Source of the DNA: Deltaproteobacteria bacterium ADurb.Bin207
GTDB taxonomy: Bacteria; Myxococcota_A; Polyangia; Polyangiales; Polyangiaceae
Length of the DNA: 64,000 bases
Direction: 5' to 3'
Assembly (NCBI GenBank): GCA_002070115.1
Contig: MWCO01000021.1
Location: 1-64,000 of the forward strand
Shown here in pieces: positions 1 to 64,000 of the stretch. The position numbers were made by a program, and so were the translations under genes. The notes under the pieces are model-generated. The model did no database searches, was not told the DNA's origin, and saw only the letters and a list, made by a program, of their open reading frames with translations. Position 1 is the first letter of the stretch. Each line of letters begins with the position of its first letter.

Positions 1-5
1 CGTCA

Positions 6-19
6 GGCCGCTTGCGGCC
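6..19. repeat. Short perfect inverted repeat
   Basis: GGCCGC, two T residues, then GCGGCC form a perfect 6-bp palindromic arm at the left edge. There is no T-run, so it is not a convincing terminator. The first 98 bases hold no other recognisable feature; the gene that would precede dinB lies outside the window. Confidence 0.3.
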
Positions 20-98
20 GTCCGGAGATTGTTGGTCGGATGGTGCTTGACAAGCGCACTTACGGGTGGAACCAATGGGCGTTGTCTAGAGGAACGAG

Positions 99-1313
99 GT
101 GAAAAAGGGATGGGTACCAAGGCGAAAGAAAAGGCGGTACACTCGTTCGGAGATGCCCGAACGCACCATTTTTCACGTGGATATGGATGCCTTCTACGCC
201 GCGATCGAACAGCGGGACCATCCTGAACTGCTCGGGAAACCAGTGATTGTAGGGGGCGTCGCGAGTCGTCGGGGAGTCGTATCCACCGCGAGCTATGAAG
301 CACGCGTCTACGGAGTACATAGCGCCATGCCCATGGCGCAAGCCCTTCGAAAATGCCCTCACGGTATCGTCATGCCGGTGCGAATGTCTCATTATATCGA
401 GGTCAGCCGTCAGATCATGGCTGTTCTTCACTCGTTCAGCCCTCTGGTCGAGCCGTTGAGCCTGGACGAGGCGTTTCTCGACATGACAGGAACCCAAGCC
501 CTGCACGGCTCCGCGGAAACGACCGCGAAATCGATCAAACAGCGCGTGCTCGAGACAACATCGTTGACGTGTTCGGTGGGCGTCGCAGACAACAAATTCC
601 TTGCGAAACTCGCCAGCGACTTACATAAGCCCAATGGAATTACCCTGGTGCCACCTGGCGAGGGTGCCTCTTTCATCGCGCCACTTCCGATTCGACGGTT
701 GTGGGGAGTAGGGCCGCGCACGGCGCAGCGATTGGAAAAAATAGGGTGTAAGACCATCGGCGATGTGGCGTCGATCCAATCGGGCTGGCTGGTACGCGTG
801 CTGGGCGAAGCGAGCGCAGAGCATCTGCAAGCGTTGGCGAGAGGGCATGACGACAGGCCTGTCATTCCCGACCGAGAAGCCAAAAGCATTGGTTCGGAAG
901 AAACGCTCGACCGGGATATTACGGGGCAGGGGGCTGTGTTGCTGTTGGTGCGACGACATTGTGAGCGGGTGGCTTTTCGTTTGCGTCAAGCGGGGCTGCA
1001 AGCTCGCGGAATTCGTGTAAAATTACGATATCAAAAGGGTTTTCGTCTAACCACCCGGGAAACCACCTGGGCGCAGCCCTGCGATGATTCCAGAACCATG
1101 TACCGTGCAGCGTTGGGGTTGGTGTCCAAACTCGACGTCAGCGAACCGATTCGCCTCGTGGGTGTGGGAGCCGTTCACCTCGAGCCATCAGGCGTCACAA
1201 AGCAAGGGGATTTGTTCGAGCACGGATCGTCGAAAAAAGATTCGCGCTTGGAGCATACCCTCGATGCCATTCGTATGCGATTCGGTGATGTCATTCGTCG
1301 AGCCCAGGATTGA
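99..1313 (+). CDS. dinB: DNA polymerase IV (Y-family translesion polymerase)
   Basis: Y-family DNA polymerase that copies past damaged template bases without proofreading. The palm motif HVDMDAFYAAIE supplies the first metal-binding Asp, and SLDEAFLD supplies the catalytic Asp-Glu pair. These are followed by the CSVGVADNKFLAKLASD fingers/palm segment, a helix-hairpin-helix thumb (LWGVGPRTAQRLEKIG) and the little-finger domain. At 404 aa it is at the long end for the family. A GTG at 99 follows an AGGAACGAG ribosome site; the ATG at 153 is closer to the usual family start but has GGAG directly abutting it, so the 18-residue basic N-terminal extension may be real. No beta-clamp motif was confirmed at the C-terminus. 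It stands alone on the plus strand. The family assignment is secure; the start is less so. Confidence 0.95.
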   Translation: MKKGWVPRRKKRRYTRSEMPERTIFHVDMDAFYAAIEQRDHPELLGKPVIVGGVASRRGVVSTASYEARVYGVHSAMPMAQALRKCPHGIVMPVRMSHYIEVSRQIMAVLHSFSPLVEPLSLDEAFLDMTGTQALHGSAETTAKSIKQRVLETTSLTCSVGVADNKFLAKLASDLHKPNGITLVPPGEGASFIAPLPIRRLWGVGPRTAQRLEKIGCKTIGDVASIQSGWLVRVLGEASAEHLQALARGHDDRPVIPDREAKSIGSEETLDRDITGQGAVLLLVRRHCERVAFRLRQAGLQARGIRVKLRYQKGFRLTTRETTWAQPCDDSRTMYRAALGLVSKLDVSEPIRLVGVGAVHLEPSGVTKQGDLFEHGSSKKDSRLEHTLDAIRMRFGDVIRRAQD

Positions 1314-1409
1314 CTTCGCGCTGAGGTCCGCGTCTGAGAAACAATCCTGCTCACCGGGCTCTGTCGATGCTCACGGTCGGGCCTAGACGATATGGGCAGA
1401 GCCATGATT

Positions 1410-1417
1410 TATGCTAT
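1410..1417 (+). promoter_or_regulatory. Putative -10 element TATGCTAT
   Basis: TATGCTAT lies 37 bases before the start of the lipoprotein at 1455. The same octamer occurs 30-32 bases before both Gly-rich lipoprotein genes (36837-36844 and 38504-38511, minus strand). The downstream bases GCTATCCTGAGAGGTAC also match 14 of 17 positions upstream of the lipoprotein at 22789. No TTGACA-like -35 is visible. The promoter role is inferred from position and recurrence. Confidence 0.4.
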
Positions 1418-1454
1418 CCTGAGAGGTACATTTTTTGCTCGGTAGGCGAAGACC

Positions 1455-3716
1455 ATGACGATGAAGCAGAAACTTTCCTGGGTCGCTGTTGCGGCAGTCT
1501 GTGGGGGAGCGGTCCTTGGTGCATGCTCGGGCGGCAACAGCGATGGTAGCGCATCGAATGCGAATACCCATCCGGATGGTGGGGCATCGGAGGCTTCGGC
1601 CGATGGCGCGCTGCCGGTCGATGGAGCCGAAGGGTCGGTGTTCGACGTGACCTCCTCGGATGCGCACGACATCACGATTTATCCGAAAGACCCCGTGATC
1701 ACGGTGTCGACGGGCCAGCCTATCCCAAGCCTTACGTTTGAAGCGCGGGTCAATGACAAGTCGGTGACGGCCCTTTGGCTCGTGGATCGCGGGGAAATCG
1801 GGCTCATTGACGTTCACTCCGGGGTATTCGAGCCCGGGGGTGCTATTGCGGGGGTTGCGAAGGTGGTTGCCACGGTAGGGACGGAGGACGTCTCGACGAC
1901 GGTAACGGTGAAGATATCGGTGGTTCAAAATGGAGGTACGGGTGGTTCGGGGTCTGGTGGCGTGGGTGGGGAAGGGCCAGGGGTGCCCGTGAACGCAGCG
2001 ATACAAGGAATTCTCGAGGGGGCAACGACGGCAGATCCGAATTTTAGGTGGTTGTACCCTTACGATGGAACGGTGTGGCCTCTTGGGCTATTGTCGCCTC
2101 TTCTGCAGTGGACGCAAGGGGCGGCGCCGGCGGAGGCGGTGTATATTCATCTTTCGAGCGAGCATTACGACTATAAGGGGTTTTTTGGACTTCCACCCGC
2201 TTTGCCACCCGGTGCTCCGCTGGTTCGTCATCCGATTCCGCAAGAGGTGTGGAAAGCAGCCACGACATCGAACGCGGGAGGCACGTTGACGGCATCGTTG
2301 GTCGTCGCGGCGGGAGGCACGGCCTACGGACCTATATCCCAGACCTGGAAACTTGCTTCAGGGCCGCTGAAGGGGACGGTCTATTATCAATCTTACGGCA
2401 CGGCTCTCGCCAAAAACTACGGGGGTGGTATCGGCGGGGATGGGCAATTTGGCGGCGCAACATTGGCGATTCGGGGGGACTCTTCCGAACCAACCCTCGT
2501 GGCGGGCTCGAATGGCGGGCTCAAAGAATGCCGCGTATGTCACTCCGTATCCGCCGACGGAAGCCGGATGATCGTGCAACGAGGGGATGATTATGCCGCG
2601 AGTACCTCGTTCGCCTTGACGGCGGGATATTCCGAAACCATCTATCCTGTCGCGGATCGGGAAAAGTTCGGATGGGTGGGACTCACGCCGGATGGCGCGT
2701 TGGGTCTGGGTAATGCCGCGCCTCTATATGCTGGAGCCCCTACCAGCAGCCAACTATACAATATGAATACGGGTGAGGTGATCGCTTCCACGGGATTCGC
2801 TTCTTTCGTCACGAAAGCTGGATTTCCCGCCTTTTCCCCGTCTGGAGGCCACGTGGCTTTCAGCCTATTCGAAGGCCCAGGCAACGCCGCGACCGGACCC
2901 GGAGATGGTTCCCAACTCATCGCGATGGCCTTCGACAGGGCCACCGCCACCTTTTCCGACCCCAAACTGCTATTCCAAGCTACCGCCGGAACAGCCCCGG
3001 GGTGGCCGTCGTTCTTGCCAACGCTCGATGCCGTCGTGTTTTCCGTGCAGTCTCGCCTCAACGATGCGGGCGAATTCATGATGACCCGCTACGGGGGAAG
3101 AGGACAACTGTGGTGGGCCGACCTCGCTACAGGTACGGCCCATCCCCTCGACCGGGCCAACGGCAGCGATGGAACCAACTCCTATCTGCCCACCGGGCCC
3201 AACGGCCACGACGACGATACATCGTTGCATTACGAACCCACGGTCAATCCGGTCGTTTCGGGAGGATATGCCTGGGTCGTTTTCACGAGTCGTCGCATGT
3301 ATGGCAATGTAGCAACGATTAATCCTTGGGCGAGTGACCCACGGGAGCATGATCTGGTCGCGAACGTCACGCCCAAAAAACTTTGGGTAGCGGCGATCGA
3401 CTTGAACGCGGCACCGGGCACCGATCCCAGTCATCCGGCGTTTTACTTGCCAGCGCAAGAACTCATGGCTGGCAATACGCGAGGATTCTGGGTGGTGGAC
3501 CCCTGCAAAAGCGACGGGGAACCTTGTGAATCGGGAGACGAATGTTGTGGTGGCTTCTGTCAAATGGATGGGGATGCGGGAGGACTCATCTGCATGAACC
3601 ATTCGAATGAATGCTCCAACGAATACGAAAAATGCGCGCAAGATTCGGATTGCTGCGACTTTTTGACCGGAACGAAGTGCATCAACGAGCGCTGTGCGAA
3701 CGTGGTGCCGAAGTAA
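1455..3716 (+). CDS. Secreted lipoprotein with CxxCH motif and Cys-knot-like tail
   Basis: Signal peptide with lipobox LGAC, then a Ser/Asp-rich linker, so it should be lipid-anchored in the envelope. Residues about 75-155 resemble an Ig-like domain and are followed by a Gly-rich linker. The large middle has propeller-like blades (WVGLTPDGALGLG, AFSPSGGHVAFS, PSFLPTLDAVVFS), as in TolB/WD40-type repeats. One CRVCH motif at residues 359-363 fits c-type haem attachment. The last 70 residues hold two small disulfide-rich modules with CC pairs (ECCGGFC, SDCCDF). The motifs are seen directly; haem binding is inferred and a single motif could be chance. ATG 1455 precedes a second in-frame ATG at 1461. 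It stands alone, with the -10-like TATGCTAT just upstream. Function unknown. Confidence 0.8.
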   Translation: MTMKQKLSWVAVAAVCGGAVLGACSGGNSDGSASNANTHPDGGASEASADGALPVDGAEGSVFDVTSSDAHDITIYPKDPVITVSTGQPIPSLTFEARVNDKSVTALWLVDRGEIGLIDVHSGVFEPGGAIAGVAKVVATVGTEDVSTTVTVKISVVQNGGTGGSGSGGVGGEGPGVPVNAAIQGILEGATTADPNFRWLYPYDGTVWPLGLLSPLLQWTQGAAPAEAVYIHLSSEHYDYKGFFGLPPALPPGAPLVRHPIPQEVWKAATTSNAGGTLTASLVVAAGGTAYGPISQTWKLASGPLKGTVYYQSYGTALAKNYGGGIGGDGQFGGATLAIRGDSSEPTLVAGSNGGLKECRVCHSVSADGSRMIVQRGDDYAASTSFALTAGYSETIYPVADREKFGWVGLTPDGALGLGNAAPLYAGAPTSSQLYNMNTGEVIASTGFASFVTKAGFPAFSPSGGHVAFSLFEGPGNAATGPGDGSQLIAMAFDRATATFSDPKLLFQATAGTAPGWPSFLPTLDAVVFSVQSRLNDAGEFMMTRYGGRGQLWWADLATGTAHPLDRANGSDGTNSYLPTGPNGHDDDTSLHYEPTVNPVVSGGYAWVVFTSRRMYGNVATINPWASDPREHDLVANVTPKKLWVAAIDLNAAPGTDPSHPAFYLPAQELMAGNTRGFWVVDPCKSDGEPCESGDECCGGFCQMDGDAGGLICMNHSNECSNEYEKCAQDSDCCDFLTGTKCINERCANVVPK

Positions 3717-3750
3717 AAAACTTGCTTCGTTACGAGGGCTACTCTCTCGA

Positions 3751-4800
3751 TCAATGCAACGTTGCCAAAGGGCCTTCAAATAATTCAACACGCCTCGACG
3801 ATGGCATGCGACGCAACGCGATCACTTCGTAGGGCTCGCACGCCCAAGCCACTTCGGGCGACGATGTCGTGAGAATCCATTGGACGCGAGGAAGAGCGCC
3901 GCGCAACGCGGCAACGATGCCCCGCTGGACATAGGGATCTTGGTGCAGCGCAACCTCGTCGATCAACACGACTCCTTCGGTCATGCGCGGGTCGCGTCCT
4001 GGATAGGCAGCGGCAAGGGCGCGCACGGGCAAGACGGCAAAGGCTACCAGATGACGAATGCTCGTGGGCAACCGATCGAATGACATGATCTCGCCTCGGT
4101 CAGTGGCAAACACGGGTTCGAGGGTGAGCGGGTGGACGCCAAGATATCGCACCGATACCAGGGCTAGCAGTCTCGCGAGCAAATCACGCATGGCTTCGTC
4201 GACGACGGCGAGGGAAAGGGAGAGTCTTCCCGAATCGGGCTCCGGGATACGGCTGGCGATCGCTGCGTATACGAGCGCGAGTTTGACATCTCGGGCGATA
4301 TCCGCATGGCTTGCGTCATCGAAAGACTGTGCGGCTCGCACGTCATAGCGAAGCACCGTTCGCTCAGGAGAGGAGAGAGAGACGGATGCACGAGAGAACC
4401 ATCGTGTGGAAGACATGCTCATGACCATGAATCCGCCTTGCTCGACCGCTCGTCGATCAAAGAGCGTTTGCTCGCGTCTTCGTAGGCGGTCTTCCTCCGT
4501 ATCCTTCACCGGCGTATGCGGTGAGCATACTTGCAAGGGATGAGGGCGCTCCGGATCGTCATCGCTCAAGTCCCAATCAGCGATGACATAGCCTGGCGTT
4601 GCTGCTTGGGAACGAGCCATGGCGGCAACGGCGTGGGCCGGACGTGTCGAGGCAATGGCAGCGAGCAACGTGGTTTTTCCAACACCGCTTCCCCCGACCA
4701 CGATGGTGACATTTCGGGCTTGCTCTTCGGGGCCTCGAAACGAAACCACGACATCGGCAAAAGGACCAAGATCGACCACACGCAATTGCAAAAGCTTCAT
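3751..4800 (-). CDS. AAA/RecF-like P-loop ATPase
   Basis: 349-aa cytosolic ATPase of the ABC/SMC-like AAA group. The N-terminus MKLLQLRVVDLGPFADV is the usual opening of RecF/OLD-like ATPases. Walker A is GGSGVGKTT near residue 36, and Walker B is GVVLIDEVALHQD near residue 283. After Walker B, a WILTTSSPEVAWA strand ends in Ser-Ser where a switch His often sits. There is no nuclease (TOPRIM) domain and no long coiled coil, so it is neither RecF nor an OLD nuclease. It converges on the lipoprotein at 1455 and diverges from the transketolase operon across 177 bp. ATP binding is secure. The substrate and pathway are not recognised; a role in DNA or defence would be a guess. Confidence 0.8.
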   Translation of the reverse strand: MKLLQLRVVDLGPFADVVVSFRGPEEQARNVTIVVGGSGVGKTTLLAAIASTRPAHAVAAMARSQAATPGYVIADWDLSDDDPERPHPLQVCSPHTPVKDTEEDRLRRREQTLFDRRAVEQGGFMVMSMSSTRWFSRASVSLSSPERTVLRYDVRAAQSFDDASHADIARDVKLALVYAAIASRIPEPDSGRLSLSLAVVDEAMRDLLARLLALVSVRYLGVHPLTLEPVFATDRGEIMSFDRLPTSIRHLVAFAVLPVRALAAAYPGRDPRMTEGVVLIDEVALHQDPYVQRGIVAALRGALPRVQWILTTSSPEVAWACEPYEVIALRRMPSSRRVELFEGPLATLH

Positions 4801-4977
4801 CGGGTGGCTCGGACTTTAGCTGGTCTAGAAATCTTTTGCGACAGCGGTCGAACCATGTCGAATGTGAATACGGGCAGCATCGAGTATCGGCAAGTCATAG
4901 CGAGTCTGTGGCGATGATGCTAGGGAGGCGTTGGTCATTGGGACCATGACAAGTCAGTCACGGAGCATGGTTGCGTC

Positions 4978-5838
4978 ATGATCAGCTATCCGCCTCCCCC
5001 CCGCGAGCGCAATGTGGAAGTGCTGCGGGAGATAGCGAGAAAAATTCGCGTTTCCATCGTTCGGATGATTCACAAAGCGCGTTCTGGTCATACGGGCAGT
5101 TCGCTATCTTGTGCGGATATTCTCACCTGCTTGTATTGCGCGGAGATGCGGCACTATCCACTTCGACCGGATTGGAAAGGGCGCGATCGATTCGTGTTGA
5201 GCAAAGGACACGCCGCTCCAGCGCTTTACGCCGTGCTTCATCATTGCGGCTACATCGCTCAGTCCGACCTCGATCGACTTCGATCGCTGTCGAGCATTCT
5301 TCAAGGGCACCCGGATTCCCGTCGTTGTCCTGGAGTCGAGGCCTCGACCGGTTCTCTTGGACAAGGGTTGTCCATCGCGCATGGTATGGCCCTCGCGCTT
5401 CGTGGAGAGCAGGAAAACCCGCGGGTTTACGTGCTGCTGGGAGATGGGGAGTTGCAAGAAGGACAAGTATGGGAAGCGGCCATGAGCGCTGCCCATTATC
5501 GAACCTCGAACCTTTGCGCATTCATCGACGCCAACGGATTGCAAATCGATGGTCCCCTCGAAGGGATCATGGGTGTGGAACCGATGGTGGATAAGTTCGC
5601 GGCTTTTGGTTGGAATACGATGGAAATCGATGGTCACGACGTGGGGTCGATCCTGTCGGCTCTCGATAGCGCACGAAAGCAGACCCACGCGCCATCGGTC
5701 ATCATCGCACGCACCACGAAAGGAAAAGGGGTGAGTCGTTTCGAAAACAAGGTGCAGTGGCATGGGAAGGCACCGGGAGATGACGATCTAGCCTTGGCTC
5801 TGATGGAACTGGGTGAACTCGACAAGGAGGCGTCATGA
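4978..5838 (+). CDS. Transketolase, N-terminal (thiamine-diphosphate) subunit
   Basis: First half of a split transketolase, which moves two-carbon ketol units between sugar phosphates in the non-oxidative pentose phosphate pathway. The 286-aa chain has the early substrate/TPP segment (SGHTGSSLSCADIL), the His region FVLSKGHAAPALYA, and the TPP-binding GDGELQEGQVWEA...DANGLQIDG motif near residue 160. It covers only the pyrophosphate-binding domain; the partner is encoded by the next gene, whose ATG overlaps this stop by 4 bp, so the two are co-translated. Split transketolases of about 280 + 320 aa are common in bacteria and archaea. It is first gene of an operon ending in PRPP synthetase, which uses the ribose-5-phosphate this pathway makes. 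The related acetoin/DXP-synthase enzymes are less likely. Confidence 0.93.
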   Translation: MISYPPPPRERNVEVLREIARKIRVSIVRMIHKARSGHTGSSLSCADILTCLYCAEMRHYPLRPDWKGRDRFVLSKGHAAPALYAVLHHCGYIAQSDLDRLRSLSSILQGHPDSRRCPGVEASTGSLGQGLSIAHGMALALRGEQENPRVYVLLGDGELQEGQVWEAAMSAAHYRTSNLCAFIDANGLQIDGPLEGIMGVEPMVDKFAAFGWNTMEIDGHDVGSILSALDSARKQTHAPSVIIARTTKGKGVSRFENKVQWHGKAPGDDDLALALMELGELDKEAS

Positions 5839-6800
5839 ACGGGCGAGGGGTATCTCCCCGCATCCTGGCTACGCGAGAGGAGTATGGGCGAACGCTCGTG
5901 CGGCTTGGAGAGCGGAGCCGCGATATCGTGGTGTTGGATGCGGACTTATCGAAGTCCACGTGTACCCACGAGTTTGCCAAACGATTTCCTGACCGCTTTT
6001 TCAACATGGGGATCAGTGAGCAAGACCTGATCGGGACGGCCGCGGGCATGGCGCTCGCCGGCAAAATCCCTTTCGTGAGCAGCTTCGCCATTTTTCTGAC
6101 GGGAAGATGCTGGGAGCAAATCCGTCAAAGCGTGGCGCTTCCAGGTGTCAACGTGAACCTTGTGGGAACGCATGGCGGTGTCACCGTCGGAAAGGACGGC
6201 GCTTCTCACCAGGCCCTCGAAGATATCGCCGTGATGCGCGCGATCCCCTCGATGACGGTCATTGTTCCCGCGGATGCCGTGGAAACGCGCAAAGCGGTGG
6301 AGGCGGCGGCGTGGTACGACGGCCCCGTGTACATTCGACTCACGCGGGAAAAGCTCCCAGTCGTCTATCCTGATGAAAAACCTTTTCGCATTGGCGCGGG
6401 AGCGATCGTGCGCGAGGGCAGCGACGTGACCTTATGCGCGATCGGCCTCATGCTCCACGTGGCGCTCGAAGCCGCCGAACGGCTTGCCATGGAAAGCATT
6501 TCCGCTCGCGTGGTCGACTTGGCCACCGTAAAACCGATCGATGAGTTTTTGGTGACGAAGTGCGCACAAGAGACGGGGTGCATCGTGACCGCGGAAGAAC
6601 ACAGCACCATCGGAGGTCTGGGGGATGCGGTAGGCGAAGTGCTGTTGCGACGTCGTCCGGTTCCCATGGAACGTGTTGGCGTTCGCGATGCATTCGGCCG
6701 GTCGGGCAGTGCTCATGAACTCCTCGAGTATTTCGGATTGACCCCGCAGGCCGTATATGAAGCGGCCAAACGGGCCATCGAGCGCAAGGCAGCTCACTAA
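5835..6800 (+). CDS. Transketolase, C-terminal subunit
   Basis: Second half of the split transketolase. Residues about 10-180 form the pyrimidine-binding domain with the catalytic-Glu region (NMGISEQDLIGTAAGMAL) and the SFAIFLTGRCWEQIRQS helix. Residues about 200-320 are the transketolase C-terminal domain (GAGAIVREGSDVTLCAIG, TAEEHSTIGGLGDAVGEVL). It must pair with the upstream subunit, because the TPP site lies at their interface. The 321-aa length is normal for this subunit. The start is fixed by the ATGA overlap with the upstream stop and by the AAGGAGG ribosome site inside that gene's 3' end. prs follows 26 bp downstream. Confidence 0.93.
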   Translation: MNGRGVSPRILATREEYGRTLVRLGERSRDIVVLDADLSKSTCTHEFAKRFPDRFFNMGISEQDLIGTAAGMALAGKIPFVSSFAIFLTGRCWEQIRQSVALPGVNVNLVGTHGGVTVGKDGASHQALEDIAVMRAIPSMTVIVPADAVETRKAVEAAAWYDGPVYIRLTREKLPVVYPDEKPFRIGAGAIVREGSDVTLCAIGLMLHVALEAAERLAMESISARVVDLATVKPIDEFLVTKCAQETGCIVTAEEHSTIGGLGDAVGEVLLRRRPVPMERVGVRDAFGRSGSAHELLEYFGLTPQAVYEAAKRAIERKAAH

Positions 6801-6826
6801 GCTATTTTCTTCGCGAAAGGTGCGAC

Positions 6827-7759
6827 ATGGTTTCTCTCAAACTATTTACCGGCAGTTCCAACCCCGAACTGGCCCATAAAATCGCCGCGGAATTGGAGAT
6901 CGACGTGGGCGATGCGGATGTCACGCGCTTCTCCGATGGCGAAGTCGATGTCAGAATCAACGAGAGCGTGCGCGCTTGTGACGTTTTCATCATTCAATCC
7001 ACATCCTATCCAGTCAACGATCACTTGATGGAGTTGATGCTTCTGGCGGACGTGTGTCGCAGGGCGTCGGCTGCCACCATCACCGCCGTATTACCTTATT
7101 TCGGTTATGGAAGGCAGGATCGACAAACGCAAAAACGGGTTCCGATCTCCGCGAAAGTCGTGGCCAATATGCTTACGATCGGAGGGGTAGACCGTATCAT
7201 CACGGTGGATCTTCACGCCGAACAGATTCAAGGATTTTTCGATGTGCCGGTCGATGTGCTGCGTTCGGCACGGTTGCTCGTCGATAACGTTCATCAACGC
7301 GGACTGCGAGATCTCGTCGTCGTCGCTCCCGATGCGGGAGGCGTCGAAATTGCCGGGCGTTTTGCAATGGGATTGGGGGCAACGATGGCGCTGATCGATC
7401 GGCATCGCGATGCACCCGCCAAAGTCAAAGCCATGCGACTCATCGGTGATGTCGAAGGGAAAGATTGCTTGCTCGTGGATGACATGATTGATACGGGAAG
7501 CACTCTCACCGAGGCAGCCGATCTTCTCATCACGAGTGGAGCCAAGTCCGTTCGAGCCGCGGCCGTCCACCCCGTGTTGTCAGGTTCCGGGGTGGAAAGA
7601 CTGCATCGATCCCGAATCGACGAACTCATCACGACCGATACCATCCCATTGCCAGTCGAAAAGCAGATTGAGAAGGTCACGGTCGTATCGATGGCTTCTC
7701 TGCTTGCCAAAGCCATTCGGCACGTTCACGTGGGAAAGTCACTGTCGAACGTGGAGTAG
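6827..7759 (+). CDS. prs: Ribose-phosphate pyrophosphokinase (PRPP synthetase)
   Basis: Makes PRPP from ribose-5-phosphate and ATP for nucleotide, His, Trp and NAD synthesis. The 310-aa chain has family-typical features throughout: the N-terminal KLFTGSSNPELAHKIAAEL strand-helix, SDGEVDVRINESVRACDVFIIQS, the catalytic flexible-loop region YFGYGRQDRQ, the ribose-5-P/Mg loop VDLHAEQIQGFF, and the PRPP-binding signature LLVDDMIDTGSTL near residue 219. It sits 26 bp behind the split transketolase pair in the same direction. That suggests one transcript supplying ribose-5-phosphate and turning it into PRPP. Class I (Pi-activated) length and motifs. Confidence 0.97.
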   Translation: MVSLKLFTGSSNPELAHKIAAELEIDVGDADVTRFSDGEVDVRINESVRACDVFIIQSTSYPVNDHLMELMLLADVCRRASAATITAVLPYFGYGRQDRQTQKRVPISAKVVANMLTIGGVDRIITVDLHAEQIQGFFDVPVDVLRSARLLVDNVHQRGLRDLVVVAPDAGGVEIAGRFAMGLGATMALIDRHRDAPAKVKAMRLIGDVEGKDCLLVDDMIDTGSTLTEAADLLITSGAKSVRAAAVHPVLSGSGVERLHRSRIDELITTDTIPLPVEKQIEKVTVVSMASLLAKAIRHVHVGKSLSNVE

Positions 7760-7824
7760 TCGAACGATGCATGGGAATTGATGCGCGGGATTTTCGGTGG
7801 GTGTAGTCGAGATCACAGGCGAAT

Positions 7825-9180
7825 TCAGGGTGTTCCGTCCCAGCCCGCGAGTCGGGCAAAAAGCCACCAAGCCGCACGACCTTTCAGAACACAATTCAAG
7901 TTCGCTTGTTGTGGGCTATCCGAATGGGCGCAGCCTTGGCAACCGCTATATCCGTTCACTCCCTTGCCCGTGGTCAATTGCTCGAGTTCACTTCCCTCGT
8001 TGGCCGAACACCATTGAACCGCCCAATTCCCTCCGTCGTAATCGAGGTTGTCTTCCATTCCCTGGTTCCAATAGTAGGTACCATCCGGATCGTGCGCTTC
8101 GATGTCGGCGAAGTCGAAGAGCCATCGGTTGTTGGCCTTGCAATGATTGCGAATGAGTTCATTGTTGTAATGCACATGGTTCGAAGTCATGTCCTCGCCC
8201 TGGCCTTCGGCATGACCGGTCATGAAAATGAAATCGACGGCGGGATACTCCTTGACCAGTTTTTCCATATTGTCGACATATCGCTGCGCATCGTGACCAT
8301 TGATGCTGCACCAAGACCACATCACCACATTGATATGGCTGTTGGATGATTTATTGAGCAAATCGCGTGTGGCGATGACCCAAGGGGTATCCCCATGACT
8401 GTCCACCGAGTCCCCTTGGCTGAGATCCGCACAACCTGGGATACCATTGTCATCCAGATCGAGAGCATTGGGAGCTTGGCCGGCATCGTCCCAAGCATAG
8501 GTGTTACCAAAAGACGGAAAAGCCTCCAAGGCATTCATTCCCGTGATCAGTTGGCTACCATGGGACGTGTGTTGGTAGGCGATATGAAGCTTTGATTTGG
8601 CGGCGGAAATGGCGCTGGAGGGAATCAGATCGAGGCGTGTGTTTTCATGGCCGATGACCCGTCCCGCAGGAGGCGCTCCACCGCATTGACCTTTCAGACA
8701 CGTTTGGGATCCGCCGCACGGAGTTCCGTCGGGAAGGGCTGTGTATTGCGACGTCGTCTTTGCTGGATCACAGGCTACGCAGGGATTCGATGGGTTGGTT
8801 GCGCCCTGCTGCACGCAAGCGTGCTGAATGACACACCATCCTTGCTCGATCGTATGCTCGCAAACGTCGTTCACACAGGCATCGCTGGTACACGCCAGGC
8901 CATCGTCGCAGCCCTGTTCGCAAGACACACTTCCCCCGGCTCCTGACGTATTCCCTCCCGAGCCACCTTCCGTGCTGGAGCCGCCGGTGCTTCCGCTTGC
9001 ACCGCCCGTGTGGCCCGCGGTTCCACCGGTACCTCCGGTGCTTCCCCCGGAGCCTCCCACGCTTCCTCCGGCGCCCGCTGGACCACCAGGTTTCGTGTTC
9101 CCTTCTTCCTCGGAATCACTGCACCCGATCGCCCACAGCATTGCAACCCCCAGAACCCAGCAAATACGTGAGTATTTCAT
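7825..9180 (-). CDS. Lipoprotein with Cys-rich linker and SGNH-like domain
   Basis: The signal peptide ends in lipobox AIGC and is followed by a long Gly/Ser/Thr-rich spacer (residues about 25-90). A disulfide-rich segment (CEQGC, GLACTSDACV, DGTPCGGS, about 90-165) resembles the Cys-rich linkers common in myxobacterial surface proteins. The C-terminal 270 residues carry HTSHGSQL near the start of the domain, an Asp-rich patch, WSWCSINGHD and FMTGHAEGQGE. The order resembles SGNH/GDSL-type hydrolases (Ser-His-Gly block then Gly-His block), but the classical GDS is absent, so the enzyme call is tentative. The stop lies 65 bp from the end of prs, and the two genes converge. The start follows a GGAGC ribosome site. 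Envelope localisation is well supported; activity is inferred. Confidence 0.7.
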   Translation of the reverse strand: MKYSRICWVLGVAMLWAIGCSDSEEEGNTKPGGPAGAGGSVGGSGGSTGGTGGTAGHTGGASGSTGGSSTEGGSGGNTSGAGGSVSCEQGCDDGLACTSDACVNDVCEHTIEQGWCVIQHACVQQGATNPSNPCVACDPAKTTSQYTALPDGTPCGGSQTCLKGQCGGAPPAGRVIGHENTRLDLIPSSAISAAKSKLHIAYQHTSHGSQLITGMNALEAFPSFGNTYAWDDAGQAPNALDLDDNGIPGCADLSQGDSVDSHGDTPWVIATRDLLNKSSNSHINVVMWSWCSINGHDAQRYVDNMEKLVKEYPAVDFIFMTGHAEGQGEDMTSNHVHYNNELIRNHCKANNRWLFDFADIEAHDPDGTYYWNQGMEDNLDYDGGNWAVQWCSANEGSELEQLTTGKGVNGYSGCQGCAHSDSPQQANLNCVLKGRAAWWLFARLAGWDGTP

Positions 9181-9292
9181 CAGCGGCTCCTTGACTCATG
9201 AATGGATATTCCAAGTTCGAATACACGCCAGCGATAGTAGAGTAGCAGAAAAACGAGAGGTGCTTGCCAAAAATGGAGCCTGGAAAGGGAAT

Positions 9293-11287
9293 TCACCAGC
9301 AAGGTGGGCGAGAGGGGGCAGGATCCGGGTCGGGATGGGGCAACACGAATCTCAGGTATTGATAATCCTCTTCACAAAATACGGCAGGGCCATAGCCGAG
9401 AATCTCGGCGCGCTCGAGGAAAGGACGAAAGCTTCCGCTATCCATGAGACGATTATGCCCGTCGCCAAGGTTGTGAAACTCGCTTCCATACGGGTCGGCG
9501 AGCCCCAACGAGTGTCCGACCTCGTGGGTCATCGTAGAGCCAATCATGGAACCCAACGCCCATATCGCACAGGCGATTTGCATTCCACGGTCCGTTTTGT
9601 CCACGGCAGGGCATTCATCGCCGGAAGAAAGCTTGGGAATGATGAGTTCCGAAAGGTCCGCGGCTTCCACGGGTCGCCCCCCCACATCAGGACGAAAAGG
9701 ATCAAAAATGGAGTCGAAGAAGGGATTGGCGCCCTCCAAACGTTTGGCCAAGATACCGGGATGCTCGCTGAAGCCAAAAAAAGACTCGACAAAGACTCCA
9801 CCATAACCCGCATAGCCATCTTCTTGTGTCGTTGCGTTGACACCACCGATTTTGTCGTAAAGACGATCGTTGCCCACATCTTTGCCTGGCGTGTTGTCAT
9901 AGCCGAGAAGGCCATAGCCGTTGGGGTCGGGGCCACTGAGGTCGACTTGTGCAAATAGAGCATAATCAGCGGGTTTTTCTTGTCGGAATTCCATGTTGGT
10001 CCCGGCGTAGTCCCGCGCGGCTACCTCCAACACGCGCTCACGAATCATGGGGTCGACCGCTCGCAGCCCGAAGTGACGAAGGCTTCCTACGTAAGAAGCA
10101 ACGAAATTGACCCAGACGACCTGCTTGACCGACTCGATGCGAAAGCTGGTGTGATGGGCGGCCCCAACGACACTGTCTTGCTCGTATTGAATCACCGGTT
10201 GAATCGTTCCCGAAAAGTCTCCTGTCGTTTTTCGCAAATCAATCGCTTGGCCGAGTTCATCATCCTTCTCGCTGAGGACATAGCGCACGAGATTGCCATT
10301 CACGAACTCAGGCACGAGGGTGACGTCGACAGGGATTGGGTTCGCCGCGCCCGTCTTGAATTCTCCGGAAAGCATGAGCGTGGTAAGAGCGAGCCCCGGA
10401 TCGCTGCCGTCCGGGGGAACTCCCACGAATCCACCGCCTTCAATATCGACATATTGGCCTAAACTCGCGGTCTTGGGGGTGAGATTGAAAATCGTGGTGC
10501 TGGTAAGATCGAAACGTACGGGATAGGAATCCGTTTTATAGGTGATGGAATCCGCCGCGAGCCCGTGCTCATTGCTGATGACGACAGACCCTTCGAAGGA
10601 GCCGGGATGGATTCCAGCGACATTGGGGGCAAAAGGAAAAGCAATGCGCGTGCGGTCGTTGGGTTGGGTGGGCGAAGCTATCACGTGGGCTGTCGGAATC
10701 GGTTTGCATGACCCCTGACCCTCTTGCCGAAAACAACCGTCGAGCATGGCCACCGAATTGCCTTCTTCGCCTCCTAACAAAAAACCTTCGCCACGAACTT
10801 CGATCCGATCATTGACGAAAATCACGCCTTGAGCGACATCGAAGACGTCCGGTTTGGACGAGGGCGCGATCTGCAAACGCACCGATAACGTCGGGGATAT
10901 ATGCGTTTTGCCATCATCCTGGTCTGTCGCCACGACCGCCGTTCCTTGAAAAACCCCTTCTTTGACCGATAAGCCAGATTCGAGCGCCCCACGCCACGAT
11001 GCCTCGAGTTCGGTGTCCGAGACATACGCGGCAGCGAGCACCAACTCCATGGGGGCTTCGTCAAGGCTACCCCGAAGAACCAACCGAGAAGGGCCGATAT
11101 TGGGGGGAACGAAAGCCTTTCCCCGAATGACGACACGTGTGCCAGGCACTAGCAACGAAGGCTGAACCGAGACTAGCCCAAGGTCTTCCGATTCTCCGGG
11201 GGTCGTCGTTCCGGTGGATTCCTTGTCTTCCGTCTCCGAAGAGCAAGCCGCCAACGCGATCCACAATGCAAAGACCAGCCGACGCAT
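9293..11287 (-). CDS. Secreted lipoprotein metallopeptidase (metzincin type) with TIG-like domains
   Basis: 664-aa lipoprotein with lipobox LAAC. The N-terminal half has several IPT/TIG-like Ig segments, each a short opening strand followed by GxxV or GEGF (VIRGKAFVPPN, VRGEGFLLGG, IEGGGFVGVP). The C-terminal part holds the metzincin zinc signature THEVGHSLGLAD (HExxHxxGxxD, near residue 586) and a later LMDSG segment that fits the Met-turn. Zinc ligands and the general-base Glu are all present. It should be an envelope-anchored peptidase working outside the cell. ATG 11287 is chosen over the upstream in-frame start at 11323 because GGAGGA lies 4 bp before it and it avoids overlap with the gene upstream. 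It lies 20 bp behind the PPC-domain lipoprotein and is probably cotranscribed with it. Confidence 0.83.
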   Translation of the reverse strand: MRRLVFALWIALAACSSETEDKESTGTTTPGESEDLGLVSVQPSLLVPGTRVVIRGKAFVPPNIGPSRLVLRGSLDEAPMELVLAAAYVSDTELEASWRGALESGLSVKEGVFQGTAVVATDQDDGKTHISPTLSVRLQIAPSSKPDVFDVAQGVIFVNDRIEVRGEGFLLGGEEGNSVAMLDGCFRQEGQGSCKPIPTAHVIASPTQPNDRTRIAFPFAPNVAGIHPGSFEGSVVISNEHGLAADSITYKTDSYPVRFDLTSTTIFNLTPKTASLGQYVDIEGGGFVGVPPDGSDPGLALTTLMLSGEFKTGAANPIPVDVTLVPEFVNGNLVRYVLSEKDDELGQAIDLRKTTGDFSGTIQPVIQYEQDSVVGAAHHTSFRIESVKQVVWVNFVASYVGSLRHFGLRAVDPMIRERVLEVAARDYAGTNMEFRQEKPADYALFAQVDLSGPDPNGYGLLGYDNTPGKDVGNDRLYDKIGGVNATTQEDGYAGYGGVFVESFFGFSEHPGILAKRLEGANPFFDSIFDPFRPDVGGRPVEAADLSELIIPKLSSGDECPAVDKTDRGMQIACAIWALGSMIGSTMTHEVGHSLGLADPYGSEFHNLGDGHNRLMDSGSFRPFLERAEILGYGPAVFCEEDYQYLRFVLPHPDPDPAPSRPPCW

Positions 11288-11307
11288 GATTCCTCCGCGA
11301 CTCCCGT

Positions 11308-13422
11308 TTACAGTTTGGGGCATTGGGATTGGCTGAGACCGATGCAGATATCATATAGATTCTCGGACCCATTGAATCCGCGTACGACCACATAATAGTA
11401 CCCCGCCGTCGTGATGGACCATACGAGGTTCTCGTTCGACGTGCCGCTTTGACCATTGGTTGCATTGCATCCCGACACGGTCGTTTCGTCACAAGGCGTG
11501 AGGTTGATATTTCCGCGATACAGAATGAGATCGAGGTCGTCTTTCGAACCCTTTTGCTCGAATGCCAGAGAGGCATAAAGGGTTTCACCAGCGAATAGGT
11601 AGACGGAATACCAGTCTTCATTCCAAGGGCAGATGGCATTGGTCGTCGACTTGAAGGGAGGCGTCTGCAGGTCCACGATCCGCGCTTGCGTTGCATTATC
11701 GTCAGGCTCGTTGCCATCATCGACGCAAGAAGCACAGGATTCCGGATAAAAGTCGTACACGAGCGAATAGGTATTTTTCTGGTTTTGCCAGCTATAGACT
11801 CGTACATAGTACGTTCCGGGAGGCTGGCAGGATTCCAGATACTCGAAAGAACCGAGTTCATCCGAACGGGCCAGCACCGTGCCGCTAGAACTCACAAGGC
11901 TCATATCCAAGTCGGAACTGTCTCCCCCATCGAGCAATAACGCCATCGTTCCAGAGTTCGAAAGATCGATCGGATACCAATCCTCATTCGCCGTGAAGGA
12001 GCCGGGACAGCTCACTAATCCCTTGGTTTCCCCGGTAGAAAGGCCGGGAAGCACATACGCCTGGGCCATCGTATCGTTGGGTTCCCAAGAATCGTCTACG
12101 CAACTCGTGCTGCTACCACATTGACCAGATTTGGGAATGCATTGGCGAGCCGTGGCCCCGTTGACAGAAGTAATCGGCGATGAGCAAAGGTAGTCCCCCG
12201 GACAGTCCCCGTCCGAAGAGCATTTGCGGAAACAATAGGTTTTTCCAGCAGCTCCAAGCGTCGCGCACAAATCACCGTCGCTACCACATTGCGCGTCCGC
12301 GGAACATGCCTTGCAAAGTCCCAATCCTCCCGAACCACCGGGATTCGTCACCCGAATATGATGGGTGCCCGTCGAAGGACTCTGCGTCGTATGATCACAG
12401 TCCCCATTTTTGTCGTCGTTGTCTTGAGCAACCAAAACATAATACACATCCGCGGTTGTCCCCGAAGGTTTGCCCACCACGGGATTGGGAATATCCGCGG
12501 CCCAAACGCCATCTTTCATGTCCCCTTCGATGGCCAGCATCGTTACTTGCGTCATCTGCGCCAAATCAGGAGGATCCGATGGCTTGTCGTACGAATAGTA
12601 CAGCAATGGTTCGTACTTGATCCCCTGGTCGTCAGTAACGCGTGCATCGATCGTCAGATCGACCACCGAAGAGATATTGCCTTCCGGCGTATGCTCGATG
12701 ACCGGTGCCTGTCCCGGACAATCGGTTTTTTGTGTTTTTCGAAGGACGATCAGGTAGTTTTTCACCGTGGGAGGGTTGTCCCCATCATCGGCCGACAGCT
12801 TGAGGGCAAAACGATCTCCTTCGGTGACCTGCTCTTTCGATGGACACCAATTCCATACGCCACTGAGCCCGTCACGCTGATCGAGGGTGGCTCCCGCAAT
12901 CACCGGATCGTCTTGGGCCAGCGTGACTCCCGGAGAATCAGAGTCCTCCACCACGATATCGACGTCAATACACTTTTTTACCGTAAGGTCGAGCGTGGTT
13001 CCCGTTCCCAAAGGTTTTCGAAATATGGGAGCATTGCTCGAACCCGCCTGAATCGTCACCTCGATGGCAATCGTTTCTTTCGCCGTATGTTTGCCATCCG
13101 AGACCGTGAAGTCGAAAGAATGCACGCCGATGTCCGAAGCGATGGGCGTCCAACGAAACACCGCGAGGTTGCCTGCTTGACGCAGATCCGCCCGGGAGCC
13201 GATATCCGGGATCGTGGATCGAAAACCGAACTTCAAAGGGTCCCCATCTTTGTCCGTAGCTTTGATTTCGAGTGTGAATTCCTTGTCCACGAAAGCAGAT
13301 TTATCGCTCAACGGAGAAATTTGGGGTGGACTTCCCCCATCGTCATCCGAACCGCAGCCAACCGCTGCAGGGAAGACAAGCAGGGGAATCAAAAAAAGCG
13401 TGGCAAGGTGACGCGAAACCAT
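11308..13422 (-). CDS. Lipoprotein with Ig-like and paired PPC-type domains
   Basis: 704-aa lipoprotein with lipobox AVGC and an Asp-rich linker after it. The opening domain (KDGDPLKFGFRS, FRWTPIASDIGVHSFDFTVSD) is a cadherin/putative-Ig fold of the kind that often precedes secreted enzymes. A central disulfide-rich stretch (CKACSADAQCG, CRKCSSDGDCPG-like spacing) is followed by two bacterial pre-peptidase C-terminal (PPC) repeats, each opening with a DDSWEPNDTM or DDGNEPDDNA strand and containing a DWYSV/DWYPI core. PPC domains usually aid secretion or substrate attachment. ATG 13422 has an AAAGG ribosome site; an in-frame start at 13488 lies before the signal peptide and is unlikely. It is upstream partner of the metallopeptidase gene, from which it is separated by 20 bp. 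No catalytic motif is seen. Confidence 0.78.
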   Translation of the reverse strand: MVSRHLATLFLIPLLVFPAAVGCGSDDDGGSPPQISPLSDKSAFVDKEFTLEIKATDKDGDPLKFGFRSTIPDIGSRADLRQAGNLAVFRWTPIASDIGVHSFDFTVSDGKHTAKETIAIEVTIQAGSSNAPIFRKPLGTGTTLDLTVKKCIDVDIVVEDSDSPGVTLAQDDPVIAGATLDQRDGLSGVWNWCPSKEQVTEGDRFALKLSADDGDNPPTVKNYLIVLRKTQKTDCPGQAPVIEHTPEGNISSVVDLTIDARVTDDQGIKYEPLLYYSYDKPSDPPDLAQMTQVTMLAIEGDMKDGVWAADIPNPVVGKPSGTTADVYYVLVAQDNDDKNGDCDHTTQSPSTGTHHIRVTNPGGSGGLGLCKACSADAQCGSDGDLCATLGAAGKTYCFRKCSSDGDCPGDYLCSSPITSVNGATARQCIPKSGQCGSSTSCVDDSWEPNDTMAQAYVLPGLSTGETKGLVSCPGSFTANEDWYPIDLSNSGTMALLLDGGDSSDLDMSLVSSSGTVLARSDELGSFEYLESCQPPGTYYVRVYSWQNQKNTYSLVYDFYPESCASCVDDGNEPDDNATQARIVDLQTPPFKSTTNAICPWNEDWYSVYLFAGETLYASLAFEQKGSKDDLDLILYRGNINLTPCDETTVSGCNATNGQSGTSNENLVWSITTAGYYYVVVRGFNGSENLYDICIGLSQSQCPKL

Positions 13423-13509
13423 CGAAGAACCTTTCGATAGAAAAAGAACGAATGGTTGAATGATACCGCGGACAGACCCATTCGTCATGCAAAGCGAGCC
13501 TTTTGCAGC

Positions 13510-13529
13510 AAGTTGCTAGCGTGCAACTT
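13510..13529. repeat. Perfect 7-bp inverted repeat
   Basis: AAGTTGC, a 6-base loop and GCAACTT lie in the 298-bp gap between two minus-strand lipoprotein genes. There is no T-run on either side, so it may be an operator or a weak terminator. Nothing else is recognised in 13423-13720. Confidence 0.35.
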
Positions 13530-13720
13530 TGCCGTGACCCTGCCGCGCTGGTTCGAGACCGTGGCTTTGCGACGCCACGAATGAAACGCTCTGCCATGGG
13601 AGACCAACGGTTTCGAAAGATCATCGCTTACCGAAAGGTCGGCCAGTGGAGCATGCGAATTGAGTAGGTGCGGGTAGGGGAAGCGAACGGATGGCGGCGA
13701 GCGGACCAGATTCCCCGAGG

Positions 13721-15466
13721 TCAATCAAGGCTGCAATAAGGAACCCAGCTATGATTGGCCTCCGTGTCTACTTGCACATTCTGTTGTGGGCAGGTTTCAT
13801 CCGCGGACCACGGTTTCCATTGGAAACCTCGGCCTGTCTGCTCAGCGTATTGCTTGAACACATCGTAACCGTTGTTCCACTTGAAAACGACGGGCTCCAC
13901 GCATTGGTTGGTCATGAGCGACTCGTTGTACTCGACAGCAATTTGGTGCATCACGCTGGTCGTGGAATTCCAACAGCAGGTTTTGGACTTGTCGTATTCG
14001 AGTTCCGCGAAGACATAGTCTTCCAAAATCCGATATTTTTGGTCGACTTGTGATTTGCTCCATCCAAATTTGTTTTGCATGAGCGTGTACAGTTTATCGA
14101 AGCCTTCTTCCCTACGAGTGCGCGCGGCGCAAGACGCTGGGTAATTGCGAAGGTGGTTTCGGTTGTCTTCGATCATCGCGAGCAAGGAATCACGCATGGC
14201 CGCAGGATCGGACTCTCCTAGCAACGTTTCGAATTGTTCTGGGCGAGACGAGATGGCCGTCGTATCCGTATCCGAAATCCAAGAGGCCTCATCAGACTTC
14301 ATCCACGTGTTGGTCCAATAACCGTTGATGTTCTTGACCACACGCCACCGTTTGAGCCCGCCGCCGAGAGAGGCATATGAGTCGCCATCGGAATTGGTGC
14401 CGGTCCCACCGCAGTAATTGTTGGTGAAGTAGCTTTTCGAAGCGACCGCATCTTCCCACTTCGGTTGACGACGAGGCATCGAGCCCGAGGCCAGATTGAC
14501 TTCGAGTTGTCCCATCTCGAGGCTCGTTACCTCTTTGACGACCAACGTATGGCCAATACCTTTTCGTTGCCAACGCTCGAGCAATACATCACCCGGTTTG
14601 ACCGATTCTGGCTTGAGGTTGTAGGTGTTGCGCGTACTCGCCAAGTGCATCGAGCCGAAGTACGAAAGCGTCAACAACATGAAGTGGCCGACACGCTTGT
14701 TGAGAAAGATCTCGTCGAAGTACGCCCCCGCTTTCGCTCCCGAGAACACGAAGTCCATCTCATCGCCGCCTCCGTACAAGCCCTTGGCCCGCAACGATGT
14801 GTCCTTCGGCCAATTGGATTGGTATTGAGCAGCCGAGAGGTTCGAATAGTCCTTGTAAACCTGCGCGTAGTTCGGCGTGTTCTTGTACTTTTCCGACGTG
14901 GTCCGCGCCCCGAAATGCCCAAAGTAAATACGCTGAGAGCCGTCCGTGGCCGTCAAAAAGAAAGGCAGCTCATACCAGGAAGCAAAGGTAATGCGCAAAA
15001 ACATCGCAAGCTCCGCACACTCGAGCTTGGGCGCGGGAAGCTGCTTGCCCCAAGGCGTCGTCAGCATGAAAGTATCGAAATACGAATCACTGCGCGTACG
15101 CTCCATCGAATCGACCCACGCGGAATACTTCTGATCCCAGTTCAATCCACTGTTGGCCGGCCAAGCAAGCCCTGCCGCGGGATCCTTGTCCTCCCACGCC
15201 TTGCGCGCCGTCCACACCTGCGTCGCCGTGGTGTTGGTGTTGACCCACGGTCCCTGCACGTTCGCACTATCCGCTTTGCCAAGAGGTGGACCATCCTCCC
15301 CAAACGCCCCCTCAATACCGTAATCCTCCCAATCGTCGCCCGATGCCCCTTCGTCGGTACTGGAACAAGCCCCCACGCCAGCCCCAAACACGGTAGTAAG
15401 CAAAGCCACGGACACCAATCGCGCCGGTTGCATGAACAGTCGAAACGATGAAGTATTGCGCATCAT
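13721..15466 (-). CDS. Lipoprotein with cysteine-peptidase-like (CHAP/NlpC-type) core
   Basis: 581-aa lipoprotein with lipobox VGAC and an acidic linker. Residues about 140-330 show a plausible papain-like layout. A buried Cys sits at the start of a helix (LECAELAMFLRITFASW). Further on come the motif KPGDVLLERW, typical of the strand before the catalytic His, and then KGIGHTLVV with the His. NlpC/P60 and CHAP amidases share this Cys...PGD...GH order. The C-terminal 250 residues are helix-rich with scattered Cys and are not recognised. The start has two adjacent ATGs and a strong GGGAGG site 8 bp before. Catalysis, if real, would cut amide bonds in peptidoglycan or peptides outside the cell. 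The fold call rests on motif order only. Confidence 0.68.
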   Translation of the reverse strand: MMRNTSSFRLFMQPARLVSVALLTTVFGAGVGACSSTDEGASGDDWEDYGIEGAFGEDGPPLGKADSANVQGPWVNTNTTATQVWTARKAWEDKDPAAGLAWPANSGLNWDQKYSAWVDSMERTRSDSYFDTFMLTTPWGKQLPAPKLECAELAMFLRITFASWYELPFFLTATDGSQRIYFGHFGARTTSEKYKNTPNYAQVYKDYSNLSAAQYQSNWPKDTSLRAKGLYGGGDEMDFVFSGAKAGAYFDEIFLNKRVGHFMLLTLSYFGSMHLASTRNTYNLKPESVKPGDVLLERWQRKGIGHTLVVKEVTSLEMGQLEVNLASGSMPRRQPKWEDAVASKSYFTNNYCGGTGTNSDGDSYASLGGGLKRWRVVKNINGYWTNTWMKSDEASWISDTDTTAISSRPEQFETLLGESDPAAMRDSLLAMIEDNRNHLRNYPASCAARTRREEGFDKLYTLMQNKFGWSKSQVDQKYRILEDYVFAELEYDKSKTCCWNSTTSVMHQIAVEYNESLMTNQCVEPVVFKWNNGYDVFKQYAEQTGRGFQWKPWSADETCPQQNVQVDTEANHSWVPYCSLD

Positions 15467-15555
15467 TACAAAACCTCCCAGATCAACACGTCATACCAGC
15501 GCGCGGAACCGCAGAAGTCAAGGCAAGAACCAAGAAAATAAAAAGATACACGGAT

Positions 15556-15574
15556 AACGGAATCCAAATCCGTT
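15556..15574. repeat. Inverted repeat in divergent promoter region
   Basis: AACGGA, a 7-base spacer and TCCGTT lie in the 241-bp region between two divergently transcribed lipoprotein genes (15467-15707). The region is AT-richer than its neighbours. A regulator site is possible; no known box is recognised. Confidence 0.3.
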
Positions 15575-15707
15575 CTGATCGGTGTAACACATTGAAATTA
15601 CATCATTTGACGAAACAAGAGGGAAAGACTCGTCGGCACTGTCTTTGCGAAGCATCCCAGGGCTCGAGTTGCTTCAAAGAAACGGAAAAGAGAGTATACA
15701 CCTTGCC

Positions 15708-16496
15708 ATGAATGGTTCGTCGCCCCCTCGGACGTTGTTTTTTTCGCTACCCCTGTCCGCGCTCGTTGCGCTCGCGGGATGCGGCGCCACAACGGTGGTT
15801 CCCCCGGCGTCCGGAGAGTCCAAGCCTACGGCCATCCAAAGCGAAAGTGCGAAGCCGAAAAACGACCAACCATCCTTCGGAGCCGAGTACGGCGGCATGA
15901 ACGAAGGCGCCGTGGCCAGAGCGTTTCTTTCGACGTTCGATGCCCTGAATGAATGCTTCGATGACGGGTGTCGGTCCATGCCCTACCTTTCGGGTGAAGT
16001 GTCTTTCTATCTCGAAGTGGATAGCTCTGGCTCAGTGGTTCACGGCCATGTCGAAGAATCAGACCTCGGAGATCGAGACGTTTCTGGTTGTATGCTGAAC
16101 GTGCTTCGAAAAAAAATATGGCCTTCGCCGGTCGGAGGCAAACGCGGCAAGATTCGGACGAGCATGGCCTTTTCTCCGTTGCCGGATGTCACACCACCGA
16201 CGACATGGGATTCCCAACAGGTGGCGGCAGCCTTGGAACAGCTTTCTGAACCCATCGCTCGGTGCAAAGACGGGATCACCGATGCTTTCACGGTTACCGC
16301 CTATGTCGGAACGCTTCGGAATCCCGATGCAGACACCGGCCGAGAGCCTGCCGAAGTCGGAAAAATGATGGCCCTCGAAGTGATTCCCCCCACCAAGGAA
16401 GGCGTCGCCGCCGCAGACTGCCTTGCCAACGTGTTGCGGTCGGGAACGTATCCCTCTCCAGGACAACGACCCGCGAAGGTAACCTTCACGTTGTAG
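15708..16496 (+). CDS. Lipoprotein with two AgmX/PglI C-terminal-like domains
   Basis: 262-aa lipoprotein with lipobox LAGC. After a Ser/Pro/Lys linker there is a domain with SGEVSFYLEVDSSGSVV, HVEESDLGDRDVSGC and a terminal KIWPSPVGG segment. This is the pattern of the TonB-like AgmX/PglI C-terminal domain widespread in myxobacterial gliding and envelope proteins. A second, more divergent copy follows (FTVTAYVGTLRNPD, AADCLANVLRSGTYPSP). ATG 15708 starts the signal peptide; an in-frame start at 15645 would place 21 polar residues before it. No strong ribosome site is visible. Probably a periplasmic structural or motility accessory; the partner is unknown. Confidence 0.72.
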   Translation: MNGSSPPRTLFFSLPLSALVALAGCGATTVVPPASGESKPTAIQSESAKPKNDQPSFGAEYGGMNEGAVARAFLSTFDALNECFDDGCRSMPYLSGEVSFYLEVDSSGSVVHGHVEESDLGDRDVSGCMLNVLRKKIWPSPVGGKRGKIRTSMAFSPLPDVTPPTTWDSQQVAAALEQLSEPIARCKDGITDAFTVTAYVGTLRNPDADTGREPAEVGKMMALEVIPPTKEGVAAADCLANVLRSGTYPSPGQRPAKVTFTL

Positions 16497-16541
16497 GTTT
16501 CGTGCGGGATCGCCTTCGACACCCGCCGAATGATTTTCGAC

Positions 16542-17120
16542 TCATTCCTCGGGTGAGGATTCCACGATGGTGGGAGAGAGAAGTAGCACTCCGTTGGCCA
16601 ATCGTCCTTCGAGAACGAAACTGGAAGTCACACCATCACCATTGAGGTCACCCCGCGCAATCGCTTGAAAACGATCGAGGGCCGGGCTGCCCGAAGCCTG
16701 ATAATCGTATTGATAGTACTGAGGATTGGCCATCGAAAATCCCAGACAGGCAAATCCACGATTCATAGCACGATCCACGTCCCATTCGGTCAAGTTCGAT
16801 TGGTACTTGACCCCGCGTACTCGTGCGATGTCCTGCGGTACAGGATTCGATGCCGAAGGACACATCGCGTGGTAGGCGTTTCCGTCGTTGGCCACAAGCT
16901 CACGCTCGAAAGCCGCGGAGGCGCTTTTGGCAATCATTCCCACTGTTGCCTTGGCCTCGGACGTTTTCGCAGCTTTCATGTACTTCGTGAAACCATGGAT
17001 GGCGAGCGCCGAAAGAATGCCGATGAAGACCACCATCACCCCAACAACAACCAGAAGAACGAGTATCCAAAGTGGAAACTTTTTTTTCGGGCAAGGAGCG
17101 TTGGGAGGATTGGCCGTCAT
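16542..17120 (-). CDS. Pilin-like membrane protein without classical prepilin site
   Basis: 192-aa protein with a short Pro/Lys-rich cytosolic tail, one transmembrane helix (LWILVLLVVVGVMVVFIGIL), then ALAIHGFTKYMKAAKTSEAKATV. That amphipathic helix matches the part of type IV pilins that follows the hydrophobic spine (IGILAAIAIPxFxKYxxRSK...SEA). The canonical G|FxxxE prepilin peptidase site is absent, so it is probably an uncleaved pilin-like protein of a kind common in myxobacteria. The globular domain is about 130 residues and contains two Cys. ATG 17120 puts the KKK anchor just before the helix. It lies 72 bp downstream of the ArsA-like gene on the same strand. Confidence 0.75.
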   Translation of the reverse strand: MTANPPNAPCPKKKFPLWILVLLVVVGVMVVFIGILSALAIHGFTKYMKAAKTSEAKATVGMIAKSASAAFERELVANDGNAYHAMCPSASNPVPQDIARVRGVKYQSNLTEWDVDRAMNRGFACLGFSMANPQYYQYDYQASGSPALDRFQAIARGDLNGDGVTSSFVLEGRLANGVLLLSPTIVESSPEE

Positions 17121-17192
17121 GGTTTGGGTATATTCGAGAGCGTCACACAGTGTCGACCACAATCGCAGTAAGCATGGGATGATCCGATCGAA

Positions 17193-18338
17193 TCACGTCG
17201 TAACGCGCGCAAGCGCCTTGGCGACGTCATGCAACGATTCGAGATCATGGACATCGTAAGGGAACGCTGGGACCATCGCACGCAAAGGCGCGGGATCGAC
17301 GAGGTGCAATGCCTCATGAAGGACAAGCAGGTGGTGAGCATCCATCGCCGCTTGCGTCGCTTCGTCCTTCATGATGGCCTGCAACCGCGTGACCACGTCT
17401 TCGTCGAGGGCGAGTCCGGATTGTTCGACGGCTTGGCGAATGGCTTGTTGCGATGGTGCGTTTGGGGGTGGGTGATGAATTCGATTGATCACGAACGCGT
17501 CGCTCGACATCCCGAGTTGGGTAAGCCGTTCCGAAAAAAAGAGAACCTCCCGGATGGTCGTGGGCGATGGGGAGGTAACGAGCACATACGCCACGTCAGC
17601 CGCGCGAAGGGCACTTTGTACTTGCCGGGCTCGCTGGGTGAAGCCACCGAAGAGATCGTTGAGTTCCGTAAGAAATTCAGCTACTTGCTCAAGGAATCCC
17701 GTGCCGGTGAACTTGCCGACACCGCGAAGAGCCATGGCCGCCGAACGCGCGAGCAGATCGAACGAAAGGCGCCCCGTCGATTCAAAGGCGCGTATGAGCC
17801 ATCGGGTCGCGGAACTGTCGAGGGCATCGATGAGCCGATCGGGAGCATCGAGAAAGTCGAGAGCGTTGGAGGTGGGTGGAGTATCGAGGATGATGAGATC
17901 GAAGTTGGGATCGTTTTTTACCGCGTACAATTTTTCCATGGCCATGTACTCTTGCGTGCCGGCAAGTGCCGTGGACACGTAGTGGTACATCTGGTTGTGC
18001 ATGATGCGGTCGCGTACTTCAGGGCTGGATGCGTAGCGTTCGACGATCTCATCGAACGTCCGTTTGGTGTTGAGCATCATGACGGTCAACGAGCCGGGGG
18101 CTTCGATACCGGCTTGCCTGAAACGCTCGGCAGAGACTTGTTGCGCGTCGGCACGAAACTCCTCCAGACCGAGGCTTTGGGCGAGCCTGCGTGCCGGGTC
18201 GATCGTCAGGCATAGGGCGCGACGGCCTCTTTGAGCGGCCAAAAGCCCCAAGGCGGCGGCGGTGGTCGTCTTGCCAACACCGCCGGAGCCGACACAGAGG
18301 ATGACACGGCGAGAATCGATGAGTGTTTCGAAGTTCAC
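17193..18338 (-). CDS. ArsA/GET3-family ATPase
   Basis: 381-aa member of the SIMIBI P-loop group. The deviant Walker A CVGSGGVGKTTTAAALG with its signature Lys, the LTIDPARRLAQSLGLEEF switch, and LIILDTPPTSNALDFLDAPDRL (A-loop Asp) are those of the anion-transporting/tail-anchored-protein-targeting ATPase family. There is no ArsA metal-binding Cys triad and no duplicated half, so arsenite export is unlikely. Similar single-domain proteins in myxobacteria and actinobacteria are of unknown cargo. It diverges from the small gene at 18424 across 85 bp. The biochemical family is firm; the role is open. Confidence 0.88.
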   Translation of the reverse strand: MNFETLIDSRRVILCVGSGGVGKTTTAAALGLLAAQRGRRALCLTIDPARRLAQSLGLEEFRADAQQVSAERFRQAGIEAPGSLTVMMLNTKRTFDEIVERYASSPEVRDRIMHNQMYHYVSTALAGTQEYMAMEKLYAVKNDPNFDLIILDTPPTSNALDFLDAPDRLIDALDSSATRWLIRAFESTGRLSFDLLARSAAMALRGVGKFTGTGFLEQVAEFLTELNDLFGGFTQRARQVQSALRAADVAYVLVTSPSPTTIREVLFFSERLTQLGMSSDAFVINRIHHPPPNAPSQQAIRQAVEQSGLALDEDVVTRLQAIMKDEATQAAMDAHHLLVLHEALHLVDPAPLRAMVPAFPYDVHDLESLHDVAKALARVTT

Positions 18339-18423
18339 AATGGGAAACCCGTCAACATGTCACGAACTTGACCAAGGAGGGCCTGACACGCGATCCTTTC
18401 GTTCGCAACCAGGAGAAACCTCG

Positions 18424-18813
18424 ATGCCTCAGACTGTGGAACGACGCAAGCGTCGGAGTGCAGACCCGATCGTCGCCCTTCATCTTCAATTGGCGGCCGT
18501 GCGAACGGCTGCAGAGTTGGAAGCGGTTGTCCTCGTGGACGACATGGGATGTGTCGTCGCCGGCGCCGGGGCGTGGCCGATTTGCGAAGAACTCGCAGCT
18601 TTTACCCCGTTTTTGATTGCCAACACGACTCCCTGCAGCCGCTCGGTGGCTTCGCAAGCCGCCAAAATGGCGCCGGATACCCATCTGCTGCCGATGTCCA
18701 TCGACGGGATGGATGTGGTGTTATGCGCCCGCGCGCCACAAGGAAAAAACATTGAATATCAAATGGATAGGGCAGCCGCGGGATGCCAACGGATCCTGTC
18801 GGTGGCTTGCTGA
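18424..18813 (+). CDS. Small protein, possibly Roadblock/LC7-like
   Basis: 129 aa. ATG 18424 has a strong AGGAG ribosome site 7 bp upstream, so the longer in-frame start at 18262, which would overlap the divergent gene, is rejected. The alternation of a helix (VALHLQLAAVRTAAEL) and a strand-turn-strand (AVVLVDDMGCVVAGAG) is what a Roadblock/LC7 fold looks like. Such proteins work with small GTPases in myxobacteria, but no GTPase is adjacent. The similarity is only structural impression. It is followed 49 bp later by the CpsB-type phosphatase in the same direction. Confidence 0.62.
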   Translation: MPQTVERRKRRSADPIVALHLQLAAVRTAAELEAVVLVDDMGCVVAGAGAWPICEELAAFTPFLIANTTPCSRSVASQAAKMAPDTHLLPMSIDGMDVVLCARAPQGKNIEYQMDRAAAGCQRILSVAC

Positions 18814-18862
18814 AAAAAAACACCCCTTTCGGTTGTCGTCGTCAGAGACATAAATACGCGCG

Positions 18863-19591
18863 ATGCCTGCGTATATCGATCTGCATTGTCATTGGATAGC
18901 CGGAGTGGATGATGGTGTGCGAACGATCGGTGAGGGAATTGCCCTGTTGAAGGCTCTGAGCCAAGCCGGTTTTTCTCATATCATCGCCACGCCCCATATG
19001 CGCCCCGGCATGTTCGATAACGAACGTCGGGACTTGGAACATGCCTACGCCCAAATGCTGCCGCATGTGATGCAGGCGGGCCTCGATGTGCAGTTGGGAT
19101 TGTCGTGCGAGCATTTTTTCGACGATGTGGTGTACGGGCGAATCATGTCGGGGCAAGGGCTTGCCTACCCCGGTGAGCGTGCGGTGCTGGTGGAGTTTGC
19201 GGGTGACCATTTGTCGAGCGCGCTATTGGAAGGGCTTTTCGACATACGTCGCAAAGGAATGCGGCCGGTCATTGCGCATCCAGAACGCTATCGGGCGTGC
19301 TTCGGGGACTTGACCTTGATGGAAGATTGGGTGGATCGGGGGCTCGTGCTGCTCATGGACGGTGGTGCCATGGTGGGCAAGTATGGTCGAGCGCCCCAAA
19401 AAGCCGCGGAAAGAATGCTGGAGGCCGGGTTGTATTATGCTGTGTGTTCGGATGCGCACCGTCCCGAGGACGTGGCGCAAGTCGTAGCGGGCCTGGAGCG
19501 GATTCGTGCCTTGGTGGGGGACGAGGAATTCGATTTTCTCCTGAAAGAAGGGCCGCACCGGGTGCTGACGGGAACCGTGGACCTCGGGTGA
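18863..19591 (+). CDS. PHP-type protein-tyrosine phosphatase (CpsB/YwqE family)
   Basis: 242-aa metal-dependent phosphatase of the PHP superfamily. The first metal site is DLHCHWIAGVDDG at residues 5-17. ATPHM (near 46), SCEHFF, AHPERY (near 136) and CSDAH (near 193) supply the other His/Asp ligands expected in the TIM-barrel. Relatives remove phosphate from the BY-kinases that control capsule or exopolysaccharide export. No polysaccharide gene or BY-kinase is visible in this window, so the substrate is inferred. The length is typical. Confidence 0.88.
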   Translation: MPAYIDLHCHWIAGVDDGVRTIGEGIALLKALSQAGFSHIIATPHMRPGMFDNERRDLEHAYAQMLPHVMQAGLDVQLGLSCEHFFDDVVYGRIMSGQGLAYPGERAVLVEFAGDHLSSALLEGLFDIRRKGMRPVIAHPERYRACFGDLTLMEDWVDRGLVLLMDGGAMVGKYGRAPQKAAERMLEAGLYYAVCSDAHRPEDVAQVVAGLERIRALVGDEEFDFLLKEGPHRVLTGTVDLG

Positions 19592-19767
19592 AAAGCTCGA
19601 AGGAGAAGGGAGTGCGAACCCTCGTCATGACGTTCGAGCACCACGGCTGGCAGACCGAACGTATGAACTTCGTGCGGGTACCCCCTAGGCATGCTGGACC
19701 GCCGACACTAGACTGTCTTTGACTCGCGCTTCTATTTGTCGTCTGGCGTGATCGCTCATTTCGAACC

Positions 19768-22611
19768 ATGCGTCCGTGCCCATCCTGTTGTTCATCGTCC
19801 GACGAAGCGCAACGATCGTCTGAAACGACGATGGGGACCGGAGATCCCAGGCAAGAAGATTCGTATTGGAAGAAGTTGTTCGAGGGGGCGTTGGATGCGG
19901 TTTCCGTGCTCGATGCGCATGGGACGGTATTGTATGAAAGCGCGGCATGTGAGCGTATCCACGGGCTGAGCCTTCAAGATCGAGTCGGTTCAAAAGCTTT
20001 GTCTCTCGTGCGTGAAGAAGAACTTGGCCCTGTCAGAGACAAGTTGGCGCACCTGATCGCGCAGCCAGGTGTGACCATGACCCATGATTTCCATATTTGC
20101 CTCATGGATGGCAGCGAACGGCTGATTCGAGCTTCGGCCTGCAATCTGTTGCACGATGAAACGGTATCCGGCGTGGTCGTCCATTGGCTCGATATCACCG
20201 AACTCGAACGAGCTACCACGGAACTTCTCGTCCAGAAATCCCGCTATGAAAAGATCGTCGAGATGTCCCAAGAGGGCATTGTCGTGCTGGATTCCGATGG
20301 TGTGATCGAGTTGGTCAATCCGGCGATGGAAAGAATGCTCGGGTTCGATCGCGGCCAACTTTTGGGTAGACATCTGCTCGAACTGACTCGCGACATTCCT
20401 CCCGATTCTTTGCGTTGGGGCACGGGCTCGTTTGAATTGGGCATTCCCGGCAGACGTGAAGTCCGATTTCGACGCGCCGACGATAGCGATTGCTGGACGA
20501 TTGTGACATCGAGTCGCTTCGATCGGGGCGTGAATCAAGCGCCGGGCACGCTCTGCCTGTGCAGCGATGTCACGGATCTGAAACGTGTGCAGATTCAACG
20601 GGCGCGCAGCGAGCGACGTTATCGTGGATTGGTGGAAGCGTTGCCGGATGCCATCGTGACCCTCGACGTGGCGGGGCGTATCCTTTTTGTCAATTCCCGC
20701 TGCGAAAGGTTCTTCGGGACATCCTTACAAGATCTTCGACTCGAACCTTTTTCATCGTTGCTGGCTCCCGCGCACCATCCCTTTCTGGATAGCATGTTGA
20801 AAAACGCTCGGGAAGGAAGCCGGCCGATCGATGCCGAAGTCCAAAGCGTCGATATCCTGCGAGTCGATGGGTCGCGCTACCCCGCGGAACTGACCTTCGG
20901 TTTGGAACAGGCCGAAGACGAGTCCCATGTGATCGTCATTGTGCGAGATGTCTCCCTTCGAAAACAACGAGAACAGGAAATCCGTCGCTTGGCGACATTC
21001 CCGCAGCAGAGCCCGAGCCCGGTGATGGAGTCCGATGCGACAGGGGCCATTCGCTATGCCAATCCCGCGGCGGTTCTGCTCGGTGAAACCCTGGGACTGT
21101 CGATGGTCGACATCCTGCCCGAAAATCACGTGGATCTCGTTTCCGCCTGCTTGGCACGAGGCGAAAACCATCGCCTCGAAGTACAACGCGCGGAACGCAT
21201 CCTCGTATGGACGTATCATCCCGTCCGGTCGGAACACCTCGTTCATCTGTACGGATTCGATGTCACGGAACGAAAACGAGCGGAAGCGAGATTGCAGTAC
21301 GATATGCTGCATGACACCCAAACAGGGCTTCCCAATCGAGCCTTGTTCAAAGAACTGTTGGAAAGGTCCGTGCTGCGGGGCCGGCGCGACCCCCGATATA
21401 CCTTCGCGGTCGTGCTGCTCGATTTGGATCGGTTCAAGTTGATCAACGAAAGCCTTGGACACATCCCCGGCAATGACTTGCTCGAAGCAGTCGCGCGACG
21501 ATTGGTCGAGGGATTGGGATCGGATTCCACGGTCGCTCGTTTCGGAGGCGATGAGTTTGCGATTCTCGTGGATGGCGTGGAAAGAAAAGAAGCGGTGGCG
21601 ACCGCGCAACGTATTCAACGCATTCTTACGGACCCGTTTCTGGTGGAAGAGGAAGAAGTTTTCGTAACGACCAGCATTGGAATCGCATTGTCGGGCCCTT
21701 CCCCCCAGGAGGCAGAGGACCTGATAGGCGCCGCGGAACGCGCCATGTATCGAGCCAAGTCCCGCGGACGGGCCCAATACGCCGTGGCGGATAAGGAAAC
21801 GGAGCGCGAGGGGAGACGGCTGCTAGCGATGCAGACGGCCCTTAGAAAAGCCCTTGATAATCAAGAGTTTGTGCTTTTTTACCAGCCCATTGTCTCGCTC
21901 GAAAATGGGCGTATCGAAGGGTTCGAAGCGCTGTTGCGATGGCGCCACCCAGAGCACGGCCTCATCGCGCCTTCCGAGTTCATTCCTTTGGCGGAAGATA
22001 CCGGACTCATCCTTCCCATCGGACGATGGGCCATCGAACAAGCTTGTCGCCAAAACAAAGCGTGGCAACAGCAGGAACTCAAACAAATCCTTGGCTCCGT
22101 CAACCTGTCCGCAAGGCAGTTCCAACAGGACGATCTCATCGAGCAGATCGCTAGCATCCTCGTCGAAACCGAACTCGATCCGCGTTTTCTCAAAATCGAA
22201 ATCACCGAATCGACTGCCGCTACCCACGTCGAATCCGCGATCGCCACGTTGCAACGGCTCAAGAACATGGGCATCAACGTGCTCATCGACGACTTCGGCA
22301 CGGGGTATTCGTCGCTGTCCTACTTACAGCAACTGCCCATCGATATGCTCAAAATCGATCGTTCCTTCGTCAAAAATGCGGTGAGTGACAAAGACTCGGC
22401 GGCCATCGTTCGCGCGATCATTGCCATGGCGCATGGACTTGGCATTCAAGTCGTGGCCGAAGGCGTCGAAACACTGCAACAACTCAACTTCTTGTTCCGC
22501 GAACGCTCGGATTTCATTCAAGGGTATTTTTTCAGTCAGCCCGTGACCGCCGAAGCCTTCGCGCAGTTGCTCCGCCAAGACCGCCATCTGGACTATCTGC
22601 CGCATAGGTGA
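19768..22611 (+). CDS. PAS-PAS-PAS-PAS-GGDEF-EAL cyclic-di-GMP regulator
   Basis: 947-aa cytosolic sensor-regulator of c-di-GMP with no membrane segment. Four PAS-like domains span residues about 30-510 ([48 protein letters not shown], and a last degenerate one). The GGDEF domain (about 515-680) has an intact ARFGGDEF active loop, but the RxxD product-inhibition site is not present just upstream. The EAL domain (about 690-940) keeps [45 protein letters not shown] and QGYFFSQP, so phosphodiesterase activity is expected. Both domains look catalytic; net direction cannot be told from sequence. No ribosome site is clear at ATG 19768, and ATG 19831 is an alternative. Confidence 0.93.
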
Positions 22612-22732
22612 AGGACGGTCGATATCGACGCAACTTCCGATCGAAGTGTAGGATTGCACCCAAGGTGCTGGTTTGTCGATGCGCGGGAGCGGCTCCGCAG
22701 CCGTGGATTCCTTGCTGGATGGGGGTTCGCAG

Positions 22733-22749
22733 GCTAGCCTGAGAAGTAT
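22733..22749 (+). promoter_or_regulatory. Putative promoter block shared with the gene at 1455
   Basis: GCTAGCCTGAGAAGTAT matches 14 of 17 bases of the block at 1413-1429 before the CxxCH lipoprotein. It sits 56 bp before the ATG at 22789. The promoter role is inferred only from this recurrence and position. Confidence 0.3.
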
Positions 22750-22788
22750 GTGCTCGCGTTGGGCTCATTGGCTTCAGGAGAGGTGGAG

Positions 22789-24078
22789 ATGCGCAAGATA
22801 GGACCGTGGAAGCTTGGATTGGTGTTGTGTATGGGAATCGCTTGCTCCGCCAACTCCGATAAAGGCGAGTTCGGAACGGGGGCAGGGGGCAATGGGACGC
22901 AGCATCCCCAAGACGCTGGAACCTCGGGTGGATCGGTGCAAACGGGGGGAGGACCCGTGGAAGATAGTGGCGGATTGCTGCTCGATGCGCAGGTGAACAC
23001 CGATAGCGAGCCGTCGAATTATTGTCCCCATATGGATAATGAAGATCACGATGGCGATGGCTTTTCGTTCGAGCAAGGCGATTGCAATGACTGCGATCCC
23101 AACGCCAACCCAGGCGCTTATGACGTCTTTGGCGGCGTGGATGGCGGCCCCGGTGTCGATGAAGACTGCAATGGCATCGCGGATGATGAACCAATCGAAT
23201 GCGATGACGGGATCGACATTGCGAGCAACGATCCCATGGCGGCTGCCAGAGCGATTGGATTGTGCAGGGTTGCTGTTCCGAACGCGACCGGCAAAGATCG
23301 AACGTGGGGCGTGCTGTCGGCCAAGTACGTGAAGGTGGATGGGACGCCAGGGATGAACGATTTGTCCCACGGAATTTTGCCCAAATTTGGCGCGGCGAAC
23401 GTGCAGCAAGGCAAGACCATGCTTGCCCTTTCCTCGGGAACAGCTCGCGCGCCGGGACAGCCTGGATTCTCGTCGCCTAATGGCGCGATCATGGGCACCA
23501 ATAGCGCTCCGCCTCCTGGTTATCCCAAAGAATCACCGGCCTGTCCCGGGGTGGTTACCGGTCCCGTATTCGACCCCGCTGCGCTGGAACTCGTGGTGAG
23601 GGTGCCCACCAACGCACGGTCTTTCTCCTTCAACCTCAACTTTTATACCTTCGAGTTTCCAGAATATATCTGCTCGGAATTCAATGACTTTTACGTAACG
23701 ATGATGTGGCCGCCCCCCCCTGGGCTTCCGGACGCCAACATCTCCTTCGACCAAGACAACAACCCCATCAGTGTGAACAATAGCCTCCTTCAAGTGTGCA
23801 AGCCCCAGTCGGCGGGAGGGAAAAATTTCCCATGCCCCCTCGGCCCCGCGTTGCTCCAAAATACCGGGTATGCGGGACCCCTTATCGGCTCTCATGCGGC
23901 TACGGGATGGTTGCAAACCCGCGCCCCCGTCGAACCTGGCTCCGAAATTACCCTGCGCTTCGCCATCTGGGATTCCGGAGACCCCGTCCTCGATTCTCTC
24001 GTGCTGATCGATAACTTCCAGTGGTCCGTCGACCCCGCTTCCGGTTCCTCCACCGAACCCGTACCCTCGCCTAAATAG
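22789..24078 (+). CDS. Choice-of-anchor L lipoprotein with Ca-binding-type repeat
   Basis: 429-aa lipoprotein with lipobox GIAC. Residues about 75-130 hold an Asp-rich motif (DGDGFSFEQGDCNDCDPNANPGA, split here as DGDGFSFEQ then DCNDCDPNANPGA, then DEDCNGIADD) known as the MopE-like putative metal-binding repeat. The rest matches the choice-of-anchor L domain pattern (LSHGILPKFG, MLALSSGTARAPGQPG, FYTFEFPEYICSEFNDF), usual in large secreted bacterial proteins. ATG 22789 has an AGGAGAGG ribosome site; the GTG at 22750 is rejected. Probably a surface Ca-binding structural protein. It ends 26 bp before a radical SAM gene on the same strand. Confidence 0.82.
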   Translation: MRKIGPWKLGLVLCMGIACSANSDKGEFGTGAGGNGTQHPQDAGTSGGSVQTGGGPVEDSGGLLLDAQVNTDSEPSNYCPHMDNEDHDGDGFSFEQGDCNDCDPNANPGAYDVFGGVDGGPGVDEDCNGIADDEPIECDDGIDIASNDPMAAARAIGLCRVAVPNATGKDRTWGVLSAKYVKVDGTPGMNDLSHGILPKFGAANVQQGKTMLALSSGTARAPGQPGFSSPNGAIMGTNSAPPPGYPKESPACPGVVTGPVFDPAALELVVRVPTNARSFSFNLNFYTFEFPEYICSEFNDFYVTMMWPPPPGLPDANISFDQDNNPISVNNSLLQVCKPQSAGGKNFPCPLGPALLQNTGYAGPLIGSHAATGWLQTRAPVEPGSEITLRFAIWDSGDPVLDSLVLIDNFQWSVDPASGSSTEPVPSPK

Positions 24079-24104
24079 CTTTTTCCCCATCGGTATTCGC
24101 AATC

Positions 24105-25505
24105 ATGATCGTCTTCGTTCGGGTCCCTTCCTGGTGGGAACGTCGCGCCGCCCATCCCGAAAATGTCATGAGCCCGCTCGACATCGGCTATGCCGTCGCC
24201 CTGCTGGCGCGTCATGGTATCCCCGCGCGGATCATCGATCTCGAAGCCGAAGCCGACAGTTTCGAAATACTCATGAAAAGGCTACGGGAGCATCAGCCTT
24301 CCGTGCTTTTTCTTCACGCCATCACGCCCGGAATTCCCCACGCTCTTCGTATCGCCCGCTACGCCCGCGACCATTTCGCATCTCTTCAAAAAATCGTGGC
24401 GATCGGACAACATGCCAGCGTCGATCCGCATTCGGTTCTCGACGATAATAGCCCGATCGACCTGTGTTTGCGCGGTGAATTCGAAGCTGATGTCGTCTCC
24501 GTGGTGACCGACTCGACTCCGCCATCATCCGCCGCGTATCGACATCAGGAACAGATACACGTGGGCGATGGTCCCACCGAGATTCGGAATCTGGATGACT
24601 TGCCGTGGCCAGTGCATGAACGATTTCGCAGTCGTCGTTATCGAGTGTTTCATCCAACCGGTGTCCACAAACGCTGGCGATGGGGTTTCATCTTATCCAG
24701 CCGTGGTTGTCCCCATCGGTGCATTTATTGCTCCCCCACATTGCGCAACTCGTACGGAAAGACATACCGCGTTCGGTCGACGATCGATGTGGTGGATGAG
24801 CTTGCGTACCTCGACGCCTTGGGGTTTACCATCATTCACTTCAAAGACGATATTTTCACGCTATCTCGCGATCGAACGGCGTCGCTTTGCGAAGCGATTT
24901 TATCCCGTGGATTGCGGTTACGGTGGACCGCCCAAACGCGTCCGGATGCGGTCGATCTGCCTCTGCTCACCTTGATGAAGCGAGCGGGATGCATGACGTT
25001 GGGATTGGGCGTGGAAAGCGGTTCGGAACGAATGGTGCGAACCCTTCAAAAAGGCAACCGCGTGCAAGATGCTCGCAATGCATTTCGTTGGGCAAGACAA
25101 GTGGGAATCCGAACCGTAGGGTTTTTCTTACTCGGAAGCCCCCAAGAGACCGAGCAAGACATTCTTGCAACTCATGCGTTGATGCGTGAACTACGCCCAA
25201 ACATGATCCAAGTGGCCTTTTTCACACCCTATCCCGGCGCCCCTGTTCATGAAAGCGTGCGAGAGCGGCATCTCGAACCACAAGCCTTCTCCCATTACAA
25301 TCGGCTCATCAACCTCTCGCAGGTCTCCGACGAAGCGCTTCGTTCGTGGCAGCGAAAACTGTATTGGGATTTCCTCATGAATCGACGATTCATTGCCGAG
25401 TATCTTCGTTTCGAAACGATTCCGGCCCTCGTCAACCTCGATCAATTCCTGCCATTTCTTCGCTTGAGCGCGAAGTTCCTTACACGGCTCAACAAGAGTC
25501 AATGA
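24105..25505 (+). CDS. B12-binding-type radical SAM protein 1
   Basis: 466 aa. Residues 1-150 form a cobalamin-binding-like Rossmann domain (MSPLDIGYAVALLARHG, AITPGIPHALRIARYAR) of the BchE/P-methylase architecture, though the usual DxHxxG His is not seen. The radical SAM barrel holds SRGCPHRCIYC (Cys near 202, 206, 209) for the 4Fe-4S cluster, FKDDIFTL, and LGVESGSERMVRTLQKG, typical of this class. The C-terminal 100 residues are helical. Such enzymes methylate or rearrange unactivated carbons. The substrate is unknown. It is 26 bp behind the choice-of-anchor gene and opposite in direction to the two other radical SAM genes. Confidence 0.85.
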   Translation: MIVFVRVPSWWERRAAHPENVMSPLDIGYAVALLARHGIPARIIDLEAEADSFEILMKRLREHQPSVLFLHAITPGIPHALRIARYARDHFASLQKIVAIGQHASVDPHSVLDDNSPIDLCLRGEFEADVVSVVTDSTPPSSAAYRHQEQIHVGDGPTEIRNLDDLPWPVHERFRSRRYRVFHPTGVHKRWRWGFILSSRGCPHRCIYCSPTLRNSYGKTYRVRSTIDVVDELAYLDALGFTIIHFKDDIFTLSRDRTASLCEAILSRGLRLRWTAQTRPDAVDLPLLTLMKRAGCMTLGLGVESGSERMVRTLQKGNRVQDARNAFRWARQVGIRTVGFFLLGSPQETEQDILATHALMRELRPNMIQVAFFTPYPGAPVHESVRERHLEPQAFSHYNRLINLSQVSDEALRSWQRKLYWDFLMNRRFIAEYLRFETIPALVNLDQFLPFLRLSAKFLTRLNKSQ

Positions 25506-25561
25506 GCTTGAAGCACGGATGAAAGGTCGCCCGACTCTGACGATCGCACCCTACGGGATCG

Positions 25562-26881
25562 TCATGAACTCAAACAACCGAGAGAGATCTCGATCTTTCC
25601 GTTCTTATCAGCTTGCACGGTGGAACAGAACGAAGGGCATAGAATCAAACGTGTCGGGTTGTTCTTGTCGTTGTAATACCACCCTTCACCAGCACACTGG
25701 CTGGCATCATCGACTTGCGGGACGTTCCGAGGAGTCCCTCCGCCGGGCGTAAAGGTCAACTGAACCAACGCCGGATCGATGACTCCGGCATCCGTGGTGG
25801 GCATCACATACTCACAACCCAATGATTTTTCGCGGATATCGTTGAGGGCCTGGATGAATTGCTGCGTCACGTTTCCACCCGTGTCCACCAGGTACGCTTT
25901 CTGGGTGCCCCCCGCGGCAGCGATCGCATTCATATTCGCAAGCGAAGTCCCCACACCGATGACGAACGTCAAAACCGATGGCGTCTGATTCTTTCCCGCG
26001 GCTGCGACGTTGGATATCTCAGGAATCGTCGATGGTGTGCAACTATAGGGATCCCCATCCGTGGCGAGAACGACGACGACGGTATGCCCGGGGTGTGTGT
26101 TTGCCCAATTCGTTGCGTATTGAATGGCCCCGGTGAGTGCCGGGCCCGTGGGCGTTCCTCCAAACGGCGAGGTGGCATTCAAGGAAGACTTGATGGCTCC
26201 CGCGCCACCGGGAAGCGTGGTTATCCCCACCGCGGGCGTGGAATAATGAGTCGTCGCGCAGGCTCGACAATAGGTGTTCCAACAAGGACCGTAGTTGCCA
26301 CACTGGCCGTCGCTCGAGCAAGTGCTCGTATAGCCCGAGGGAAGGACAGGGAAGTACTGAAGACCTACGCCAATTCCGGCGGAAGCGCTGTCATCGACGA
26401 ATCCTTTGACCGCGGCTACGACATTGTTCCAACGAGCCCCCTCCATGGAACTGGATTTATCCATCATGATATACATATCCAGAGGGGTAAGTTGTGCTTC
26501 GACGATGGTCTCGGCGCATGTGGCGTCGGGATTGAATCCATCAGGGGTGGGAGGGGCATCATAGGAAAAATCGACATCCGGACCGGCGTCGAACCCAGTG
26601 CCGCCACTGCCCCCGGTGGCACTGGAACCAGAGCTTCCGCCTTCAGGCCATTCGAATCCCCCGGCACCTCCCGTCGAACCTGTCGATGCGCCAGCTCCTC
26701 CATCCCCGCCAGAGCCTCCTACGCCTCCCGTGCCTCCGGTCGCGGGCTTCGCATCCCCAACCGAAGCGTCTCCAGCCGTTGCACCATGGGATGACGCGTC
26801 CGAAGAGTCCGACGAACACGCCATGAACCCCATGGTTCCCATCGCGAGGGAAGCGACGATGTACGGAAACCATTTTGCCAT
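25562..26881 (-). CDS. Lipoprotein with von Willebrand factor A domain
   Basis: 439-aa lipoprotein with lipobox FMAC and a long Gly/Ser linker. The VWA domain begins at LDMYIMMDKSSSMEG and carries the metal-ion-dependent adhesion site DxSxS (DKSSS). The third MIDAS region VVVLATDGDPYSCT follows. Other segments (VKGFVDDSASAGIGVGLQYFP, FVIGVGTSLANMNAIAAAGG) are standard VWA. An inserted Cys-rich hairpin (CSSDGQCGNYGPCW) lies between. It should be a surface metal-dependent adhesion or interaction protein. The upstream region lacks a clear ribosome site; GG immediately precedes the ATG, so a leaderless or weakly translated start is possible. Confidence 0.88.
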   Translation of the reverse strand: MAKWFPYIVASLAMGTMGFMACSSDSSDASSHGATAGDASVGDAKPATGGTGGVGGSGGDGGAGASTGSTGGAGGFEWPEGGSSGSSATGGSGGTGFDAGPDVDFSYDAPPTPDGFNPDATCAETIVEAQLTPLDMYIMMDKSSSMEGARWNNVVAAVKGFVDDSASAGIGVGLQYFPVLPSGYTSTCSSDGQCGNYGPCWNTYCRACATTHYSTPAVGITTLPGGAGAIKSSLNATSPFGGTPTGPALTGAIQYATNWANTHPGHTVVVVLATDGDPYSCTPSTIPEISNVAAAGKNQTPSVLTFVIGVGTSLANMNAIAAAGGTQKAYLVDTGGNVTQQFIQALNDIREKSLGCEYVMPTTDAGVIDPALVQLTFTPGGGTPRNVPQVDDASQCAGEGWYYNDKNNPTRLILCPSFCSTVQADKNGKIEISLGCLSS

Positions 26882-26912
26882 CCTATTAAGATGAAGTGGA
26901 TTGCGGCGAGGG

Positions 26913-28166
26913 TCAACACCATCGATTTGGCTTATCGAAATCTGTCCGGGACGATCCTGCCGCCAGCCGCATGAGGCGCAAGATTCGGCGAGGAGTCAGA
27001 TGTATTCGAACATACATGATCGCTCGCACCGTTTTCCATGTTCGTGATGGAACGACTTGCCCTTGGTTCGGCAGGTCAAGCAGCACGGATACATGCACCA
27101 TGTCGAAAGGAAGGGTTCGCAGCGACGATGCGGACTGAATCGCCTGTCGGGCAGATTGGCCGTCTATCCCGATCAGGATATAGCCTGTCGTGACGATGTT
27201 CTTTCTTTGCGCGTAGGCAACGATCGGAAGAAATCGATCCAGGTCGAAATGGCGATGCAGCAGAATACGATGGTTTTCGTCGAGGCTTTCGATCCCAAAT
27301 GCGATGGATCGTACGCCGGCCGCAGCCATGGCATCGATCAGTTCCTCATCCACGAGAGCGGGATGGTACCCGTTGGGAAGATCGATCCGAAATCGGGGAT
27401 TCTGCTCGGAAAAAGCCCTCCATAAGCGCAAGGCGTAGTCCCTATCCAAACCGATGTTGTCATCCTCGAGCACGAGGGTATCCACGTGGTAGTCGCGGCG
27501 AAGCCTTTGCACCTCCTGCATGACTTGCTCGATGCTTCGAAGACGGAACGTGCCGCGAGACAAGGCATTGGCATTGCAATACCCGCACGACAAAGGGCAG
27601 CCTCGCGTGACAATTAGGTTCGTGCGGCGCGAAGAGCCAAATACGCCCCGACGATAATACGCTTCCAGGGGGAACACCGAGCGATCGGCAAAAGGCAATC
27701 GGTCGAGGTGAGGTTCGACCGATACGTGATCGTCTGGCGTCTGTCCCCGAAGAGTCACGCCAGGCACATCGAGCGAGCCGTTCAGCAGAGCGGCAAAAGG
27801 CGTCTCCCCATCGCCTCGAACGATGGCATCCGCGCGGGTTGCCTGAAGCGTTTGTCGTGACGCAAGCGTGGCATGGGGACCTCCCACCACAACGAAGGAG
27901 GCGGGTTGGATTCGTCGCACTTGTTGAACGATGAATGCTGCTTCCGAAAGCGTGGTGGAAAGCGCGGTGATGCCCACGTAATCGAAGGGATGTTGGCGCA
28001 GCAGTTCGACGAGTTTTGCTGGCGGATCGATGCGCAAATCACAACCAAGGACCAACGCTCCCGCGCGTTTGGCTGCCGCGGCTAGATAAGCAAGCCCCAA
28101 AGGATAGGTGCGTTCCCTCGGACGAGAAGGATGTACCAGCAACACGCAACGTCGCAAAGCCGCCAT
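26913..28166 (-). CDS. B12-binding-type radical SAM protein 2
   Basis: 417 aa. The N-terminal cobalamin-like domain runs over about 130 residues (YPLGLAYLAAAAKRAGA, FVVVGGPHATLASRQTL, AIVRGDGETPF). The cluster-binding motif TRGCPLSCGYC gives Cys190, Cys194 and Cys197. Further segments DTLVLEDDNIGL and SIAFGIESLDENHRILLHRH are typical of class B radical SAM methylases. It is translated after the upstream radical SAM gene at a 6-bp gap, with GAGG 4 bp before its ATG, so the two are one operon. The natural substrate is not apparent. Confidence 0.86.
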   Translation of the reverse strand: MAALRRCVLLVHPSRPRERTYPLGLAYLAAAAKRAGALVLGCDLRIDPPAKLVELLRQHPFDYVGITALSTTLSEAAFIVQQVRRIQPASFVVVGGPHATLASRQTLQATRADAIVRGDGETPFAALLNGSLDVPGVTLRGQTPDDHVSVEPHLDRLPFADRSVFPLEAYYRRGVFGSSRRTNLIVTRGCPLSCGYCNANALSRGTFRLRSIEQVMQEVQRLRRDYHVDTLVLEDDNIGLDRDYALRLWRAFSEQNPRFRIDLPNGYHPALVDEELIDAMAAAGVRSIAFGIESLDENHRILLHRHFDLDRFLPIVAYAQRKNIVTTGYILIGIDGQSARQAIQSASSLRTLPFDMVHVSVLLDLPNQGQVVPSRTWKTVRAIMYVRIHLTPRRILRLMRLAAGSSRTDFDKPNRWC

Positions 28167-28172
28167 GAGCCC

Positions 28173-29597
28173 TCAATCGAAGTACACCGAACGCAGGAGC
28201 ATTCGCGCGGCAGTTCGCACCGATCGTTCGAATTCCTCACGGGTCCGAACTCGACGCAGGGCATGAACGACGTACCAGGGACGATAATAAAACAGAAAAT
28301 AGGCGAGCTTGGTGATCGCCTCGATCTGCGTTTCCGTCAGCGTGGTCCAGGGGCTTGGCAACCGCTCTTCGGGCGCTGTTCCGCGAACGTAATCGCGCCA
28401 GTAATCCCGGCCGGTTTGGGTGCGCAGCAGATCGTAGAGCGGTGTGTTGGGTTTCGCAATCGTCCGAGAAAACTGCGCATAATCAAGCCCCAACGACATC
28501 GCGAACAAGATCGTTCGCATCGCCGTGACAAGCGTTTCCTCAGGACTGCCGAGCATGAAAAATCCCAACGGACGAACCCCCTCCCGTTGCAACAAAGCCA
28601 CCGCTCGTCGTGCCGTACTCGGTTGCACGTGCTTGTGCAACGCGGACAATATAGCGTCATTCGACGATTCGATGCCGAGATATACTTGCCGAACACGCGC
28701 GTGGGCAAGCGCACGAGCAGTATGAGCATCGATGCTGTCGACCCGTGCCCGAATCGAATATTCCATATCGGATGGCGCGCGAGCCATGGCCTCGAGCAAT
28801 CGTGAGGTTCGCGACGATGAGGTGAGAAAACTTGCATCGAAATAGTCGATCTCGCGAACACCGTAGCGGTCGTATACCTCGCGTATCTCCGCTTCGACAT
28901 TGTCGACGGAACGTACACCGCGAGGCATGCGGGTTATCGCGCAGAAGTTGCAGGTGTGAGGGCAACCAAGCGTGGTCAGAGCAATGGTGAAGTTGCGCTT
29001 CTGCGAGATGAAAGAATAGTACCGCGAGTTGTCCAAAAGATGACGAGACGGCCACGGAAACGCATCGAAATCGGGTGGTTCGGAATGCGCAGGGTGGACG
29101 ACCAACTCCCCCTCGACCTTGCACCCCACCCCAGCAATCGAATCGATCGTGCCACCGCCATCGAGCGCATCGAGCAAGGCCGGCAACGACTTGTCCGCAT
29201 GACCCACCACGATGAAGTCGATTTCCGGGTGCTCTAACGTCTCCCGAGGATATACCGAGCAATTGACGCCGCCCGCCAAGATAACGCACCCAAGCCGCGC
29301 TTTGATACGACGCGCCCATGCCAGCGTGTCGCGAAACATATAGGTCGAGAAATATAGACCTACGGCGTTCGGACGAAATTCCTGCAACTGCGTCAATACT
29401 TGGTCTTCCGACGCTCGCCCCAATCGAATATCCGCGTTGGCATCGAAGATACGCACCGTATGCCCCGCTCGCTCCGCGATGGCAGCCGCATACGCCACGT
29501 TGATGGGTGGAAATAAACCGAAATCCTCGTCCACCACCGAGATGTTCTCCTCGAACCGCTTGTGGTGATAAGGAGCAAAAACGAAGGCAAGCCTCAT
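28173..29597 (-). CDS. B12-binding-type radical SAM protein 3
   Basis: 474 aa. It starts at ATG 29597 (MRLAFVFAPYHHKRFEENI), rather than at the upstream in-frame start at 29696, whose extra 33 residues look non-coding. The B12-like domain (GLFPPINVAYAAAIAERAGH, CVILAGGVNCSVYP, IDFIVVGHADKSLP) precedes the barrel with TTLGCPHTCNFC (Cys212, Cys216, Cys219). IYFDA-like IDYFDASFLTSSS and YLGIESSNDAILSALHKH follow. The C-terminal part is helix-rich. First gene of a two-gene operon with the protein at 26913. The 29698-29724 stretch separates it from a divergent small membrane gene. Confidence 0.86.
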   Translation of the reverse strand: MRLAFVFAPYHHKRFEENISVVDEDFGLFPPINVAYAAAIAERAGHTVRIFDANADIRLGRASEDQVLTQLQEFRPNAVGLYFSTYMFRDTLAWARRIKARLGCVILAGGVNCSVYPRETLEHPEIDFIVVGHADKSLPALLDALDGGGTIDSIAGVGCKVEGELVVHPAHSEPPDFDAFPWPSRHLLDNSRYYSFISQKRNFTIALTTLGCPHTCNFCAITRMPRGVRSVDNVEAEIREVYDRYGVREIDYFDASFLTSSSRTSRLLEAMARAPSDMEYSIRARVDSIDAHTARALAHARVRQVYLGIESSNDAILSALHKHVQPSTARRAVALLQREGVRPLGFFMLGSPEETLVTAMRTILFAMSLGLDYAQFSRTIAKPNTPLYDLLRTQTGRDYWRDYVRGTAPEERLPSPWTTLTETQIEAITKLAYFLFYYRPWYVVHALRRVRTREEFERSVRTAARMLLRSVYFD

Positions 29598-29724
29598 CGC
29601 ATTGGCAACGTTGACGAGCGGAATAGAAGAACAAAGCACATCGTCGCCCCCAGTATGGTGGAGTGAATGTCCGAGCACAAGCGAACACGTCGGCAAGTCG
29701 ACACGGGATTCGACAGCTCACCTT

Positions 29725-30021
29725 GTGACTCGAACGCAATACCTAACGGTCCACCCGCTCATTTCCGGAGATGAACGGATCACCCTTGCCATCGATTGGG
29801 TAACCACCGGCGCTTCTTGCATGCTGCCCGCTGTAAGTGTACAGCACGCTCGCATGTTGTTGCAGCCGACCATTGTGGTGGAACGACCGCCAGAAGGCCC
29901 TGCAAGGGGCAAATGGGAAGGGGCGCCATGGATGATCATCGCGCTCGTGGTCGTGGCCGTGCTTGGCACATCGGCCTATTGGCTCATGCAACTGCGAAAG
30001 CCGCGCAATCCCCAACCTTGA
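29725..30021 (+). CDS. Small single-pass membrane protein, unknown
   Basis: 98 aa from GTG 29725 (VTRTQYLTVHPLISGDE). A soluble N-terminal domain of about 60 residues is followed by one transmembrane helix (MIIALVVVAVLGTSAYWLM) and a short basic tail. Not recognised. The reading frame stays open upstream to 29602, but those residues look like chance. A different-frame ATG at 29667 has a good GGAG ribosome site and runs 35 codons before a stop. So either the GTG start is right or the gene has a frameshift between 29725 and 29760. It precedes the cyclophilin by 30 bp on the same strand and may be cotranscribed. Confidence 0.4.
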   Translation: MTRTQYLTVHPLISGDERITLAIDWVTTGASCMLPAVSVQHARMLLQPTIVVERPPEGPARGKWEGAPWMIIALVVVAVLGTSAYWLMQLRKPRNPQP

Positions 30022-30051
30022 TGCCCGAACACCATCCAGGAGAACCATAAC

Positions 30052-30567
30052 ATGGCAAATCCACAGGTATTTTTCGATATCACCATCGGAGGAGCCCCCG
30101 CCGGTCGCGTCACCTTCGAACTATTTGCCGACGTCGTCCCCAAAACCGCCGAAAACTTCCGCGCCCTTTGCACAGGAGAAAAGGGCATGGGTCGAAGCGG
30201 AAAACCCCTTCACTTCAAAGGCTCCAGCTTCCATCGCATCATCCCCAACTTCATGTGCCAGGGTGGGGACTTCACTCGCGGAAACGGAACCGGCGGAGAA
30301 TCCATTTACGGTGAGAAATTCGCCGACGAAAACTTCAAGCTCAAGCACTCCGGGCCTGGAACCCTGTCCATGGCCAACGCCGGGCCCAATACCAACGGAT
30401 CCCAGTTTTTCATTTGCACCGCGGATACGAGCTGGCTCGATGGAAAACACGTCGTGTTCGGCCGCGTGATCGACGGCATGCAAGTCGTTCAGCAAATGGA
30501 AGCCGTGGGCTCACGCAATGGCGCCACCAGCAAACCTGTCGTGATCGCCGATTGCGGCCAGCTTTGA
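30052..30567 (+). CDS. Cyclophilin-type peptidyl-prolyl isomerase, divergent-loop class
   Basis: 171-aa single-domain cyclophilin that speeds cis-trans proline isomerisation in folding proteins. No signal peptide, so cytosolic. Active-site residues are all present: [14 protein letters not shown] (catalytic Arg62), NGSQFFICT and the cyclosporin-binding Trp in [11 protein letters not shown]. Unlike ordinary bacterial PpiA/PpiB, it follows eukaryotic cyclophilin A closely, ending in ADCGQL. It also has the 7-residue insertion RSGKPLH at positions 48-54, with Cys40, Glu83 and Cys168. That combination is known from plant divergent-loop cyclophilins, where a Cys40-Cys168 disulfide switches activity. 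An AGGAG site lies 9 bp before the ATG. Horizontal transfer from a eukaryote or an old shared type are both possible. Confidence 0.96.
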
Positions 30568-30675
30568 TGACGCTACCCTTTGCCGATACCCTGCCTGCCG
30601 CACCCCCGCCCTTTCGCGGATAACCCCGCTTCGAACAGCCAGATTCCCGTTCGTCCACACGTATAGGCCATATGC

Positions 30676-32445
30676 CTAATCCAATGGGAATTGACCCGTC
30701 GGAGCCACCGTGTGGCGCGGTACGTCGACCTGCTCATCACGAACCACGACACACCGGCCCAACACCAAAACGTCCAGGTTCGTACGAAGAAAACAACCGT
30801 ATGCGTCCGCGGGCGTACATACAATCGGTTCCCCGCGAACGTTGAAACTCGTGTTGACCAGAACGGGACACCCCGTACGCTCCGCAAACGCTTCCAACAG
30901 CAGTCGATACCGACCATGACGCCCATCCACCGTCTGTACCCGCGCCGTGCCATCGATATGCGTGACCGCCGGTAAAGGTGTCACGTCGCCCCGAACGTTG
31001 ACGACGAACAGCATGTACGGGTCTTCGTAACCGATGGGAACATCGAACCATTCGTGTGCCCGCTCGGCGAGGACAGAAGGTGCAAACGGGCGAAATGATT
31101 CACGAAATTTTATTTTCAGGTTGAGCGTATCGCGGTGCTGCTGGCTTCGTGGGTCCGCAACAATGCTGCGATTGCCGAGCGCTCGCGGGCCGTATTCCAT
31201 TCTGCCTTGGAACCATCCAATCACCGCTTGTTGCTCGAGAAGGTCCGCGACCCGCTCACATAGACTGCGATCGTCAGGGTACCGCTGAAACCTCAGCCCT
31301 TTGGATTGCAAAAAAGCTTCGAGTTCATCATCGCTGAAGCAGGGACCCAACAACGCCCCTTGCATCGTATCGCCACCATGCACGATTCGAGGCTGCGAAA
31401 GAAGCTGGTGCCAAACAAATAGCGCGGCACCAAGCGCGCCCCCGGCGTCACCCGAAGCCGGCTGAACCCATACGCGTTCAAATGGACCATGAGAACGTAA
31501 CCAACCGTTGGCCACGCAGTTCAATGCAACACCGCCCGCAAGACACACGTTTTTCTCACCCGTGTGCTGGTGAAGATGACGCGCACATCGAAGCACGATC
31601 TCTTGGGTCACCGCTTGAATCGATGCTGCCAGATCCTTTTCCCGCTGCGTGATCGGTGCCTCCGGCTGTCGGGCTGGCCCCTCGAACAATCGATGGAATT
31701 TCTTCGATGTCATCGTCGAACCATGCGCAAAGTCGAAATACGAAAGATCGAGGCGAAATGATCCATCCGCTCGAAGATCGATGAGATTATCCATGATGGT
31801 CGGCACAAATCGCGGCTGACCATAAGGCGCCAATCCCATCAATTTGTATTCGCCAGAGTTGATGCGAAATCCCGCCAAATGGGTGAACGCTGCATAGAGC
31901 AACCCCAACGAATGCGGAAACCGCTGCTCGAACAAAATCTCCAACCGATTGCCGTCTCCAACTCCGATCGTCGCGGTGGCCCATTCGCCAACCCCATCGA
32001 GCGTCAACAAAGCCGCGCGCGTAAAAGGCGAAGGAAAAAACGCACTGGCCGCATGTGATTCGTGGTGCTGCACGAACGTAAGACGATGCTGGGGGACACT
32101 CCCAAGACTTCGAGATATCTCCCGAGATAGATGCAGCTTGACGCCCATCCACGATGGAACGGCCCGCAGAAATGCCCGATACCCGCGCGGCGCAAACGCG
32201 AGCCAGGTGTCGATCAGCCGCTCGAGCTTTCGATAAGGTTTTTCATAGAAAACAACATATTCCAAGTCGGATGACGCCAGGCCCCCTTGCTTCAGACAAT
32301 ACGAAATGGCCTGATTCGGAAACGATGGATCATGTTTGATCCTTGAAAAACGCTCTTCCTGAGCCGATGCCACAATCCGGCCGTCGATGACCAAAGCCGC
32401 CGATGCATCGTGATAATATGCCGACAAACCCAAAATGGCCGTCAT
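30676..32445 (-). CDS. NodU/CmcH-family carbamoyltransferase
   Basis: 589 aa. Full-length O-carbamoyltransferase, which moves the carbamoyl group of carbamoyl phosphate via an adenylate onto a hydroxyl of a small molecule. The N-terminal Kae1-like domain carries YHDASAALVIDG, QEERFSRIKHDPSFP and HHESHAASAFFPSPF (metal-site His residues), plus TLDGVGEWAT and CLAGGVALNCVANGWL. The C-terminal domain has GWFQGRMEYGPRALGNRS and FRESFRPFAPS, typical of tobramycin/nodulation-factor/cephamycin enzymes. No polyketide, aminoglycoside or sugar-nucleotide genes are beside it. The close radical SAM genes suggest a small specialised-metabolite pathway, but that is inference. Confidence 0.92.
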   Translation of the reverse strand: MTAILGLSAYYHDASAALVIDGRIVASAQEERFSRIKHDPSFPNQAISYCLKQGGLASSDLEYVVFYEKPYRKLERLIDTWLAFAPRGYRAFLRAVPSWMGVKLHLSREISRSLGSVPQHRLTFVQHHESHAASAFFPSPFTRAALLTLDGVGEWATATIGVGDGNRLEILFEQRFPHSLGLLYAAFTHLAGFRINSGEYKLMGLAPYGQPRFVPTIMDNLIDLRADGSFRLDLSYFDFAHGSTMTSKKFHRLFEGPARQPEAPITQREKDLAASIQAVTQEIVLRCARHLHQHTGEKNVCLAGGVALNCVANGWLRSHGPFERVWVQPASGDAGGALGAALFVWHQLLSQPRIVHGGDTMQGALLGPCFSDDELEAFLQSKGLRFQRYPDDRSLCERVADLLEQQAVIGWFQGRMEYGPRALGNRSIVADPRSQQHRDTLNLKIKFRESFRPFAPSVLAERAHEWFDVPIGYEDPYMLFVVNVRGDVTPLPAVTHIDGTARVQTVDGRHGRYRLLLEAFAERTGCPVLVNTSFNVRGEPIVCTPADAYGCFLRTNLDVLVLGRCVVVRDEQVDVPRHTVAPTGQFPLD

Positions 32446-32601
32446 GGGCGAGGGTTAACCTTAATCATCGAGCCATATTGCGTCGAGAAACCGAATCATT
32501 CGCAAACCTTCCTTGTTCACCCTTTCCTCGCCCTCCTTCGCACACGAACGTTTTTGTTCCTTGGCAGTTCGACCTGCGCCGGTGTTGAATGCTACCCGCC
32601 C

Positions 32602-33279
32602 ATGCCCGCCGCCATACCCATTCCCGCCTTTCGACGCGCCCTATGCCTTGGCTCCGCGCGTCTGGTGTCCTCCGCGCCCTGGCGCTTTGCCAAAGTCATC
32701 GGCATCATTCTGGCCATTTCCTTCACCTTCGCCATCATCTACCTATCAGGCCATGGGCTCGGCCACCAAGTCCATCCCATCGTAGCCCGAACCGCCGTGC
32801 TGATCGCCTGGCTCGGTGGTGCCGTCATCGCCCTGTGGAACGCGGGCGACCGTGCCAAAGCAGACCACCTCGATGGTATCGATGCACTCGCCCGAACCCA
32901 CGGCATCGACCCTCATGCCCTCATCATAAGTAGATTCCTCGCCGTCGCTTTGCGCGTGACCGCACTCGTCATGCTCACCTGTTTGCCTGTCGTGATCGCT
33001 TCCATTGCCGTTTCCCCTTCCTTCTCCGATGCGCTGAAACGCACCTTGTCACTGCTTCCCCTCGCCGGATTCGCCACCGCGGTCGGACTCGTCACCGGCC
33101 CCCTGGCGGGAACCTGCGGTTGGCTCGCGCCACGCCATGGTCGCTCCTGCCTGGCGGTGGTGGTGTTTATCCCTTGGTTTCTCGATGGCTTGGGAACGAC
33201 ATCGCACGCGGGCTCGAACTCGATCCTCGGGTTGCTCGGAACCTTGGCGGACTTGGTAACCAGGGTGGGAACCTCATGA
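32602..33279 (+). CDS. Polytopic membrane protein, first gene of ABC-like cassette
   Basis: 225 aa with several transmembrane helices (VIGIILAISFTFAIIYL, TAVLIAWLGGAVIALWNAG, LRVTALVMLTCLPVVIASIAV, LLPLAGFATAVGLVTGPL, CLAVVVFIPWFL). Not recognised by family motif. Its stop overlaps the ATG of an ABC-type protein by 4 bp, and that gene overlaps a second membrane protein the same way, so this is likely one half of a heteromeric permease. The in-frame start at 32410 is rejected because 64 residues before ATG 32602 look non-coding and would overlap the carbamoyltransferase 5' end. Confidence 0.66.
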   Translation: MPAAIPIPAFRRALCLGSARLVSSAPWRFAKVIGIILAISFTFAIIYLSGHGLGHQVHPIVARTAVLIAWLGGAVIALWNAGDRAKADHLDGIDALARTHGIDPHALIISRFLAVALRVTALVMLTCLPVVIASIAVSPSFSDALKRTLSLLPLAGFATAVGLVTGPLAGTCGWLAPRHGRSCLAVVVFIPWFLDGLGTTSHAGSNSILGLLGTLADLVTRVGTS

Positions 33280-34250
33280 ATCAACCCGTCCTTCGAACCC
33301 ATGCGCTCACCGCCCGCGATGAACAAGGAGGCATCTACGGCCTCGAACTCGCTTTGCCCGCGGGACCCGTGGGCGCCTTGCTCGGCACTCCCTCCGATGG
33401 CTCGAGCGCCCTCGCCAAGACTCTCGCTGGACTGCTTCGCCCCACCATGGGCTCCGTGCTCATCGCGGGAAAAAATCCCCACCAGTCTCCGCAATTGAGA
33501 CGCTCCCTCGGCGTGCTCATGCCCGATGCCAACTTGGCGGATGTTGGCTATGTACGTGAATTAATTGCGTTTGCTCGCGGTCTGCGCGGCACGGAGGCCC
33601 CAAGACACTCTTGGTATGAACCCCTCGGAATCGATTCTTTGGCCCCGCGACAGGTGGCTTCCCTCAACCCACGAGAAGCACGTACCGTCGCCCTTGCCTT
33701 GGCCCTCGCCGTCGCTTCCCCCACCGCCCTCATCCTATTCGACCCGCTCGCGGCGGACGTGACCGCCCATACCCTACGGCCCTTGTTGAAAGAGAAAGCG
33801 GAACAAGGCGCTTGCCTGCTCGTGATCACGCCGTCCGTACAAGATGCGATCGCCCTTTGCGACGATATGGCTACCCTCGAACGAGGCCGGATTGGACGCG
33901 CTTTGGGCCAACCAGATGTAGACGTGCTGGTGCCAGGAATGCCCGCCGAATTGCGCGTGTGGTGCGACCATCCCCGACGATTGCTCTCGGCCCTTTCGCT
34001 CGCTGCCGAAGTGAAATCCCTGTCCTGGACCGAAATGCACGAAGGGGGGATGGTGCTCGTTCGCTGCTCTGGCGCGGAGTCTTGTGCAAAAACCATCGCC
34101 AAGGCCGCCCTTCAGACGGGGGTCGAAGTGCGCGCCATTCAACAGACCATCCCGGGAACGCCGGAAGTATACGCCGCCTCCGCTGGCATCATGCTAGCCA
34201 AACACCATCAAGCTGCTTATGCCGCTACCGTCGCGGAGGAGCGCTCGTGA
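33276..34250 (+). CDS. ABC-family ATPase-like protein with degenerate catalytic motifs
   Basis: 324 aa. The fold follows an ABC ATPase: YGLELALPAGPVGALLG, GLLRPTMGSVLIAGKNPHQSPQLRRSLGVL, then a helical region and a C-terminal extension of about 110 residues. Walker A reads GTPSDGSS, so the essential Lys is Ser43. The LSGGQ signature becomes SLNPREAR, the Walker B Glu is replaced by Pro (LILFDPLA), and the switch His is Pro (LVITPSVQDA). ATP hydrolysis is therefore unlikely; nucleotide binding is doubtful. Translational coupling by 4-bp overlaps with flanking membrane proteins says it is still part of a complex. A true non-ABC protein of similar shape cannot be ruled out. Confidence 0.8.
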   Translation: MNQPVLRTHALTARDEQGGIYGLELALPAGPVGALLGTPSDGSSALAKTLAGLLRPTMGSVLIAGKNPHQSPQLRRSLGVLMPDANLADVGYVRELIAFARGLRGTEAPRHSWYEPLGIDSLAPRQVASLNPREARTVALALALAVASPTALILFDPLAADVTAHTLRPLLKEKAEQGACLLVITPSVQDAIALCDDMATLERGRIGRALGQPDVDVLVPGMPAELRVWCDHPRRLLSALSLAAEVKSLSWTEMHEGGMVLVRCSGAESCAKTIAKAALQTGVEVRAIQQTIPGTPEVYAASAGIMLAKHHQAAYAATVAEERS

Positions 34251-34939
34251 ACCGATTCGCCTTGGCGATGGGTGGGCGACTGGCTCTCCAACGACTCCGC
34301 GGCCGCTCCACCTTGCTTATCGCGGCAACTTCCGGTGCGTTTTGTACCTTGGCGGCTTGGGCAGAACGACATGCGGACCCCGCCAGCGCCGCAAGCCATG
34401 CCTTGCGGGGAGCGTCGTTCGGTTTGATCATTCCCCTGGCCACCCTCGCTGTCGTGACCCTGGTTTTCCAGCGTCATAGACCCGACGATGCCGTAGGATG
34501 CGCTGCCGTGTTGGGCGCCAACCGACGCCTCATCGTGGTGGGGGCGCTGCTCGCCACGAGCATCATATCGGCTTTCCTCGGCCTCGTTATCGCTGCGCTT
34601 ACCGTCCTTGTTGCATTCGCTCGAATCGACGCACTCGTGGTTACCGATCTTTTGACTTCCGCGTGGATCGGAGCGCTGTCCGGATTGGGATATACATGGT
34701 ATTTCGGCGCTGCATCGACCCTCGGACGTCGTGGAGGCGGACGATGGCTTGCCTGGGTCTTCGATTGGCTCTTTGGTTCGACGCTAGGAGTTGGCGCGAC
34801 CTTGTTTCCCAAGTCTCATCTGCTCAACTTGTTGGGGGCGGAACCCGTGATGGGTCTGACACAAAAGCAAAGCTTCGCCGCGCTTTTGGGAATCGCATTC
34901 GTGTCGGCCGCCGTGTTGGTGGCGCGTATCCGAAAATGA
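34247..34939 (+). CDS. Polytopic membrane protein, third gene of ABC-like cassette
   Basis: 230 aa from GTG 34247, with GGAGGA 6 bp before it and a 4-bp overlap with the upstream stop. Helices: TLLIAATSGAFCTLAAWAE, LIIPLATLAVVTLVFQ, LIVVGALLATSIISAFLGLV, AWIGALSGLGYTWYFGA, LLGIAFVSAAVLVARI. Like the first gene it has no family motif I recognise. Together they could form a membrane pair around the ATPase-like protein. The longer in-frame start at 33812 is a shadow of the upstream gene. Confidence 0.68.
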   Translation: MNRFALAMGGRLALQRLRGRSTLLIAATSGAFCTLAAWAERHADPASAASHALRGASFGLIIPLATLAVVTLVFQRHRPDDAVGCAAVLGANRRLIVVGALLATSIISAFLGLVIAALTVLVAFARIDALVVTDLLTSAWIGALSGLGYTWYFGAASTLGRRGGGRWLAWVFDWLFGSTLGVGATLFPKSHLLNLLGAEPVMGLTQKQSFAALLGIAFVSAAVLVARIRK

Positions 34940-34964
34940 TATATCCGGCCCTTCACCCAACGAA

Positions 34965-35093
34965 TCACGATGCCGTCCACACCGTCTGCGCAATCCCCTG
35001 CGCCGCGCTGCCATCGCTGCCGTTTTCGCCTTTGGAGACGTTCAATGCCGTATGTGGCTTTGAGATCATGGCACCACCGGGAAGGGCCGCGCA
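34965..35093 (-). pseudogene. Decayed C-terminal remnant of a third Gly-rich lipoprotein paralogue
   Basis: Read on the minus strand this fragment gives ALPGGAMISKPHTALNV, then SKGENGSDGSAAQGIAQ, then a stop. The last about 35 residues line up with the C-termini of the two intact paralogues upstream (LGGAKITWVATALSKSNGG... and LGAGKVTRYGTELHVSAGG...), including the G-x-A-Q motif before the stop. A TGA at 35094-35096 ends the open frame on the N-terminal side, so no full gene remains. It lies 184 bp past the end of the first paralogue, as expected for the third unit of a tandem array. The rest of 35097-35276 shows nothing else. Confidence 0.6.
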
Positions 35094-35276
35094 TCATGGT
35101 TTTTCCGTGAGCGTCGAACCGAAAACAGCATGATTGCCGGGGGTATCACTCAATAAGTTGAATATCACCCCTATCTCTGTGGACGATGCCGTAACCTTTG
35201 GGACAGGCGATCGTTCAAATTCAAATCATTAATGGTAATCATGTGAAATATAAGGGAAAAATTATCGGTCGGGCAC

Positions 35277-36806
35277 CTACGGGACGATGTATTGTTCTTG
35301 AGCCATCCCCGCTGCGGCCTTGCTGTCTCCGGCTTTTCCCCCGTTGGACTTTGACAAGGCGGTTGCCACCCACGTTATTTTAGCGCCGCCGAGTTGGAGC
35401 AGGGTAATCGACGGTCCACCTGCGCCGCCGCCACCATTTCCCCCTCTTTTGCCGTCACCACCGGGACCTCCCGCGTTGGCTTGCACGGTCTCCGTCTTGT
35501 TTTGTACGCACTGGCAGCCATACGTAGTCGTCTCGTACCTGCAGTTCAGGACGCAGGAGGCTTCCCCAGGGTTTCCTGTAGTTCCCGGTAATCCGGATGT
35601 ACCTGGTGCTCCGACTGTGCCATCTCCTCCGTCAAGCGCGCGGACGCTCGAACCGATCAATTTCACGATACTGTTACTTCCTTCCGCGTAGATCCCGAAA
35701 GAACCGCCTCCTCCACGTCCACCCCCGCCACCACTACCCCCTTTTCCGCCACAACCGCACGTCCCCCGCACGGTGATCGAGGACTTCGAGCTTGCCGAGG
35801 TATCACAGCTGCTATTGTTTGCACAAGGATGCCGACATTGGTCGATACACACCGGATCCGATATCTTAGTTTCACCGGCAGTACCGTTATGTCCAGTGAC
35901 TCCGGGGAGGCCGTTCTGTCCATTTCCTGGCTCGTAACCATGGGGCAAATACTTGCCTTGTTGGGCACTAACACCCGGATCGCGGTCATTTCCGCTTTGC
36001 CCATCACTGCAGTTCGTTTCCAGCGATGTGCAATTGGGTGACGTTGCATCGATCGTGACCGTCGCCTGCCCCCCCGATTGCCCCGCGCACGCCTCCACCG
36101 CCACATCTTCGAGAATCAGAGTCGCCCCATGCACCATAATTCCATAACACGACTTACCGGGCGCGTTGGGCTGCGCGTTCTCTGTCAGGGTGGCCTTCAC
36201 CGTCAATGTGCGAAGCGTGAACGCGTCTGACCCATATTTCGCTTCCAATCCAACCGGCAAAGGCGATGCCAACACAGTATCGTTCCGGGCGTTCGGGGAA
36301 CACATCCGTTTCCAGGTATTCCCATCCAGCTTCCACCCGCCTATGATCGTCAGCCCACCATGTGAGTTTTGCAACGAGATGGATTCCGAATAAACCCCTG
36401 CGTCGAGCACCACGAGCATGAGATTTTTTTGCAGCGCAACCGCCAATGCCTTGCCTACACTGCCAAGCGGCGATGAAGCGGACCCGTCTCCCGTCGTGTC
36501 GCTCCCTTTATCCGCACTGACGTAAACGGCCTGTGGCGGTTGTTCCAAGGGATCACAGTCCCCAGCCCCGCTTTCACTGGCTTCCTGGATCACATCCGCA
36601 GAACCCTCGACCGCCCCATCGACAACCTCCCCATCCCCCAACGTGTCTTCCGGCCTATCCACAGCCGCATCTACCGGCTTTTCGGCGGAGGCGTCGCCTA
36701 CATCACTCGTGAACGGGTCTCCCGCGCAACTTACCAGATACAATGACGCTAACAAGGCCATGGCCGAAGCGCCAATCGAGGTTTTGGACGACTGCCCCTG
36801 CATCAT
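35277..36806 (-). CDS. Gly-rich surface lipoprotein, tandem paralogue 1
   Basis: 509-aa lipoprotein with lipobox LVSC and a Asp/Ala-rich linker. Residues about 105-250 start YVSADKGSDTTGDGSASSPL and GSVGKALAVAL, and continue as repeated strands (LVVLDAGVYSESI, LTIIGGWKLDGNTWK), the look of a right-handed parallel beta-helix as in pectate-lyase-like proteins. From about 290 it changes to GxxG-type repeats (GLPGVTGHNGTAG, GKGGSGGGGGRGGGG) with a CGCGG core. ATG 36806 has GGAG 6 bp upstream; the in-frame start at 36875 is rejected. It is about the same as the gene at 36969 from end to end. Probably extracellular; binding target unknown. Confidence 0.78.
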   Translation of the reverse strand: MMQGQSSKTSIGASAMALLASLYLVSCAGDPFTSDVGDASAEKPVDAAVDRPEDTLGDGEVVDGAVEGSADVIQEASESGAGDCDPLEQPPQAVYVSADKGSDTTGDGSASSPLGSVGKALAVALQKNLMLVVLDAGVYSESISLQNSHGGLTIIGGWKLDGNTWKRMCSPNARNDTVLASPLPVGLEAKYGSDAFTLRTLTVKATLTENAQPNAPGKSCYGIMVHGATLILEDVAVEACAGQSGGQATVTIDATSPNCTSLETNCSDGQSGNDRDPGVSAQQGKYLPHGYEPGNGQNGLPGVTGHNGTAGETKISDPVCIDQCRHPCANNSSCDTSASSKSSITVRGTCGCGGKGGSGGGGGRGGGGSFGIYAEGSNSIVKLIGSSVRALDGGDGTVGAPGTSGLPGTTGNPGEASCVLNCRYETTTYGCQCVQNKTETVQANAGGPGGDGKRGGNGGGGAGGPSITLLQLGGAKITWVATALSKSNGGKAGDSKAAAGMAQEQYIVP

Positions 36807-36836
36807 GAGTTTCTCCGCGAATGATGTAAGAAGTAA

Positions 36837-36844
36837 TAGCATAA
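36837..36844 (-). promoter_or_regulatory. Putative -10 element TATGCTAT (paralogue 1)
   Basis: The octamer lies 30 bp before ATG 36806. It is the same motif as at 1410 and 38504. The flanking sequence is AT-rich, unlike the genes around it. Confidence 0.4.
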
Positions 36845-36968
36845 CTATGACGACTATCACTGTTTGACAGTCCATTGCAGTTTGAATTAATTCTGGAAAT
36901 ATAAAGACAAATGAGAAAATTGAAAAGCGAATTGCTATGTCGTGAGCGAATGTCGACGCTCTGCGGAT

Positions 36969-38471
36969 TTATGGGACCTTGTATTCCTCTTGGGCCATCC
37001 CCACTGCCGCATCGCTGTCACCGCCTTTTCCTCCCGCGGAAACGTGCAATTCGGTGCCATACCGCGTTACTTTGCCGGCACCCAGTTGGAGTATCGCAAT
37101 CGACGGTCCTCCCGCGCCTCCGCCGCCATTTCCACCATTTCCGCCGTCACCGCCTTTCCCGCCTTCAAATCCTTTCACCATCGTTGTTTGAGAGTTGCTT
37201 GGCGTGCAGTAGCAGTTGCCCCAGCTGATGATTGGAAGGCACTTATTGACGCACTTTTTTTCTGGCCCAGGATCTCCAGCGGAACCACTGGTGCCAGGAA
37301 TCCCTGGAAGGCCGGCTGCACCATCCCCGCCTTCGCGCGCACGGACGAGCGAACCCAAAATCTTGACGACGGCTTTGCTTCCTTCCACATAAACCCCGAA
37401 AGAACCGCCTCCCCCAGGACCTCCCGAGCCAGCGTATCCCCCTTCGCCCCCACAACCACACTTGCCTTGCGACTCGACGGTGACTACCGCGGCGTTGTTG
37501 CATGTGCTATTTAAACAGGCGGTGGGGCATTCAAGGCAGTCGTCATCGATGGCAAGCCCGCCTTTTTTCCCATTTTCCCCATTGGCTCCCGGTGTGCCGT
37601 TGTCCCCATTCGCTGGTAGGTAACCATCCGGTGTATAGCTTCCGGCGTCGGCGCTATTCCCATTATCTCCAGGATCTCCGTCGTTTCCCTTGCTGCAATT
37701 GGTCTCCAACGAAGAGCAGTCTGGAGGGTCATTACCAAAATAGAGCGTGACGTCTCCCGCCGATTGCCCCGCACACGCCTCAACCACCACATCCTCGAGG
37801 GTCAGATGCGCGTCATGCACAAGTATTCCATAGCAAGATTTCCCCGGCTCGTTGGGGTTCGCCCCCCCGCTTTCCGTGGATTTCACCGTCAACGTGCGAA
37901 GTGTGATGCCCTCGGCCCCATGCTTGACTTCCAATCCCACGCGCGTGGGCGAGGCTATCACGGCAAGCTCCCGGGCTTGCGCTGAGCAATTCCTTTTCCA
38001 CGAGGTCCCATCCATTTTCCATCCGCCGGTGATCGTTACCCCACCATGCGCGCTGTCCAAGGTGATGGCTTCCTTGTAGGTTCCCTCATCGAGAACCACG
38101 AACGCCGCTTTCTTTTTCGCAGCGAGCGCTAACGCCGTGTCCACACTGCCAAGCGGTGAAGAGGCCGACCCATCGCCAGTCCCATCATCGCCGTTGTCCG
38201 CGCTGACAAATACTGCCTCAGGCGGTTGTTCCGACGGATCACAGGCTTCGGCCTCTGCCTCGTCGGCCTCTTGGACGACATCGGCCGAACCTTCGGTCGC
38301 ACCATCGATACCCCCTCCGTCCACCGATGTATCCGCTGCGGCGTCGACGGCTTTTCCGGAGGAGGTATCGACCGCCTTGTCGTCGAAAGAATCCCCGGAA
38401 CAACCAGCCAGCAACGCCACGGCCAGCAACGACATGGCTTGTATTCCCATATTTAAAGAAAACTCGTGCAT
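36969..38471 (-). CDS. Gly-rich surface lipoprotein, tandem paralogue 2
   Basis: 500-aa lipoprotein with lipobox LAGC. Layout as in paralogue 1: acidic linker (VDAAADTSVDGGG), beta-helix-like part (FVSADNGDDGTGDGSASSPLG, LDEGTYKEAITL, VTITGGWKMDGTSWKRNCSA), then Gly-rich repeats (GTPGANGENGKKG, CGCGGEGGYAGSGGPGGGG, GGNGGNGGGGAGGPS). About ten Cys sit at matching positions. ATG 38471 has GGAG 9 bp upstream; the in-frame start at 38570 is rejected. It is first of the tandem array on the minus strand, with its own TATGCTAT-type promoter motif. The beta-helix assignment is from pattern only. Confidence 0.78.
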   Translation of the reverse strand: MHEFSLNMGIQAMSLLAVALLAGCSGDSFDDKAVDTSSGKAVDAAADTSVDGGGIDGATEGSADVVQEADEAEAEACDPSEQPPEAVFVSADNGDDGTGDGSASSPLGSVDTALALAAKKKAAFVVLDEGTYKEAITLDSAHGGVTITGGWKMDGTSWKRNCSAQARELAVIASPTRVGLEVKHGAEGITLRTLTVKSTESGGANPNEPGKSCYGILVHDAHLTLEDVVVEACAGQSAGDVTLYFGNDPPDCSSLETNCSKGNDGDPGDNGNSADAGSYTPDGYLPANGDNGTPGANGENGKKGGLAIDDDCLECPTACLNSTCNNAAVVTVESQGKCGCGGEGGYAGSGGPGGGGSFGVYVEGSKAVVKILGSLVRAREGGDGAAGLPGIPGTSGSAGDPGPEKKCVNKCLPIISWGNCYCTPSNSQTTMVKGFEGGKGGDGGNGGNGGGGAGGPSIAILQLGAGKVTRYGTELHVSAGGKGGDSDAAVGMAQEEYKVP

Positions 38472-38503
38472 GATGATTATCTCCAACGTTGATATCCAAA
38501 ACG

Positions 38504-38511
38504 ATAGCATA
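38504..38511 (-). promoter_or_regulatory. Putative -10 element TATGCTAT (paralogue 2)
   Basis: The octamer is 32 bp before ATG 38471, the same relative place as in paralogue 1. Upstream there is no TTGACA box. The rest of 38472-38713 is AT-rich and holds nothing else recognised. Confidence 0.4.
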
Positions 38512-38713
38512 AAAATAAGCGCTACCACGTTTTTGAGGTTCTCCTTTCCAATCCCGGCTAGGGGAAACATGGGCTCAGCGCCATGGATTCACGTTGGCCG
38601 TTGAACGATAAGACATTGATTTATTTGAATAAATTATGAGTTCCGCAGGGGATGCTGCTTCGATGATCCTTGCTTTTTCGTCCGGCGAATCGTCGCTGCG
38701 CCATTCGCCCCGC

Positions 38714-39751
38714 TCAGCCAAGCTCCACCGGATGCCCTTCCGCTTTCCACGCCAAAACGCCCCCTTCGAGCACCGAAACGTCCGTCAACCCCTGCCGCTG
38801 TAACACCGAAGCCGCCAGTACCGCCCGCGCCGTCGTCCGACAACTTACCACGACTCCCCCCGGCCGCCCTCGTAACGACTCCCCTTGCGCTTCAAGATGC
38901 TCCAACGGCAACAACAACGCCCCAGGAACGCGCCCGAGCGTCGCGTCATGATACTCATCCTCGGACCGTACGTCGATGACCTGAGGCGCCCTTTCCGACC
39001 GCAATGCCTCCACCAACTCCGAAGGCGACAGACGACGAACCGCCTCTTGTCCCACGTCGCCCGCTGGCCTCGATTCCACCGCCGCACAGGCCAGGTTGCT
39101 TCGAAGCGCATCGAAAGAACGACCTTCCGTGGGTTGACGAAAATCATTTCCTACACGAGACGTAGATTTCGACCCCCCGCCATCGCCGTGACGCTGTAAA
39201 GCCTGCGCAAGAGCAAGCATCAACACCCGAGGCCTCGACGGATCGACATGGGTCCCATATACGGATAGAGTCGGCTCCAATCGTTCGAACCGTTGCACGG
39301 TCTCCTGCCACGCTTCCGCATTGGAACAACTTTCGCCCGAATGGCCCATCGCGCCTTGATCGAGCGCATCTCCCGTCAAAATTCGATCGGGTAACCATAA
39401 ACTGATGCTGTCGTAGGTGTGACCGGGGGTCGAAAGCACTTTCACACGAAGCGCGCCCACCATGAGTTCATCACCATCCCGCACCCTTTTTTGTACGCAT
39501 GCCCTCGGCGCTTGATGATGCATCACCAAAGGCGCGCCGCTGCGACGAGACAACTCCGCGGCGCCAGAAACGTAGTCGGCATGAGTATGCGTATCCACGA
39601 CCGCCACCAGCCGCAGGCGTCGCTGTCGCAACTCCGATTCGTAACGCTCGAGATACTCCTGCACGGGATCGACAACGATGGCCTCTTGACCATCGGCGAT
39701 AAGGTACGACCAGGATTGTGCATTCGGAGGATTGAGAGAAATGAAAATCAT
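38714..39751 (-). CDS. MBL-fold (persulfide dioxygenase-like) + rhodanese fusion
   Basis: 345 aa, cytosolic. Residues 1-200 are a metallo-beta-lactamase-fold sulfur dioxygenase of the ETHE1/CstB type: VDTHTHADYVSG (first metal His residues), STPGHTYDSISL, LTGDALD. The classical HxHxDH ends in Tyr instead of His here. Residues about 245-345 are a rhodanese domain with QVIDVRSEDEYHDA and active-site loop SCRTTARA (catalytic Cys). Such fusions oxidise glutathione or CoA persulfide and trade sulfane sulfur. ATG 39751 starts the MIFISL strand; an in-frame start at 39802 would add 17 residues in a region of hairpins. The long gap upstream (39752-40068) may form a leader. Confidence 0.88.
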   Translation of the reverse strand: MIFISLNPPNAQSWSYLIADGQEAIVVDPVQEYLERYESELRQRRLRLVAVVDTHTHADYVSGAAELSRRSGAPLVMHHQAPRACVQKRVRDGDELMVGALRVKVLSTPGHTYDSISLWLPDRILTGDALDQGAMGHSGESCSNAEAWQETVQRFERLEPTLSVYGTHVDPSRPRVLMLALAQALQRHGDGGGSKSTSRVGNDFRQPTEGRSFDALRSNLACAAVESRPAGDVGQEAVRRLSPSELVEALRSERAPQVIDVRSEDEYHDATLGRVPGALLLPLEHLEAQGESLRGRPGGVVVSCRTTARAVLAASVLQRQGLTDVSVLEGGVLAWKAEGHPVELG

Positions 39752-40068
39752 TGTGGCACCTGTCGTCGTAGGAGCACCCACACGACAGGAAGGTTCCGCC
39801 AAGGGGAACTATCCGAAGTGGGATAGTTGGGCCGCGGACAAAATAGGCTCCGTACCGTGAAGGCCGCTGGCAGATATGCTGAACCCCTAGCTATCGCTAG
39901 GTGGGATACCTATTGTCGCTTCTGGCCTCCCGGTGAGGAGGTTCCGGGCCTGGCTCTCCACGACTCATTCGGTATCCCGTACTCAATCGCAATCGGGATT
40001 CTTCTTGCTTCCACCTGGCGCGCCCCACAGAGGGAGCCTGTCAAACGTAAACCCAGCCCGCGCGTTGG
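39752..40068. other. Gene-free 317-bp region with several inverted repeats
   Basis: Between two minus-strand genes there is no credible coding frame, yet four inverted repeats stand out. They are AACTATCC/GGATAGTT with a 6-base loop (39807-39828), CCTAGC/GCTAGG with a 4-base loop (39886-39901), CCTCC/GGAGG with a 6-base loop (39926-39941, with an alternative CCCGG/CCGGG pairing), and ATCCCG/CGGGAT (39974-39999). On the minus strand this lies directly 5' to the MBL-rhodanese gene. It could be a structured leader, a small RNA, or the remains of a mobile element. No known RNA family is recognised. Confidence 0.4.
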
Positions 40069-42954
40069 TCAATCCACAGAACCATCTTTCCTGGAGACCG
40101 CCACCTCCCGCGTACGCGCCTGGTTCAGAACTTCATTTCGACGGTAAATCAGCGCGTGGGTAAGGTTGTGACGCCATAATTCCATGCCATCACGGAAATA
40201 GCTACGGGCCGGATCCGCAATTTGGCCTCCCGCAAGCGCTACCGCCGCCTCCGGGCCGTTGCTTGTAAACCGAACCGCAAGACGTAACGCCGGCCCTTCG
40301 TGGACAGCGAAAAGAGGCGGCGACCCGGGACCCAGCCGCGCCAACGAATAGTCCGCCGTGTCTACCGTATACAATCCTCCCGTTCTCGGAAAACCATTGG
40401 GAAAGATACGATCGGATTCCGACGGGACCGCCAAAAGACCCATCGATGGATCCGGCGCCGCCAAACGAACGGTATGGACCAACCCCCACCGCCACCGATT
40501 CCTATCGTCGCCAAGATGCTCGCTGAGCCAATCGATGGCGTCGAGCCACGATGTGACGAGACGCTCATCGCGCGATTCGAGGGGATCCGTCGTCAGGTCA
40601 TCCCACAACAGACTGTCACGCAAGGACATATCATAGCTTGCAAGCGATTCTGCTCGGGTTTCCAACAAATGGAGCAAAGTTCGGACCGGCAAGCTTTCCG
40701 ATATCGCCAGCCAACCTTGCATCCCTAGGCCCATCGCCCCCATCTCATCGGCAAATACATTGTGGAACAATCGAGTGAGCCAGGCGTGAAACATCAGCGA
40801 AGCACGCGACGCCAACGCATCCCTCGAGTCTAGCGTCAAGGACATATCGGCTGTCGTCACACCCGTACGCATCTCAAATTGTGCATCTTTTTCCCATGAT
40901 TCCATAAGCCCTAGCCAATGGTCGGCGTCAAAAGTCGCGAAACGGCTCGAATGGGCCAGCTCCGTCAACAACGGGTAGGTGCCCGGCTTCTGTTGTTCCC
41001 GCTGCACACGCTTCACGGCATCGACCCAATGCGGCACCAATCGAGCCGCCAAATCGGAACCCACGTCCGATTGAATCGATATCGCATCGGCCAACGTGAT
41101 GGGCTCGACCGCGGCCTGTAGCTTGTCCCGAAGACGCCCTTGCCGGAAACCGATGTCGAAACTGCAGGAGAAAAAGGCCGACGACCCATCCGCCAGCCTG
41201 TCGTTGGAAGGATCGTTGTCCAAAGTCGTACCCACTGGGTCGGCGTTCGCCGTCACTACATAACCAGAACTCGGACGCTGGACCCATGGGATGGATGAAA
41301 GCGCATACGTGCCCACCCACTCCGCAGTGCCATCACCAGGAAGAGCCAAACAGGGAAGACGACCCTCGTACTTTCGCGCATCCCACGCGAGGGCACGATC
41401 GTCGCGACGGACCACGAGCGTGGGCGCCACGTAAAGCACCTCATCCACATCCGCCACCACATGGCTTCTTACGGAAGAAGGAGCAAAACCCGCCTGCGAT
41501 AGCACATGCTCCACCCCTTCGGCCGCCAGGAGCGATAGGGAGAACTCCAGGTCACGCGTTGGGCTCAGCCCAGACCATCGAACCGATAAAGCCCCCAAAT
41601 CAGGCTGAAGCGGAGCCACTTGGTGGTCGACAAGAATCGGAATGATAGGGCCATGATGCGGCACAGCGCGAACGTCGATGACAATGTCTTGCCCTTCGGC
41701 CACGGCAATCGTCTCTTGCCGCACTTCAAGGGGGATCGAATCGTTTCCCACCTGCACCGCTTGCGCCGTCGCATCGAGACGCTCGACATATACATCCGCC
41801 ACATCGAAGGAACTCGCCACCGGACTCCAGGCTAAATCTCGGTGAAAACCGTAAGCGACACCAGGCACACCCGGCAGAGAAGCTCCCGTGACATAGGGCC
41901 CGTCGACGCCATGAGCGTTGGCAATTTGCAAGTGAACGAGCCACAAAGGCGGAGGTGAGGTCAAACGAAAATGCGCATCGACCGCGAGCACCGAGCCGCC
42001 GGAAACAGAACGAAGGGGAGCCACCGCCCATGCGTTGGTTCCCACATTGCCCTTGGCACCAAACGCAAGGCCAGCGCGCTTCCACGCCTCGAGGCTCGGA
42101 GTCAACGCGGATAGATGCGGAATCATTGGGATATTGGCTGGCAGCCCATCGCGAGGAGACAAGCTCGACCCATGGTCGAGAGAATAGGATTCCACCGTGA
42201 TCTCAGGGCGAGATGGCGCAAAACGTAGCAGGTCCGGAAGCATGCCAGAACGCTGACGTACCTTTGGGTTGGGGCTGTGTTGTGTTGCGCGTACCAGCGC
42301 TGTGAATTGCGTTGCCGCCAACTCCTGCCCGATGGACCAGGACATGGCAAATTGCATCAACTTGTCGATGAGAAGCGCGTCGATGGCGGAAAAAGGCTCA
42401 AAGTGCGAAGCTTGCCATGCGGGCCCAGCAGGAGGAAGAGCAGCTCGACCTTCGCGGATCTCCGCAAACCATTGAGAAACACCATCGGCAAAAGCCTCGA
42501 CCCACGGACGAACCACGGGGTTCATGGCCGCCCATTCGAGCTGCGCGACGGAACGAAGCCCAAGCGTTCTCATCACGATGTCCTGATCGATGGTCGAAGG
42601 CGATACGGCCCCAAGGATTTGCGCCGTTCGCCCATCCGCCGTCCTTCGCAACAACTCGATTTGCGCCGCCCGATCCCTCGCCATCGCGTATCCCTGCGCT
42701 CGAAAGGCGTCCGCATGGGTCTGGGCATAGATATGAACCACGCCGTGCGTATCGCGCACGATGTCGACCGGCGCAGAAAGACCCGCAAGGTCGATGGTGC
42801 CATTGACGTTCAACTCGTTGCCTAGGGGCCCTTTTTCGACCGGCGGCGCGGAAGTAGGCGAAGGCCGGGGCCGCACGTATCCGTCTGAATCCCAGCAGCC
42901 GACCAAAGCGATGAGAGACGCGATTGCCCACGGTGCTCGATGCCGAATGGACAT
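40069..42954 (-). CDS. Penicillin acylase-family lipoprotein (Ntn-hydrolase) with Thr at nucleophile position
   Basis: 961-aa secreted lipoprotein (lipobox LVGC at the MSIRHRAPW start). The alpha-chain region contains VDIVRDTHGVVHIYAQTHADAFRAQGYA, split here as VDIVRDTHGVVHI and QTHADAFRAQGYAMARDR, which is standard for the family. The cleavage/nucleophile site reads NVGTNAWAV instead of the usual GSNxW, so residue 306 is Thr. The following SGGSVLAVDAHF and the late GLYTVDTADYSL segment agree with the beta-chain. Substrates in the family are acylated amides such as penicillins, quorum-signalling lactones or cyclic lipopeptides. ATG 42954 is chosen because upstream in-frame sequence overlaps the divergent PglZ-like gene. 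Ntn enzymes with Thr exist elsewhere, so activity is plausible. Confidence 0.88.
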   Translation of the reverse strand: MSIRHRAPWAIASLIALVGCWDSDGYVRPRPSPTSAPPVEKGPLGNELNVNGTIDLAGLSAPVDIVRDTHGVVHIYAQTHADAFRAQGYAMARDRAAQIELLRRTADGRTAQILGAVSPSTIDQDIVMRTLGLRSVAQLEWAAMNPVVRPWVEAFADGVSQWFAEIREGRAALPPAGPAWQASHFEPFSAIDALLIDKLMQFAMSWSIGQELAATQFTALVRATQHSPNPKVRQRSGMLPDLLRFAPSRPEITVESYSLDHGSSLSPRDGLPANIPMIPHLSALTPSLEAWKRAGLAFGAKGNVGTNAWAVAPLRSVSGGSVLAVDAHFRLTSPPPLWLVHLQIANAHGVDGPYVTGASLPGVPGVAYGFHRDLAWSPVASSFDVADVYVERLDATAQAVQVGNDSIPLEVRQETIAVAEGQDIVIDVRAVPHHGPIIPILVDHQVAPLQPDLGALSVRWSGLSPTRDLEFSLSLLAAEGVEHVLSQAGFAPSSVRSHVVADVDEVLYVAPTLVVRRDDRALAWDARKYEGRLPCLALPGDGTAEWVGTYALSSIPWVQRPSSGYVVTANADPVGTTLDNDPSNDRLADGSSAFFSCSFDIGFRQGRLRDKLQAAVEPITLADAISIQSDVGSDLAARLVPHWVDAVKRVQREQQKPGTYPLLTELAHSSRFATFDADHWLGLMESWEKDAQFEMRTGVTTADMSLTLDSRDALASRASLMFHAWLTRLFHNVFADEMGAMGLGMQGWLAISESLPVRTLLHLLETRAESLASYDMSLRDSLLWDDLTTDPLESRDERLVTSWLDAIDWLSEHLGDDRNRWRWGLVHTVRLAAPDPSMGLLAVPSESDRIFPNGFPRTGGLYTVDTADYSLARLGPGSPPLFAVHEGPALRLAVRFTSNGPEAAVALAGGQIADPARSYFRDGMELWRHNLTHALIYRRNEVLNQARTREVAVSRKDGSVD

Positions 42955-43144
42955 GTGCAGACGGTAGCGGGAAAATGAAAACCGTGGAACCCGTGAAACC
43001 AACAAAGAGGCCCGCGGGGTTTCGAGGGAGTAGGGTAATAGTAAATATAGGTAAAATATGGGTTTTTCGTGATATTGGGCACGATACCAAGGACGGCAGA
43101 CGCAAAACTGGGCCATCCGAAAGGTTTTCGGCAAGCTTGAGACC
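42955..43144. promoter_or_regulatory. AT-rich divergent promoter region
   Basis: 190 bp between the acylase gene (minus) and the PglZ-like gene (plus). It includes an AT-rich stretch at about 43028-43060 (TAATAGTAAATATAGG, TAAAATATGGG) that stands out from its surroundings and fits promoter -10 areas for both directions. No defined operator is recognised. Confidence 0.35.
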
Positions 43145-44542
43145 ATGAGCTTGGCAAACGTATCCGATCCCCGCTGGCAGCAAATTGGCGAGGTGAGGTT
43201 TCTGGGGGCTTCCTCCAGGGTGCGGTTGCGAAGTGCGGCAGAATCAAGCGGATGGTTGATGGTGAATGTGCCTCCCTTGGGGCCAGGAGCCCGAGGACAA
43301 CTCACCACACTTATCGAAGAAGCCGTGGAAACAGCGCTACAACGACGAGGCGCTCCTCCCTCCGGCTTGAACGTTCACGCCGAAAGCACGCAAATCATCG
43401 AAGACCAATTGTATCGAGCCCAACGAGTCGGCGCCCATGGCATTGCCGTCGCCCTCGAATCCCTATCCGGTCTCATTGGCGCCCAAGGCGCCCTCGGCGA
43501 CGACGATAGCGCGTGCTTGCGTTTTTATTCCAGCGCGGCAAGCCGCTACCCCTTCGCCCTATGGCTGTCTTCCACCGATGTGAGCCTTCGAGCTTATGGG
43601 CCCCCTCTGGCGCTGCAAGATTTGCTCGGCGCAAAGGCGGAATTAGACACAAGAACCATCCTGCCCTCCACTGCCCCCGCGCTGACATCGACCGTAACAT
43701 CCCCCAAAGATTGGCGACACTACGCCAAACTCATCGACGATGCCCACGGTCCCAAACCCTTGTCCGCGGTGGAAAAACTCTTCGAGCAAGCCTATACCCC
43801 TCTCGCCGAAGCCGTCCGACAAGGAGAAAACGACCGACGCGCGCGACAGAGCCTGCTGCAGTTCGCGGAAGCGTTCGAGAAAAGCTATAAAGAGGCTTTC
43901 ATCGCCGCAAAAGTCACCCACAAACGGCCGACGATGGTGCTCGATATCCCCGGCATCGCCTCGCGGATCGGAAGACTCCACGGCACCCGCGGGATCACGT
44001 TGGTTCTCGTCGACGGCATGCGCTACGACGTGGGATTGCGATTGGAACACGTGCTTCAGGAAGAGTTGCGCGGCACGGCGGTGCTGGCCGAACGGGTATT
44101 GCTTTGGTCCGCATTGCCCGCGGTGACCGCCGTGCAACTTCGATTGTTGGAGCGAGGCGTTCAAGCCTTATCCGAGCCCCTTGACTCACAAGAACTGCGA
44201 GAAGCCGAATTGCCTATCGGACGCGGACGTACCGCCTCGATCCTTCGTCGTATCCGAGTGGGAGGGCGAGAACTGCATAAACTCGATGTCATCCAAGCCG
44301 ACCTCACCACCTCCGGCCTGCCAGAAGCCCAGCGACTCGATGCCCTCGCCCGCGCGGTCGCATTCCCTTTGCTCCAGCTTACTTCCCAACTACCTGCCCA
44401 AACCCTGCTGTTCATCTTCGGCGATCACGGTTTCGTGCTGCCCTCCCATGAAAAAGGAACCGGTCCGGCCATGGCCGCGGGCGCACGACCCGAAGAAGTG
44501 CTCGTGGCAGGGCAAGCCTGGGTGGTCGGCAGCGTACATTGA
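43145..44542 (+). CDS. PglZ-like / alkaline phosphatase-superfamily protein
   Basis: 465-aa cytosolic protein. Residues about 280-420 contain TLVLVDGMRYDVGLRLEHVLQ, the strand and first metal Asp of the PglZ/alkaline-phosphatase fold, and further on LLFIFGDHGFVLPSHEKG with a His after Asp, as for the second metal site. The N-terminal 230 residues are not recognised. PglZ-fold proteins occur in BREX phage defence and in some two-component response regulators, but no BREX gene (methylase, pglX, brxC) and no receiver domain is in this window. A solitary phosphatase role is equally likely. Family call moderate; function unknown. Confidence 0.68.
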   Translation: MSLANVSDPRWQQIGEVRFLGASSRVRLRSAAESSGWLMVNVPPLGPGARGQLTTLIEEAVETALQRRGAPPSGLNVHAESTQIIEDQLYRAQRVGAHGIAVALESLSGLIGAQGALGDDDSACLRFYSSAASRYPFALWLSSTDVSLRAYGPPLALQDLLGAKAELDTRTILPSTAPALTSTVTSPKDWRHYAKLIDDAHGPKPLSAVEKLFEQAYTPLAEAVRQGENDRRARQSLLQFAEAFEKSYKEAFIAAKVTHKRPTMVLDIPGIASRIGRLHGTRGITLVLVDGMRYDVGLRLEHVLQEELRGTAVLAERVLLWSALPAVTAVQLRLLERGVQALSEPLDSQELREAELPIGRGRTASILRRIRVGGRELHKLDVIQADLTTSGLPEAQRLDALARAVAFPLLQLTSQLPAQTLLFIFGDHGFVLPSHEKGTGPAMAAGARPEEVLVAGQAWVVGSVH

Positions 44543-44637
44543 ACCGATCCACGATGCGCAAGACGATGAGTCCTCTGGCGCGCGTAAATCGTAACCAATT
44601 GAAATGTATAATGAAATTATAGAAGCGAAGGGCCGCG

Positions 44638-45294
44638 CTACTCGCAGTATTCCGCGCAGATCTCCGAGTCCCCTGTGCTGCATAAGCAAGTCGAGCACAC
44701 ATCCTCACAGCCCATACAAGATGGCGGCTTGCACGAGGGTTCGGTGGTGTCGTTACCGACGTCATCATCGAAATCAAAATCCCCTCCGGCGCATTCATAC
44801 AGTGCCGTCAACTGGTTTGGACAGGAGTCCGGATCGAGCGCGAACTCTCCTTCGATATCACAGTAAAACGTACAATCCCTGAACACGGCCGTGATCTCTG
44901 ACAAGCAGCGCTCCCCTCCCATCTGGGAGATAAGCTCTGGGTACTCCTCTGCACAAGCGGAAAGGCACTCGCTTTCGGACACTGGTGTACAAGCCAAGTC
45001 GGACAATTTGTTGCAAACGGCTTTGCATAAAGCGGTTGCGGACCCCTCCGACGAGCCATTCGAGCCACCTGACGTTTCCCCCGACGATCCGCTGGACTCA
45101 TGGTTGGAAGGTAATGAATCGCCGGAACGAGAAGGGGTTTCTGTATTACTACTCGGGTTTTCTGTCCAAGAACTCGTTGGCTCGCCGTTCCCGTCGTTCA
45201 GGCTCAGTCCAGATTGGCCCGAACCACCGTCGCCACAAGCGACCAGCATGAGGAACGCCCATGGGGCAACGATATTGCGAATCGGCTGGGTCAT
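44638..45294 (-). CDS. Cys-rich lipoprotein, unknown
   Basis: 218-aa lipoprotein with lipobox LVAC and a Ser/Glu-rich spacer. The mature C-terminal part has about 16 Cys in pairs (CKAVCNKLSDLACTP, CLSACAEEYPEL, SCKPPSCMGCEDVC), resembling small disulfide-bonded domains with helices. AGGAGG lies 8 bp before the ATG. It sits 40 bp after the outer-membrane barrel gene, with a TAAAAT-like -10 in the gap, so it may have its own promoter. No homologous family is recognised. Confidence 0.72.
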   Translation of the reverse strand: MTQPIRNIVAPWAFLMLVACGDGGSGQSGLSLNDGNGEPTSSWTENPSSNTETPSRSGDSLPSNHESSGSSGETSGGSNGSSEGSATALCKAVCNKLSDLACTPVSESECLSACAEEYPELISQMGGERCLSEITAVFRDCTFYCDIEGEFALDPDSCPNQLTALYECAGGDFDFDDDVGNDTTEPSCKPPSCMGCEDVCSTCLCSTGDSEICAEYCE

Positions 45295-45334
45295 GGCAAA
45301 CCTCCTGACTACGCGGTACGTTCACTATTTTAGA

Positions 45335-46054
45335 TCAGAAATAATAAAGTGCCGCCACGTTCGTTGTGAAAATATTCCACGGGTTGTCGTGAACGGTCGT
45401 ACCCAGCCGTGTAGCTGAGGCTTCTACTTTGCTTTTTTGGTCCGCCTGCTTGGTTTCCGTTTTGGCCGACGCGGTGCTGAATTGAAGGCCGACGCTGCCT
45501 TGTAAGGACAACTCGGGAACTCCAATGAAACCGAAATGAAGCTCCGCACCTGCTCGTGCGCCAATATCGAACCTCATGCCGCTGTAGTCGATGTCAGCTT
45601 CGCCCCTTTCCGCGCTTCCCGTACCCATTCCGAAGTTCGCCTCCGGAATGATTTGAAAACTATAGTGTTTTCCTTCGCGAAGGCTCAAAGGCACACCCGC
45701 ATGGATAATGAACGCCGTAAAACTGGGATCGTCCTCCGTTTCCGAAGGACCATTTGCTGGTGATGTTTTCGTTTTCCCGCTCGTCATGCCCAAGCCGAGT
45801 CCCAAATCCAAGCCGAGCATCGGGTCGAGCCAATACCGTACGCCCACCACGGGAGCAGTCATCGTCGTTCCGCCCACGCCAATCGCCACCTGAGAGGCGC
45901 CGAGATAGCCAACACCCAACGAACCCACCACCGAGCTATGATCAGGCTCCGTGGGAGCGGGGGCTGCTGGGCCTTGGGCCATGGCTCCCGTCGATACCAA
46001 CAAGCCTGCCAAACCAAGGAACGAAGCTTGAAGAAAACCTTTGAATTGACGCAT
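45335..46054 (-). CDS. Outer-membrane beta-barrel protein
   Basis: 239 aa with a signal peptide cut after AMA (STGAMAQG). The mature part alternates short strands with Gly turns (SSVVGSLGVGYLGA, APVVGVRYWL, LGLDLGLGLGMTSG, FDIGARAGAELHFGFIG), and ends in AALYYF with a C-terminal Phe, the usual insertion signal for outer-membrane barrels. The number of strands looks like 8. AGGAGG is 5 bp before ATG 46054; the earlier in-frame start at 46114 is rejected. Function unknown; it could be a porin-like or structural barrel. Confidence 0.8.
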   Translation of the reverse strand: MRQFKGFLQASFLGLAGLLVSTGAMAQGPAAPAPTEPDHSSVVGSLGVGYLGASQVAIGVGGTTMTAPVVGVRYWLDPMLGLDLGLGLGMTSGKTKTSPANGPSETEDDPSFTAFIIHAGVPLSLREGKHYSFQIIPEANFGMGTGSAERGEADIDYSGMRFDIGARAGAELHFGFIGVPELSLQGSVGLQFSTASAKTETKQADQKSKVEASATRLGTTVHDNPWNIFTTNVAALYYF

Positions 46055-46285
46055 GCATCCTCCTGATTCTTGGAAAAGGGCATCCCTCGAATACAACACG
46101 GAGTATTTATTCAATGACGAGAGGACCCTTGACGGATAGCGCTAGCACGAAAAGCGAGGAGAACAAAGACTCACCAAAGCCAGAAATGACCATACGACCC
46201 CACGATTGGCTCAGCCTGATGATAGCGCGACAAGCAACCCAGCTATCGAATCATTGCTTTTCCCTCGAGGATGGCGCGAAAGAGG

Positions 46286-47716
46286 TCATCGTTCGGGATC
46301 GTCGGATGGGCTTTGCCCCCGCACCACCCCGGCATCGTAACCAGTGAGCAAGTCTCGCGCGAGCATCTCACCCAACTTCTGATAACCACGGGGATAGAGA
46401 TGAACGCGATCGCCCCCTCCAAGCGGTGGATTCATCGTCGCCCATCGCTGCATGCTTCCCGCTCCGCCCATGGCCTGTTGCCCATTCCAAAAAGCACAGC
46501 CCAACTCACGCGCCGCCGCCGCTTGCGCTTCGTTGATCCGCGCGACCGTCGCCTCGTATTGCTCCCCTCCCCGGTCGATGGGACCAAAAATCAAGCAATC
46601 CGCGTGAGGCGCTGCTTTGCGAACGCGCCCCACCAATTCCTTGACCCGGGCCGCATGCAACTCCGCTTTCAGCTTGATATCACTCGATTCATTCGTCCCA
46701 TAGGCAAGCACCACCAAATCTGGCTCACGACGCGCCAACTCTCCCACCCAGGCCGCTTCATCCCACGCTAGCGCCGAACGATAGCGTGCACCATTCAACC
46801 CAAGCGTATCGAGTACCACGCCATGCCTGTCCGTGGCTTCCACCACCAAGCCCAGAAGCTGCGGTCGATTCCAACCCTGCTCGACCCCCAGCGTTCCTCC
46901 CGGCCCTTTCGAACGCAGTGTCACATGCCGAATGCGCCCAAGCGTGAAAGATTGCGCTTCGACACGATGCTCCTGACCCTCGAGACGAATCACCAAACTC
47001 GAGTCTTTTTCCATCAATCGAACGGCCAAATCCCATAGCCCTTCTCCAGGAAGATCGGCCGCATTCACGCCCACTTGCGCCGTGGCATCCAAACCCCGAG
47101 GCTCCAACCGCAATCCCCCAAGCCCCAATACCCCATCGTCAACCCGCGTGACCGCTACCAACGTGGTGGGAAGCAGCGACCACGCCCCCGATGCTCGAAG
47201 GATCACGTTTTCTCGACGATAACCATACGTGGTCCACCCCAGATGGATGAACCCCGGACCTCCGTTACCAAAACGCTGCTGCAACGCGCGACGCACCGCC
47301 TGGGTCCAACCATCCGCTTGTGTATGCGAATCCCCAAGCCATACGATGCGCACATGGTCGTGCCGAAGACGCGTCTCGAGTCGCGCCAAGGCATCGTAAA
47401 ACCTGGGTAAAAGAGGCACGGCATTGCCTTCGGGGGTCATCCCGAGACCCGACGGGGCAAACCATCGTCCAACCTGCGGGGGGGATGGTTCAGCCAGCGC
47501 CTGGCTCGCAGCGCTCGATACTGCGGCTTGGACCAAGCTTGGCGTTGTCGGCTCCTTCTGTTCCTTTTCTTGTACTTCTTGTACTTTTGGGGGTCTGGGC
47601 CCCACCGCACTGCATGTCACTACCACCGCGGCGGAACTCACTACCGCAAACGCCGATACCGCAACCTGCCGATGCGCTTTGGAACGAAATAGACCGTGCT
47701 TGAGCATTGGTTTCAA
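46286..47716 (-). CDS. SGNH/GDSL-type hydrolase, exported
   Basis: 476 aa with an N-terminal membrane helix that ends in VVTC (poor lipobox, so anchor or signal). The SGNH blocks are seen: RIVWLGDSHTQADGW (Ser), FGNGGPGF and later, VVLAYGTNESSDIKL (block III GxNxS), and HLYPRGYQKLGEMLA after DRVH (catalytic Asp/His). A beta-rich insertion of about 130 residues lies between block I and III. This layout recalls peptidoglycan- or polysaccharide-O-acetyl esterases and acyltransferases. Its ATG overlaps the stop of the reductase gene at 47713 by 4 bp, so the two form an operon. The substrate is inferred. Confidence 0.82.
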   Translation of the reverse strand: MKPMLKHGLFRSKAHRQVAVSAFAVVSSAAVVVTCSAVGPRPPKVQEVQEKEQKEPTTPSLVQAAVSSAASQALAEPSPPQVGRWFAPSGLGMTPEGNAVPLLPRFYDALARLETRLRHDHVRIVWLGDSHTQADGWTQAVRRALQQRFGNGGPGFIHLGWTTYGYRRENVILRASGAWSLLPTTLVAVTRVDDGVLGLGGLRLEPRGLDATAQVGVNAADLPGEGLWDLAVRLMEKDSSLVIRLEGQEHRVEAQSFTLGRIRHVTLRSKGPGGTLGVEQGWNRPQLLGLVVEATDRHGVVLDTLGLNGARYRSALAWDEAAWVGELARREPDLVVLAYGTNESSDIKLKAELHAARVKELVGRVRKAAPHADCLIFGPIDRGGEQYEATVARINEAQAAAARELGCAFWNGQQAMGGAGSMQRWATMNPPLGGGDRVHLYPRGYQKLGEMLARDLLTGYDAGVVRGQSPSDDPER

Positions 47717-48822
47717 AGAAGTGGATCGTGCATGGGATGAACGCCGCCCTCCCGTTGCTCATGAAGCCTCCCTTGCACATAGCGCACAATGGCTTCCACG
47801 TAAGACTCGAAAGGAGGACAACTCACCCCCGTTCCCTGCAAGATAGCTTCCGTGTTGGTAGCATCGAAACGAGCCCGTGGAGAAAAGTCATCAAGAAATG
47901 CACGGGGACTTCGAGCAAAACTTTCCACCCCAGGACTTCGCACCAACGCACGGGCCACGAAACTCGGCACATCGCCACGGGAAGAGCGACGCTCAGCCAC
48001 CCGCGCCACCAATTCGAATACACGCCGAGCCGATAATGGGGCGGGGTCGACCAAGTGAAAGGTCTTGCCCGGCGACCATGGCGAATTGGCAATGATATGC
48101 GCACTTCGAATCACGAAATCCACCGGCACGAAGTGCAGCAGATGATCAGCACGAAGGGGTAGGGGAATCGTGTCCCTGCCCGAGGATACCAGCAACATGA
48201 ACAGCGGATAGGGGCCATCGAGACGATCGATTTCTCCGGTATTGCTGTCGCCAATCATGGTGGAAGGGCGAAGGATGGTCACGGGGATTCGATGCGCCGC
48301 CCGGCGATAAATCCGCTCCGCATGGGCCAAGGATTCCTGGATGAAAGTCCGGAATGGCGGTGATTTTGGAGGATCGCTTTCACGAGCCAGCCCGGAACAA
48401 GCCAATACGTCGATGGATGACATGCATACGAGATGGGTCAAACGAGGGGCCGCATAGGCCATCTCCAGAGCTTCCAGCGCTCCCTGTACATTCGTATGAT
48501 GAGCCCATTGAGGGTCCGCTCGCACATCCCGGTACTGGGCGAAATGAAGAATTTTATCAACCTTTTCAATAACTTCTCGATATTCTGCCCCAGACAATCC
48601 CATATCCATCGAGGCCGCATCCCCCTCGAGCAACACCATTCGGTTGCGCTGAGAAGCCGGCAACGTCAGACGCGTTTGCTGCGCCCAGGGCAAGAATTTG
48701 CTCCTCACAACGCAATACAATTGCGTGTTCGGCTCGTGGGCAAGAATCTGCTCGGCCATCCGTCGCGCCAAAAAACTCGGATAACCAGTGAGCAATACCG
48801 CACTTGCCAAGGAGGAAACCAT
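47713..48822 (-). CDS. Extended SDR / thioester-reductase-like NAD-binding protein
   Basis: 369 aa. The N-terminus SAVLLTGYPSFLARRMAEQIL is the glycine-poor Rossmann loop of the male-sterility/thioester reductase and epimerase group (GxxxFL). HFAQYRDVR and CMSSIDVLACSG supply the usual strand for the catalytic Ser. The Tyr-x-x-x-Lys is less clear: HAERIYRRAAHRIPVTILRPSTMIGDS has Tyr but not Lys. This may be an altered active site. It lies upstream of the SGNH gene with an ATGA overlap and 29 bp after the Cys-repeat lipoprotein gene. ATG 48822 is preferred to a TTG at 48855. Confidence 0.78.
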   Translation of the reverse strand: MVSSLASAVLLTGYPSFLARRMAEQILAHEPNTQLYCVVRSKFLPWAQQTRLTLPASQRNRMVLLEGDAASMDMGLSGAEYREVIEKVDKILHFAQYRDVRADPQWAHHTNVQGALEALEMAYAAPRLTHLVCMSSIDVLACSGLARESDPPKSPPFRTFIQESLAHAERIYRRAAHRIPVTILRPSTMIGDSNTGEIDRLDGPYPLFMLLVSSGRDTIPLPLRADHLLHFVPVDFVIRSAHIIANSPWSPGKTFHLVDPAPLSARRVFELVARVAERRSSRGDVPSFVARALVRSPGVESFARSPRAFLDDFSPRARFDATNTEAILQGTGVSCPPFESYVEAIVRYVQGRLHEQREGGVHPMHDPLL

Positions 48823-48851
48823 CGTACCCAAAGATTCGTGAGGCAATGGGG

Positions 48852-50420
48852 TCAAGGGTTTTTACAGTCGCCGTCCGAGCATACCTGATTTTTCACCGCA
48901 CAGTTTTCACAAAGCTCCCCGTTTCGGCCGCATTGATGGACGGATTTTCCTGCTCGACACTGCCCATTGGCTCCGCAACATCCCGCACAATTGGAAGCAT
49001 TGCACCCCGCAAAGCCGTCCGCCATACCAGCGTCCGCCGGCCCCCCATCCGGCGGCCCCCAGTCCGTCATGGCCATGCATTGCCCTCCCCCCCACGGTTG
49101 CCAAACACAAGCCTCCCCCGGATAACATACGCTGCAAAACTGCCCGCCCCATCCGCATTGCCAGGCGTCAAGCCCTTCGACGCATGTCGGAGGGGTGCCG
49201 TCTACACAACAACCCGGACAATTCCACGGACCACAAGTAGGTGGTGGTGGCGTGCTGATACACGTATTGCCCATTGGCTCATGAATACATTGCCCCTGTC
49301 CAATCGTGCAGTCCTGACAGATTTGACCATCGTGCCCACAGGCCTTGATGTCTGTTCCGCCGAGACATTGGCAGCCCGTGGTGTTACAAGCACAACAGCC
49401 CTTGCAATTGGGGCCGCAAGTTTGACTGATGCTCAGGCATTGGCCGCCCCCAAAAGGCGAGTCTCCACAAATCATGTTGGAACCCGTGCAGTCTTGACAG
49501 ATTTGGCCCGCCGAGCCGCATGCCCATGGGTCCCAGCCCATGCGGCACTGGCCCGAATAGGGGTCGCAGCAGCCTTTGCAATTCTCCGGTCCACACAATT
49601 GCGTTCCCGTGCAAGTATGGGTTTGAGAGTCACAACTACTATTGAATGCTGAACAATCCTGGCAAAGCTCTCCGTTGCCCCCACAGGCCCAGTCGTCGGC
49701 CCCCCATTGACAATTGCCCACCATGTCACAGCAGCCAAGGCAATTCCAAGGCCCGCAAGGCTCCACCGTGACACAACCACCCCAGAACGGGTCGCACGTC
49801 AATCCTTGGGACGCACAGTCCTCGCACCCCCCTCCTCCAAAACCGCAAGCCCACGGATCTCCCCCCCAGTTGCATTGGTTCCAGGCGTCGCAACAGCCTG
49901 CACAGTTGGTGGGATCACACATGCTGCTCTGTTCGCAGGTCAACGAATACGGGTTGCAGGTCTGACCCAGGGAGGCGCAATTCACGCAATCCATTCCGTG
50001 GCTTCCACAAGCTTCGTGAGATGCCCCCTCCACGCAAAGACCGTTGTGGCAACACCCCTGCGGACAAGTCGAGGGATTGCAGGGTTGTACGGCTCCGCAA
50101 GTGCGGGTTGATGTAATGCAGGTTTGGCCTAGGGAAGAACAATCCACACACTCATATCCGCCCTGACCACAAGCGGACGGTTGGGTACCCGTACGGCAAT
50201 TGCCTTGCAAATCACAACAACCGCTACAGGTCGATGGGTTGCAACCATTGATATCATTGACGTGATCGTACACGACATCGGAAGGCGCATCGAGGGTTGC
50301 ATCCGGTTCCACTCCAGCGTCTGCCCATTGTTCCTGCATAGGCGAACGAGCGCCGCAAGCATTGAGCAACGAGCCCGACACCACGGCCAACATGAGCGCA
50401 ATGTGAATCGGAGTACGCAT
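48852..50420 (-). CDS. Lipoprotein with eight tandem ten-cysteine repeats
   Basis: 522 aa. Signal peptide with lipobox LNAC, a 35-residue linker, then eight modules of about 50 residues starting at residue 60. Each module has the same pattern: C-x4-C-x2-CC-x5-C-x8-C-x6-C-x2-C-x6-C-x6-C. Modules 1-5 follow it closely (e.g. CDPTNCAGCCDAWNQC, CGPWNCLGCCDMVGNC, CQDC ends). Module 6 has extra Cys; module 7 loosens spacing; a Pro/Gly/Asp linker separates 8. All 80-odd Cys should pair outside the cytosol. The CC-core is knottin-like. ATG 50420 is chosen since GGGG stands 8 bp before. Probable structural or binding protein; family unrecognised. First gene of an operon with the SDR and SGNH genes. Confidence 0.86.
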   Translation of the reverse strand: MRTPIHIALMLAVVSGSLLNACGARSPMQEQWADAGVEPDATLDAPSDVVYDHVNDINGCNPSTCSGCCDLQGNCRTGTQPSACGQGGYECVDCSSLGQTCITSTRTCGAVQPCNPSTCPQGCCHNGLCVEGASHEACGSHGMDCVNCASLGQTCNPYSLTCEQSSMCDPTNCAGCCDAWNQCNWGGDPWACGFGGGGCEDCASQGLTCDPFWGGCVTVEPCGPWNCLGCCDMVGNCQWGADDWACGGNGELCQDCSAFNSSCDSQTHTCTGTQLCGPENCKGCCDPYSGQCRMGWDPWACGSAGQICQDCTGSNMICGDSPFGGGQCLSISQTCGPNCKGCCACNTTGCQCLGGTDIKACGHDGQICQDCTIGQGQCIHEPMGNTCISTPPPPTCGPWNCPGCCVDGTPPTCVEGLDAWQCGWGGQFCSVCYPGEACVWQPWGGGQCMAMTDWGPPDGGPADAGMADGFAGCNASNCAGCCGANGQCRAGKSVHQCGRNGELCENCAVKNQVCSDGDCKNP

Positions 50421-50678
50421 GACCATCACCCCTGTACGTGTAAGGACAACCCTATCCTAGCGCGGCTCGCGCCAGAGCGCACAAAAACCCCCATCGATTC
50501 GCAAGGGGCTCGTTCGCTTGCCATTCACCCTCGGTTTGCACGACCGCGCCAAGAGCAAAACTGCGATTCTTTCAACGACGGTCGACGGAGCAACCACCGT
50601 GCTCCGAAAAACGACGCACAACTCACCCCCTCACGGACACTTGCCGTGCGGTCGATGGAAATGTGCCCACAGAGCCCG

Positions 50679-50924
50679 TCAGCTTTTCGTTTTGAGATTC
50701 GCGTCGTTGTCTTGAATGAAAGCGCGAATTTCCTCTCCCATGTCGAGCAATCTCAGCCATTGCTCCTTGTATAAAGTCACCGGAAATCGTCCCAAACCGT
50801 AGACGGATACACCGCCTTTGGCGCTGACTTTGATGGAAACGACTGGTGCTTTTCGGTTTTTTAGTGCTTCGTTCTCCGCGCGCAATCGGTCTAGTTCCGC
50901 TTTCAGTTCTTCTTCTGTCGACAT
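50679..50924 (-). CDS. Small coiled-coil protein of ssb operon
   Basis: 81 aa. Residues 1-28 form a leucine-zipper helix (EELKAELDRLRAENEALKN), followed by a compact beta-rich domain (VVSIKVSAKGGVSVYGLGR, FPVTLYKEQWLRLLDMGEE). The GGVSVYGLGRFPVTLY pattern looks like a widely conserved short family of unknown function, from memory only. ATG 50924 is preceded by GGGGTG. It follows the lipoprotein at 50954 by 29 bp and the pair follows ssb, so it may be cotranscribed. It probably forms dimers through the zipper. Confidence 0.7.
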   Translation of the reverse strand: MSTEEELKAELDRLRAENEALKNRKAPVVSIKVSAKGGVSVYGLGRFPVTLYKEQWLRLLDMGEEIRAFIQDNDANLKTKS

Positions 50925-50953
50925 TGGGGCACCCCCGTGGCTCGAAACGGATG

Positions 50954-52684
50954 TTACTTCAACTCTTGTCGTCCCAGCATTTTGATAAGCTCGCGAGCCG
51001 ATGCATGAGAAAGCGCGAGCTTGAACCATCCCTGTTGATTGGCTCCACCGTAGGCAATCACAAATGGCGCATTCGTCTCCTTCGCTTTCATACTCGGTGG
51101 AACCAAGGTCGATAAAAACAATTGAGGGTCGAAAAATAATACAAAAGAGGCATCAGCTCCCAGGCCCGCAAATATCTTCGACGTGGTCGGATGATCGGCA
51201 AGTGATGGCCTTTTCTCTTCATCCTTCGTCAACCAAGCTTTCCCATCAGGTTTCACTCGTGCTTCGAATGTCGAGTCGTCGACCCGCCAGGCGACATCGA
51301 ACGATGTGCTCTGGGCGGGCTGTCCTTCTGGGACTTTTTTGTTGCGGTCGACATGCATCGCAAATCCGGGGCCCACTTTCTGCACGTTCGACAACGTAAG
51401 CTTGCCCAAATGATGTTCGACCGGCTCCCGGATGGCAGGGATGGCCAATAACCCAAGAACACTACGGATTCCCCGCTCAAACTCCGCTCGGTCGCGGACA
51501 GCTCCACGCGCGATGGCCTCTTGTTCGTCGCGAGTCCAACGCAACGACGCCGCCAAGTAGTCGCCTCGCCCCTTGGACCACTGCAGCATGGCTTCTTTTA
51601 CTTTGTTGTTTTCTGGCTCCTTGATTCGTTCTCCAAGAAGCTTTTCAATTCCCTCCGCATGTTTTTTCGCTCCCAGCTCCCGACTCGCCTCATCGTCTCG
51701 AACCAATAACCCAACCACCGTGTCTTGAGGCATCGCCAGAAGTGGAGCGAGATCCCCCACCACCAACGAAGAAAACTCTTTGGCTGCCACGCCTTCGATC
51801 GATGCCGGGACCATGGTCAGCAAAGCATGAATTCCCACCGCATCCGAGTCTATCCGAAGCTGGGCTCGTTTCAGATCGGACAATACCGAAACGATGGTTT
51901 CGACTTTGTCTCCTACGTCCGCAAGCGCCGCCGCAGGCTCACCAAAATCCGGACTTCGCCCCCGCTCTTTGCGCAACTTGTCGTCTTCCTTCTCCCGTGC
52001 TGCTTTGAACGACGCCCAAGCTTCACGCATGCGCTTCGCCAAGGGGCCTTTCAGGGCATCTTGATGCGTTTCCACAACGATTTGCCCTTCGATGCCCGTG
52101 CGCTTGGACAACGTGCCACTCACGTACGGCCCGCATTCGACCAAATCCTGCGCTTTCTCCGCCGTCATCAGATAATGTCCCGCAACACCCAACGTCGCTA
52201 CACGGCTCGTCAACGTTGGCTTCGGCTCGAGCACAATCACCCCGCGCTCGGCTGGCTTCGCGGAATACTTCGCATCTGCCCCTTCCGTCATGAGCTGTAT
52301 CGTGCGATTGCCATCTCGAACGTGGATCCCAACGACAACGACGAGCCGAGAGCCATCGTCGGTCATGACGCCAACCATGGGCGACTTGCCATCGATCTGC
52401 TCGAGAAGCTGTGTCGTAAGCCCCAACGAAGTCACGACCATCGATGGGAAGGTCGAGGGCAACAACGCCAGCGGACCGCCAATATGCGTGCGAAAAGCGG
52501 AGTAGGTTTCCTCCGGCTTGGGAACGAATAGATCCGCCAGATGATGAGCCGGAGCAGGCACCTCGGGCAATTCATGAATCACCTGAGGCTTGTTGTCGGC
52601 TTTTTTACATCCGTCGCAGCCAAACGTCACAAGCGACGTCAGACAAAGCACGAGGATGGGAAACCATGACCGAAAGCGGAACAT
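50954..52684 (-). CDS. Envelope lipoprotein, unknown
   Basis: 576-aa lipoprotein with lipobox TFGC followed by an extra Cys (GCDGCKK). Mature chain is mixed alpha/beta with Ser/Thr-poor, charged loops (KAAREKEDDKLRKERGRSP), no Gly-rich linker and no other Cys-rich module, so it differs from the surface lipoproteins in the window. Segments like VSVLSDLKRAQLRIDSDAVG and GDLAPLLAMPQDTVVGLL recall repeated globular domains of DUF-type envelope proteins. No motif for an enzyme is seen. It starts 6 bp after ssb, an arrangement that implies cotranscription. Confidence 0.75.
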   Translation of the reverse strand: MFRFRSWFPILVLCLTSLVTFGCDGCKKADNKPQVIHELPEVPAPAHHLADLFVPKPEETYSAFRTHIGGPLALLPSTFPSMVVTSLGLTTQLLEQIDGKSPMVGVMTDDGSRLVVVVGIHVRDGNRTIQLMTEGADAKYSAKPAERGVIVLEPKPTLTSRVATLGVAGHYLMTAEKAQDLVECGPYVSGTLSKRTGIEGQIVVETHQDALKGPLAKRMREAWASFKAAREKEDDKLRKERGRSPDFGEPAAALADVGDKVETIVSVLSDLKRAQLRIDSDAVGIHALLTMVPASIEGVAAKEFSSLVVGDLAPLLAMPQDTVVGLLVRDDEASRELGAKKHAEGIEKLLGERIKEPENNKVKEAMLQWSKGRGDYLAASLRWTRDEQEAIARGAVRDRAEFERGIRSVLGLLAIPAIREPVEHHLGKLTLSNVQKVGPGFAMHVDRNKKVPEGQPAQSTSFDVAWRVDDSTFEARVKPDGKAWLTKDEEKRPSLADHPTTSKIFAGLGADASFVLFFDPQLFLSTLVPPSMKAKETNAPFVIAYGGANQQGWFKLALSHASARELIKMLGRQELK

Positions 52685-52690
52685 GATGCT

Positions 52691-53158
52691 CTAAAACGGA
52701 ATTTCGTTGTCGATATCGGAATAGTCAGGAGCCTCCGGAGGGCTGTCATGAGAGCTTGCTGCCCGCGGAGCTGGCGGCGGGTCGAAGTCCCCTTCGGAAG
52801 ACGACGAGCGGGATCGTGGAGCTCCTCCCCCTCCCGCGAACACCACATTGGATGCGACGATTTCGGTGCGAAATCGCTTGTTGCCGTCGCGGTCTTCATA
52901 GCTGGTCGTGCGCAAAGATCCTTCCACCAAAATGCGCGAGCCTTTCGTAAGAAAGCGGTTCAGTGCCTCGCCCCGCTTGCCCCAGATCGTGATCGCATGC
53001 CATTCGGTGCGCTCTTGCTTGGCCCCATCGCGGTCCACATACTTTTCGGTGGTAGCCAGACGCAGTTTCAGCACGGAAGCGCCGCCTTGCGTGACCTTCA
53101 ACTCCGGGTCCGCCCCGAGGTTCCCCAACAAAATGACTCGATTTAGTCCTTCAGCCAT
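52691..53158 (-). CDS. ssb: Single-stranded DNA-binding protein
   Basis: 155 aa. OB-fold with LNRVILLGNLGADPELKVTQGG, WHAITIWGKRGEAL and LVEGSLRTTSYEDRDG in standard order (residues 5-105). A Gly/Ser/Pro-rich flexible tail ends in DYSDIDNEIPF, the acidic tip that recruits repair and replication partners. ATG 53158 is chosen; an in-frame TTG at 53194 would add 12 residues. No strong ribosome site is visible. It heads an operon with a lipoprotein and a small coiled-coil gene. A second ssb could exist elsewhere; this one looks complete. Confidence 0.96.
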   Translation of the reverse strand: MAEGLNRVILLGNLGADPELKVTQGGASVLKLRLATTEKYVDRDGAKQERTEWHAITIWGKRGEALNRFLTKGSRILVEGSLRTTSYEDRDGNKRFRTEIVASNVVFAGGGGAPRSRSSSSEGDFDPPPAPRAASSHDSPPEAPDYSDIDNEIPF

Positions 53159-53339
53159 ATCTGCATCCGTAGGCTTCGTGATGGTGCGCTGCAAGCGTTA
53201 AATGATGGCCGGGCCCGTTTCCGCTCTCCGTTCGAAGATTCCCGAGATATGCGAATCCCTTTTGTCCGTCGTGTCTCCAAACCCAACGAACCCAACGGTG
53301 CTATCCACCCACTCGCCAAAAACGTGGTAAAGCGTTCCC

Positions 53340-54296
53340 ATGTCTTCGCAAATTCATAATACGATCATCGTAGGATCCGGCCCTGCCGGGCTCACCGCCG
53401 CCATCTATGCCGCCCGGGCTAACCTTCAACCCCTGTGTATCGAGGGATTTTCCGCCGGTGGGTTGATTCCGGGAGGCCAACTCATGTTCACGACCGATGT
53501 CGAGAACTTCCCAGGCTTCCCAGAGAAAATACAAGGCTCGGAGCTGATGCAACGCTTCCGCGATCAAGCCGAAAAACAAGGAACCACCTTCATCACCGCC
53601 GACGTCACCAAACTCGACTTGAGCGAACGACCTTTCAAAGTCTGGACCGACGAAGAACAACCGTATCTCGCCAAAACCCTCATCCTCGCCACCGGTGCCA
53701 GCGCCAATTATCTCGGCCTGGATAGCGAACAAAAGCTGAAAAATCGAGGGGTTAGCGCTTGCGCCGTCTGCGATGGCGCCCTGTACCGAAACAAAGACGT
53801 CGCCGTCGTCGGCGGGGGAGATACCGCGCTCGAAGAAGCAACCTACCTGGCCGGATTATGCAAATCCGTCACACTCATCCACCGAAGAGACGAGTTTCGC
53901 GCAAGCCAGGCCATGCAAAAACGCTTGCTCGATAACCCCAAAGTACGCGTGCTTTACAGCCATGTCGTCGTCGATGTCCTGGACCCAGCCAAAGGGGAAG
54001 TCACAGGCCTGAAGGTCAAAAATCTCAAGACCGGTGAAGTCTCGACCCTGGACGTGAGCGCCATGTTCGCCGCAATCGGACACACGCCCAATACGGGACT
54101 GGTCCAAGGCCAACTTGAACTGCACGAAAATAAGTATGTGAAAACGAAGCCCGGAACAACCCAAACCAGCGTGCCCGGCGTATTTGCCGCTGGCGATGTT
54201 CAGGATTTCGTTTTCCGACAAGCCGTAACCGCCGCCGGAACTGGCTGTATGGCCGCCCTCGAAGCAGAACGATTCCTCGCCGCTCACGAATCCTGA
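53340..54296 (+). CDS. trxB: Thioredoxin reductase
   Basis: 318-aa FAD-dependent reductase that passes electrons from NADPH to thioredoxin. FAD site: IVGSGPAGLTAAIYAARA. Redox disulfide: ACAVCDGALY, Cys141 and Cys144. NADPH site: VVGGGDTALEEATYLAGL and HRRDEFRAS. C-terminal FAD site: GVFAAGDVQDFVFRQAVTAAG. All residues of the bacterial low-molecular-mass type are present. It begins 181 bp after the divergent ssb gene and ends 144 bp before an FG-GAP lipoprotein. Ribosome site weak. The cyclophilin at 30052 might be a downstream redox client. Confidence 0.97.
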   Translation: MSSQIHNTIIVGSGPAGLTAAIYAARANLQPLCIEGFSAGGLIPGGQLMFTTDVENFPGFPEKIQGSELMQRFRDQAEKQGTTFITADVTKLDLSERPFKVWTDEEQPYLAKTLILATGASANYLGLDSEQKLKNRGVSACAVCDGALYRNKDVAVVGGGDTALEEATYLAGLCKSVTLIHRRDEFRASQAMQKRLLDNPKVRVLYSHVVVDVLDPAKGEVTGLKVKNLKTGEVSTLDVSAMFAAIGHTPNTGLVQGQLELHENKYVKTKPGTTQTSVPGVFAAGDVQDFVFRQAVTAAGTGCMAALEAERFLAAHES

Positions 54297-54440
54297 CTCC
54301 CCAGCCCCGACCATCCGCTCCGCGCCCGCCCAAAAAATCATATCGTCCTATCGTTTGCGGATTCGTCGTGAGCCGAGCAGTGGAACCCTCACCCCAAATG
54401 CGGTAGCTTTCTGTATTGCCCGCCAACCAGGAGCCTTGCC

Positions 54441-56915
54441 GTGCTTTCACCACGAACCCTCACCGTCGCTTGCTTTCTCCTTGGTCTGCCCTTGTTGCCC
54501 GTGGCATGCGGATCATCGGAAGACAATTCCGCATCATCCGGTTCCGGAGGAAAACCATCGGATGCGGGTTCGGAAGACGGAACGGGCGGGACGGGTGGCG
54601 CGGTCGGCGGCTCGGGAGGAACAGGCGGGGGAGTCCTCATCGATGCCTCGAATGGATGCAAATCCGCCGCGGATTGCGACGGCGGCGTTTGTTTGCCAAG
54701 CGGCGTCTGTTGTGAATCGGCCGATCGTGCGTGCGGAGACGTTTGCTGCCAGGCTGGCGATGCATGCCTTTTTGGAGCATGCGTTACCCCCGGGGATATC
54801 TGTTTCACACCAGCCGATTGCCCAGACGGACATTATTGTGAGCCCGCCCTTGGTTCTTCCTCTTCCCCCGATGCGGGAAGCCCCGACGCCGCCCCGCCGG
54901 AAGATGGCGGTCCTATCTGCACCCAAGATACGCCCCCCTCAGGTCGATGCGTCCCCGCTCCCATCGTCTGCGATGACAAAGGCCAACCCCCGGGTTGTGT
55001 CGAACCCTGCGAATACAAACCGAAACCAGGAGCGCTTCGTACGGTGGTGAAGTGGCAATGGGGAATGGAACCAAAACCCACGGAATATCAAGACTTTGCC
55101 GATGTTTGGGCGACTCCCGCCGTGGCTCGTATCTACGATGCGAATTGCGATGGCAAAGTGGACTTGGCGGATCCTCCCAACATCGTATTCGTTTCCGGTA
55201 ACGCGAAACGCACGTGTTGTAGTTGCTCCGGCGATGCCGTTTCCACTTGCCTCACCGGTGTGCTTCGGATGCTCGATGGCCGGAATGGACGCGAGATCTG
55301 GTCCTTGCCCAAGGCTTCAGCGACAAGCACGGGGTTTGCCGGGATGAGTGTGGCGGTGGGTGACGTCGATGGGGACCAGCTTCTCGATATCATTGCCATG
55401 ACAGGCGAGGGCCATATCGCCGTGATCAATCACGATGGGACTGTCAAGGCCATCAGCACCGAAAAAGCGGATGGCCACGACGCCGGCACGTTCGGATGGG
55501 GCGGTGGCATCGCCATCGGTGACATGGACAATGACGGACGCGTGGAAATCGCTTATGGCAGAACACTTTTCAGCTACAACGACAAGGGACAAGTCGAACG
55601 CTTGTGGGTAGGAACCGCAGGCTCCGGCAGCGGACTTGCCCAGGCCCTCTCGCATTTCGTCGACCTCGATGGCGATGGCACGCTTGAACTTCTCGCGGGG
55701 CGAACGGCCTATCGCAAAGATGGGTCGATGCTGTGGAACAATTCCGAAGCCAACGGGTTCACCGCCGTGGGAGACTTCGATGGCGATGGTTTGCCCGATG
55801 TCGTGGTGGTTCACAACGGCACGATTCGTATTCTCAAAGGTCTTGATGGAACCATCTTGCTTGGCCCGCTGACACTACCCGGAACGGGAAGCGGAGGCCC
55901 GCCGACCGTGGCCGACTTCGATGGAGATGGGAAACCGGAGATTGGTGTAGCGCAACAAAACCTGTATTCGATGCTCAAACCCGATTTCACCAACAACCAA
56001 ATCAAAGTGGTTTGGTCTCAAACCAACCACGACATGAGTTCTTCCGTCACCGGATCGAGCGTTTTTGACTTTCAAGGAGATGGCAAGGCGGAAGTCATCT
56101 ACAACGACGAGTGCTATCTTTGGGTGTACGACGGCGCCGACGGATCCATTTTGTATACGGACTTTACGCAATCGTTCACCGCTACCGAGTCGTCCATCGT
56201 GGCGGACGTCGATGGCGATGGACATGCGGAACTCGTCAAAATAGCCAATGGAGCGAATCCCAACACTTGGTCCTGCGCTCACCACGATGAGCCAGGAAAA
56301 ATCGTGGCCCCCCATACAGAGCCTTTCCCCGTCTGGCAACCCGCTCCAAGCGGCGACTATCGGGGAATTACCGTCTTGGGGGATGTCGAAAACGCATGGG
56401 TCGGAACACGTACTCTCTGGAATCAACACGCGTATGAGGTGACCAATATCTGTGATCCAAGGGATAGCGCTTGTGAAAGTGGTTCCTATTACGGACAAAT
56501 CCCAAAGAACCAGAAGCCCAATTGGAAACAACCCTGGCTCAATAATTTCCGACAAAACGTGCAAGACAAAGGCGTTTTCGATGCGCCGGACGCTACCGTA
56601 TCGTTGAGCGTTTCTTGCCGAATGCCCGTCCCCCTTACCGTAAGCGTTCGTAACATGGGGCTGTCTGGCCTTCCCGCGGGAGTCGAAGTCGGATTGTTCC
56701 GCGTCGCCTCTCCCGACCAACACCTCGGCTCCGTCTTCACATCGATTCCTTTGCTTCCGGGTCAAACCGAAGTGATTGAATACGACGCCCAAAATGCAAC
56801 GACCGGAGACACCTTTTTTGCGCGGATCCTCGTGGATCCCGCGACCCCAACGTTCCGAGAATGCCGGGATGACAACAACGAGAGCCAACGTGTCACGCCA
56901 TCGTGCGTGCAATGA
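54441..56915 (+). CDS. FG-GAP/VCBS repeat lipoprotein 1
   Basis: 824-aa lipoprotein with lipobox PVAC and a Gly/Ser linker. A Cys-rich part follows (CKSAADCDGGVCLPSGVCC, CGDVCCQAGDACLFGAC), then about 400 residues of FG-GAP repeats, each with a Ca-loop such as VGDVDGDQLLD, IGDMDNDGRVEI, FVDLDGDGTLEL, VADFDGDGKPEI or VADVDGDGHAEL. These are typical of integrin-alpha-like beta-propellers. The C-terminus has CARDB-like segments (VSVRNMGLSGLPAGV). GTG 54441 has AGGAG 8 bp before. Extracellular adhesion or matrix role inferred. Confidence 0.85.
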   Translation: MLSPRTLTVACFLLGLPLLPVACGSSEDNSASSGSGGKPSDAGSEDGTGGTGGAVGGSGGTGGGVLIDASNGCKSAADCDGGVCLPSGVCCESADRACGDVCCQAGDACLFGACVTPGDICFTPADCPDGHYCEPALGSSSSPDAGSPDAAPPEDGGPICTQDTPPSGRCVPAPIVCDDKGQPPGCVEPCEYKPKPGALRTVVKWQWGMEPKPTEYQDFADVWATPAVARIYDANCDGKVDLADPPNIVFVSGNAKRTCCSCSGDAVSTCLTGVLRMLDGRNGREIWSLPKASATSTGFAGMSVAVGDVDGDQLLDIIAMTGEGHIAVINHDGTVKAISTEKADGHDAGTFGWGGGIAIGDMDNDGRVEIAYGRTLFSYNDKGQVERLWVGTAGSGSGLAQALSHFVDLDGDGTLELLAGRTAYRKDGSMLWNNSEANGFTAVGDFDGDGLPDVVVVHNGTIRILKGLDGTILLGPLTLPGTGSGGPPTVADFDGDGKPEIGVAQQNLYSMLKPDFTNNQIKVVWSQTNHDMSSSVTGSSVFDFQGDGKAEVIYNDECYLWVYDGADGSILYTDFTQSFTATESSIVADVDGDGHAELVKIANGANPNTWSCAHHDEPGKIVAPHTEPFPVWQPAPSGDYRGITVLGDVENAWVGTRTLWNQHAYEVTNICDPRDSACESGSYYGQIPKNQKPNWKQPWLNNFRQNVQDKGVFDAPDATVSLSVSCRMPVPLTVSVRNMGLSGLPAGVEVGLFRVASPDQHLGSVFTSIPLLPGQTEVIEYDAQNATTGDTFFARILVDPATPTFRECRDDNNESQRVTPSCVQ

Positions 56916-56937
56916 TCGGACTTGTCCAAAACGCCCG

Positions 56938-57759
56938 TCACATGAACCATTTTTTCGTGTGATGGACCCGGTCCCCAAACGCTCGTAGGAACGCCATCTG
57001 CTCTTCGTCCAACGGCCCTTTCCGAACCGCCGCCAGATTCTCTTCGAATTGCTTCAGATTCGAAGGCGCCGTCAAACAAACATCGACATGGGGATTGTTC
57101 AATACGAATCGATAGGCATCCCCCGCCGTGGGTAAGGGTTGGGAATCGTCCCATCCCTTGGGGCGACGTATCAGATATCACCAGCGTGTGGCGGTGTAGC
57201 TGATGATGGCGGGATCGTGAGCGGAAAGATGTGGAAAAATATCTATTTCCGCTCCTCGATGCGCCGCGTTGTAGCGGATCATCAAGGTGTCGAATTGCCC
57301 TTCCGAAGCAAGCCGCCCCGCCAATTTCCGATCGTGCGTCGAAAGCCCGATGCGACGCACTTTGCCCTCGTCCCGCAGGCGTACCAGCTCTTCCCGCACA
57401 TGGGCCGGAAACTGCTGTTCATCCATGACGCCCAGAAAAAGCATCACGTCGAGATAGTCCGTTCGAAGCTTTCGAAGACGAGCCTCCAACGTTTTTCGGA
57501 CGTTCGTATGGGTCCAGATGAGATTGTAGGCGCCTGTCACCAACACGATTCGTTCGCGTTGGGAGACGAACGCCTCCCGAAGAGCGTCGAGCATCTGCCC
57601 ATCGATACCATAGGCGAAAAACACCTGGATCCCTTCGTCAAGTGCGCGAAAAATAACGCGTTTTCCTGGACGCTACGAAGCGGATAGTCCTAGCCGATGA
57701 ACCCACGGACCCGTCCGTCCGAAGCGCGAATGGAGATAATCCTGCTGAGGTTCGGGCAT
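56938..57759 (-). pseudogene. Aldo/keto reductase with two in-frame stop codons
   Basis: Minus strand from ATG 57759. The frame is open for 28 codons (MPEPQQDYLHSRFGRTG, WVHRLGLSAS), then TAG at 57673-57675. It continues with RPGKRVIFRALDEGIQVFF and YGIDGQMLDALREAF for 160 codons to SYTATRW, then TGA at 57178-57180. It continues again as YLIRRPKGWDDSQ, AGDAYRFVLNNPHVDV, TAPSNLKQFEENL to a stop at 56938. All 274 codons stay in one frame, with no indel. The first stop stands where relatives carry Tyr (GASYRPG-like), the second where CGA to TGA would be one change. It follows the phosphatase gene by 3 bp. Recent pseudogene is most likely; sequencing error or recoding are alternatives. Confidence 0.85.
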
Positions 57760-57762
57760 GAG

Positions 57763-58842
57763 CTACTTCTTGGCGGGAGGCGCGCTGGGGGGTTGCGATC
57801 GCTTGGCGTCGGTTTTCCAAACCCCAGTCTCGGCCATTTCGACGAGCGCCTCGGTGGACTGCGGGATTGAGACCGTTTGCTTTCCATACATCACCGGCCC
57901 CAGTTCCGAGATCGATAGCGTACACAAAAGACCTTTCTTGACGTTGCGAAGGTCAATGATCACCGCGGAGATCGACCATGTGGAAGGATCCAAAAGTCCA
58001 CTCACGATCGGATGGAGCTGGCCGTCCGATGTCTTGACGAATATCGATCGAAGATCGTTGAGCCCAATGTATTGCGTATCCAACAAGGAAGCCTCGGTAT
58101 CGATACGCGCCACGACCACGGTAATGTTGTCCTGGCCTCCCGCTTCGTTGGCCATGTCCACGAGTCGTTTGGCCGCTTCCCGTGGTGTCGCGCCCGCAAG
58201 CGTAAGACGAATACGCGAGTCATCCACCATGTTCGTCAGCCCATCGCTGCACAACAGAATCACGTCTCCGGCGGATAGCGAGATGGGTTCTCGGTCGCAA
58301 ACGTCCACCGACGGCTGGGTTCCCAAAGAACGAGACACGATGTGGGTGAAGTTTTGAGGCAGATTGCCAGCCATGGTTGGCCCTTTGGCATCGGCAATCT
58401 CCTGGACGAAACTATGGTCTCGGGTGAGAGGAAAGAGGGTCAAGGCTCGCAACAAATAGGCACGGGCGTCACCGACGTGGGCCACGTAAAGCTTGCCACC
58501 CGAGATCAAACCGGCGACACAGGTGGCCCCCATCGTACGCCCCACTTCTTCCGCTTCCTTGAAGACAACGGCATTGGCTTTCCTCAAGGACTTCGCGAGG
58601 CTTTCCTGCGGTTGATCCGTGGATTCCCGAAGGCTTTCCTGGATCGTGTTGAGCGCCATGATCGCCGCGCGATCACCATAATCGTGTCCGCCCATCCCAT
58701 CGGCCACCGCGAGCAAGTAGCCGAGCGGAACACCCACTTCGACCAAAGCATCCTCGTTTTTCTGACGCTGCCTGCCTACATCGGTATGAAAACCCACGAA
58801 GACCTGGAAGCGAGGAGGAGGTAATGAAGTTGATTTGTTCAT
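57763..58842 (-). CDS. PP2C-type serine/threonine phosphatase with C-terminal extension
   Basis: 359 aa. PPM metal-binding motifs: QKNEDALVEV, LLAVADGMGGHDYGDRA, VAHVGDARAYLL, LCSDGLTNMV and GGQDNITVVVA, all with their Asp residues. The C-terminal 90 residues (SIFVKTSDGQLHPIVSGLL, WSISAVIIDLRNV) resemble a PRC-barrel. It may oppose Hanks-type kinases, which are numerous in myxobacteria. It begins 36 bp after the Lon-like gene and ends 3 bp before the broken aldo/keto reductase, so it is the middle of an operon. ATG 58842 is preferred; an in-frame GTG-type start at 58857 adds five residues. Confidence 0.9.
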   Translation of the reverse strand: MNKSTSLPPPRFQVFVGFHTDVGRQRQKNEDALVEVGVPLGYLLAVADGMGGHDYGDRAAIMALNTIQESLRESTDQPQESLAKSLRKANAVVFKEAEEVGRTMGATCVAGLISGGKLYVAHVGDARAYLLRALTLFPLTRDHSFVQEIADAKGPTMAGNLPQNFTHIVSRSLGTQPSVDVCDREPISLSAGDVILLCSDGLTNMVDDSRIRLTLAGATPREAAKRLVDMANEAGGQDNITVVVARIDTEASLLDTQYIGLNDLRSIFVKTSDGQLHPIVSGLLDPSTWSISAVIIDLRNVKKGLLCTLSISELGPVMYGKQTVSIPQSTEALVEMAETGVWKTDAKRSQPPSAPPAKK

Positions 58843-58878
58843 GGCTGACAACCACACGCTCGCTCGTTCACGGGGCGA

Positions 58879-61377
58879 TCACCAATCCCCATCGAAACGC
58901 TTCTGAAAGTCCACACCCGCATCGACATTGTCCGGATCGCTCGTGTCCGCAATGGCTCCCCGATCCACGGGACCAGCCTCTGCATCACGAAGCAATTCAG
59001 CAAGCTCAATCAGCCGACGTTCGACTCGCCCAAACACGCTTCCAGCGGGAAAACGCCCGCTGGCATCACGCGATCCCGCTTGCAAACCCGTCAACACTTC
59101 GATCCCCTCACTCACACTCGAGATCGCATATAGATGGAATTGACCGTCTGCAATGGCTTTTGCCACATCCGGTCGCAAAACCAGATGCCGAAGATTGGTT
59201 TTGGGTATCATCACCCCTTGCGCACCCGTCAATCCCCTCGCCTTGCATACATCAAAAAATCCTTCGATTTTTGCGCATACGCCACCAATGGCCTGGATAT
59301 CCCCAAGCTGATTCACCGAGCCAGTTACCGCGATGCCTTGATCGATACCCACATCGGCCAGAGCGCTCAAAATCGCAAACAGTTCCGATGAACTCGCGCT
59401 ATCCCCATCAACCTCACCATAGGATTGCTCGAACGCTATCTGTACCCGCAAACTCAGCGGTCGCTCCTGTCCAAAAAGCAACGACAAAAAACCACGAACG
59501 ATCGCTACCCCTTTGGTGTGAAGAGAACCTCCTAGCTGCGCCTCACGCTCCACATCAATCACGCCATCACGTCCAATCGATACCACCGCCGTGATGCGCA
59601 TCGGTTGCCCAAACTCCACATCCCCCGCCGTCAATACGCTCAACCCATTGATCACGCCCACCCGCGTTCCCGACGTATCCACCAAAAACTCGCCCCGAAT
59701 GGCAAGGTCCCGAACCTCCCGTTCGATGCTTCCCGAACGCTCTCGACGCTCATGCCACGCGGTCTCGATATCATCGTCCGTGACCAATCCGTCTCCCCGC
59801 TCGGCCGCACGCAGGGCAGCGAAACAGGCGGTTTCCTCGAGAGGCAATACGGTCAGGGCAAGACGTTCCCTATCGCCGGATAGACGTGTGGCAAAGTCCA
59901 AAAGACGCGCACGGGCACCGCGCGAAAAACTCGCTTCCGTTTGCTTCACCGTCGGTAACGACATCAAATACGAGTCGAGCTTGCGCTGATTGTCCAGCGT
60001 TCGCTCCACCCACCAGCCCACCTCGACCTTGACGCGAAATAGCGTGCTGAAGTCCGGGTCGAGTTGCATGAGCTGGTCGTAAAGATGCTGCGAACCAATG
60101 AGCAGCACACGAACATTCAAGGGTATCGGTTGCGGTCGCAACGTGGTTGCATATAAACTGACCGGCCCGATCGGATCCTCGATCGTCAATTCCCGATCTC
60201 GAATCACGCGTTTGAATCGCTCCCAAATCAGCGGATCCGCCAAAAGATCCGCCGCGCGCACCAACAGCGTTCCCCCGGAAGCATGGGCTACCGCTCCTGA
60301 ACGGATGCGAAGAAAGTCCGTGAGCAAGGCGCCAAATCGGGCGCGTCGTTCTAAGTATCCGAAAAGATTGGGAAAACTTGGTGTATGGGCATCTACGACC
60401 GGCGCTTTCGCGTCGGGACGATGGCTGACAAATACGTTGACCCGAAAACGCCCCGTGCGCTTCGCCACTTCGGGATTGCCCCGGTCCACCTCGTCGGCGC
60501 GCGACTCCTGCTGCTCATCGGCCTCGTTGGTAGGTTCGGTGAAGTCTCGCCAATCGCGCGCCAATTCCTCTCGAATCCGCTCCAAATACGCCACCACCGG
60601 CTCGATGCCACGGAACGATTGCAACAGCGGCTCGATGCTCGTGCCAATCACCTGCTCCGCGGCTTTCTGCTGCGCATCATCGCTTGCCGCATTCACATTG
60701 TCCGTCATCTCATGAATACGCTTGGCCGATTCTTCGACCGCCGCGGACAACTTCTGCTCCGCATCCGCCAGAGCACGCTTGGTCGATTCGTCGAGCACCT
60801 CGAATTGCTCGGGACTCACCGGCTTGCCATGCAAAATCGGAAACGTCTGTACGCCCCCGGGCACCGCTTTGACCCCAAATCCAAGCGTTTTCGCAAAAGA
60901 CTCCAGGTCCGACACCACCTGCTTGTTCTTGCTCGATAGCTCTTTGGCCAAAGCTTCTTCCGCTTCGCGTACGATCGGCATCGCACCAAGATGCAACAAC
61001 CGATACGCCAACTCGTCGATGACCTTGTCGACCTCCAACGCAAGCTCTCGCCCTCGCCCCGCGGGCAATATCAAGGGCTTGGGAGATTCCGGACGCTCGA
61101 AGTCATGGACGAAAACCACATCGTTGGGCGCGGGTAGCGCCTGCGCCGCCGCCTCGGCCGCTCGCAGAATATCCTTGTCGAACGTCAAATCCGGATCACA
61201 CGCCACATACACGTGAAAGCCAGGGTTCCGAAGAGATAGACCCAGCGTCAACGCTTTGCGCGTATGCTCCGGCAACAACTCGAACCTGTCGCCCACCGCT
61301 TGTAACTCGTCCGTCAGTGTCTCGGGATCTGTCCGAAGGGTCACTTGCTCAGCAGGCACTTCTCGATTCGAACGCAT
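58879..61377 (-). CDS. Lon-family protease (AAA_32/LonB-like) lacking Walker motifs
   Basis: 832 aa. The C-terminal Lon protease domain (about residues 590-800) keeps the dyad Ser in GDSASSSELFAILSALAD and Lys in GGVCAKIEGFFDVC. The N-terminal domain follows the AAA_32 Lon-like proteins (LSLRNPGFHVYVA, NDVVFVHDFERPESPK, LPAGRGRELALEVDKVIDEL), but the P-loop GxxGxGK is replaced by ACDPDLT near 59-65, and the Walker B strand reads GGTLLVRAADLL without Asp. ATP use is thus unlikely. ATG 61377 with GGAG 6 bp before is chosen over a start at 61467. First of an operon with the phosphatase and AKR genes. Confidence 0.88.
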   Translation of the reverse strand: MRSNREVPAEQVTLRTDPETLTDELQAVGDRFELLPEHTRKALTLGLSLRNPGFHVYVACDPDLTFDKDILRAAEAAAQALPAPNDVVFVHDFERPESPKPLILPAGRGRELALEVDKVIDELAYRLLHLGAMPIVREAEEALAKELSSKNKQVVSDLESFAKTLGFGVKAVPGGVQTFPILHGKPVSPEQFEVLDESTKRALADAEQKLSAAVEESAKRIHEMTDNVNAASDDAQQKAAEQVIGTSIEPLLQSFRGIEPVVAYLERIREELARDWRDFTEPTNEADEQQESRADEVDRGNPEVAKRTGRFRVNVFVSHRPDAKAPVVDAHTPSFPNLFGYLERRARFGALLTDFLRIRSGAVAHASGGTLLVRAADLLADPLIWERFKRVIRDRELTIEDPIGPVSLYATTLRPQPIPLNVRVLLIGSQHLYDQLMQLDPDFSTLFRVKVEVGWWVERTLDNQRKLDSYLMSLPTVKQTEASFSRGARARLLDFATRLSGDRERLALTVLPLEETACFAALRAAERGDGLVTDDDIETAWHERRERSGSIEREVRDLAIRGEFLVDTSGTRVGVINGLSVLTAGDVEFGQPMRITAVVSIGRDGVIDVEREAQLGGSLHTKGVAIVRGFLSLLFGQERPLSLRVQIAFEQSYGEVDGDSASSSELFAILSALADVGIDQGIAVTGSVNQLGDIQAIGGVCAKIEGFFDVCKARGLTGAQGVMIPKTNLRHLVLRPDVAKAIADGQFHLYAISSVSEGIEVLTGLQAGSRDASGRFPAGSVFGRVERRLIELAELLRDAEAGPVDRGAIADTSDPDNVDAGVDFQKRFDGDW

Positions 61378-61476
61378 GGTCGTCTCCAACCCGGCCAACT
61401 TCCGATCAACCCGGGGGCTGCATTGGTAGCACTTCATTCGGCCGAGGGAATCCCGAAAACACCGCAAACCATCCCA

Positions 61477-61905
61477 TCACTTCCACCATCGGTCATACGC
61501 GAGCACCACCACCCCCAAAATCGCTCCCAAAGCACCGCCTACTATCTTTATCCAAGAAATCCAATGTTCCCGAGAGTCTCCCTGCACGTTGGCTTTTTGC
61601 CACTCTTCTCCCTGTAGCGTCAGCATGATCTGAGACCGCTGCGGATGCGCGTTCCACGTTTCTTCCCGCACCTTGCGTTCCAATACCCGCGGCTTGTCTC
61701 CTTGCCATACCCGAATCCGAAGAATGAGGTCCGGTTCCGCGACGTTTCGTGAGGGCGACGTATACCGCTCCAGCACTTCTCCCTGCACGCTCCGACGGGC
61801 TTGCCAGGGGGGACCGTCCATTCGAAACGTGTACAAAAGCAACACCAATCCGCCCACCAGCAAAAAGGCCCCAAGCGGCTTGAGCTTCAGCTTGTCCATG
61901 AACAA
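61477..61905 (-). CDS. Two-helix membrane protein, unknown
   Basis: 142 aa. Helix 1 LGAFLLVGGLVLLLYTFRM near the N-terminus and helix 2 WIKIVGGALGAILGVVVLAYDR near the C-terminus flank about 80 extracytoplasmic residues with a beta pattern (SVQGEVLERYTSPS, LILRIRVWQGDK). The topology is like that of DUF3592-type proteins. A TTG at 61905 has GAGGA 5 bp before; an ATG at 61899 is an alternative with poorer spacing. It is 99 bp upstream of the Lon-like gene on the same strand. Confidence 0.65.
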   Translation of the reverse strand: MFMDKLKLKPLGAFLLVGGLVLLLYTFRMDGPPWQARRSVQGEVLERYTSPSRNVAEPDLILRIRVWQGDKPRVLERKVREETWNAHPQRSQIMLTLQGEEWQKANVQGDSREHWISWIKIVGGALGAILGVVVLAYDRWWK

Positions 61906-61986
61906 CCGATTCCTCGATCTACCCTAGAACGTTTTCAGCCGATTGGGTGCAGCCAACCATCGCCGGGCTCACCGCGCCACCCTGGC

Positions 61987-63765
61987 TCAATGACCATTCG
62001 GTTGCCCCATCCGAAGCGGCCCCCCCCGCGCCGTCGGCCAAAGCATGCAATGCGTCGATGAACCCGGCACCGTAAACACATCCATCCCATGTTCAAAGGT
62101 CTGCACGAAAATCTCGAGCTGCCCATCCCCATCCAGATCCCCTACCGTCGGCGCAGCGGGAGCCCCATTGCCATTGCCGTTTTTGCCCGGATTCGGCAAA
62201 GCCACCGTATGAAGCTCGGTGCCATCCGCCCCCAAAATCACCAGATGCCCCGAATCCAACACATCCGGCGCCCCGTACGTCGCAAAAATACACTCCGGTG
62301 AACCATCCTGGTTCAAATCCACCACCATCACTTCCGTCGCAACCATCACCGCTTTGCCAAACGTATAATTGTACCGCCATATTTCCTTTGCCTCGCTGTC
62401 AAACGCGTGAATGAACCCATCGTTGAGCGATACCACGATCTCCGGTCGATCGTCGCCTTGAAGATTCACCGTGGTCGGCGAAGGAATCCCTCCCGGTGGA
62501 TAGTAGCCTTTCACCGAAATCGGACGATTGCCTCGTGGCAATACGTCCCAGCCCTCTTTTCGCATGGCCGAACGAGTCCCGTCTCCATACGCCCCCTGCA
62601 AGACCATCACCGCATACGCTTGCGTTTCGTACGGTTCATGCATCTCCACGTTGGGCACTCCCAGCACCTCGTTTTTCCCGTCGCCATCCAAATCCACCAC
62701 ATTCGGTGGCGACGCCGTCCACTGCAACCACTCTGCCCAACTCGGATGAGGCCAGTCCCCTGTATGGTCGTGATAGTGATTTTTCTCGACCTCAGGGTCC
62801 GCCCAACGAATGAACTGACCCCACGTCAGACGCTCCCCCGCATGGTCCGAACCACGATTCGTAAACCAAGGGGAAGCATCAAGCGCAACCCCGTCGTGGT
62901 CGAAAGCTTGGATATGATGATTGTCATAGGTGACAAGGATTTCCAAATCATCGTCGTCATCGATATTGCCGATTCCCACATTCAATCCGAAACAGCCGTA
63001 GCCATGATGGCCTTGGCCGTTGCGGTCGGCATCATTGCCCTTTCCCGCTGCGGCATTGTAGCGCGGCCACGCCTTCCATTCGATCCCCGCCGGCTGGTGA
63101 AGCGTGCCATCTGCCCGAAATACAAAGACTTGTGCCCCCCCCTTTTCCGTGCTCGCCGTTTGTGTGGTGGTGGCCACAACCTCAATGAAACCGTCGCCAT
63201 CCAAATCCCCCGCCGCCAGCCCCCGTACCTCCGGAGCATTGCCCGCCGTCGTCGTATCCACCGGCCACCCGGACTTCATGACGAGCTTTCCATCGCGCCA
63301 CTCCATCGCGAAAACCTGATGATCATTGCCAAATACGACCTCCGTAATGCCGTCACCGTCGAGATCGGCCACGACATGCGGCGCATAAATCCGTCCGTCG
63401 CCAGCCTTCACACGGTCCAACTCCTTTCCCTGCTCGTCGAAAACATAGACGGAATAATACGCGGCAATGAGTTCGTTGCGCCCATCGCCGTCGAGATCGT
63501 AGACGATGGGAGAGGCGAACCATGATGTCTGACCCCGTAAATTCATCACGAATTCAGGGGCTTGCACCTCGCCGGCGCTGGTTCCTTTGGCACAAGTCGG
63601 ATTACGAACTCCTCCCGTGCTGCCTCCACCCGTGCCGATGACAGGGCCGCCCGAGGGCCCGCTCGTCTCCTCCGAACCACAGGCACCGTGAGATAACGCG
63701 ATGAGCAAGGTCGTAGCCAATGCCATACGGCTCAACACCGTCCGCTGCACAATCGTGTTTCGCAT
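61987..63765 (-). CDS. FG-GAP/VCBS repeat lipoprotein 2
   Basis: 592-aa lipoprotein with lipobox HGAC. FG-GAP repeats with Ca-binding loops fill the chain: VYDLDGDGRNELIAAYY, VADLDGDGITEVVFG, AAGDLDGDGFIEVVA, VVDLDGDGKNEVLG, VVDLNQDGSPECIF and VGDLDGDGQLEIFV. It should form a beta-propeller outside the cell. Compared with the 54441 protein it has no Cys-rich front part and is shorter. ATG 63765 has GGAG 6 bp before. It ends 81 bp before the small membrane gene. Confidence 0.87.
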   Translation of the reverse strand: MRNTIVQRTVLSRMALATTLLIALSHGACGSEETSGPSGGPVIGTGGGSTGGVRNPTCAKGTSAGEVQAPEFVMNLRGQTSWFASPIVYDLDGDGRNELIAAYYSVYVFDEQGKELDRVKAGDGRIYAPHVVADLDGDGITEVVFGNDHQVFAMEWRDGKLVMKSGWPVDTTTAGNAPEVRGLAAGDLDGDGFIEVVATTTQTASTEKGGAQVFVFRADGTLHQPAGIEWKAWPRYNAAAGKGNDADRNGQGHHGYGCFGLNVGIGNIDDDDDLEILVTYDNHHIQAFDHDGVALDASPWFTNRGSDHAGERLTWGQFIRWADPEVEKNHYHDHTGDWPHPSWAEWLQWTASPPNVVDLDGDGKNEVLGVPNVEMHEPYETQAYAVMVLQGAYGDGTRSAMRKEGWDVLPRGNRPISVKGYYPPGGIPSPTTVNLQGDDRPEIVVSLNDGFIHAFDSEAKEIWRYNYTFGKAVMVATEVMVVDLNQDGSPECIFATYGAPDVLDSGHLVILGADGTELHTVALPNPGKNGNGNGAPAAPTVGDLDGDGQLEIFVQTFEHGMDVFTVPGSSTHCMLWPTARGGPLRMGQPNGH

Positions 63766-63905
63766 ATCCAGCTCCGTTGTCAGGGATGATTCAAGCGTAG
63801 CGTAGCATCCCGAACGGTAGACGAGAGCAGTTTTCTGTCCGGCATGCGCGGGTGAGTAACTGTTTTTTCGTGGAATAGGGGAGGTAAAACGGTGTCCGAA
63901 CGCGA

Positions 63906-64000
63906 CTAGGCGAATCGACAGCGAAGGGTAGGAGCCGCCGGACGAAAGGGTTGCCAGCGCTTGGTGGGACGTTCGTCTTCTTCGAGGTCCCAGGCGAAAT
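63906..64000 (-). CDS. Partial CDS (C-terminal end)
   Basis: Reading in from the right edge on the minus strand, one frame gives 30 codons (FAWDLEEDERPTKRWQPF then RPAAPTLRCRFA) before TAG at 63906-63908. Acidic/basic balance and Trp/Pro content look like a protein tail. The other two frames look random. The rest of the gene is outside the window, so no function can be proposed. Confidence 0.35.
   Translation of the reverse strand, partial: FAWDLEEDERPTKRWQPFRPAAPTLRCRFA

Follow-up and report, generated by a model that had tools for sequence, protein, structure and literature searches.

MtaLonC, the Lon-like protease of Meiothermus taiwanensis (TTC1975 type; MEROPS S16.007), has no ATPase activity; in the absence of ATP it degrades unfolded peptides and proteins but spares folded ones (PMC3391209). 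The enzyme retains a Walker-A-like sequence (GPPSLGKH) and a Walker-B-like sequence (GYLILDA), and it shows residual binding of ATP-gamma-S (PMC3391209). Its oligomer is described as a hexamer in that study (PMC3391209) and as a heptamer by the title of PDB entry 8k8v. Two insertions with the consensus sequences CX3GLX(G/E) and phiX2Aphi define the LonC type (PMC3391209). LonC proteases pose the question of what role is played by an AAA+ ring that is unable to use ATP, and nucleotide binding by MtaLonC leaves a regulatory role possible. Archaeal LonB proteases carry working Walker A and B motifs as well as a transmembrane insertion. The AAA_32, LonB LID, and B-type protease domains of TonLonB (PDB 3k1j) are homologous to those of the Lon protein analyzed here.

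That protein is encoded in a stretch of 64,000 nucleotides (the window) from contig 21 of a 6.5-Mb draft genome; the nearest relatives of the window in named records are metagenome-assembled genomes (MAGs) of Myxococcales/Polyangiaceae. An earlier note on this DNA proposed an ATP-independent Lon. This remains the best reading of the gene, but since MtaLonC has been characterized as ATP-independent, the idea describes an already known kind of protease, LonC (PMC3391209). The window protein is of interest not for ATP-independence as such but for an ATP site whose erasure is complete and fixed, with an apparently charge-inverted replacement.

A LonC-type Lon protease in the window

The open reading frame at 58879-61377 is real and has the coordinates given in the earlier note; the three landmarks named there (NPGFHVYVA, FVHDFERP, and AGRGREL) are all found in the protein. 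A longer frame that begins with TTG at 61467 is a possible alternative; in the closest relative (L037), the position aligned with the ATG is preceded by a stop codon at a distance of just five codons. Pfam matches above the curated cut-offs are AAA_32, LonB_AAA-LID, LonC_helical, and Lon_C. The features of the gene and its phosphatase neighbor are as follows.

58879-61377, minus strand: Lon protease of the LonC type, pseudo-AAA+ module, 832 amino acids, ATG at 61377
61153..61221, minus strand: former Walker A region, residues 53-75, GFHVYVACDPDLTFDKDILRAAE, an acidic loop without Gly60, Gly65, and Lys66
61024..61122, minus strand: LonC helical domain (PF20437), residues 86-118, E 4.4e-7, 30.2 bits (cut-off 24)
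60022..60408, minus strand: AAA_32 (LonB-like AAA) domain match, residues 324-452, E 1.5e-38
60241..60279, minus strand: former Walker B region, residues 367-379, SGGTLLVRAADLL, placed by alignments
60256..60258, minus strand: Arg374 at the Walker B Asp site
59737..59928, minus strand: LonB-type AAA+ LID domain, residues 484-547, E 6.1e-9
59068..59685, minus strand: S16 protease domain of Lon, approximately residues 565-770, carrying both LonC insertions
59398..59400, minus strand: catalytic Ser660 (VDGDSASSSE)
59269..59271, minus strand: catalytic Lys703 (IGGVCAKIEG)
57763..58857, minus strand: PP2C-type Ser/Thr phosphatase, PP2C_2 3.9e-17, Stp1_PP2C 7e-59

An AF2 model based on 78 sequences from the window and the loci (pLDDT 86) supplied the structure prediction called for in the earlier note, and its fold matches MtaLonC best. 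Over the whole chain, with 583-715 residues aligned, the model superimposes on MtaLonC with a VIA Z of about 40; LonB (3k1j) reaches 22.9 and LonA about 20. Foldseek yields a TM (target) of 0.85 to MtaLonC and an E value of 5.7e-53 to 8k8v; the closest solved structures by sequence are likewise all MtaLonC (E 2.5e-77). In a tree that includes no LonA or LonB rows, MtaLonC and E. coli YcbZ join as long branches.

The protease domain contains both insertions that define LonC, CKARGLTG and VAKAI when aligned to MtaLonC, and residues C711, G715, L716, and G718 of the former are nearly invariant in the 78-sequence alignment. The Ser-Lys dyad described as intact in the earlier note is indeed present. 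Ser660 and Lys703 are invariant in the same alignment, and among the members of the Polyangia clade described below they are kept wherever the site is covered (48 of 48 and 47 of 47, respectively). Asp659 precedes Ser660, and the dyad is spaced by 43 positions (42 residues between), as in a B-type active site. The window protein thus shares with MtaLonC its domain order, helical insertion, LonC insertions, fold, LonB-type active site, and lack of functional AAA+ motifs, and by these features it is a LonC-type Lon. The genome holds three further full Lon_C matches of 272-317 bits; the fifth-scoring Lon_C region (L004) proved on inspection of its sequence to be a YifB/ComM-type protein.

Erasure of the nucleotide site in a Polyangia clade

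The P-loop position of the window Lon reads GFHVYVACDPDLTFDKD, and its Walker B strand, LLVRAADLL, contains no acid. The missing Walker A and B motifs reported earlier are therefore borne out; a shifted P-loop was sought as G-x4-GK across the entire 832-residue protein and none was found. Neither the Walker A sequence GxxGxGK[ST] nor the Walker B DE that characterize LonB occurs in the protein. A folded AAA+ domain is occasionally able to bind nucleotide through non-canonical residues. Compared with MtaLonC, the window protein has lost the P-loop glycines, the P-loop Lys, the Walker B Asp, and the GQxR box on the adenine side, and it carries Arg at the Walker B position. MtaLonC is therefore not an exact model of the window protein, because it keeps GPPSLGKH and still binds ATP-gamma-S.

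The degeneration is not peculiar to the window gene. A survey of relatives for the same substitution, suggested in the earlier note, gathered 50 distinct members of one clade from genome collections; by hand count, the clade occurs in at least 48 of the 289 Polyangia genomes sampled and in several families. It forms a single branch in the tree (33 members, SH-aLRT 100), all without Walker A. The sequence G-x4-GK[ST] is found in 0 of the 50 members, and the Walker B Asp site is Arg in 50 of 50. Residues that are nearly fixed among 183 relatives outside the clade, namely Gln36 (98%) and Arg38 (96%) of the GQxR box and Gly60 (99%) and Gly65 (97%) of the P-loop, are lost inside it, as is Lys66. 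The loop formed by residues 60-70 has a mean acidic excess over basic residues of 3.8 in the clade versus -0.8 outside, and at least one acid lies within residues 61-69 in 48 of 48 members.

Motif loss as such is also what a decaying gene would display, in which the ATPase motifs drift away and the protein disappears. We regard this as extremely improbable and reject it. Reading frames are open in nearly all of the 50 relatives, the dyad and Arg374 are invariant, and computed dN/dS values in close pairs are 0.01-0.25 in the pseudo-AAA region and in every domain. The low values in every domain indicate purifying selection that maintains the pseudo-AAA module along with the rest of the protein. 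Together with the uniform Arg, the missing P-loop, and the conserved dyad, they also argue that the loss reflects neither chance nor sequencing error. Judged by these alignments, the loss of the ATP site in the Polyangia clade is ancient and fixed, and the clade differs from other members of the family in that the set of nucleotide contacts is lost as a whole. Unlike MtaLonC, the Polyangia proteins probably no longer bind nucleotide.

A literature search, whose coverage left out most subscription journals, returned papers on LonC, none on the Polyangia clade, and no biochemistry of any clade member. What is new here is the ancient, fixed loss, the erased GQxR box, and the acidic loop that accompanies an invariant Arg.

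Proposed working of the protease and its gene neighbors

We consider it very likely that the window gene encodes a LonC-type, ATP-independent Lon in which the AAA+ module serves only as structure and would no longer bind or hydrolyze nucleotide. By analogy with LonC proteases, an intact dyad combined with an erased ATP site most likely means that already-unfolded proteins are degraded without ATP. The pseudo-AAA+ ring would be kept as structure, probably for oligomer formation, as an entry pore, and as the roof of the proteolytic chamber. Unfolded or loosely folded chains could diffuse through an open pore into the hollow oligomer, where the Ser660-Lys703 dyad would cut them. The genome's three other full-strength Lon proteins, which could provide the ATP-dependent Lon function, would deal with folded proteins. 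We infer that the acidic former P-loop, paired in a salt bridge with the invariant Walker B Arg, probably seals the nucleotide pocket from the inside. A clade in which all nucleotide contacts are erased under strong purifying selection, with a conserved replacement, offers a natural test of the AAA+ ring as purely a scaffold and gate.

The gene that follows lon prompted a rival reading. The PP2C gene starts 21 bp downstream of the lon stop codon on the same strand, and the earlier note raised phosphorylation-linked regulation. On this reading, a Ser/Thr kinase and the neighboring phosphatase, rather than ATP, would turn the protease on and off. Such control has precedent in Xanthomonas citri, where phosphorylation of LonA on Ser is inactivating (PMC5784255); this makes such control of the window Lon possible, with adjacency as the only evidence for it here. 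L037 and L038, the two closest relatives, have the same gene pair (70% identity), and many clade members instead carry a divergently transcribed FHA-GAF-cyclase gene beside lon. However, none of the other clade loci that were read contained the pair, so that adjacency holds in only three close genomes. Adjacency is weak evidence even there, because each of these genomes has a PP2C paralogue (G000 C6, G015 C264, and G022 C24) and the window genome has ten PP2C matches. The search also gave no phosphosite. Control of Lon by phosphorylation seems to us unlikely.

The extra domain of the phosphatase was also described as PRC-like, an assignment that we could not reproduce: the C-terminal region has no Pfam match at E values up to 10, and a genome search with PF05239 gave no match there. 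This domain of about 100 amino acids (LHPIVSGLLDPSTWSISAVIIDLRN...) is common to the second PP2C copy in only the same three genomes. An AF2 model built from three sequences (pLDDT 36) was too poor to judge its fold.

The FHA-GAF-adenylate/guanylate cyclase gene adjoins lon in 18 grouped clade loci and is divergent where examined; conserved examples from Polyangia include L062:2664-4688, L041:2477-4558, and L058:2836-4725. An apparent second Lon-like open reading frame upstream of many orthologues turned out to be the antisense shadow of this gene. The link between cyclase and lon is not general, because the window genome carries its cyclase (65% identity) on another contig (C9). In the window, a small membrane protein is encoded at 61477-61905, directly upstream of lon. 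An aldo/keto reductase reading frame at 57178-57624 (148 amino acids) matches positions 48-191 of a 291-position Pfam model and is probably a truncated gene. Two large proteins (54441-56915 and 61987-63765), whose N-termini resemble those of lipoproteins and which contain repeated DGDG(D/E) motifs of the FG-GAP/VCBS-like kind, flank the lon-PP2C region.

Basic residues and ATP motifs across the AAA_32 Lon family

The Polyangia clade stands at the far end of an erosion that, from the alignments, runs through the whole family. Among the 183 relatives outside the clade, Lys or Arg is kept in the P-loop of 163, whereas the Walker B site is Asp in only 46; Gln, Glu, Pro, Asn, Lys, and His are common there. 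The catalytic Glu of Walker B was found in none of about 190 bacterial AAA_32 Lons sampled. Its absence casts doubt on ATP hydrolysis across the family, and names such as "ATP-dependent protease", that of E. coli YcbZ included, therefore need caution.

In comparing the two halves of the former site, we noticed that basic residues at the P-loop and at Walker B are almost mutually exclusive. Among 231 family members, a basic residue is present at the P-loop only in 159, at Walker B only in 65, at both in 4, and at neither in 3 (Fisher p 1e-50, uncorrected and with ancestry ignored). An independent-pairs test that accounts for ancestry gave p 0.25-1; it is unable to reach significance because the two changes occur together in no more than about two origins. 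The second origin lies in Desulfobacterota. In a group of these proteins (L068, L174-L180, L185-L189, L191, and L193), the P-loop Lys is lost (TGLT, TGMT, or TGVV), and most of them have Lys, in one case Arg, at the Walker B Asp site. These Lons differ from the Polyangia clade in that the P-loop glycines are mostly kept, and they occupy a separate branch of the tree. Further losses of the P-loop Lys were sought in Firmicutes and Chloroflexi samples, and none were found.

Two explanations suggest themselves: a salt bridge may close the site, or an anion contact may have been relocated. It is tempting to speculate that the site has become charge-inverted, with the acidic former P-loop locked to Arg so that the ring is blind to nucleotide, and that the Desulfobacterota parallel reveals a repeated requirement for a basic residue; we hold this only as a tentative possibility. 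If it were true, the basic residue of the Walker B strand would either close the site or bind another anionic ligand.

Relocation is the rival account of the same residue. WNK kinases, with their displaced lysine, offer an analogy. The Arg or Lys at Walker B might contact the phosphate in place of the missing P-loop Lys, such that the ring would still sense nucleotide or another anion. The near-exclusive distribution across the 231 members and the rise of the basic residue in two groups, one of which mostly retains the P-loop glycines, are consistent with this proposal. It sits poorly with the Polyangia proteins themselves, which lack the glycines and the GQxR box and whose acidic loop is unfavorable for phosphate. 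Moreover, loss of the P-loop Lys in L228, L190, and the E. coli YcbZ type came without any new Lys or Arg, and the pattern has the few origins and the ancestry-aware p values given above. We therefore consider relocation quite improbable and retain the reading of a LonC-type protease whose AAA+ module is structural.

E. coli YcbZ (LonH) and its gammaproteobacterial relatives resemble the window Lon in their AAA_32-type architecture and intact Ser-Lys dyad. YcbZ has no canonical Walker B (GGILIISL), and its Walker A position reads SFMLAKAPEESEY by an alignment with an hhalign E value of 0.066. The proteins are shorter than the window Lon (about 550-620 amino acids), do not contain the long helical insertion, and have Ser at the Walker B site; YcbZ is only distantly related to the window protein, and its loss is a separate one. 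The ycbZ gene of E. coli K-12 (L117:2540-4300) is annotated as a putative ATP-dependent protease, and its product has no P-loop by alignment (AKAPEESEY). From its motifs, YcbZ is probably not ATP-dependent. The same state of dyad and motifs appears to hold in its gammaproteobacterial relatives L233-L249.
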